Assembly (NCBI GenBank): GCA_963662155.1
Contig: OY759265.1
Coordinates: 41,995,162 to 42,059,161, forward strand
DNA length: 64,000 nucleotides
Direction: 5' to 3'
DNA from: Lamellibrachia columna
Lineage: Eukaryota; Annelida; Polychaeta; Sabellida; Siboglinidae
Positions within the stretch are counted from its first letter, which is position 1, and every line of letters begins with the position of its first letter. Shown piece by piece: positions 1 to 64,000 of this stretch. The notes below the pieces were generated by a model. It searched no databases and was not told where the DNA came from. It saw only the letters and a program-made list of their open reading frames with translations. The position numbers and the translations under genes are program-made.

Positions 1-2913
1 CGAGCCACCTTTGATTTCGAGTGTTGGTTCGACACCGCACGACTTCCATCAGATAGTGACAAGGTCCACTGGGTGGCGCGTCACGTTCCGTTGAGCGTCA
101 GCGTGGCGTCCAAAGTGCCGGGACACGAAAAAGTGCAATATCTCGTCACGGATGGAGACACCAACAAGTTGGTGAGCTCCTTGATGGACATCTTGCAATC
201 GATGAGTGACGCCGCCTACGAAAACATCAAAAATTCTTACGAAGACGTGCTAGCTCGACTGGTAAAAGCACGATCGAATTGGGACGAAACATTGCGCAAT
301 GCACGATTACCTGACGACGAGGAATCTCGTCAACCGACCAACCCGTACAAAACGCTGATTAAACAACTTCACGACTGGCTTCATAAATTACCAGTCATCG
401 GCTTTAATTCGGGGGAATACGATCTCAATGCCGTCAAACAGTTCCTCGTTCCCTACTTCCTATCAAAGAAAGAAGAAGAAGAAGAAGAAGAAATGGAACA
501 GGACGACAAAGAAGAAGAAGAAGAAGAGAACGATGGTGTCGGGTCGTTTTTCGTCATCAAACGCAACAACACGTTCATGTGTTTGGCAACAGACAAGCTG
601 AAATTCTTAGACATGACCAATTACATAGCCCCAGGATTCAGCTACGACTAATATCTGAAAGCGTACAGTTGTAAAATAACAAAAGGGTTTTTCCCGTACG
701 AATATATGGATTGTCTGGAGAGACTCGACGATACAGCACTTCCACCGAAAGAAGCCTTCTTCAGTCGATTGAAGAACGAGGGTATTTCCGACGAGGATTA
801 TGTCGGTTGTCAAGAGGCCTGGCGCGATAACGGCATGACGACCTGGCGAGACTTTCTCGTCTGGTACAACAACAGAGACGTGGTTCCCTTTCTACAAGCC
901 ATCGACAGACAGTTCGCCTTCTACCAACAACGCGGCATAGACATGTTCAAGCAGGGCATCAGCGTAACCGGTCTGATCTTGCTCTACCTGTTCAACGATC
1001 TTCCGGAGAAGACGTACTTTACGCTCTTCAAAGAGAAGAATAAAGATCTTCATCAGCTCGTCAAAGATCACATCGTCGGTGGACCTTCGCTCGTTTTTCA
1101 CCGCTATCACGAGAAAGGAGTCACTAAGATCCGTCAGAGCGATTACGGTAACGCCAGTCGGCTGTGCCAGGCCGTTGTTGGCTACGATGCCAATGCCCTT
1201 TACCTCTGGGCGTTAATGCAAAACATGCCGACGGGCTGGCACAGCCGACGCCGTGAACAAAACAACTTCCGTCCCGAATCGGCACAACCCCACGGTCAGA
1301 TGGCTTCAGAGTGGCTTACATGGGAAGCCGAACGGACGGGACGCGCCATCCACCATCAAGTCAACGGTCGAGAGAAGCGAATAGGTAAACTTCCGGTGGA
1401 CGGGTGGTGCAGCGAGACGAACACGGCGTATCAGTTCCACGGATGTTTCTACCACGGTCACCCGTGCTTGGGTCTAGAAACGAACGCCGTCAACGGGAAA
1501 CCCATGACCCAACTGCTCGCCGAGACCCGAAAGAACACCACCTACCTACGTCACTTTGTCAAGGTCGTCGAGTTGTGGGGATGTGAGTGGAAAGAGACGA
1601 GAAGAGATCCGGTCGTAAAAAAGTGTCTGGATGCCGCCTTTCCGCGACGACGCCACGTGCGGTGGACGATGACGTCGCAACAGATCCTGAGAGGCGTGTG
1701 TGACGGAACCATATTCGGATTGATCGAATGCGATGTTTGCGTACCGGAAGCATTACACGCGCATTTTTCCGAAATGCAGCCGGTGTTTAAAAACATCCAT
1801 CTGACCCGCGACGATCTCGGACCTTTCATGCGCCGATACGCCGAAGAGCACGACACCATGACGACTCCGCGGCGCATGCTCGTGGGCAGTTTCCACGGCG
1901 AAAAGTTATTGCTCGCGACATCGCTTCTGAGATGGTACCTGGAACACGGACTCGAGGTGACGCGCGTCTATCAGGTCGTCGAAAACACCCCCAGCCCGTG
2001 TTTCCGACGGTTCGGCGATGCAGTGTCCACGGCCCGACGCGAAGGAGACGTCCACCCGCACAAGACCAACATCGCAGACACCTTGAAGTTGCTGGGGAAC
2101 TCGGGTTACGGGAAGACCATCACCAACGTGGATCGACATCGCGACGTGAAATACTGCACGGAGAAGCCGGCATCGCTCATGGTCAACGATAGACGGTTCC
2201 GACAACTCGACGTCGTCGTCGACGATGCGTACGAGATAGCGATGAACAAGAAAACCGTCACGTACGCCCTGCCCGTACACGTGGGGTTCTTCGTTCTGCA
2301 GTACGCCAAGATGCGCATGTTGCAGTTCTATTACGACTTTATCGACAGGTATCTGGAGCGTCCTCTTTTCCAGTACTGCGAGATGGATACAGATTTCGCC
2401 TATTTAGCTTTGGCCGGCGAGTCCGTCGACGACCTCGTGACCCCGGAACTACGAGAACATTATTTCCGACATCGATCCGAATGGTTACCGTCCAAATGTT
2501 GCGACGAACATCAGAACGAGTACGTGCGCTGTCGACTCGCCGATTGTCCGTGGGTCGGAGATGAAGCGTGCTGTAAGGTGCGAAGAGCATTCAACAAGAG
2601 TACGCCCGGTCTGTTCAAGGTCGAGTGGTCCGGTGACGGATTCGTGGGGTTGTGAAGCAAGACGTACTATTGTTTCGGAGCCAGCGACAAGTACAGCACC
2701 AAAGGACTGAGCAAGCGTCACAACGCCATCAACAAGGACGCGTTCCTGGAGGTGCTCGCCAACCGTCGGAGCGGAAGTGGAAAGAACCGCGGGTTTCGGG
2801 TGCATCGCTCGTCGGTATTCACGTACGTGCAGGAACGAGCGGCTCTCACCTACTTCTATGCCAAACGCGTGGAGCACGAGGACAGAGTGAGCACGGGTCC
2901 GGTGGACGTGTAA
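1..2913 (+). pseudogene. Polinton-type family B DNA polymerase, 5' end outside window, two in-frame stops
   Basis: Replicates the element by protein-primed synthesis in the family. The frame is open from base 1 (upstream part missing) and reads to TAA at 2911-2913. Exonuclease-type motif GFNSGEYDLNAVK lies near 406-444. Counting from Met at 706: motif A YDANALYLW has its Asp at residue 161, a WCSETNTAYQFHGC segment with FYHGHPC, found in this polymerase group, follows near 235-255, motif B has KLLGNSGYG at 461-469, and motif C has DTD at 561-563. In-frame TAA at 649-651 separates the exonuclease half from the polymerase half, and in-frame TGA at 2653-2655 cuts off the last 86 codons; homology-like sequence continues without frame change past both. 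Motif C is followed by Phe564 where a small polar residue is usual. A run of Glu (codons near 465-530) sits in the exonuclease part. Confidence 0.93.
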
Positions 2914-2933
2914 AAAAGAAAAAAGAAAAGACG

Positions 2934-3365
2934 ATGCACGCCGGTCGTACGGTCTATAGACGTAGTGCTAGGCAACGTGTTCGCACACGTTATAGACGGC
3001 GAATTTCTTACAAGAGGAGACGTGCTAGAACCTTTCGTCTTAGTGCACGCTGCTATATTCGTGATGAACAGCATGGATCTTATTTCGTTGCTGGTGCAGG
3101 AGAGTGGACTTGCTTTAATTCGAAGTTCTCGTTTGCGGAGTTTCCGTACCAACTTCGTGCTCGCTGGTATGGTAACTTTGATCAGGTTAAGGTACTGTCT
3201 GTTACATACAAGATATGGATCCGTGATGTTAGTCCTGACCAATAAGTGTCTCGAGGTGATGCTTTGGTTCCTGTCATGAGAGTTCCCGTATTCCGCTGGA
3301 GTTACGATCCCGAACTTTCAAAGAACATTTTCACCTGCTGTGTTGTCTATGCATCCTATATGTAA
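2934..3365 (+). pseudogene. small Arg-rich protein resembling the N-terminal half of a CRESS-DNA-virus capsid
   Basis: ATG at 2934, 21 nt after the PolB stop. The first 35 residues are strongly basic (RYRRRISYKRRRARTF), followed by a stretch with aromatic/beta character: FSFAEFP near residue 72, then FDQVKVLSVTYKIW near 88-101. An Arg-rich arm followed by a Phe-x-Phe-x-x-Phe-Pro turn and a Val/Tyr-rich strand is the layout of the single-jelly-roll capsid of circovirus-like (CRESS) viruses. In-frame TAA at 3243-3245; the same frame then stays open for 39 codons to TAA at 3363-3365 and contains RVPVFRWSYDPE. The total of about 143 codons is shorter than a full CRESS capsid. Function is inference from composition and motif layout; it could instead be an unrelated basic virion protein. 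Confidence 0.35.
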
Positions 3366-3420
3366 AACGGTTGTTGTAGTAGTCGGAAAGCGCGTCATCA
3401 GTAGTTGTAGCGACAGACTA

Positions 3421-3476
3421 TATAAACAGGACGTGTAGAAAAGGCGATGTACACTGGTCGTCTTTCATAAGCGACC
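3421..3476 (+). promoter_or_regulatory. probable promoter of the ATPase gene (TATA box plus TCGTC/TTCAT motif)
   Basis: TATAAA at 3421-3426 is followed by TCGTCTTTCATAAGCGACC ending directly at the ATG at 3477. The same TCGTC...TTCAT...CG arrangement precedes the genes at 4140 and 6676, so it is probably the element's own core promoter/initiator. Confidence 0.5.
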
Positions 3477-4103
3477 ATGGACGTACGGTGGAAACATCCT
3501 ATCACGTGCATCGTCGCCGGACCGACGGGATGAGGTAAAAGTACTTTCGTGACACGTATGCTGCATCACGCTGCTACGATGATCGATCCACCTCCCGAAC
3601 GGATCATTTGGTGTTACGGAGAATGGCAAGAGGCCTACGCAACGATGGACTTAGTCGACGTGCGATTCGAGGAAGGGTTGCCGAGTGCGAGCATGCTCGA
3701 TTCGAAAACGAGGAACCTCATCGTCATAGACGATCTCATGGCGGAAACGGACGAACGGGTCACGACCTTGTTCACTAAAAAAAGTCATCACAGGAACACG
3801 TCCGTGCTGTATCTCGTACAGAACCTGTTCCCTAAAAACAAGGGGAGTCGTACCATCAGTCTGAATTCTCAGTACATGGTGTTGTTCAAGAATCCTCGTG
3901 ACGCATCGCAGATGTCGCACTTGGCTCGTCAGATGTATCCGGGGCGCGCGAAGTTCGTACAAGAGGCTTTTAAAGAGGCCACGTCGGTGCCGTACGGTTA
4001 TCTATTGGTCGATCTCAAACAGGACACGCCCGAAGACTTGCGTCTGCGCACGGCCATCTTTCCAGACGACGGTGTTCAGTACGTGTACTTACCGAAGGTA
4101 TAA
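3477..4103 (+). pseudogene. FtsK/A32-like DNA-packaging ATPase, stop codon inside the P-loop
   Basis: Expected to pump genomic DNA into the capsid. ATG at 3477 gives a frame of 208 codons. The Walker A loop is visible at codons 14-23 as AGPTG, then an in-frame TGA at 3531-3533, then GKST. Walker B is LIVIDD at about residues 81-86, followed by the sensor-like stretch TSVLYLVQNLFPK and the family's NPRDASQMSHLARQMYP near the C-terminus. The frame is otherwise open to TAA at 4101-4103. Any product starting at the normal ATG would be 18 residues; the next Met (3549) lies after the P-loop, so a product from there would lack ATP binding. Confidence 0.9.
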
Positions 4104-4139
4104 AAGACCGATTGCGTGGATCGTCTCTTCATTCGCACC
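4099..4139 (+). promoter_or_regulatory. probable promoter of the small basic protein gene
   Basis: TATAAAAG at 4099-4106 overlaps the end of the ATPase gene; TCGTCTCTTCATTCG starts at 4121 and runs into the ATG at 4140. Shares the TCGTC-TTCAT-CG layout with the promoters ending at 3476 and 6675. Confidence 0.5.
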
Positions 4140-4508
4140 ATGTCTGACCTGGTGAAGAGACACATTTTGTGCATATAGGCTCTGAACAGATACAAGAGCA
4201 CCAAACTGAGAAGAGCCATTATCGCTAACGCCGACGCCGAACTGCTGTGTGCACTGGCCGAGTGTATATACAACATATTAAAAAATAACATTCCATTGTC
4301 CGATTTACAGAGGCAACGTTTGAGTAAATACAGAACGAAATTACGCGAGTTGTCTCAGAGACGAACGCCAGCTGCTGGGAGAAGACGCATCTTACTGCAA
4401 CGACAGGTCGGCGAGGGACAGAGCGGAGGCTTCCTATCGGCCTTCCTAGCACCGTTGGCAAGTTCGGTCTTTCTACCCTTGCTCCAAGAGGTGCTGTTCA
4501 AGAAGTAG
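4140..4508 (+). pseudogene. small basic Polinton/adintovirus virion protein with hydrophobic C-terminus, one in-frame stop
   Basis: Frame of 122 codons from ATG 4140 to TAG 4506-4508, with an in-frame TAG at 4176-4178 (codon 13). After the stop it reads a Lys/Arg-rich helix, an ECIYNILKNNIPLS block, a second basic region (RRRILLQRQ), then a Gly-Gly-Phe-rich hydrophobic tail (GGFLSAFLAPLASSVFLPLL). This is a widespread family in animal Polintons; the amphipathic tail is like membrane-active minor capsid peptides, but that role is inference. It lies 36 nt after the ATPase and 14 nt before the next gene. Confidence 0.75.
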
Positions 4509-4522
4509 AGAGAGTGAGAGAG

Positions 4523-5341
4523 ATGGAACACGCACGCAAGATGGTATTGATGGATCCGCGACTGTTGGACACACTTCGCTCACCACCACCACCACCATCG
4601 ACAGATACCCTAGGTAAGAAAGTACAAGCCCTCGACGACGTGATGATGACATTCCTCGATAGAAAGGACCTCGACGATAGGACCAAGGTAACATTGTATA
4701 ATCAGGTGTTGCAGCGGTACAACGCCTTGTCCGATAAACACGTCAAGGAACCGGTACGCGTGGTCTCGTTGAACGAGTCGATGTCGGCAGCAGCAGCACC
4801 CTCGGGAGTGGAGCCGGGACCTGTGGTGGAGGGAACAGTAGGAGCTCCTGCTAATAGCGCTACTAGCGGAATAGAGGCCGATGTCGTGGACACCGTTCCC
4901 AAGACCATGCAGGTCAAAGCCAGACGTTTGATGGAGCATCTCAAACGAGATATCGCGTGGACCGCACGTGGCGAACTTATCCACGAGGGTGTGCCGATTG
5001 TCGGAAGTAACGTGGTGGATCTCGTGAACGATCTGTTGCGTGAGAGAAATACCGATCCGATAGGATGGCAGCCATTTTCACGTCAACTCCGTGCCATCAA
5101 CCTACCCATGGAGTTGATCGGTAATACCTCCAGGAGAGCCTACATACGTCAGGCGACGACGACAGCCACTCCGTCTCGTCGTCGAACTCGTGCTGGTGCG
5201 AGTAGTGCACGGAGATCACTCAGTTGGACACCCCTCGCTCGTCGACGTAGTCGAATGGAACATTCCATGCCCACTCCACCCTCAGAACGACGACAAAAAC
5301 ACAAGACTTTGAAGTCATTGACTAGTTGGGAAGACTTTTAA
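4523..5341 (+). CDS. Polinton/adintovirus accessory virion-type protein, intact
   Basis: The ATG at 4523 (MEHARKMVLMDPRLL) is chosen over the upstream in-frame GTG at 4514. Encodes 272 residues ending at TAA 5339-5341. Visible parts: a short N-terminal conserved block, a poly-Pro stretch (SPPPPPSTD), a helix LDRKDLDDRTKVTLYNQVLQ, a low-complexity Ala/Gly/Val linker, then a conserved C-terminal domain containing GSNVVDLVNDLLR and GWQPFSRQLRAIN, and a Ser/Arg-rich tail. I recognise the family as a recurrent neighbour of the ATPase and capsid genes in animal Polintons but know no proven function. Unlike most genes here it has no break. Confidence 0.75.
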   Translation: MEHARKMVLMDPRLLDTLRSPPPPPSTDTLGKKVQALDDVMMTFLDRKDLDDRTKVTLYNQVLQRYNALSDKHVKEPVRVVSLNESMSAAAAPSGVEPGPVVEGTVGAPANSATSGIEADVVDTVPKTMQVKARRLMEHLKRDIAWTARGELIHEGVPIVGSNVVDLVNDLLRERNTDPIGWQPFSRQLRAINLPMELIGNTSRRAYIRQATTTATPSRRRTRAGASSARRSLSWTPLARRRSRMEHSMPTPPSERRQKHKTLKSLTSWEDF

Positions 5342-5617
5342 GGTGGTGCGGTACCTGTCCATAGCACAGTGTTCGCTGCGATATCGAGCGATCCACACGA
5401 CGCGTACCGTTCCGTCTTCGTTGCGCTAGTTTGCGGTGGACTTTACTTGATCGCCGACACTATCGCTCGATATCTCATACTATTTGAGATATGGTTTCAG
5501 TAGACTTTCAGTCGTTCGTCATCGTTGTGGTCGTGGTAGCGTCTGTTCTGCTTTAAGTCAAGACTCCTGCTACGTAGTCAACGTCATCACCACTGTCAAC
5601 GCATCGGAACTATTTTA
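5342..5617 (+). other. non-coding spacer before the integrase, with inverted repeats
   Basis: No convincing reading frame on either strand. Contains GATATCGAGCGA near 5381 matched in inverted form by TCGCTCGATATC near 5463, and a local hairpin ATATCTCA / TTGAGATAT near 5470-5490. Could hold a transcription end for the upstream genes and the promoter of the integrase. Confidence 0.4.
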
Positions 5618-6645
5618 ATGGCGTCGAGGAATAAACGACTGAAGAGGGTCTACTTTGATCCGAAAAGGGTGTCAAGTTACGGAGGTGTCGATGCCTTGCG
5701 ACGCGTCACGCGCGTGCCGCGGAAAATCGTCGAATAATGGTTGTCGGAACAGGATTATACCCTACACAAACCGGCGAGACGTCATTTCAGGAGACGACGC
5801 GTCGTCGTGGGAGGTCCACGTCAGCAGTGGCAGGCCGATCTCGTCGACCTGTCGAATTTGAAAACCGACAACGACGGTATGACCTTTCTCCTCACGGTGA
5901 TCGACGCCTTCACGAAAGTGGCTTGGTACATGCCTTTAAAGAACAAATCCGCGACATCGTTGGTGACGGCGCTGAAAAGCACGTTCACCGAAGGTTGGTA
6001 AAAGACGTTGCAGACAGATAAAGGACTATAATTTCTGAATCGATCCGTTCAGGCTCTGTTGAAGAAGTACGGCATCCACCACTTCTCCACTCACAACGCG
6101 GAGACGAAAGCGAGCATCGTCGAAAGATTCAATAGAACGTTGAAGACGCGTATGTGGCGATACTTCACGAAACACCAGACGTGGCGATTCATCGACGTCC
6201 TTCAGGACTTTGTGCACTCGTACAACAACACCCACCACCGCAGTATCGGCATGACTCCGTCACAGGTGAATGCAAAGAATCAAGAAGAGGTTTGGCAGCG
6301 TCTGTACGGTCACGACGGTAAGGGCGTGCCCAAGTTCCATGTGTCGAATCGCGTACGCATCAGTAAGTTCAAGAGACTGTTCGAAAAAGGCTACATGGCG
6401 AATTGGAGCGAACAGATGTTCACCATACACGATGTTCACCCGTCGGCGAAGTACTGGACGGCACCTTCTACGAACCAGAGCTGCAGAAGGTGTCGGTGCC
6501 CATCGATAAAGTGTACCGCGTGGAATCCGTACTACAGCGCCGCAAAGTGGGTAGACGAACGGAGGTTTTGGTAAAATGGCACGGCTATCCCTCCAAGTTC
6601 AACAGCTGGGTCGATGCCGAGGCTCTCGTTCGCTATAAAGTCTAG
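5618..6645 (+). pseudogene. rve-family integrase with C-terminal chromodomain, three in-frame stops and one frameshift
   Basis: Would insert the element into host DNA. ATG at 5618; N-terminal part ends SSYGGVDALRR, then an in-frame TAA at 5735-5737. The DDE core follows: first Asp in QWQADLVDL, second in LQTDKG, Glu in SIVERFNRTLK. Further in-frame TAAs lie at 5999-6001 and 6029-6031, the latter directly after the second Asp motif. The frame continues through SYNNTHHRSIGMTPSQV; between about 6440 and 6465 it shifts by one base to frame 1, which carries the chromodomain: VYRVESVLQRR, then VKWHGYPSKFNSWV, ending at TAG 6643-6645. The chromodomain is thought to steer integration towards modified chromatin. 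Confidence 0.93.
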
Positions 6646-6675
6646 CCGCGCGTCTATCGTCACTTCATTCGGACG
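6634..6675 (+). promoter_or_regulatory. probable promoter of the small membrane protein gene
   Basis: TATAAAG at 6634-6640 overlaps the end of the integrase frame; TCGTCACTTCATTCGGACG from 6657 leads into the ATG at 6676. Third copy of the TATA plus TCGTC-TTCAT-CG module. Confidence 0.5.
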
Positions 6676-6957
6676 ATGACAGACGAGTCGACGACAGAGG
6701 ACTTCGCCGCTACCGTCGCCGCCACCGGCGGACAGCACAGACGCACAGAGAGAGAAAGACAGCACTCCTTGGCATCTGTTCGGTACCGTATGTCCCCGAG
6801 AGGAGATAGTGTTTCTTTGTCAGGTCGTCATCTTGTACACGGTCATCCTGATAAGCATTTACAACCTGACGAGAATTCTAATCTGTGGACGGCCCTGTTA
6901 AGTAGTTCGTTGGGTTACCTGTTGCCCAATCCCACTTTGAGACGTCATGACGAATGA
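6676..6957 (+). pseudogene. small transmembrane protein of the Polinton, probably frameshifted
   Basis: The ATG at 6676 opens an acidic N-terminus (MTDESTTEDFAA). The plausible membrane segment is read in another frame (frame 2, from about 6761): PWHLFGTV, then EEIVFLCQVVILYTVILIS. The C-terminal block NLWTALLSSSLGYLLPNP is again in frame 1 and ends at TGA 6955-6957. So two compensating frame changes, near 6760 and 6870, separate the pieces. The combination of one hydrophobic helix and a Leu/Pro-rich tail next to the penton gene is recurrent in animal Polintons. It overlaps the penton start by 11 nt. Confidence 0.5.
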
Positions 6958-7834
6958 TTTCTACCTGACGCTACCTAGCAACGCTTCCATGAAGATGTAT
7001 CATGACAATACGTTGGCTCATTACATCACGGACTTGCCTCAACGTATCGATCTGACTGGCGAGTGGGAGTGTGGGTTGGCAGAGATACAGTACCCACATA
7101 CTTGGTACAACATCGGAGTGGACGACATCTGGTTCTTCCTCAACGAGCACGAACCTGTGGGTCGAATACCGAGTGCAAAGATAAGTGCTGGATATTACAA
7201 AGGTCCTGTGACATTGATGAATCATGTCAACAAGGGACTGCGTCGTATGTGGACGGAAAAGACACGGGCAAAATTGAGCTACAGTTCCATCACTCAAAAA
7301 ATGACGTTGCACATGACACCGAGTATCGACTTCACTGTACCTTACCACAGCGCGCTGGTAAGAATGTTAGGATTCGAACCTTCGGTGGTCAGCAGTCCAC
7401 CAGCAGCAGACATGACACGAACGGACGTTTACCCGAGACTAGGTGGAACGAACATCGGTCTCACGGCGTCGACTAGCGTTGTTTTGCCACCCGAAGAAAC
7501 TCCCGACGGTTCGTACGCCTATCGTAAAGAGGCCGAAAACGTGGTGCACATGGATCAAGGGTTCGATACCATCTACGTCTATACAGACGTCGTGGAGTCT
7601 CGCATAGTCGATGACAGTCTCGCTCCTTTGTTGCGAGTCCTCTCGGTTAGCGGAAGTCACGGCGCCACGGTGATCGATCGATTCACTAACATTCACTACG
7701 TACCTGTGTTGTACTCGCACTTCCACTCGATCGAGATGGATATAAGAGACGACACCGGACGACGCGTACCATTCGAGTACGGTAGAGTGACGGTGACGCT
7801 TCATTTTCGACGACGTAGGAGCGGACTGTTCTGA
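6947..7834 (+). CDS. penton-like minor capsid protein, intact
   Basis: Encodes 295 residues starting MTNDFYLTLPSNASM and including TGEWECGLAEIQYPHTWYN near residues 36-54, the conserved start of the Polinton minor capsid (single jelly-roll vertex) protein. The C-terminus is basic and beta-rich (YGRVTVTLHFRRRRSG). No internal break. It overlaps the end of the membrane protein frame and is followed 2 nt later by the core-like gene, so these are probably translated from a compact late region. Role at the vertices is known for the family, not shown here. Confidence 0.88.
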   Translation: MTNDFYLTLPSNASMKMYHDNTLAHYITDLPQRIDLTGEWECGLAEIQYPHTWYNIGVDDIWFFLNEHEPVGRIPSAKISAGYYKGPVTLMNHVNKGLRRMWTEKTRAKLSYSSITQKMTLHMTPSIDFTVPYHSALVRMLGFEPSVVSSPPAADMTRTDVYPRLGGTNIGLTASTSVVLPPEETPDGSYAYRKEAENVVHMDQGFDTIYVYTDVVESRIVDDSLAPLLRVLSVSGSHGATVIDRFTNIHYVPVLYSHFHSIEMDIRDDTGRRVPFEYGRVTVTLHFRRRRSGLF

Positions 7835-7836
7835 AG

Positions 7837-8259
7837 ATGAATTACAAAGATTATTACGCGCGTCAGGCGGGTGGTGCTCTACCCTACTTCGCCGGTGCCC
7901 CATACCAACGGGGTCACGGACTAGGTAGTCTGTTCGGAGGTCTGCTGCGCAGCGCCATGCCACTCATCAAGAGAGGTGCAGTGGCTTTGGGAAAGGGAGC
8001 GTTGAAGACCGGCGTGCGCATCGCCGACGACGTCTTGTCTGGACAGAGCATAAAACGTGCTGCCAAACGACGCGTCACGGATACCGGCAAGACTATGCTG
8101 CGTGATATCTTGATACCTGGCGTGCGATCTCGTAAACGTATAAAACACACGTCTGCAAAGAAAGGAGCCACTACAGCAACGAGACAGCGCAAGAGACAGA
8201 CGTTCAAGAAACGTGAAGCCGACATATTCGACGACGACGACTATGACTTTCGTACATAG
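7837..8259 (+). CDS. basic Gly-rich core/minor virion protein
   Basis: Encodes 140 residues: start MNYKDYYARQAGGALPYFAG, then a Gly-rich segment (GHGLGSLFGGLLR), a Lys/Arg-rich middle (KRAAKRRVTDTGK) and an acidic tail (DIFDDDDYDFRT). The layout recalls adenovirus-like minor core proteins and is a constant neighbour of the capsid genes in animal Polintons; DNA binding or membrane action is inference. Intact. Its last 17 nt overlap the start of the major capsid frame. Confidence 0.7.
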   Translation: MNYKDYYARQAGGALPYFAGAPYQRGHGLGSLFGGLLRSAMPLIKRGAVALGKGALKTGVRIADDVLSGQSIKRAAKRRVTDTGKTMLRDILIPGVRSRKRIKHTSAKKGATTATRQRKRQTFKKREADIFDDDDYDFRT

Positions 8260-9531
8260 ACAGTCGTGCGAGGGGGTCAAGAGCGAACTGGATCTCTTTA
8301 CCGTACCCCCGACTCAGAACAGCATAATCGACAGTCGCATAGTAGAACATCAGCCCATGGCTTCTCTGGACTCGGGTGGACCGATAGAATTCCTGATACA
8401 CGGATCGGGAGACGATTACCTAGATCTCGCCAACACGATGCTACACGTGCAGGTGAAGGTGACGCGAGCCAACGGGGCGATATCCTCTTGGCCCTTCCCG
8501 TGGGACCAGTGAATAACTGGCTGCATTCGCTGTTCAGTCAAGTCGACGTCTACCTGAACGGTACGCTCGTGACCCCTTCGACCAAAACGTACGCGTATCG
8601 TGCCTACATAGAGACGCTGCTGAGTTACGGCAACGATGCCAAGGACACGCAACTAACGGGTCAACTGTGGCACAAGGACACGGCCACTCGCATGGACGCT
8701 GTCGAGATAGACGACGGACCCGCGGCTAATGCAGGGTTCGTGGCTCGACGAGCGAACATTCTACGAAGTCGGGTCGTCGACATGATGGGTCGTCTACACG
8801 TGGATATGTTTCTGCAAGATAAATTCCTGATAAATGGCGTCGATGTCAAGATACGTCTGGTGCGCAGTAAGCCTGCGTTTGCACTGATGGCTGGCGGAGT
8901 CGACCCCGATTACGAGATCACCATGGTCAATGCCACCTTGTTCGCAAAGAAGGCCACCCTGAATCCGACCGTACAGATGGCTCACATCAAGGCTCTCGAG
9001 AAGAGCACGGTCAAGTATCCGATGCGATCCGTCGACTGTAAGGTGTACTCCATTCCCGCGGGCGCTCGGTCGCACACGCACGAGAACCTGTTCCTCGGCA
9101 TCCTGCCGAAACGTCTGGTGCTGTGCTGCATCAATAACGATGCGTACAACGGTGCGTTCGATAACATTAATTTCCTCGCAGTGTACGTGGACGGACGACA
9201 GATACCCTAAAAACCTTTCCAGCCCAATTTCGAAGACGACCTCTTCGTCAGGAGCTACACGAGTCTGTTCACCTCGACCGGCAATATTTGGCAGGACGAG
9301 GGGAACGGTCTGACTCGCAGCGACCCCAGACACGGCTACACCTTCTTCGGTTTTGATCTGACCCCCGATCAGTGCGATGGTCCCTGCTTCCATCTGGTAC
9401 AAAAGGGTAACCTGCGCATAGAGCTGCATTTCCGTAACGCGCTGCTGACCACCGTGAACGTCGTCGCCTACGCCGATTTCGAGTCCGTGCTGGAAATCGA
9501 CAAGAAACGTAACGTCATCTACGACTACTGA
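8243..9531 (+). pseudogene. double-jelly-roll major capsid protein, one frameshift and one in-frame stop
   Basis: Main shell protein. ATG at 8243 (MTFVHRQSCEGVKSELDLF) in frame 2, overlapping the previous gene; the upstream in-frame ATG at 8213 is less likely because it lies inside that gene's acidic tail. Frame 2 runs to VQVKVTRANGA near 8480; the family continuation VGPVNNWLHSLFSQVDVYLN is in frame 1, so a one-base change sits between about 8480 and 8505. An in-frame TAA at 9208-9210 follows YVDGRQIP; the frame then stays open through FQPNFEDDLFVRSY and HGYTFFGFDLTPDQC to TGA at 9529-9531. About 429 codons in all, the usual size for this group. Confidence 0.92.
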
Positions 9532-9532
9532 G

Positions 9533-9994
9533 ATGGACACTCTGCAGATCGACAGACTACTGGCGACGGACCCGCGCACCAGATCGATATTTCGCGGTGT
9601 CGTACCCAAAGACGGACTGTCTACGACGACGACGGACGGCGTCCTGCCTGCGGCCTTCGTGTGCAACACCGACGACGGTGACGAACTGGGCGAACATTGG
9701 ATAGCGCTGTACCTAGACGCCGACGGACGCGGCGATTACTTCTGCTCGTACGGTCTGCCGCCACGACACGCTGCGTTCCGCACCTTCATGAACGAACATT
9801 GTTCCGAGTGGACTCATACTAGCAAGAGACTTCAGAGTCCTCTTTCTAACGTGTGTGGACAATATTGCATAGCTTATGTATTGTTTCGTTGTAACGGTTT
9901 TCCGAAGAGAACTTTTATCAACTTGTTCGGTACCGATTTAGTAGCTAACGATTGCCGCGTGTTTGATTGGGTTAAACAAAACAAAACGATGTAA
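9533..9994 (+). CDS. adenain/Ulp1-like cysteine protease, virion maturation type
   Basis: ATG one base after the capsid stop; 153 residues to TAA. Visible active-site context: His55 in GEHWIALYLD, Gln101 in LQSPLSN, Cys112 in CGQYC. The acid that normally follows the second strand would be at residue 71 (DYFCSYG), where a Cys is found; Asp68 is close by. If the alignment is right, an otherwise intact gene lacks a typical triad acid. The family cleaves capsid precursors during maturation. Confidence 0.88.
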   Translation: MDTLQIDRLLATDPRTRSIFRGVVPKDGLSTTTTDGVLPAAFVCNTDDGDELGEHWIALYLDADGRGDYFCSYGLPPRHAAFRTFMNEHCSEWTHTSKRLQSPLSNVCGQYCIAYVLFRCNGFPKRTFINLFGTDLVANDCRVFDWVKQNKTM

Positions 9995-9997
9995 TTT

Positions 9998-10304
9998 ATG
10001 CAAATTTATGCAAATGAGCTGTGATGTCATAGGTCACGTGACGGCTCTCGACCAATCAGATCCGTCGAAACAATTACCCCCATGGCGCCCCCTGGTGGTG
10101 AAACTGCTCTCGACCAATCAGAAAGTGCCCAAAATTTACTCATTTGAGCGATAATAGGGGATTATACGGTGGCGCCCCTAGCGGCAATAAGCGCACGACC
10201 AATCAGAACGCTCCATTTCAAATTTAGACCAGTCAGGTTTTTGATCCCTCAAAAACCCCTATATACTACTCAAGTGGCGACACCACTCACCGTTTATCAT
10301 CAGT
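9998..10304 (+). promoter_or_regulatory. compact promoter: two octamers, CACGTG, three CCAAT boxes, TATA
   Basis: Two ATGCAAAT octamers at 9998-10005 and 10008-10015; palindrome GTCACGTGAC at 10033-10042; GACCAATCAG at 10050-10059, 10112-10121 and 10197-10206, the first two within a longer shared CTCTCGACCAATCAGA; TATATA at 10260-10265, 40 nt before an ATG at 10305. These are classical RNA polymerase II factor sites (POU, bHLH-ZIP, NF-Y, TBP). Binding is inferred from sequence only. No coding frame is seen in this stretch. Confidence 0.6.
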
Positions 10305-10790
10305 ATGATATTATCAATGATGTGGAATTTCGTGTTTAAAACGATATGTATTCTGTGTATTTATGATTTGAAAACATCGCGGAACGGTTGCCTAACGGTG
10401 AATCAGCCTCGATTGCTCGAAGATAAGAAAGCACTATTTGGCATAGAGTGCCTCTATACGTTACACAAATCCTAGCAAAGGATTCGTCGACGATAAGGCG
10501 AGGAGAAAGATCACTTTCTTATTCCATCCATCGTCAGATTTCTTAGAGATAATGTCAAAATGAGACAAAAAAGAGACGATATGGTGTATTTAAATAGTTT
10601 ATTATGTCTATTAATAGTAAATACAAACGATGTCTTCACGAAGTATCTCATTTGGGGAGAAGAACAATTTTTTAAACCAAACAAAATATGTAGCTATTTA
10701 TCCTGTATATGGGACATGTCGCTATACGTTGTGGGACTAATTGTTACATTGCCGATACACAGTACACTACACGAAATCGATATCGTTTAA
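10305..10790 (+). pseudogene. unrecognised reading frame behind the CCAAT promoter, two in-frame stops
   Basis: The ATG at 10305 opens a hydrophobic, signal-like start (MILSMMWNFVFKTICILCIY). The same frame meets TAG at 10473-10475 and TAA at 10494-10496, then stays open for 98 codons to 10790. The last part has SLLCLLIVNTNDVFTKYL and MSLYVVGLIVTLP, two hydrophobic stretches. I recognise no family. Support comes from frame continuity over 162 codons and position behind the promoter; it is more AT-rich than the other element genes and could be chance. Confidence 0.35.
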
Positions 10791-10938
10791 CCTCAGTCCC
10801 CCCCTCCTCCAACCCCGCTACATGAAACGGTGTGGATACCCGTGGACATAGTGAGCCCGAAACAGCTACTACCCTCAACGGGCTCCCTTCCCCTAATGAA
10901 ACCAGATTTCCTGTGATGCCACGTTTTGAGATGGTCTT

Positions 10939-11493
<555 letters not shown>

Positions 11494-11561
11494 CTCGCAC
11501 TGCTGCACAAACGGCTATATTGTACGATACCGCGTCTACAGTACAATCTAACAAAGGTTTA

Positions 11562-11815
11562 ACAAGATTGCCACCCAGATGGCAAGTGGACAAGGCCATT
11601 GGCTCATCGAGAGTAAAAAAAATTTCATTTATGTGAGTCTGAGATACTTGTCAATATTGTTTTTAAACATATTCGCGCTGCTACCATTGACGCAATATGT
11701 AGTTAATGTGTTCCGTTAATTTTTTGTCCTCTGTGAGAATTGAGATCCTTCACTAGCGCTATTTTGTGTCCTCTGGTTTTTCTGTCTTTCTTAAGTGAGA
11801 CAAATATGTTAACTG
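11562..11815 (-). mobile_element. CR1-like LINE, 3'-end fragment
   Basis: Starts (plus strand) with TTTAACAAGATTGCCACC, the reverse complement of the family's 3' terminus, and matches the 3' end of the copies at 44.8-47.6 and 51.3-52.6 kb (for example TTTTTAAACATATTCGCGCT and TTGTCCTCTGTGAGAA). Strongly 5'-truncated and diverged. Confidence 0.85.
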
Positions 11816-13622
11816 TGACTTTCTTTTCAACATCCAACATTTTGATGTTGACAATGTAAATTCATTCTATATATTGTCAATTGTGCAGTAGGAGCTGCAG
11901 CATAGTATGAGGCGCCGAATGAGCGTACGAGCGGCCAATAGGGTGATGAAACGGCAAAACCTGTCCAGTCCTGCAAGAACCGTCGTGTCCTGCAAGAACC
12001 GTCGAGTTCTGCAAGAAGCGTCGAGTTCTGTCTGCGAGAACCGTCGAGTTCTGCAAGTCTGGTTACCACTGAAAATAGCGTTGTAGGATGTGCAGTGACG
12101 TAATGCCGCAAAAACATAATATAATATAATATACTACCCACATAAAAGTGACTAAAATTTACCATAACAGAGTAATTTATATTTTAATATGTTTTCATGA
12201 ATCACTCACAAAGTCATTCTCACAGTTAATTTCTTCTTCTTACCCTTATAAAAATATAACATGATATTCCATGCATTTATTATGGTATATTTTCATAAGG
12301 GTATATATATAGCTCACACAATAAGTCGACATGTGTACAGTAACTACCATAGGTTTCTCTGAACAGTCTCGGCAACATATTGTCGCTGCTGACAGGACGA
12401 AGCAACCTGGCGGCTTTGTGAAAGCGGCGAGGTGCGGAAACGACTTATTAGCATTCTGGAGGACATAACTTTGGTCTGAGCACCGGACATCGGTTTGGCG
12501 TGTACTCTGGTAGACAGGGAATCAGACACGCACGACCGTAGACTGCGTTTTGTTTGCCTTATGGAATTTAGGCAAACAGCTGATTCAGCGCTTGCTTAGT
12601 GACAGTGGCATCTGCTAGGTGGATGCCCGTTGCTCGAAGCAAGCGTTTCGGAGCAGATGCTAATTTGACGTAATACTAAATTCGTTCGGGCGCAAGCAAT
12701 GGCGGAATGTTGACTTAAGGTGGCATGCTGATGCAACCGTGTAGTTGAAGTCTGCGATTTGCTGTGCTCGTTTGGACTTAGCTAAACCATTTTCTGGCAC
12801 AGGGCTGTGGCAGTGCCACCCGGGCGCGGACCACAGTCACTTTTCCCATAGAAGACCATTATAACGTTCTTGTGCCTACATTGAAAATTTATCCTACAAT
12901 TTTTTTTCACTGCACATAACAGACCCACTAAGACACCTGGTGTGTGAAATTCGTGAAAATGACATACCTCCTTTTCGCACAAATTGCTTCAACGCATGAC
13001 ACCCCTGCATTTCTGCCATGAAATTCCCCGGTTTCCAAAATATGAGTAGCCTCTGCCCACCCGCGCTGCGCGCATTTTCATTACCGTATCATCTTTATTG
13101 ATGATCGGGCGTACCATCTTGTTAGTTACGATTCTCCTTCTTCACATTACAGCAAATCCTTCAAAACCGAAGATTATTTGCTTGCAAGGGTGATACTATT
13201 AGCAAATTTGTGTCCCTCCCAAATACGACCTGGCTATTTAATCAAAGTAACAATTCACACACGTCTCTATAAATAGCAATATATCCACGTATCAAGACAA
13301 TTCAAATTTATTTTAACTCTTTACAATAAATTCAAGGCAGAGCGAAACCCTATGTAATAATATAAGTGAACAACAGGGATATAACATCTTAGCAATTAAG
13401 CACGAAAACAGTGTGAACGTGTAGAAAAGTATTCGTGAATGTGACGCATGTTCTTCAGTCTTCAGTTCATTAATGCATACAGCCCCTTGCGGGGCTAACA
13501 TAATGTAACATGTTAAATATTAGCATCATTATGTAATATACATTGTGTCTTGTCTTGTAATTTCAAAATGTAGCACCGTTAATTATCTTATTATTATTAA
13601 AATTATGCTTCTTTTTCTTCAG
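11816..13622. other. intergenic DNA without recognised gene
   Basis: AT-rich single-copy-looking sequence. A short run of four related units containing AGAACCGTCG / GTTCTGCAAGAA lies at about 11960-12060. Short frames here lack recognisable motifs. Confidence 0.4.
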
Positions 13623-13783
13623 TGCTGCCAACCTACGAACATCCTAGAATTAACATTCCATGGTGGCGCACCCTGTCGGATTTATGGCAGACACGTGGAC
13701 TGATGGAGGCAGACATTTTCGCACATGGATTAACCGACTGTGTAACAATGTCGAATATTTGCAAATATACGATGATTTCACAG
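13623..13783 (+). other. possible exon, unidentified
   Basis: Bounded by a good acceptor (polypyrimidine run then TTCTTCAG) and a donor (CACAG|GTAAAT). The frame entered after two bases is open throughout and reads LPTYEHPRINIPWWRTLSD at its start. A second frame from 13660 is also open, so the reading frame is not settled. No family recognised. Confidence 0.2.
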
Positions 13784-13924
13784 GTAAATATATTGGGTAT
13801 ATGGCATGTTCCAGTAAACCCACAAAAACAGAGCAAGCCGTGACTATCTCAACAATTTCTGAGCAGAATTGAGAATTGACCTGTATTCCAAATGTAAACA
13901 AACTGATTGGAGTTAGACCGCAAT

Positions 13925-14135
13925 TGTTTTTTCATGTGTATGTGCGTGCGTGCAGTGAGTGCGTGCGTGGGTGTGTGTGTGTGTGTGCAATATGTGTGTG
14001 TGCATGTACGTGCAGTGTGTGTGTGTGCGTGAGTGTACGTGCAGTGTGTGTGCTTGCGTGCGTTCGTGCGTGCGTATGTGTGCATGTGTGTGCGGTGTTC
14101 GGTACGTGTGCGTTGTTTGTGTTTATATACAGCTA
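13925..14135. repeat. GTGC/GTGT-rich low-complexity sequence
   Basis: Imperfect (GT)n with many GTGC steps; Cys/Val-rich frames on one strand and His/Thr-rich frames on the other come from it. Confidence 0.85.
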
Positions 14136-14394
14136 AATATGTATTGTTATTAACATTGATGTCGATAGGAACCACTGGTATTATATAAATATGAGGATGT
14201 ATTTTCCTACCCGACTATAGACCTGGCTATTTTGTTAGACTTTTTTCACACATTTAAGAGAGATGCAAGTTTGTGATTTTTACTAAAGTTGCTCAGAATG
14301 TCATTTACATGATGGCAGTGATTGTGAGGAAGTTTAAGATTTGTTGATGGTTCAGTATTTTTTAATCAGACAAAAGTTATCGTGTCTGTAGTAG

Positions 14395-14705
14395 ACCCCT
14401 ATGAAAATATACCATTGTATTCCATGATAAATATCATGGTGTTTTGAAACAGGTTAACCGTGGCAAACCTTGGTAAAATACCATGATATACCATGGAAAC
14501 CATGGTAATCCATAGTGTTTTGAAACAGGGAAACCATGGTAAAATACAATGGTGTTTTGAAACAGGTAAACCATGGTACCTATACCATAAATTTACCATA
14601 CACAATATATGAAAAAGCAGGGTCTACCACAGTTTACTATGTAATGTCATGGTTTACCATGTAATACCAACGAAATACCATGGTTTACCATGTCATTCCA
14701 TGGGA
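14395..14705. repeat. ACCATGGT-rich degenerate tandem repeat
   Basis: At least ten copies or near-copies of the palindrome ACCATGGT or its halves; a longer unit containing GTGTTTTGAAACAGG plus TAAACCATGGTA recurs three times near 14431, 14514 and 14550. Confidence 0.75.
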
Positions 14706-16230
14706 TATAACCCCCGATTTGTGGACTTGGTGGACTTCCAACCAACTACTGTCGATAGTATCTCCATATGTGTGCCATGTTTTTTGTAAAGCGACTATGT
14801 AACAATTTGCCCCTGAATACAACCCCGGTCTCCCCTACACATTGGGCCTTACGAGAGACGAATATGTTTTTACCTTAACACTCGAGTCTTTCGCCCGCTT
14901 GGCAGTTCACGGGAACACTTGATAATGTTTGTCACACACGTATAAACTTTCGGAGGCACAAATGTAATGTCATGCTGATCATATGTGGTCTTAAGCACAT
15001 GCTTTGCTAAAAAGGGCACCACACAAAGATATTTCGCCACAACGGTTGATATGTGATAATTGCTAACTGCTTTCAAATGGGTATTCTTAATAATGTGGTA
15101 TTCAGTGTAAACTGGCTCTGCAGTACATGAATAGGTTTTTTCCATGAGACCATTATGCTGAGTGTTTAATATATCACAACTGGCAAGACTATGACAATGG
15201 TCCAGCGTGTGACTGAATTGTCGAGTCTTCCGCTAGTTAGGAATGATAATCATATGACAGTTACCGTAATTACGGTTCTCTGGACAATATGCTAGATTAG
15301 TCTAACTAAGATAGAGGAGTTATAATAAATTGATATGTCATTAATATATGACCTCCATAATTTGCATTTTCAAAACCGGCTGAGGTCAAAGGGTTAACGG
15401 GATGGTATATGTGTGTGTAGCCTCACGCTGTATACTAACAAAGACATTATTAACGGTAATTCGATGTAGCAAATCACCACCCACCTTGTCCACCTACTGC
15501 GCCAGAGACTTGTTACATCTGCTTATTATGCAGCTACCGGTATAATCAGAATTGTCACGTGTGGCATTAGAAAACCTACGACTGAACTCAACATTTCAAC
15601 AGCAGTGTACAAACATAATCCTCATAGTCAAAATCACAATAATTTAAAACCTTACAATAAAAAAGCTATCAAATCTGCAATCGGTCAAAAGCTAAGCAGT
15701 AACTTCAAAAACGTTCAAATAGTATTGTTTATTATGTCTTTTTACAGCTACTATTGTAAAACATGTTAATACTTGTTGAATGGATTGACTTTGAGACATT
15801 TGACATACAAGTAGTAAGCATCTCACAGGAAACTTGGATTCCTTCCCAAAATTTCGACCGACTCTCTCGGAAAGAATATAAAACCGTTTCTTTTGAGAAA
15901 ATTACAATGTCGGTCTGTCGGTCGGGAAGAATGTACATTTAGTTTATAATATTTAACGAACATTAACAACGTCGTTGTCAAAACGAAAGTTGTTGGCGCG
16001 GCGTACGTTGCTATTGACAACGTCGTAACACTAAAAGCTAAATTGGTTTAGCCGGACTTAACACAATTGTATTATTTATGTATCGTAATTCCCCAGTGGA
16101 TCTGTGGCGGTTTCTCTTTCCAGAATCTTGGCGCATACGTAAGTAGCTAATTTAGTTCTCATCCGGGCATTTAGATCTCGATAATGACGCTGTTTGGCTG
16201 CTGGCGCTTCACCCTGTAACGCCTACTCAA
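14706..16230. other. intergenic DNA without recognised gene
   Basis: AT-rich; a 91-codon minus frame at 14870-15145 has no recognisable motif. Nothing else supported. Confidence 0.35.
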
Positions 16231-16590
16231 ATGAAGTTGTTGCGAGTCGCATGTGCTATCGACAGGGCAAAAGCGTTGTTAAATTTAGAGTTTGCACTGA
16301 AAAAACAGTTTGCCTGCATCCAGAACATTACTGGTGGATGTGATATGATAGGAATACTTCCTACAGGGTACGGTAAAACCCTCATAAACACAATTCTTCC
16401 TCGTGTACACGACAAGCATCTCGGCTGGCACATGGTGTTGGTCATGTTACCTGACGACGGTAACAGTCAAAACATGCATTTGCGGCCACTCTCTCTTCTC
16501 GGCGCATTCACGAAGCCGAACGAGAGTCGGATAAGCAAGATTGTTAACATGCTAGTTTTTTTCCCATATAAGTATTCGGATCGCACGTGC
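16231..16590 (+). pseudogene. RecQ-like DEAD/DEAH helicase fragment (P-loop exon)
   Basis: The frame from 16231 carries FALKKQFACIQNITG, then the helicase P-loop MIGILPTGYGKTLI near residues 39-52. After about 60 residues resemblance stops and the frame ends without the later helicase motifs. A part of the same sequence, starting TGTGATATGATAGGAATAC, recurs at 34.47 kb with an internal deletion, so it belongs to a dispersed repeat or a multi-copy helicase gene rather than a single host gene. Confidence 0.55.
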
Positions 16591-16810
16591 CGTTGTTTTA
16601 TTGAATTTAATTCGTTTCCCCGCCCTCCCGTCCTATGGCTAGTAGTCAGTGCCCTCTTCTTGGGTTTTAGTCGGTTTCAGTGAAACACTACTGTACACCG
16701 TTGGTGGAAAGGGGAGTTAGTAAAATGGCATTGATCACTGGGGTATTCGAATTTTAAAGTGTGTTCAATGGTATTTGGTGCAGTGCGTGTTGTACATCTG
16801 ATTGTAGGTC

Positions 16811-17300
16811 CATACAATAATTGTATAAGATAAGATAAGATAAGATAAGATAAGATATGTTTTATTACCAAGTAGCAAGTACAAGGAATTCGTAGTGTTG
16901 TGGCGTCAGCACAAACATACACGCATGCACCCAAAAACACACGGAACTAAACATTACATATCATATTCGTAATACTAAAAACAGTTAAAAACAAACGAGA
17001 GTAATATAATAGATTGCAAAGTTAAAAAAAAAAATCGGTGTGCACGTAGTATATTTATACATTTCGTGTACCCTTCACTTATCCATACGGTTCGGCCAGT
17101 CCTGGGCTCACTACTGTACGTGCATGATCGCCAGACAATCCAATAAATATATTCATGGATTGCCATGTTGACAACCTACTACTACTGTCTTTATTTTGTT
17201 GACGTAAATTAAACCAAACACATAAGTGCATCACATCCATAAGGGTGAAATTATCTAGACAACAGCGCAGGAACCACAATTGTTTTGATAGTTTTGCTGT
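16811..17300 (-). repeat. probable retroelement 3' end with (TCTTA)n tail
   Basis: Plus strand shows about nine TAAGA repeats (16813-16856); on the minus strand this reads as an AATAAA signal followed by (TCTTA)n, the usual look of a LINE or SINE tail. The upstream body (to about 17.3 kb) has no recognisable coding motif, so the class and 5' limit are unknown. Confidence 0.45.
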
Positions 17301-18169
17301 CATTGTGGTTGTTCTGCCAGCCTAAGCTGTTCACATGTAAATATTCCAGCAGTCACTGCAAAGCGTACAAAGCCCGTGTTCCGTCATGCATGACGCGACA
17401 GCGATATCACTGCATTGGCAAAGTCCTATTCGGTCATGCATGAAACGATCGGCAAAGCCTGGAACAGCCCTAATATGTTCATGCAGCTATCTGTCTCAAC
17501 TCAGTGTGTGACAGGCATATATAAGTACATCACGTCAGGTTCACGCGTTTCGAGATATTGACTGAAGTCGCAATACAGGTTTAGCTTTATTTCAGATGCT
17601 ACAGAGATCAATTTGCACAATACACAGAAGGAACCACGAGCAGACGAGCAGATTGAATAAGACAAACTAATCATAACATCTAAAACTGCATGTTTCTTAT
17701 CCGTTCCTGCACAGGTACTAACCTGGAAGAAGGTGTAAGCCCTTCAAACAGCTGTCGTTTCTAATCACCAGTGCAGACGACACGTCTTGTCATCGAAGGG
17801 ACGGTCACGAATATAGCAAGTGTATGTACTTCCTCGGCCCCTGGTGACCATAACAACCATGGCGAGGTGTCCTATTGTCATTAATGTTTGAACATGCTCA
17901 CTCGGTGACGCGCCAGAATGATAAAGAATGTTATCGTTTGCCTGTGTTTGTTTACTTGGCTAGTTCCCAACACACTGTGTGGTGCCATTGTTCAAGTCAG
18001 CTGTTCCGTATTGATACTATGCATACTTCACTTGAATTTCACGTATGATCAACGGAGTAGAATTCGCCAGAATTTCACAGTTTTTGGTAAAACTTTGGTC
18101 TTGGTGGAACTGTTGTTCAGTAAACATATATTTAAGTACTTTATCAAATGTATGTGCGAATATCCTAAG
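17301..18169. other. intergenic DNA without recognised gene
   Basis: Contains two related blocks about 60 bp apart around the palindrome TCATGCATGA (near 17383 and 17435). The plus frame beginning at 17918 has a signal-like start but runs into the LTR and is not supported as a gene. Confidence 0.35.
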
Positions 18170-18339
18170 TGTAACTCTCTTGTACTTTTAAACAATGGGT
18201 TTAATCATAATACCGACATACAAGGTAGGATCGTTTCTAGCATGGTTCTCCTGTCAACAAGTCCCGTAGCCCACGGGGTGCCAAAACCCCGATAGTGTCA
18301 TTCGAAATGTTTTCCAGTACAAAACACCATATTATGACA
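18170..18339 (-). repeat. 3' LTR of the Ty3/gypsy element
   Basis: On the minus strand it runs from TGTCATAATATGG to GTTACA, giving the TG...CA ends of an LTR, 170 bp. It is preceded by the purine-rich tract GGAACGGGGGAGA (18340-18352). Its last 46 bp match the sequence at 22814-22859 next to the primer-binding site. Confidence 0.8.
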
Positions 18340-18859
18340 TCTCCCCCGTTCCAACAAAACAAATTAGCGTCATTAAAATTTTAAGGGCCGGCGGACTGCT
18401 CGCCCACTTCTGGTATACACCAGCGGCGTATTCGGCCCAGCGGGGGACGTCCACGGGCGGCACAACCGCATCACCTGGATCGTCAGCAGGGACGTCGGTA
18501 TCATCAGGCTCGTCGTCGGGCACTGGCGAAACCACGTGTGGCACGCCCTGGAGATGTCTTCGATTTCGGCGATATCTGATGCCTGCAACAGTTTCCACAA
18601 CATATGACTGGTTCCGCGGGTCACTTTTGACCACAGTGCTCGGTATCGACCATTGTTTCTCCCCATCGAGTTTCATCAGCACTGGATCGCCTTTTTGTAA
18701 AGGTAGTAGTTTGCGTACGAAGTGTCTTCGGTCGTAGTATCGCTTATATGCCGTTTTGGCATGTCGATCAGAATTGCGGATGTCCACATCTCGGTGGCGG
18801 CGTGGTGACAATTGTTGTCTGACGACAGGCAATCGAGTGGCTAGTTGACGACCCATTAG
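18340..18859 (-). pseudogene. integrase C-terminus of the Ty3/gypsy element
   Basis: Frame from 18856 down: MGRQLATRLPVV start after the insertion junction, then the basic segment YKRYYDRRHFVRKLLPLQKG and GDPVLMKLDGEKQW, typical of the integrase tail, and an Asp/Pro-rich end. The upstream integrase core is at 19308-20068. Confidence 0.8.
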
Positions 18860-19307
18860 GAGTCAGACCACAGTTGAGAATTGCATTGGTGGTCATGTTA
18901 ACGTTTTGTCTGATTATAAGAAAACGTGACCATCAAAAATTCTGAAAATTTTCTACAGCAGCTGCCATAATCTCATTGATACACTGACCTAATTTTATCA
19001 AAATCACATACATCCAGCTCTTTTAAAACGCCCCGACGTGCGATGCCTATCAATTTTGATCAAAATAGCCATGTATTCATGCGCCCACGTGGCCCATAGC
19101 AGAAATATTCACATAAATCCCTCCGCCAGTTAAACTCTTTAAAAATGCGCTGTTTACAGCCAATATCTTCTACAAACAAACCTGTGAATATGCCTGCTGA
19201 ATTGCACTTATATCACATCATATGAATTCTTTAAATTCACATATCGCCATTTAAAACGTCCTACATTCGTGTGAAACAATAAACAGGAAGGTCAAATGTG
19301 GTCTTAC
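18860..19307. mobile_element. 448-bp non-autonomous DNA transposon (MITE-like) inside the gypsy integrase
   Basis: Flanked by the 8-bp duplication CCCATTAG at 18852-18859 and 19308-19315. Removing it and one duplicate rejoins the integrase frame. The ends are imperfect inverted repeats sharing AGACCACA-(G/T)-TTGA. No coding capacity. An 8-bp duplication fits hAT, P, Merlin or Zisupton transposases; the family is not identified. Confidence 0.8.
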
Positions 19308-20068
19308 CCCATTAGTGTCACTGCAGGTGATACACTGATTGCACTGTGAAGCGACGCATGATAGTTCAGTAGACCTATCTCAGGGTCATCGAGGTCTAGC
19401 AATCGTTTTGCAGTCTGCACAGCTCGTTCTGGCATATCATTCTCTTGTGGAGAATACGGGTTTGTGATTTTTGGATGAAGCACCACGATTTCGCGAATTT
19501 CCTGAATTCGTCCGAGACGAATTGTCTTCCATTGTCCGATATAACAACATCTAGTATACCGTGAGTAGTAAACACGGCCTTGAGGCGGGTAATTACAGAG
19601 TCAGACGTTAGACTGGTCAACTGTTTGATCTCGATCCAACGCGATTAGTAATCGATGATCACGAGATAGTCCTTTCGCTTATATTGGAAGATATCCATGG
19701 CGATCTTCTCCCATGGTCTTCCGGGTAGTTCGACGGGATGAAGTGGCTGCTTTCTCTGTGTCGGTCGGTTACGTCTACATGTGTCACACCGATCGATGAA
19801 CATTTTTGATGTCGCGACTAATTCCGGGCCACCAGGCAGCATTTGCTGCTCGTTCACGACATTTTGAAATGCCTTGATGTGACTCATGACGTCGTTGCAA
19901 AGTGTCGACGCGCATCTTTGGAGGCACTACAATTTGAAATTTATACACAATGACTCCGTCAGTCACTGAGAGTGATGCTCTCCCTCTATAGTATTCTCCT
20001 ACAGATTGTGGAACATAACTGTTGTGACTAGGCCATCCGTTTCCTATGAAGTGAGCGATCGTTTTCAT
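19308..20068 (-). pseudogene. integrase zinc-binding and catalytic core of the Ty3/gypsy element
   Basis: Three overlapping minus frames together cover an HHCC-type region (RRHESHQGISKCRERA, then CDTCRRNRPTQ), the start of the DDE core (PWEKIAMDIFQYKRKDYLV), the second Asp region (LDVVISDNGRQFVSDEF) and the segment with Pro-Tyr-Ser-Pro-Gln and the Glu. At least two frame changes (near 19.79 and 19.50 kb) break it. Confidence 0.8.
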
Positions 20069-20167
20069 TACTGGGTCTGTCGATGTTTAAATCCTTATCT
20101 CTGTAAGACGGTCTTCAATCTCAGACCAGTTCTGTTGTACGGCCATGATGTGAGCTGCTATATCGTC

Positions 20168-21814
20168 TTAGAGCTCGACATCGTCAATTCGAGGCTCGCA
20201 TGCCTCTAGCGGCTTTCTGGAAAGGGCAGCGGCAATCACGAGCTCCTTTTCGGGAACGTATTCGACAATCGGGTTGAAACGCATGGCCCTCATGAGCAAT
20301 CGCTGACAGCGGAGCGGTGCGTCGTCTATGCGTTTTGTATTCATGAGTGGAACCAATTGTCGATGGTCGGTGAGTAGCTTGAATTCGCTCAGTCCGACCA
20401 GATATCTAGAGAATCTCTCACACGCACAGACCCCTGCAAGGCATTCTTTTTCGATTTGAACGTATCGCTGTCCGGCAGTCGTTAACATTCGTGATGCAAA
20501 GGCTATTGGCTTTAGAACACCATCGGCCAACTGCATCAGCACCGCGCCGATTCCGAAGCTGCTTGAGTCATAGTACGACAGCGTCGGTGTAGTCGATAGC
20601 AGTTCTTTCGTCTTGTCAAACGAAGCTTGCTGTGTGTGGTCCCACGACCATATGACATCAGACTTTAGCAGGTCTGTCATTGGTTTCATCACCGACGACA
20701 TAACATACACAAACTTGCCCAGATACTGGAACATACCCAACACCGTTCTCAGTTCGCTGACATTGTTCGGACGTGACAGTTTCAGCAGAGCTTCGACTCT
20801 GTTTGGGTTAGGCTTGATGCCGTCACCGCCGATAAGGTGACCAAAATATATCAATTCGGTTTGATTGAAGACGCGTTTTCTTGGGTTGAGTTTCAGGCCC
20901 GAGTCGTTGATGATCCTGATCACAGCATCGAGGCGAGTGTCGTGTTCTTCGATGCTACGTTCATGGACCAGGATGTCGTCCATTATGATTTCCACTCCAA
21001 TCATGCCGTCGAGCAGTGCCGATATTTTCTGCTGAAATATCTCAGGGGCTGAAGAAATTCCAAATGGAAGTCTGCAAAATGCATATCGTCCGAATGGTGT
21101 GATAAATGTCGTCAATAGTTGGCTCTCTTCATCAATCGGAATCTGCCAGAAGCCACTAGCGGCGTCTAAAGTTGAGAACACTTTCGAATCGGCGAGTTTA
21201 GGCGATATATCTTCCAGCGAGGGAAGCATAAAGTGTTCGCGTCGAACTGCAGTATTGAGTTGTTTCAAGTCGACACAGATACGCACTGCTCCAGTTTTCT
21301 TGATCACCGGAACCATCGCTGAACACCAGTCGGTAGGTTCCGTCACAGCTCTTATCACTCCTGACGTAACCATGCGGTCAAGTTCTGCTTTAACGGCGCC
21401 CATCAGAGGAAAGGGGATGCGTCTTGCAGTTGTTAGGCAAAGAAGTTGGGCCCCAACCTTCAGCTTTATCGCAACGGAATCGGTCTTCATGAGGCCAATT
21501 TTGGTATCAGTGTCCGATGTGTTAATTTGTTCCAGACGACAGACGAGTTCCATGTCAGTAGCGACGTCTCGTGACAGTAGGTTTATCGCGTTCTGGCCTG
21601 CAATGACGATTATGTTGAAGCGATACACTGTGTTCTTGTGTTTCGTTATTGCCAAAAATTGACCGCACGCCTTTAACTGTCCGCCGACACTGTTGAGGCG
21701 GACGGCTGTCGGTTCTAGTCTCGGTTTGTCTTTCATCGCCAGCCATGTTTTCTTCGTTATTATCGTGACGTCAGCGCCAGTGTCGATTTTGAACCGAAGT
21801 CGTGTTCGCTTCAC
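20168..21814 (-). CDS. Ty3/gypsy pol: protease, reverse transcriptase, RNase H
   Basis: 548-codon open frame. Protease motif FKIDTGADVTII at residues 8-19; reverse transcriptase blocks VRICVDLKQLNTAV, FSTLDAASGFWQIPI and PFGISSAPEIFQQ; catalytic IMDD in VEIIMDDILVH; RNase H-like region with SSSFGIGAVLMQLADG and LLTDHRQLVPL. It ends just before the integrase, whose frame is separate because of breaks. The frame start is where the open frame begins; in a working element it would be joined to gag by a frameshift or long polyprotein. Confidence 0.9.
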   Translation of the reverse strand: MKRTRLRFKIDTGADVTIITKKTWLAMKDKPRLEPTAVRLNSVGGQLKACGQFLAITKHKNTVYRFNIIVIAGQNAINLLSRDVATDMELVCRLEQINTSDTDTKIGLMKTDSVAIKLKVGAQLLCLTTARRIPFPLMGAVKAELDRMVTSGVIRAVTEPTDWCSAMVPVIKKTGAVRICVDLKQLNTAVRREHFMLPSLEDISPKLADSKVFSTLDAASGFWQIPIDEESQLLTTFITPFGRYAFCRLPFGISSAPEIFQQKISALLDGMIGVEIIMDDILVHERSIEEHDTRLDAVIRIINDSGLKLNPRKRVFNQTELIYFGHLIGGDGIKPNPNRVEALLKLSRPNNVSELRTVLGMFQYLGKFVYVMSSVMKPMTDLLKSDVIWSWDHTQQASFDKTKELLSTTPTLSYYDSSSFGIGAVLMQLADGVLKPIAFASRMLTTAGQRYVQIEKECLAGVCACERFSRYLVGLSEFKLLTDHRQLVPLMNTKRIDDAPLRCQRLLMRAMRFNPIVEYVPEKELVIAAALSRKPLEACEPRIDDVEL

Positions 21815-21829
21815 CTTCAGAGTTACAAA

Positions 21830-22776
21830 CCAGGCATCTTTTTCCCTGTTCAGTCGATGACACTGAGAAACACTTTCGATTCATCAATTTCGACAAACGG
21901 TTTTGTTTTGTCACTTTCGACTTCGCCGATAAACGGTTTTGTTTCGTAACTTTTGATTTTGCCGAGATACGGTTTTCTTTCGTCACTTTCCACTTCGTAC
22001 GCTGTGCGAGGTTCAAAGTTCATTTTACTCTTCGATCTACACACAGATGCGAAGTGTCCCCTGGCGTTGCATTTGTTGCACTTTTGTCCCAAAGCAGGAC
22101 ACTTCCCTTCGCGTCCGTGTTGGGCATACTCACAGCGTTCACACTTTTGAGTTGTGTCTTGGCGTCGAGTACGTACTGCGTTTGTCTTTTGCGTACCGGC
22201 CAGCTACTCTCGGAACCACTCTCGCTTCGGCGACGTTTTCATGCAGCTGTTCTCGCATTTGCGATTTAACTTGTTCGTCTTGGCGGGCGATCGTTACTGC
22301 TTTCTCCAGACTAAGGAATATGATCAACTACAGTTTCTGTTTAACTGACGGATCTTTAATGCCCATAACAAAACGGTCTCGAATCATTTCATTTGCATCA
22401 GTGTACTCACAGTGTATCGCCAGAGTTTGTAAGTCTCTCACAAATTCCTCCACTGTTTCAGATGAATTCTGTGTTCGATCTTGAAAGATGCAACGTTCGT
22501 GTATAATATTCCTTTTAGGAATAAAATAGTATGTCAGCTTCGACACAAGCGAAGCGTAATCGGTGTCTACCTCCGGTGACACAAATGTTAATGTGCGGAA
22601 GATCCGATTGGCTTCACGGCCACCCATCGCATAACACACAACAGTGCGTCTCGCTGCACTTCCCCATCCTCCTTGTGAAGTTTCGTCGCCGTGCGAAACC
22701 TGGCGAATTCGTCAATCCATTCCAGCCACTCGTTTGGCTTAAATGTAATGCGCGCTGGAGGATCGAATCTCGCCAT
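21830..22776 (-). pseudogene. gag of the Ty3/gypsy element, frameshifted
   Basis: ATG at 22774-22776 (minus) begins MARFDPPARITFKPNEWLEW. The capsid-like helices continue in another frame (IHERCIFQDRTQNSSETVEE, 22328-22639), then in a third (22139-22327). A CCHC zinc knuckle CNKCNARGHFASVC lies near 22035-22080. Breaks near 22.64, 22.33 and 22.1 kb. Packs element RNA in the family. Confidence 0.75.
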
Positions 22777-22800
22777 TCTTGTCAGGTATCCACAGCAACC

Positions 22801-22813
22801 GCTTCTGACACCA
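22801..22813 (-). promoter_or_regulatory. primer-binding site of the Ty3/gypsy element
   Basis: Minus strand TGGTGTCAGAAGC starts directly after the LTR end GTTACA; a site starting TGG pairs with the CCA end of a primer tRNA. Confidence 0.7.
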
Positions 22814-22860
22814 TGTAACGCTCTTGTACTTTTAAACAATGGGTTTAATCATAATACCGA
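22814..22860 (-). repeat. partial 5' LTR of the Ty3/gypsy element
   Basis: About 46 bp match the end of the 3' LTR with one or two differences; beyond ATAATACCGA the two flanks diverge completely, so 124 bp of this LTR, including its promoter part, are missing. Confidence 0.75.
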
Positions 22861-23375
22861 AAAATGTTAAAGAGTTCTTCATTTATTAAACACTTGACTA
22901 TCCTCAGAAAAATAATTAATATATATTATGAAATGCTTAGCTGCACGTATGCTTATCTTTAATATTTTATTGTATGTCTTAAGGTTAATATATATTATTT
23001 CATACTCTCTTGAGGTGGGATTTATTGATTTCATTCTTTTGGATCTGCGGTCTAACTTTTATCTAGTTTATTGGGTAACCCTCCCCCTTTTAGATATATT
23101 ATTTGTCCCTCCCAATGTTCATGCATATTTAAATGTCAGCATATTTCGTGTTGTAATTTTTTATCAACATATATTATTAACCCTCCTTCGTCACTGCTGC
23201 TGTTACCCTGAATTATGCAGTAATATCCCGGTATTTGTATATTGAGAGAATAAGTCAGATCGGATATCCAGCATTCTTGTAGACATATAACATTGAATTT
23301 ACACTCTAGATTGTGTAATTCTTCAATGTATATTTAAATTTAATATGGAGACAATTTTCATTTTTTCATTCACTA
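22861..23375. other. AT-rich flank without recognised gene
   Basis: No motif found; replaces the missing part of the 5' LTR. Confidence 0.35.
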
Positions 23376-23711
23376 AGTTCCAGTCGGCCCCCTGCATCGT
23401 GGACCACCTTCAAGCGGGCAGTCAGAACCAACAAAGACGGTGAAGGGTGGCACTCTCGTCTCAACCACAACGCCACACATGACTACTTGAACCTCTACCT
23501 CTTCGAGCAGACCCTGCACTAGGAGGCGACACTGCTGCCTCTGCAGGTGCGTCTGGTGGCGCAGCGAAAACTCTACCGCTACCAGAGCAAGAAGTCGATG
23601 ACAAAGCAGGCTGCACTGAAGGAGCTGTGGACATTGTATGAACGACAAGACCGAACGATAAGCACATCCGAATGCCTACGGCAGTGCTTCAACCTAGCGG
23701 ACCACGTGTAG
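23376..23711 (+). pseudogene. MULE-like transposase-derived C-terminal fragment
   Basis: The frame through 23400 reads WTTFKRAVRTNKDGEGWHSR, then LNLYLFEQTLH, an in-frame TAG at 23520-23522, LPLQVRLVAQRKLYRYQSKK and a Cys-containing end to TAG 23709-23711. The AVRTNxDxEGWH block is typical of the C-terminal part of MULE/FLYWCH-associated proteins common in invertebrate genomes; assignment is by motif only. Confidence 0.45.
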
Positions 23712-24988
23712 GAATAAACTGAATGGATGGACAGACCAACTATAGTTAGACCAACTATTGCATGTTATTAGCTACCTAACCTAACCTGACCAGACCTTAC
23801 CTGAAAAAATACCCACAGCGTTCCATGTAGGTTATCTTTGTAATAGTATGTGATTCTGAGTTATATTCAGGTTGTAAATTACAGTAACATGTTATATTAG
23901 TATGTATTAAGGTTTTTAAATAGAATGTTATATTAGTATGCATTAAGGTTTTAAATTACTGGGTAGTACGTTTTATGTAGTATTGATAATAATATATTAG
24001 TGTGTAGCCCTAACCCAAATTTCTAATTAGTACTTTCTTTAACATTTCATTGTTTGTATATTTATTAGTTTTTGATATTAGTGTGTTTCATTAGGCTTTG
24101 TTATTTGTATGTTCCATGTTATCATTCTATCTATTTGTATCTGTTTTAATGTGTTACATTATGTATGCTTCACGTAGAAGGTAAAATTTTGGGATTTTTT
24201 AAAAGCAAGCATATGCTGATTAATAAATAAAATGTTGTCTCAGACTTAGTATTTGCCTGATTTCTTTCTTTTTTTGTTGTATTAATTATGACCAAAACAT
24301 GTCCATATAATGTCATGCAATATATGAATATATGTAGCACAAATTAGTATGAAGGATGGAGACTGCAAACATATTGAACTATTCTTAAAATAATAATGAA
24401 ACTAGTCTAGGTTTACCTTACATACAAGTCACGCCATTTGATTTGGTTTGAATTATACAGCACGACTACCATCTATAGCGCTCGACGATGGGCGATAATA
24501 AATAATGTTTAAATTGCGCTTATATTCCGCAGAGTGTCAAGATCAATATGTCATATTAGTGCGAACAAAAGTGCAAATAAACACCGATTTATATTCAGCG
24601 CGTGAACTATAAATAAAAACTTTAAATAAATTTGTGACAAATCGTCCAAGCGTTTTGTGACATACCGCCCCAAATTTATGACATATCGTCTAGGACATGT
24701 GACTTGTGAAATAACGTCCATACACCGTTACATGCTATGCAGCTGTGCTTTAATGCGTTTAACATATTATCCATTGTTAGTGGCATTATTATTATTATTA
24801 TAACCGTGGGCATGTTTTTAAAATCCTTTTTGCTATATGTTGCTGCATAATATGGATTATTTTTTTTGCTGAGGATGGCACGGGTTATTAAAATATTTAT
24901 GTTATGAATATAAAAGGTCTGTTTTCAACATTCATAATAATATTATTTGTAAATAGGTCATTGATGTCACTTTCGTTCCTACTTGCAG
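23712..24988. other. AT-rich DNA without recognised gene
   Basis: Includes a degenerate 22-24 bp repeat at about 24630-24710 built on TTTGTGACATA-C-CGTCC-like units (three copies). No gene supported. Confidence 0.35.
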
Positions 24989-25175
24989 ATGCAAATGGAA
25001 CTGCCAAGAGTTGATATCCGAAGAGGCAAGAATATTGACACTGTCAGAGTTTAATAACAATGAATAAAAAAGTCAGCAGGACACGTACCTCTGTGCCCTG
25101 ATCAAGCCCCGTGCACCAAAGAGAAGGAGACCTCGCAAAGATGGTGTTAATATGCGGTCATCTCACTTCTATTAT
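24989..25175 (+). pseudogene. exon of a DUF7869-type (transposon-related) gene, with an in-frame stop
   Basis: Acceptor CTTGCAG before 24989 and donor GTATGT after 25175. The frame reads CKWNCQELISEEARILTLSE, an in-frame TAA, then LCALIKPRAPKRRRPRKDG and SSHFYY at the end. The Cys-x-Trp-x-Cys start and the basic Lys/Arg block followed by a splice in phase 0 fit the N-terminal part of this protein group. Molecular function unknown. Confidence 0.5.
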
Positions 25176-25501
25176 GTATGTACCTAATCTAGAAGGACTA
25201 CACATTTTTCATAAATGATTGTGTGCAATTAATATATTTTAAACGTCTTGCCCAATCATGTGTGTATCAAGGTTTTGGGAAAGTGGTGACCGTTTTCCAC
25301 AGTAATGTGAACCTAAGAACAATCAACAGGATTATGGGCTCAGGAATATTAATGTGTCATACATTTTTCACTGGGGCATGATGGTAATGGCATTTTTGTC
25401 AAATAAATTTGTTGGGACATCTTTTACTGCATTGACTATCTCCAGTATTGACTATGTCTTATATATGTCTGCTTGATCAATAGTTTGATGCTCTGTTTTA
25501 G

Positions 25502-25595
25502 GTACGTTTGGTTGATAGACAATATATTGTCTGCAAGAAGGCATTCATAAGTGTTCATGGGATCACTGATCAGCGTGTCAGGAGACTGCAATTTG
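25502..25595 (+). CDS. next exon of the DUF7869-type gene
   Basis: Acceptor GTTTTAG, donor TTTG|GTGAGA. In phase with the exon ending at 25175 it reads VRLVDRQYIVCKKAFISVHG and then ITDQRVRRLQF, the conserved VCKKAFxSxHGITxxRVxRL block of these proteins. No stop. Ends one base into a codon. Confidence 0.55.
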
Positions 25596-25916
25596 GTGAG
25601 AGATGAGGTGCTGTCACCTAAAGACAAGGCGAATGCGACTTCCGGAATCTTGGTGCAGCAGCGACTTAAAATTGGTGTAGAGAATTGACAGAAAAAAGTG
25701 GAATATCCAATAGAATAAGTATTACTATTGCATATATATTATACATAAACGTATTGTAGACATATATTACAAAACGGTTTTTGTTAATTATTAGTCAGAG
25801 ACAGGATTTTAGAGTAAGTTAGTTCCGGACGACAGGGAAGTCAGTGAGTGTTAATAGGGTTGTTTACCATTCGAAAATTTAGATAGCATAGTGAATAGTC
25901 AGAAACATAGAACTAT

Positions 25917-26240
25917 ATAGTCAGATGACACAAAAGTATTCAGAAAGGTTACAAATGATACAGATAAACACAGTTTGCAGGATGATCTAGATAAATTAGT
26001 TAAATGGTCAGTTAAATGTTATTTAATTTTGGGAAGTGTAAATGTATACACATAGGACATGGACGAAGAATATAAAATGGGGGGTGCTGTACTAGGTAGA
26101 ACCACACAAGAAAAGGGCTTAGGAGTAACATTTAGTGCTGACATGAAAGTTGCAGAGCAATGTGGGATTGCTGCTTCAAAAGGAAATCAAATTCTAGGGC
26201 TAATTAGGAGAACTATCATGGATAAGGAGAAACATTACTA
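25917..26240 (+). mobile_element. CR1-like LINE fragment, reverse transcriptase C-terminal region
   Basis: Resembles the 44.8-47.6 kb copy from the FADDTKLF region (SDDTKVFRKV) through ADMKVAEQCGIAASKGNQIL. Diverged, with frameshifts. It lies in the intron of the DUF7869-type gene and abuts an opposite-strand LINE at about 26.24 kb. Confidence 0.75.
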
Positions 26241-26377
26241 TTGTACAGTCTCAGGTTTGTTTCCAATCTCAGTTGCTTGGATTTCCAGATGGATTTCAGC
26301 CTAGTGAAGGTCTGACTTGTCTTTCTGATCCTAGCGATGGCATTTTTTGCAGAGTCTCCATCTGTTGTGATTTTGCT

Positions 26378-27547
26378 TCACAGGTATGCAAAGTCCTGAA
26401 CGTCTTCCAAAGCATCACTGTTGTTTATGTTGTTTATGGTGATGGGGTTATCTGTCTTGTTGTTGATCCTCATCAGTTTGGTTTTTGCTGTGTTGAGCTT
26501 TAACCCAATCTGTGGTGCTGTTGTTGTGAGTTTGTCCATCTTTCCTTGCATGTCCTTGTGCCTGCTAGACAGCAGTCCAATGTCATCTGCATAGTCCAGG
26601 TCTTCCAAGATCGAGGTAAGTGTCCATCTGATGCCTCTGTTTCCATTTTTGGTGATTTCTGTCATCAGCCAGTCAATGGCAAGGGTGAAAAGAAATGATG
26701 AGAGAATGCATCCCTGTTTTACTCCGGATTTTACGCTAAAGCTGTCTGACATGTGACTGTTACAGGCGACTTGACACTGGACGTCTGTGTAAAGTATCTT
26801 GATCACATTTACCATATTCTGTGGGATCCCGTAGTGACGCAGTATTCTCCACAAGGATTCTCTGTGAAGGCTGTCAAAGGCCTTTTCAAAGTCAATGAAG
26901 GCAATGTAGATCGTACTGTTCCATTCCGTGCTTTGTTCCACAATCTGCCGTAGCGTGAAAATGTGGTCGATGCATGACTTGCCTCTTCTGAACCCGGCTT
27001 GTTCCTGGCGGAGGATTGTATCAGTAGCTGCTGATATTCTCTTCAGGATTATGCGGCTGAAAATCTTGCATGTCATTGATAAAAAGGTTATGCCCTGCCA
27101 GTTGTTACAGTTCCCCAAGTCGCCCTTCTTTGGTAGCTTGATAATTGTGCGTGTCTTCCAATCACCTGGTGTGTCTTCTTCATCCCATATTCTCTGAATG
27201 ATCTGGCATAGGATTCTGGGTGTCTCTTGTTCATCTGCTTTTAGCATTTCTGCGCAGACGCTGTCGCTTTCTGGTGCTTTTTCATTCTTCTGGGCTTTAA
27301 TGGCTTCTCTGTCTTCTGCTTCTGTGATTTGGTCGAGGTTGATTTCAAGGTCGTCTGCTGCCTCCGGGACGTCTGCAATTCTGGGTGGATCTGCACGATT
27401 GAGAAACTGTTGGAAATGCTCCTTCCATATCTCTATCTTCTCTTTCTCGACTGTGATTATCTTTCCATCTGCGTCTTTCAGTGGGAGATTCTGGTTTGGA
27501 CCTGTATCTCCTTTCAGCTTATTGGTTATTTGGTAGCGTGACTTCAT
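26378..27547 (-). CDS. reverse transcriptase part of LINE family 2 ORF2
   Basis: 389-codon open frame. Visible blocks: LPKKGDLGNCNNWQGITFLS, QEQAGFRRGKSCIDHIFTLR, YIAFIDFEKAFDSLHRES, SGVKQGCILSSFLFTLAIDW and the catalytic YADD in LDYADDIGLLSSRHKD. A stop follows FAYL; the C-terminal part (SKITTDGDSAKNAIARIRK) continues beyond it down to about 26.24 kb, so the copy is broken. Synthesises cDNA at the nicked target in working relatives. Confidence 0.88.
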   Translation of the reverse strand: MKSRYQITNKLKGDTGPNQNLPLKDADGKIITVEKEKIEIWKEHFQQFLNRADPPRIADVPEAADDLEINLDQITEAEDREAIKAQKNEKAPESDSVCAEMLKADEQETPRILCQIIQRIWDEEDTPGDWKTRTIIKLPKKGDLGNCNNWQGITFLSMTCKIFSRIILKRISAATDTILRQEQAGFRRGKSCIDHIFTLRQIVEQSTEWNSTIYIAFIDFEKAFDSLHRESLWRILRHYGIPQNMVNVIKILYTDVQCQVACNSHMSDSFSVKSGVKQGCILSSFLFTLAIDWLMTEITKNGNRGIRWTLTSILEDLDYADDIGLLSSRHKDMQGKMDKLTTTAPQIGLKLNTAKTKLMRINNKTDNPITINNINNSDALEDVQDFAYL

Positions 27548-27652
27548 ATCCTTTCTTCTTGCTGCTGCTTCTGCGTCTTCTGCGAGGTTTTCAATGTAAG
27601 TGCGTTTGTCTGCTCTGGTACTCCTTTTTATTTCTTTGTCTTTTTGTGAGTA

Positions 27653-28706
27653 TTATCTTGAAAGTCTTTCTTTAAGTCTTGGGGACTTTGTGGTGAGCAG
27701 CTTTTTCTTTATTCCTTTCCTTTGGTCTATTTTGTCCCAAGTTGATGTGGAAATCCACTGCTCTTTCTTTGCTCTTCTGTAGCCTAGCACTGCTTTCCCT
27801 GCTAGCTCCATGGCCATGTTGAAACTGTGCATAGTCATCTCTGTTTCCTCCTGCAGAATACAAAAGCTGTTCTTCGGAGCAATTGTGAACTGTTGCTTGG
27901 TTTCTGGGTTTTGTAGCTTGGTGGTATCAAAACGCTGTTTCTTCTTCTCTCCTGTCTTTGCCTTTCTCAGTTTCAGTGCAAGTTTCCCTATCAACAGGTT
28001 GTGGTCGCTGGCAACATCAGCTAGTCTCCTTGTTTTGACGTCTTGTAGAGAGCGTCTCCATTTTCCATTTATAAGGATGTGATCTATTTGACTCTCAGTT
28101 CTGGCATCTGGGGATCTCCATGTCAGCTTATGTATTGTCTTATGTTGGAAGAGTGTCCATCCAATCACGAGGTCATTCTCCCCACATATGTCACACAATC
28201 TGCTGCCGTTATCAGTCATTGTATTTGTTCCGTGTTTGCCCATGATCCTTTCCCTGTCAGTGTTGTCGCTCCCAACTCATGCATTGAAATCCCCAAGAAC
28301 CACTAGTGCGTCATGTTTGGGGATGTCTTCCAAAGTTGACTGAAGACTGTCATAGAAGTTGTATTTTTCTTCTTTTTCTGCTTCCTCTGTAGGTGCGTAA
28401 CAGGTTACCACTGAGAGTTTAATAAATCTGGACTTAAATCTGGCATAAAGAAGTCGTTCATTTATTGGTTTCCATTCAAGAAGAGTGTTGCCTTTCTCCT
28501 TCTGGATGATCAGGGCTACTCCCTGTCTATGCTGGTTGTCCTCTCTGCCTGACCACAGTATGGTGTCTCCTGTCGCCAGTTGTCGTTTTCCAGCTCCAGT
28601 CCATCTAGCCTCCATGATACCTAGAAGGCTGATTTTGTATTGGTGCATTTCCTGGAGAACCTGTGCCAGTCTTCCTGTCTGATATAGTGTTCTCACATTC
28701 CAGCAC
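27653..28706 (-). pseudogene. endonuclease part of LINE family 2 ORF2
   Basis: Two frames: 28277-28696 with RTLYQTGRLAQVLQEMHQYK, LGIMEARWTGAG, TCYAPTEEAEKEEK and VVLGDFNA; then, after a stop, 27653-28243 with SQIDHILINGKWRRS and SDHNLLIGKLALKLR. These are the apurinic-endonuclease motifs (E, D/N, D, SDH) of non-LTR elements. Separated from its N-terminus by the SINE. Confidence 0.85.
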
Positions 28707-29045
28707 GGCTGCCCCCCCCCTACTGGGGCAGCCGTGGCCTAGTGGTTAAGGTGTTGGACTCTAAATTCAAGGGTTGTGAGTTCAAGACCCACACTGGGCA
28801 CGGTTCGTTTTCGAAGCTTAGGCAATTTCGTTTACCCTACTTTGCCTCAGTCTACTCAGCTGCAAATTAGTACAAACACTGTTTGGAAGGTACCTGCGAT
28901 GGACTAGTGTCCCGTCCAGGAGAGTCAGTATAACTGCACTCTAAGTTGCTTCGCACTACAGAAACCAGGTTTAAGCACTGGCCATATAATCCTTCATGGC
29001 TTCCTAAGGCGTAATGCCTGGGGATGACTTTACCTACCTTTACCT
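28707..29045 (+). mobile_element. tRNA-derived SINE inserted in LINE family 2
   Basis: Target duplication ACATTCCAGCAC at 28695-28706 and 29046-29057. The body has an A-box-like TGGCCTAGTGGTTAAGG and B-box-like GGTTGTGAGTTCAAGACCC, a middle segment GGCAATTTCGTTTACCC, and ends with two CTTTACCTAC units. The first bases form a palindrome GGCTGCCCC / GGGGCAGCC. Internal polymerase III promoter and target duplication together make the call secure. Confidence 0.92.
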
Positions 29046-29320
29046 ACATTCCAGCACCCGATGTTGATAACAGTTTTGGGTGTAAGGAGATCCGCCATCG
29101 GGGTGAAGACTTCCTTGTGGGTTTGGTCCCCATCATTCATAAATCCAGTTGCCTGTTCTGCTTCTCTCCTACCGCCCGATGCAGTTTTCTCTCTTGTTTC
29201 AGTTTCCGTAGCTAAATATACCGTATCCACTAAATATACCGTTCCCACATATTCCTATTTCTGAAAAGTTTTACATGAGGCAAGTGTGGTTCTATGTATT
29301 CAGTATTCGTCGATTTTCAG

Positions 29321-29992
29321 ACAATAAAGCATTCCTGTACACATATGAAGAGGTGACTGCAAAGAAAGACCCAAATGAAGTGGTATCAATGTTAAGCGAC
29401 TTTATCACAAAACATGTGTACTGGGCAAAACAGGAATAATACTGTAGTCCAGTATTTGCATTCATTAACTGCATCAGGGAGATTTGACCATATTCAGCAC
29501 ATATTTCCAACTCATGATCGTTCGTACTTAGCCTCTGACCGTGACTTCACTCAAATCGAGCTTTCACAAGGAAAGCAGGATGTAGTATATACGCCACATG
29601 GCTGGATTGAGATCATTAAACAATCCCATTCCAACAGTGTGGTCACAGAATGTGAACAGAACATGTTTAACAAGTATAATGACTGTCTTGCTCCACAGTT
29701 TAAGCTTTCAATAAAATCTCAGGAAACACATGAATAATGGAGGATGACTACTTATAAGATCTTCCATTGCAGGACAGGTGTGCCGATTACTGTATCAAAG
29801 ACCTCGAGTGGTATTGTGATGGCATTTTTTTGGGCAGTCAAACTTGTAGATCTTAAGAAGATGTTGGATGTCATTCTGGTTGAAAAGCGTGGCTATTTTG
29901 ATGACTTAATAGCAGCTGATGATACTGTGCTTGAGAGTACTAATCAAGGGGATGGAGATGAATCTGGAAGCGAGGTTTGGGATTCAGATTAA
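29321..29992 (+). pseudogene. 3' exon(s) of the DUF7869-type gene, frameshift and in-frame stop
   Basis: Acceptor CGATTTTCAG before 29321; phase matches the exon ending at 25595. Reads NKAFLYTYEEVTAKKDPNEV, shifts frame near 29410, then TGQNRNNTVVQYLHSLT, HIFPTHDRSYLASDRDF, QDVVYTPHGWIEIIK; in-frame TAA at 29735-29737; then MTTYKIFHCRTGVPITVSKT and an acidic end to TAA 29990-29992. The GQNxN...FPxHxxSYLxxDRDF pattern is the core of the domain. More exons may be missing between 25595 and 29321. Probably a decayed member of a multi-copy, transposon-related gene group. Confidence 0.55.
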
Positions 29993-30660
29993 AGCTCAGA
30001 CACTTTACAGTGTAAAGTTGAAATGAATGGCTCATTTACTGTTATATACTGCCCAGTGGTGCCATTATGGTATTTGAATGATAAAATAATGATTGATTAC
30101 ACTTACCTTGCATGCTTATTCTCAGTTTCCTGCATACGATAATGTCCATTTTGCACTTGTAGACATTTTCACGTGTTGTGGATATGCTTTATACGTTTAG
30201 TTTATGAATAAACATGTTTCTACCATTATATAATGGTTCTTTGTATGGTTCTGTTCATGGTTAATATAGTGTTGATGTTAAAAACATGTTCATGGTGACA
30301 AATATGGGAAACTAGTATCGACAGTAACAAAACCAACTACCGTTTTGTAGTCACCTTATTTGTATTTTTTTTTCAATTCAGCACACTTTTGCACAGCCCG
30401 ATAACGTACGATACAAAATAGATTTACTCTACAGCAATACAGAGTAATCACAATGATTGTGCAAAATAAACTTTTTCCTTAGATCCTATGAAAAATAACT
30501 TTCTTGGTATACGAAATAGTGATGCCATCTAGCGGCAAAGAATTGCGCCATCTGCAGAACGATTAAGAACATACCTTTCTCACATCAACTTCCAATTTCT
30601 TCAAAGCACGTGCTTTGAAAAGACTTCATTACTTTTTATAACGTCTCATTTAGTGAATCA
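29993..30660. other. AT-rich DNA without recognised gene
   Basis: Probable 3' flank of the DUF7869-type gene; AATAAA occurs near 30208. Nothing else supported. Confidence 0.3.
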
Positions 30661-31020
30661 TAATCATCTCAATCCTCTTCGTGGTTCAAGTGGCACATAA
30701 GGCTTCCACAAGAGAGCTCCACTGCTGTCGGTTTGCGGCCCGTCTGGTGATGGTTTCCCAGGTCAGTCTCTTTTTCCACTGTTCTTCGCCAGGTGTCATT
30801 GGGACGACCTCTTTCCACCTGGTGTCCAGCGTAAGGCTCTCTGTTCTTTAGCATGGCAAAGGATTGGTTGGTTTTTGTGATTCTAGAGTTGACCTCTCTC
30901 TCGGAGTCTCCATCTGTTGCTACCTTGCTGCCCAGGTATGTGAACTCGTTCATCTGTCACTGTTGTTTATGGTGACTGGTTCGTTTGACTTGTGATTCAT
31001 TTTCATCAGTTTTGTTTTTA
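30661..31020 (-). mobile_element. 3' fragment of a LINE family 2 relative
   Basis: Minus frame reads MNEFTYLGSKVATDGDSERE, INSRI-like RITKTNQSFAMLKNR, then RGRPNDTWRRTVEKE and a HEED end, the C-terminal region of the LINE reverse transcriptase protein. The adjoining non-coding-looking part (near 30.96-31.02 kb) also matches 26.41-26.50 kb. Confidence 0.75.
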
Positions 31021-31102
31021 GTGAATGTGGTGTCTTAAATGTTCAAACGTGATAATATCAACAAAAGTGAAAAACGAGCTTTCAATCCATGCCCGGAACC
31101 GT

Positions 31103-31131
31103 GCGTGCGTGCGTGCGTGCGTGCGTGCGTA
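31103..31131. repeat. (GTGC)n microsatellite
   Basis: Seven to eight GTGC units. Confidence 0.9.
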
Positions 31132-31224
31132 CGTTTGGAGTTGTGGTGTGGATGGACGTAGCCAACAACGACTACAGTTGAGGGAGAGATGTCAGATGAG
31201 TTTGGGATAAGAGTATAGTGCCTT

Positions 31225-31430
31225 GAGCCCATGTTTTTCATTCTGTTGATGAACCCGATCAGCAGAAAGGTGTCAGAACAGCAAGCACATGCTGAGTATG
31301 GTATTGTATACGGACGACCTGACAATGATGGCAGAAAACGAGGACGAATTGCAGAATACATTACAAGAAATGGTGTAACATTTTCAGGGGAACATTGTGT
31401 AAGGACGGAGAAAGTAGCAGGGAGATGCAT
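31225..31430 (+). mobile_element. LINE family 3 fragment (reverse transcriptase)
   Basis: Reads FFILLMNPISRKVSEQQ, then after a frame change VLYTDDLTMMAENEDELQNT, where TDD corresponds to the catalytic YADD region. Related in style to the 34.7-36.3 kb element. Short and broken. Confidence 0.6.
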
Positions 31431-32299
31431 TGGGTGGTGTTAATAACAGAAGTAGGATGGAAGATGGACGTGGGTATTATGCGGGACAAACCGTTGAAGG
31501 AACGGCTAAAGTGTTAGAAGCCTAAGTGGTATCAACCAATGGCCCGATCCCCCCCCCAATATACGGCATTCGAAGAGCGAGAGAGATGGATGCAAGTCGT
31601 CGAGAGGGTGGGGACGAAAAAGACCGAATGGATTAAAAGGTAACGAACAACGATTTTCATTGGTTGACTGAACGACTGTTTTACTTACATAGCAACACTA
31701 ACATCTCAGGTTGCTAAAAAATTCCATCCATACAAAACATGGTACTATCGTGATCTTTGTAATAATTTTCTTATGTGCGGCAATTAAAAACATACCAATA
31801 AGTATGCACATCTGAAGGCCAAATGTAACGTTTTCATTGTTTGATTGATGAGCCAAATTCCCGTTTTATACAATGTATGACGATAATAATAACACAGCAA
31901 GTGTAAGATTGTCGATTGTTAGAAAATCGTTGTACATTCCTTTTAAAGTTCCCTCCTCACTTAGGCCATCGCGAATTAGGTTTGTTGATGTTCAAATATG
32001 AAAAGCGTCAACTGCACAGTGAGCTTAATAAAAGGTGTGGTACTTTTGTTAACATTGTGGAAAGAACTGACTTTGATCGTTATATCGGGTAACTTGCGAA
32101 AGTATGAATAGCCAGACCATGGTTGCCTTTGTGTGGAATTTTGAACGGATCCGGTTTGAGATAATTTAATAGTTTGTCCCATGATTACATCAAAACCAAA
32201 TAACACATTTGCACAAAGGAACTAGCATGTCTTGGTGAATAAGTAGGTTTGATTTTTTTGCGAAATAATTCTAAAATTAGACGATCGAAGACTCAGTAG
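31431..32299. other. no gene recognised
   Basis: A short LINE-like tail may reach to about 31.64 kb (frame with ERWMQVVERVGTKKTEW); the rest is AT-rich and featureless. Confidence 0.3.
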
Positions 32300-32548
32300 G
32301 TTAGAGATAGAGGTCACCGCTCTTTGAGTCCATGACAGGTTACACATTTACCCCTGTGTGGGATCTTTTACTTCCCCTGGCACAGACACCGGGTAGAAGG
32401 GACCAATGACTTTTAGTGTATCGAAAAACACGGGCAAAGTGGGGTGAACGAAATTGCCCAGGTTTTGAAACGGCAGCAGGTGGTTTTGAATCCCGGTCCT
32501 TTCGACCGACAGTCCGACGCTCTACCACACGACCACCACGCCCCAGTG
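32300..32548 (-). mobile_element. tRNA-derived SINE (second family)
   Basis: On the minus strand the head has GGTCGTGTGGTAGAGCG (A box) and GGACCGGGATTCAAAACC (B box), followed by GGGCAATTTCGTTCACCCC and CACTTTGCCC, a core it shares with the SINE at 28.7 kb. 3' limit approximate. Confidence 0.75.
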
Positions 32549-34370
32549 TCAGTAAACTTACTGTGCTTACACACAGACAGTCCAAATCAATATTCACTAA
32601 TTTCTCCAAACACTTCTTTCATTCAATCCAGTGAACTAAATAAATCATGTTTATTCTATGCAAGATCACAGTCGTACAGAAACATATTTTAAGCGCCACA
32701 CAAGTCATAACACAAACCAAACACATGATGATTAAACCATTTTTCAAGATCAAACCCGGGGTGGATGCATGGGGCATGATATGCACACATTGCTTAGCCT
32801 TATGTGAAAAAGCTTTCACAGTAAGACATACAAGCCATTTTGAGTCTTAATTTTCGAAATGTCTAAGAGGAACATGCCCCATATGCCTCTACCAAAGCGG
32901 TGTACCATTGCCGCTTACTGTACATCATTCAGAAATATCCATGCCCCAACTCAAAATCCTGGATACGCCCCGGCATACTAAAAATCCTAAGTGCAAACAC
33001 TAGTTTGAGCAGTTAAGGTTTAACATATATCTGTTCACATTTAGACAATGAATGAGTCCTTACATCTGATTCCTGACTGTGGTCACTGGTCACACTGATA
33101 AATAATTCATAACATAACATTGTGGTCCAGACACTTAATAGATTAATTACTAACTTTATACTTTCGTGGTGATCTCACCAAAGCTTGCTTGGTCTTGATG
33201 ATCACGGTTTCCAAACGGGCTCTGGTAGAATATTGATAATAGTTAGTCATATACATTATTGGTATGACTTTTTAATCTAATCATGTAAATAACATGCTGC
33301 AAATTCCACACGATAACATGATGGATAAATATACGACTTGGATAAATATAAATATAGAGCGTGGATATAAATACACCAGTTAGATAAATAAAACCACTTG
33401 AATAAATAAATAAACAAACAAACATACCTCTTGGGTAAATAAAATAGCACTTGTTGTCATTTACAGCTTGGCTGCATGCAAATATGTAGACAATCACACA
33501 TGGTTATGCACATTGCACAATACGATCATTTAATCCTGGTCATTTATCCCCAGTAACTAAATAATTCCTAATGCTGTATGTTATTTATAAACAAATAGTT
33601 GTAATAAATGGTTCATTTCACTATGTTCGGAAAGCATCATTAATAAGTATAATTTAAAACACAAATATACCATAACATTCAGCATTTCATTTCAAGAGGC
33701 ATACCATGATAATCCATATTTCATTTCAAGTGTTTTGTATGTAATTTAGGTGGATTTTACAGTATTGCGTTTAGATATTGTAAAAAATGCCTGTTCAGCA
33801 CAACTTGAAAAATGTCAGATATGCTAAGGCATCCGTGGCGACTTTGCTCTAAATCGACTACCTCTCATTTGTTTTAAATGTGCTCATTACGTAAGGGAGG
33901 CTTTGTTTGTTTAGAATGCCGATGTTTGAAGATGCACATTTCACTTTCACTGTTGGTATCTGACTAGCATATACCACAGCCGCTTTGTCCACGATCATTG
34001 TGATTTTTATGTATCTTGCAAACATGTACTTTTCTGAAGAAATTGTTTTTTCGCATACACGTAGTTCTGTCTGTGTTGAAAATGAAGTTTTATTGGGGGA
34101 GTACAGAATAAGGAAGTTTGACATGTATTAATTTAATACTGATTTGTGCGGGAGTTAAATGACTGGGGATGAATAACCAAGAGCTAAAAGGCCAATAACA
34201 CACACAAAAGACACAGCATATAAAACAGAGTTTCTCGTCAGATTGTCACCCGGTCATGTATATATGGACAAGAAATACTATTACATGTCGACTTCACCGT
34301 TGTTTTCTTTTTGATTCCAACAATGTTGTCATGTTTTGCATCTGAAATAAAGGATAGCAAGTGTTGAGAC
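32549..34370. other. intergenic DNA without recognised gene
   Basis: AT-rich. A 43-bp stretch at about 33186-33228 has splice-like ends on the minus strand, but its frame does not fit the last TRPM exon found. Nothing else supported. Confidence 0.3.
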
Positions 34371-34445
34371 AGTGTGAGTGTGTGTGCTTGCGTGCGTGCG
34401 TGTCTGTGTGCGTGCGTGCGTGCGTGCGTGCATGCGATCGTGTGA
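34371..34445. repeat. GTGC/GTGT microsatellite
   Basis: Imperfect GTGC and GTGT steps. Confidence 0.8.
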
Positions 34446-34467
34446 GAGAATGGTGGGATTGGTGGAA

Positions 34468-34665
34468 GTGTATGTGATATGATAGGAATACTTCCTACAG
34501 GGTACGGTAAAGCCCTCATATACACAATTCTTCCTCGTGTACTTGATATGTACGACGGTAACAGTCAAAACATGCATTTGCGGCCAGACTCTCTTCTCGG
34601 CGCATTCACGAAGCCGAACGATAGTCGGATAAGCGAGATTGTTAACATGTTAGTTTTGTCACAGA
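34468..34665 (+). repeat. second copy of the RecQ-like helicase-containing repeat
   Basis: Starts TGTGATATGATAGGAATAC and matches 16339-16560 with about 95% identity by eye, apart from an internal deletion of roughly 36 bp; it includes the P-loop codons GILPTGYGKALI. Abuts LINE family 3 at about 34.67 kb. Confidence 0.75.
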
Positions 34666-36345
34666 CGGGAGAAGAAGAGTCGGTAGGGGGATTCGGACGG
34701 GGAACAAGGAATCGAAAGGGTCGGGTCAAGAGCTGGTAGAATTGGTTATGAGAAACGGGCTGGCAGTGGCAGGAACATTCTTCAAAAAGCGGGAAAACCA
34801 CAAAATATCGTATAGAAGTGGTTAGCATAAAACAAAACTAGACGTGTTGGTAATGAGGAGGCAACAGATGTGGAGGGTGATTGTCTGCAAGATAATTGCT
34901 GGTTAGCATGTGGCCACACACCACAAGCCCCTGGTGTTCGTTGTGCGCATGCAGAAGAGGAGTAAAGATAAAGTAGGGGAGGGGGGCAAAAGACCATCAA
35001 ATGGTGGAAATGCAACAGGGACACAACCGTTACATACAAAGAGAGGTTGACGTTAGACTATGGGAAACTTGGTACATCAACAGGAACAGTGGAAGAAGAA
35101 TGGAAGACTTTCAAAGATGCTTTTGTTGGCGCAGCAATTTGGCATAATGTCTGGAAAAGGGGATCCCATCATGAAGGAAAACCAAACTCGGTGGTTGAAA
35201 GAAGTAGCGAAAGCAATCTGAGAAACGAGAGAGGTATGGAAGATGATAGAAGTGATCAAAGAGAACGGGGAACACATTGTACGGACAGACAGAAGAAAAA
35301 GGCGGCAAGAAGAGCCGTGGACAAAGCAAAGAGAAGGAAGAACTATACAGAAAGTTAGACGAGGAAAAAAAGGTTGATATATAAGTTGGCACATGAGAGG
35401 GACGAGGACAGCAAGGATGAAAAAGGCGGCAAAGAGGGAAATGGAGGAGGAACTATACAGAAAGTTAGACAAGGATTGAGGAAAGAAGGTAATATATAAG
35501 TTGGCAAGAGGATGAAGACAGCAAGGATGTGAAAACTGGATCAGTCATCAAAGATAAGAAAGATAGGAAATATGTGTTACAGATATGGGAGGAGTATTTA
35601 AAGGAACTGCTAAACCATAGGGAAAACGGCGAACTAGAACTACCGAGTGCAGTAGAAGAAAAGTGAAGTTGGAGGAAATAGGGGGTGCAGAAGTAGAGAG
35701 AGCAATGAAGGAAATGAAGAGAGGCCGAGCGACAGGCATTGATGAAGTGCGAGTGGAGATGCTGTTGATGGCCTAACGTGTTGGGGTTAGGTGGACAAAG
35801 CCATTGTTAGATACCTGCATGGGGGGAGATCCCAGAGGAGTGGCGAACGGAGTTAATAGTCCCTGGTGGAAAAAGGGAGATGTTCACGACCCTGGAAAAT
35901 ACAGAGGTATCTCGTTGCTGGGTCATGTTCTGTAGGTGTTAGAGAGGATTCTGGATGGAGGGATAACGAGGATAGTAGAGGGTGAAGTGGAAGAAAAATA
36001 ACAAGTTTTAAAAAGAGGAAGAGGTACGGCGGACAGGATGTTCACTCTGAGACAACTGGTGGAAAAGAGACTGGAGGGACAGGAGAATATGGTGCTGGGA
36101 TTCATGGACCTTGTAAATATATACGACACAGTTCCGAGAGAGATGGCCATGGCCACGTTGAGGTGGATGGGTGTCCCAGAGGCGGAGGTGAGGATGGTCG
36201 AAGGCACACATGAAGAGTCAAAAGGTAGAGTAGTGTGCGTTGGCCTGAGACAGGGGAGTGGCCTAAGCCCACTGTTATTCATTTGCGGGCAGCAAAAAAA
36301 TCTAGATATAAGACTGGATGGGAAGAAACTGAACCAACGACAGAC
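34666..36345 (+). mobile_element. LINE family 3, degraded, internally deleted
   Basis: Endonuclease-side pieces VMRNGLAVAGTFFKKREN and KTIKWWKCNRDTTVTYKERL, a linker KKKAARRAVDKAKRRKNY, then reverse transcriptase pieces GRATGIDEVRVEM, EEWRTELIVPG, MFTLRQLVEKRLEGQ, FMDLVNIYDTVPREM and LRQGSGLSPLLFI. Directly after this the frame jumps to GQQKNLDIRLDGKKLNQ, a later part of the protein, so the segment with the catalytic YADD is deleted. Many frameshifts. Confidence 0.8.
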
Positions 36346-36640
36346 CTTCCTACCATTCCGTTTTTCCGAAATGTTCACGGAAATACATCTTAAATTACGG
36401 TATTACGGCGACGGCTAAAATATTACGAGATTTTAATTGGTCACGACGATCACTAATAATTTATGTTTTACCCGATTTTAGCTCCCACTGTATACAACAG
36501 GTAGCCGCACATATACCGCAACGCGTTGTGACATGATTTTTCATTCGCTGCTGCTGTGTGTAATTTAACCAATGACAAACAACGTTACAATAAATTCGCA
36601 TTTTCGCGCTCAAACGGAAAGACGCGAACGTTACATGAAC

Positions 36641-36691
<51 letters not shown>

Positions 36692-38083
36692 AAAATTGCG
36701 GAGATTGAATTGGTACCACCAGCCCAGAAAACAACGTGTGCTTCAAAAGTAATAGACAGAATACACACAGGCAGCCCTACTGCAATCAAGCTCAAAGAAG
36801 TGGGCCAGCTTTCGATATCGCATGGTGGCCGTGACGATTGCAGGTACGGACTACTCGACTCTCGAGTACTAATACGTAGTGTGTTGCATACTGGTCGGTG
36901 TAGTTTTCAACCTACTTTATAGAATGTGCCGTTTTCAAATAATCTGAAGAAACATTTTGTGTAAGAGATCGATATACCAAATCACCAACAGCTACTTTAT
37001 TTATTCAATGCAAACAATTATTAAAACAGTTGTTCTGAGTGAAAAACTTACGAATATTGAACGTCTGAACCATGTCGCGCGAGTCGAGGAAACCGGCGGT
37101 ATTCAACCTATATTTATGGCAAGCCGTACTGACAATCTTTTTTTCATTTTACCACTTTGTTCCAATTATTTCAACTTTTTATAACAACCAGACTTGACAT
37201 AGTGCTTTGTAAAACACATGCACATTTAATTGTATTGAATATATAAAATTAATGTATTACATTTTTTTCTCGTATATTTCACACATTTTATTTATTCGTA
37301 CTTTTATGACAAGACTGGCTAGCCATACATCTACCACAAAAAGGGTTATTATTGTCACGTGGCCAAGAACGAGACACGCGTCAGCAGACGCTCAATAATA
37401 ATGTCTGGTAAGCATGCAGAGTCGGTTTTTATCAAGGTATGTATATCATAAACGTGTTTCATGTTATATTATATATCAAAGTATATCTTGCTCAGACAAG
37501 ACTCTGTAATTGTATCGTTATTGTCGTAAACAGACGCTGTGACGTCTCTAAGGCGATATCAAGCGAGATTTCAATGGGTCGAAATCGGGAGTGGCTTGAA
37601 AACTATGCCGGTAACTATAATGACTGTCCAACAAAGTCTAATACTAACTCACTAAGTCAGTGTCTTTAATAGCGAGTTTAGACGAAACTTTACTGGGGTA
37701 GGCATATATATACTAGGGTCAAGTAGACTAAACGACGACTAGACAACTAGCGTAAGTGTATCGTAAAGACATGGTCTTGGCTTATCAATTACGGTTACGG
37801 ATGCGACATTAGTAATGTCTAATTACTATAAACGTTACACTATTTTGTCAGCGAAGTGGTTCCATGTTGGTTATCATCCATGCCAATTATATTGTAATTT
37901 GAGGAGTAATTCGCTAATTACTTTTCTATTATCATGATGATTTACAACATGACTTTGATGATCTGCGGGCCCTATACGGCTATAGCCTAGGCATAACTAT
38001 ATTTGACATGGCAATGCCAATGAGTCGATGACAATGACAACAATGTCATGTTTTGTCGTGATTTCCGAGTTCCATATGATGCA
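36346..38083. other. intergenic DNA without recognised gene; (GA)n at 36646-36690
   Basis: A 45-bp (GA)n tract is the only clear feature. Short frames have no motifs. Confidence 0.35.
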
Positions 38084-38159
38084 CTTGTTAGACAGTACAT
38101 GTTCATACAAATGCAATGCATATTATATATATATATATATATGTATGTATATATATATG

Positions 38160-38190
<31 letters not shown>

Positions 38191-38226
38191 GTATGTGTAT
38201 ATATATATATATATTATGTCATATAT

Positions 38227-38297
<71 letters not shown>

Positions 38298-38333
38298 GCA
38301 TTGCATTTGTATGAACATGTACTGTCTAACAAG
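38084..38333. repeat. perfect 43-bp inverted repeat enclosing a (TA)n array
   Basis: Arms 38084-38126 and 38291-38333 are exact reverse complements (each contains ACATGTTCATACAAATGCAA or its complement); the 164-bp interior is mostly TA with a few GTA/CATA steps, itself largely self-complementary. The whole can fold into one long hairpin. Confidence 0.95.
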
Positions 38334-38699
38334 TATTTATTTATTTTTCTCAATGTTATTTGTTTATTATAGTTAAAAAGGTGATTTCATGGGATAATAT
38401 TTATTTATTTATAATATATTCTTGTATAACTTAATATAACTCGCCTTATATACTTAGATTAGGTTTTAGTGTTTAACCTTTTTGTCTCGTAGTCCCAGAA
38501 CAGTATTATACAACCAAACCCGTCCTAAACCTAAGTAAGACCACCACTAAAATTTATTCTCATGGCCTCTTACTTTCTTTGCACGGTTTAGTTTTGAGGC
38601 ACAATACACCAAAAAACCAAATGCCATTTTGTGGTTGATTAATCTATTTCCAATAATTAAAAATAATACTGTCACAAGTTAAAAGAAAGAAAAAGTTTA

Positions 38700-39490
38700 C
38701 AGATGCATCTGATCTATTGCAGGAGGCATACCGCATCAAAGAAGCGCACTGACTGTTGCATTACATAAGACATCAATGCCGATCAGCAACTTCTTTGCAA
38801 GACGGAATGAAAAATACGACTAAAGCAGAAACCATAATGTCTGTGATGCTGGCTGAAGAGAACCGATGAATGCGGCAAACACATTCAGTCGGGCTGTGAA
38901 GATGATGTTTCCAGATTCTGAGATAGCACAGAAGTTCCAGTGTGGCCGAAGCAAGGCCACTGCCTTAGTTAAAGAACTCTCTCACGCCGCTTGACAGGAT
39001 CTTCTAACAACATGGGCATGATGCCCTTCACTGTATCTACAGATGGAAGCAACGATGATGGCAGTGGCAACAAACAGTTCTCGATTATTGTGATACATTT
39101 TGATGCTTTTACCTCTGATGTGCGGTCTGATGTTCTTACCATTCTTGCAACTAATTTGCAAGCAATGGTGTGCCATGGGAGAACTGCCTTGCTTTGGATT
39201 GTGACAATGCCAATGTGATCTGGGTCCAAGAAAGGAGATTTTGCAAAGCAAAGCACCCCAACATCTTTCTTGCTGGTTGCACACTTCATCCAATACACGT
39301 TGCTACAGAGAAGGGGTTAATAGTCTACCAGTAGCTTTATCAGAAATCCTGGTGGACATTTTCTATTACTTCAAGAAGGGTGCCACAAGGAAGCACGGAT
39401 TTGCTTTCAAGACCTCTATGATGTTGAGAAACTGAAGATGCTCAAACATGTCTGCATCCGATGGCTTGAACAATTGCTTAATAAATGAGA
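38700..39490 (+). pseudogene. hAT-like transposase-related remnant
   Basis: Frames together read NAANTFSRAVKMMFPDSEIA, QKFQCGRSKATALVKEL, MPFTVSTDGSNDDGSGNKQF, LALDCDNANVI, HPNIFLAGCTLHPIHVATEK and VDIFYYFKKGATRK. This is the order of conserved blocks in a hAT-related protein group found in many animals (MFPDSxIA, STDGSND, DNAN, GCxxHxIH, YYFKKS). Several stops and frame changes. Confidence 0.5.
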
Positions 39491-39890
39491 AGTATTGAAA
39501 GCATGGATAGAGCCGAGTGGAGACGATTGGTGGAGACGGCAGTGAAGCGGGACTAATGATGAAGAAGAAGGGGAAAATCGATGCCAGCCTCGCCCCGGAC
39601 TACAGGGATAAAGAGGAGAGCAACAACAACAAAAGGAAGATGGATGAATGTCCTGATGGAAGGAGTTGGGATGCAGTTCAGCCCAACGGGAAGAATAACA
39701 AGAATCCTGATGATGTGGGCAGGAGGAGGACCGACTATGAAGAAGAGGGATGTATGAAAGTTGGAGGATGACGACAAGTGGAGGGAGAAGTGGAAAGGGA
39801 TAACAGCTGGGGCGGTGCAGAAATACCCGAACTAGCCTCGCCCCTTTATAAATGGGCAGCGAAGAAGAACATAAGTATCTCATTTAATTA
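39491..39890 (+). mobile_element. probable LINE 3' end
   Basis: Starts with a frame reading MDRAEWRRLVETAVKR, a common LINE ORF2 C-terminus, followed by a purine-rich non-coding tail to about 39.89 kb. Family uncertain. Confidence 0.45.
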
Positions 39891-40129
39891 ACTCCGCTCC
39901 CACTTCTTTAATATATGTACAACACCCCCCCACAGATACTATATATCCATCCAACATTTCGCTATGATGATAAATGGGTGACCTTGAAGATGATGACTAT
40001 GGTGATAAGGTGCCACACTAGGAATTTAAGAAACAAGCCAATGCTCAAGCATGCACATGTAGAATGAGTACAGGTAAGTTCTCACATAATGCGGCATCCA
40101 GTCCGCTCATTTATACAACTAAATGAACT

Positions 40130-40228
40130 AACGCAACGTGGAGTGAACGAAATTACCCAAGCTCCGAAATGGCAGCAAGAGTATTCGAACATGGGTTCTC
40201 TCGACTGATAGTCCGATCCATTACATAT
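40130..40228 (-). mobile_element. SINE fragment related to the 32.3-kb SINE
   Basis: Matches the head of the 32.3-32.55 kb SINE (GTGAACGAAATTACCCAAG, GGCAGCAAGAG, GAACATGGGTTCTCTCGACT), diverged. Confidence 0.6.
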
Positions 40229-40310
40229 GCTCTAATTTTATGTGGAATTTTGCAATCACTCGGGCAATCTGAAATGCATTTTCTGGCTACTGTTCGGCAT
40301 ATACACTCAC

Positions 40311-63878
<23,568 letters not shown>

Positions 63879-64000
63879 CTGAAACAAGTTTACAAGTTCA
63901 GCTTTTTTATATTTGCTAAAGCAATAAATATAAACAGACAGATTCTCCTTATGGTATATTTTTGGTACACCAAATCATTTTAAACCATATAATACTGACA

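Follow-up and report, generated by a model that had tools for sequence, protein, structure and literature searches.

A circovirus-like capsid-gene fragment carried as an insert between the PolB and ATPase genes of a Polinton in Lamellibrachia columna

The Polinton and its small gene

The window, the whole 64,000-nucleotide stretch of Lamellibrachia columna DNA analyzed here, starts inside a DNA polymerase B (PolB) gene, and Polinton-like genes continue from there to about 10 kb on the + strand. Their order is PolB, a small gene, a packaging ATPase, an unknown frame, an integrase, a penton-like frame, a minor protein, a major capsid protein (MCP)-like frame, and a protease; the left end of the element lies outside the window. 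We named the element a Polinton from this gene set and order, its Pfam matches all being below the curated cut-offs. The same order was found in L077, L078, L080, and L082, over the extent fetched. The genes are as follows.

1..2913, + strand: Polinton PolB, with stops at 649-651 and 2653-2655; DNA_pol_B_2 at E 0.0028, below cut-off
2934..3245, + strand: first open piece of the small gene, carrying the Arg-rich arm and the first half of the body of the CRESS-type capsid fragment; TAA at 3243-3245
3246..3365, + strand: second open piece, in the same frame, ending with TAA at 3363-3365; in this piece, relatives can be aligned to full-length capsids as far as RVPEFRWSYDP; DNA match to locus L068 at 3282-3325
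3478..4103, + strand: presumed packaging ATPase, with an in-frame stop at 3531-3533 in the Walker A region
5659..6574, + strand: Polinton integrase in two pieces; rve_3 at E 0.0059 and 0.0065, below cut-off
6941..9531, + strand: frames we take to be penton-like, minor, and major capsid-like, retained alongside the insert described below
9458..9994, + strand: adenain-like cysteine protease; Peptidase_C5 at E 0.082, below cut-off, and cysteine protease S273R at E 0.027

The PolB of another locus, L063, matches DNA_pol_B_2 in Pfam at E 0.12. No named profile matched the ATPase, MCP, or penton frames; the penton-like, minor, and MCP-like frames at 6941..9531 had no Pfam match, and no solved structure matched 8260-9210.

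The small gene (2934-3365) begins with an ATG that sits within a duplicated Polinton leader, outside the capsid-like DNA, and its frame of 143 codons is interrupted by a stop at codon 104. Its GC3 is 0.39, against 0.58-0.66 in four other frames of the element, and 17 of its first 45 residues are arginine. The frame, the Arg-rich arm, and the FSFAEFP and FDQVKVLSVTYKIW motifs, in which the initial annotation had seen a circovirus-like capsid layout, were all confirmed, and the gene has relatives: in a set of 5.8 billion, 15 protein clusters match at E ≤ 0.011 apart from the protein of the window itself, and the genome holds 114 matches. These include fragments and split and divergent copies, a few of the divergent ones lying in longer frames, and 83 of the 114 are near full length at an identity of at least 76%. 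One relative, P0002, is an unbroken protein of 143 aa. The frame is indeed open on both sides of one stop, as first described, but that stop is not private to the window copy. The same codon, 104, is a stop in 21 of 55 copies, including L059, which is the window's own locus, and codon 9, directly after the ATG and between it and the arm, is a stop in 31 of 55.

Endogenous CRESS viruses and the family of the small gene

Relatives of the small gene outside Polintons were found in the same genome (880 Mb in 30 contigs). Ten low-scoring loci were fetched with their flanks (L067-L076). Three of them (L073-L075) are Polinton copies in decay. The remaining seven lack any Polinton gene; six of these (L067, L068, L070, L071, L072, and L076) adjoin a CRESS Rep gene by tblastn, while L069 adjoins neither kind of gene. 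The Rep of L070, the only one tested with Pfam and solved structures, matches Viral_Rep at E 9.8e-23, above the cut-off, and solved proteins labelled Rep or replicase at E values down to 3.7e-20, which we take to be of circovirus type. Rep and Cap lie on opposite strands at L067, L072, L076, and the L071 cluster and on the same strand at L068 and L070. A search for the canonical CRESS nonanucleotide in a stem of at least 9 found none in the seven endogenous virus (EVE) loci.

The genome has 43 CRESS Rep matches. Rep frames of 270-361 aa occur on C11, C13, C14, and C8 with no stop in their matched part, which gives some of the endogenous CRESS viruses a recent look. At L071, a regular tandem CRESS array was considered and not borne out, the locus being a cluster of several rearranged copies. 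At C8:9704000-9741500, part of which is L071, Polintons stand in a tandem array whose capsid matches recur about every 10.0 kb, and a group of several CRESS Rep and Cap copies is situated about 6 kb away. Endogenous CRESS viruses are a familiar class of sequence and do not ride on a self-replicating DNA transposon. Those found here represent the donor lineage, and the Polinton insert differs from them in riding on such a transposon.

The small gene had been assigned to CRESS-virus-like capsids, with a profile search of each open segment proposed as the check. A Pfam search of the two pieces gave a divided answer: the first piece supports the assignment weakly, its sole Pfam match being Circo_capsid (PF02443) at E 0.0029 and 18.4 bits against a cut-off of 36.2, and the second piece (3246..3365) does not, since alone it matches no Pfam family. 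Circo_capsid is also the only Pfam match of P0002 (E 4.5e-4), P0003 (0.071), P0004 (0.062), L080 (0.0034), L076 (0.066), and L070 (2.1e-4). The L071 capsid has two Pfam matches, of which Circo_capsid is the better (4e-5). The matched positions are 4-180 of 224 for the L070 capsid and 1-171 of 224 for the L071 capsid; all of these Circo_capsid matches are under the gathering score. The capsids of L068, L072, and L069 and the protein P0006 matched no Pfam family, and P0005 matched only an unrelated one, weakly. Neither the body without the arm nor the arm alone had a Pfam match, so neither part by itself carries the Circo_capsid score. As a control, none of eight unrelated Arg-rich frames from viral contigs matched Circo_capsid.

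We therefore base the family on the capsids that adjoin CRESS Rep in the same genome rather than on the weak Pfam match. The protein of the small gene is 30-69% identical to capsids at the endogenous CRESS loci. The nearest is L076, with 69% identity over 51 residues and a DNA match of 75% over 3099-3310 (E 1.5e-34). The alignment of the small gene with full-length capsids takes in the arm, both the FSFAEFP and the FDQVKVLSVTYKIW block, and lastly RVPEFRWSYDP, where the small gene ends (P0002 and L080). Full-length capsids (258-286 aa at L068, L070, and L071) extend about 130 residues further, and P0002 and L080 lack this C-terminal half, which bears out the description of the gene as a fragment. 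Judged by this protein and DNA homology, the CRESS-type family holds, which makes the small gene the N-terminal half of a circovirus-like capsid gene.

Other searches returned little. AlphaFold models of P0002 (9 alignment rows) and the L071 capsid (10 rows), made to look for a single jelly-roll fold, had mean pLDDT values of 37.5 and 37.1, and no capsid was matched when solved structures were searched by sequence. NCBIfam and PHROGs gave no match for the small gene, and no related loci were found in the viral contigs or the phage collection. Two degenerate Rep motif patterns hit 33 and 25 stretches of the viral contigs; in the first set, the motif frame was Rep-like in none of 14 contigs of at most 7600 bases.

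The insert, its target duplication, and its copies

The fragment had been placed between PolB and the ATPase, and it lies within an insert at exactly that junction, flanked by a duplication of the target.

2904..2948, + strand: 5' copy of the duplicated target, with the last PolB codons, the stop, and the Polinton leader AAAAGACGATGCACGCCGGTCGT; widened here by an A/G-rich run of about 12 bp
2949..3428, + strand: 480-bp insert carrying the CRESS-derived capsid half; absent from empty-site Polintons
3099..3310, + strand: DNA matching the capsid of the endogenous CRESS virus L076, 75% DNA identity, E 1.5e-34
3429..3461, + strand: 3' copy of the duplicated target, 33 bp, the ATPase gene leader; all 22 loci with the ATPase downstream have the leader on each side

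The repeat is 33 bp long and consists of the leader plus GGACGTGTAG, the last PolB codons and stop, which also precedes the 3' leader. L078 is one of the loci whose 5' copy of the repeat is continuous; in the window, as at many other loci, the A/G-rich run widens it. The leader copies lie at 2926-2948 and 3439-3461, compared with a mean of 0.00 matches in 100 shuffles. Within the insert, EVE-like DNA covers 2978-3049, 3099-3310, and 3282-3325, and the last 103 bp (3326-3428) have no DNA match in any of the seven EVE loci.

Polintons with an empty site were found in a sample of 20 ATPase loci, chosen by eye as having no capsid match listed nearby. None of the 20 had a capsid match when fetched, and in 18, the match to the window runs up to 2912-2918 and is followed directly by homology from 3429. 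In L141, PolB is joined to the ATPase with a diverged leader, and L123 has no PolB match. Together, the empty sites and the target duplication mark the 480 bp at 2949-3428 as added DNA. Transfer from an ssDNA virus to a Polinton, as the initial annotation proposed, is supported by the existence of sites without the insert.

The counts that follow rest on copies fetched from the 114 matches, 44 with flanks and 54 or 55 with the capsid body. PolB lies directly upstream in 37 of the 44 flanked loci (L059-L102), and the gene downstream in those 37 is the ATPase in 22, the protease in 13, and neither in two, so the same gene occupies this position in other Polinton copies of the genome. With at most five edits allowed, the 23-bp leader AAAAGRCGATGYACRCYGGTCGT precedes the insert in all 37 loci having PolB; the 22 ATPase-type loci all carry a second leader behind it, and the remaining 15 do not. 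Conversely, 150 of 1656 candidate ATPase matches were scored, and on comparison by eye 23 of the 150 had a capsid match at the right place and 127 had none listed nearby.

The 13 loci with a downstream protease (L064, at 1987-2541, L065, L073, L079, L081, L084-L087, L089, L091, L095, and L098) form a second Polinton type, in which the ATPase-to-MCP stretch is absent and the protease follows the capsid insert. Their match to the window ends at 3428-3429 in 12 loci and at 3358 in L079, and resumes in the protease at 9690-9691. An RPA C-terminal-like gene stands between insert and protease in L064 (PF08646, E 2.9e-11) and, by eye, in L073 and L081. The second-type copies are mixed among the ATPase-type ones in the capsid tree, so the two types may recombine. 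Another internal deletion is seen in L097, where PolB, the capsid insert, and the ATPase are followed by MCP and protease within 4.3 kb.

The capsid tree has 61 rows, 54 of them from Polintons and representing 53 loci (L059 and the window are the same locus). All 54 fall on one side of a branch with support of 89/91, which is below the tool's star threshold, and a branch separating the Polinton rows plus L076, L067, and L069 from the other four EVE capsids has support of 100/100; L067 and L069 have long branches. As the Polinton rows form one clade, we suggest one capture followed by amplification, and a single capture from an L076-like lineage would be the simplest reading of the tree. Some Polinton copies lie at intervals: about 9.7 kb apart on C4:6464130-6483786, and about 107-117 kb apart on C5:23747935-24081346, which suggests a repeated large segment. 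A copy at C5:42214176-42215342, 216 kb from the window, is identical to it in the capsid piece and the ATPase protein, suggesting a recent duplication.

Coding constraint and the fate of the fragment

Between L076 and the window, the capsid frame has dN 0.19 and dS 0.61 (48 codons), so that silent sites have changed more than the protein, a pattern lost among the Polinton copies; two other frames, compared as a control, gave pN/pS of 0.205/0.263 and 0.282/0.096. Among the Polinton copies, which are related so that codon counts are not independent, pN/pS of the capsid half is 1.53 (codon bootstrap 0.95-2.58; 54 copies), and it is 1.47 (0.92-2.78) in the 32 copies without stops in the body. The corresponding ratios are 0.41 (0.27-0.63; 20 copies) for the ATPase and 0.35 (0.27-0.47; 32 copies) for the PolB part. 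Masking CpG positions left the capsid ratios above 1 and the ATPase and PolB ratios below 0.5.

These values need to be read with care. In the same stretch, two frames closed in every one of the 54 copies gave ratios of 0.39 and 0.35, so that pN/pS is noisy on the capsid stretch; the low ratios of the closed frames follow from the diversity of the capsid half, which peaks at codon position 2 rather than 3. Given this peak and the closed-frame ratios, a value above 1 does not indicate positive selection, only the absence of the silent-site pattern seen in the ATPase and PolB. An overlapping or antisense gene, considered on account of the peak at position 2, was rejected, as no other frame is stop-free in more than 3 of 54 copies. 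Within the sampled copies, the codon comparisons thus show a capsid half not constrained as a protein after capture. The recurrent stops at codons 9 and 104 would most simply reflect the copying of stop-bearing masters.

The initial annotation had proposed a rare capsid exchange at this locus, and that reading is not supported. Only the N-terminal half is present, the element keeps MCP-like and penton-like frames that we presume to be its own capsid genes, the fragment shows no detectable constraint, and its stops are shared. In our view the fragment is, with high probability, a passenger whose source was a CRESS capsid gene. DNA of a CRESS virus would have been joined into a break at the PolB/ATPase junction of one Polinton, either through a staggered break with fill-in or by template switching during repair. 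That the Polinton remained mobile is presumably owed to the intergenic position of the insert and to the duplication, which preserved a leader ahead of the ATPase; the insert could then have been copied along with the element to more than 80 places. The fragment would do nothing as a protein, being both a passenger and a scar left when the two viruses infected the same germ line.

Alternatively, the truncated capsid may be a working Polinton gene, kept as a nucleic-acid-binding or capsid-blocking protein. The 32 of 54 copies with a stop-free body could in some cases still be translated, P0002 is unbroken, the basic arm is retained, the gene sits behind a Polinton leader, and a ratio above 1 can be read as fast evolution. 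However, the ratio is not below 1 even in the stop-free copies, and the stops at codon 9 and codon 104 are common; on the sequence evidence we think such a function improbable.

Two further proposals place the role at the level of RNA. In one, a capsid piece of a co-infecting ssDNA virus would have been captured by DNA repair at the gene junction and its amplified fragment would serve in RNA-level interference against CRESS viruses, to the benefit of the host or of the Polinton; we rate this a little lower again. Less probable still is that the Polinton copies spread virus-derived sequence giving small RNAs against CRESS viruses, a role that needs no protein constraint and would suit both the more than 80 near-full-length matches and the stop-free CRESS Rep frames that point to recent infection. 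The 127 of 150 scored ATPase matches without a capsid match listed nearby argue that the insert is not favored across the family. If the RNA-level reading were true, a virus-like transposon would serve to multiply copies of an antiviral memory. A chance Arg-rich Polinton accessory gene merely resembling a circovirus capsid would fit the low Pfam score, the unmatched body, and the lack of a solved capsid match, but it deserves almost no credence given the protein and DNA homology to capsids adjoining CRESS Rep and the empty sites that reveal inserted DNA.

With the fragment read as a passenger, the nearest precedents in the available text of the sources are the bidnaviruses (PMC4061559) and the ssDNA-virus-like transposons (PMC3198968). 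In the Bidnaviridae, as far as the available text goes, the inferred course is that a parvovirus acquired the PolB of a Polinton, along with terminal repeats, and became a virus (Krupovic and Koonin 2014, PMC4061559). Both cases involve an exchange between Polinton and ssDNA virus that unites PolB with a capsid gene of single jelly-roll type, a type only presumed for the present fragment, but here the Polinton is the recipient: it has taken in half a CRESS capsid gene beside capsid-like frames of its own, and that half is unconstrained. A geminivirus-like Rep in a fungal transposon, a parvovirus-like element, and ssDNA virus insertions in transposons are described in the accessible part of Liu et al. 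2011 (PMC3198968), and as here an ssDNA-virus gene is amplified within a transposon with broken frames. Unlike those, the present case concerns a capsid gene, a Polinton, a target duplication, and empty sites; the words Polinton and Maverick do not occur in the text of PMC3198968. Gene traffic involving cressviruses is also the subject of Buck et al. 2024 (PMC11071296), whose available portion reports traffic among adintoviruses, cressviruses, and parvoviruses, with chimeric adintoviruses and other midsize linear DNA viruses, and in which no CRESS capsid inside a Polinton or adintovirus was found. Searches of an open-licence library likewise brought up no title or abstract describing a CRESS capsid in a Polinton, which does not prove its absence elsewhere.

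The bidnaviruses indicate gene exchange between Polintons and ssDNA viruses, but the moment of exchange is not visible there. The present genome holds the donor lineage, both filled and empty forms of the recipient, and a junction with its target duplication, so one physical route of entry can be read directly. Capture into a gene junction may thus be a route for ssDNA virus genes into Polintons, with a dead passenger as its apparent outcome in this case. The locus also cautions against taking a capsid-like frame in a Polinton as proof that capsids were exchanged.

The rest of the window holds a few minor features. A long TA-rich simple repeat at 10939-11514 lies directly past the Polinton genes. 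Rfam places a tRNA match (36.4 bits) at 28731-28800 that is absent from the ARAGORN output, and positions 34001-36000 have a strong GC skew of 0.367 with an AT skew of 0.205.
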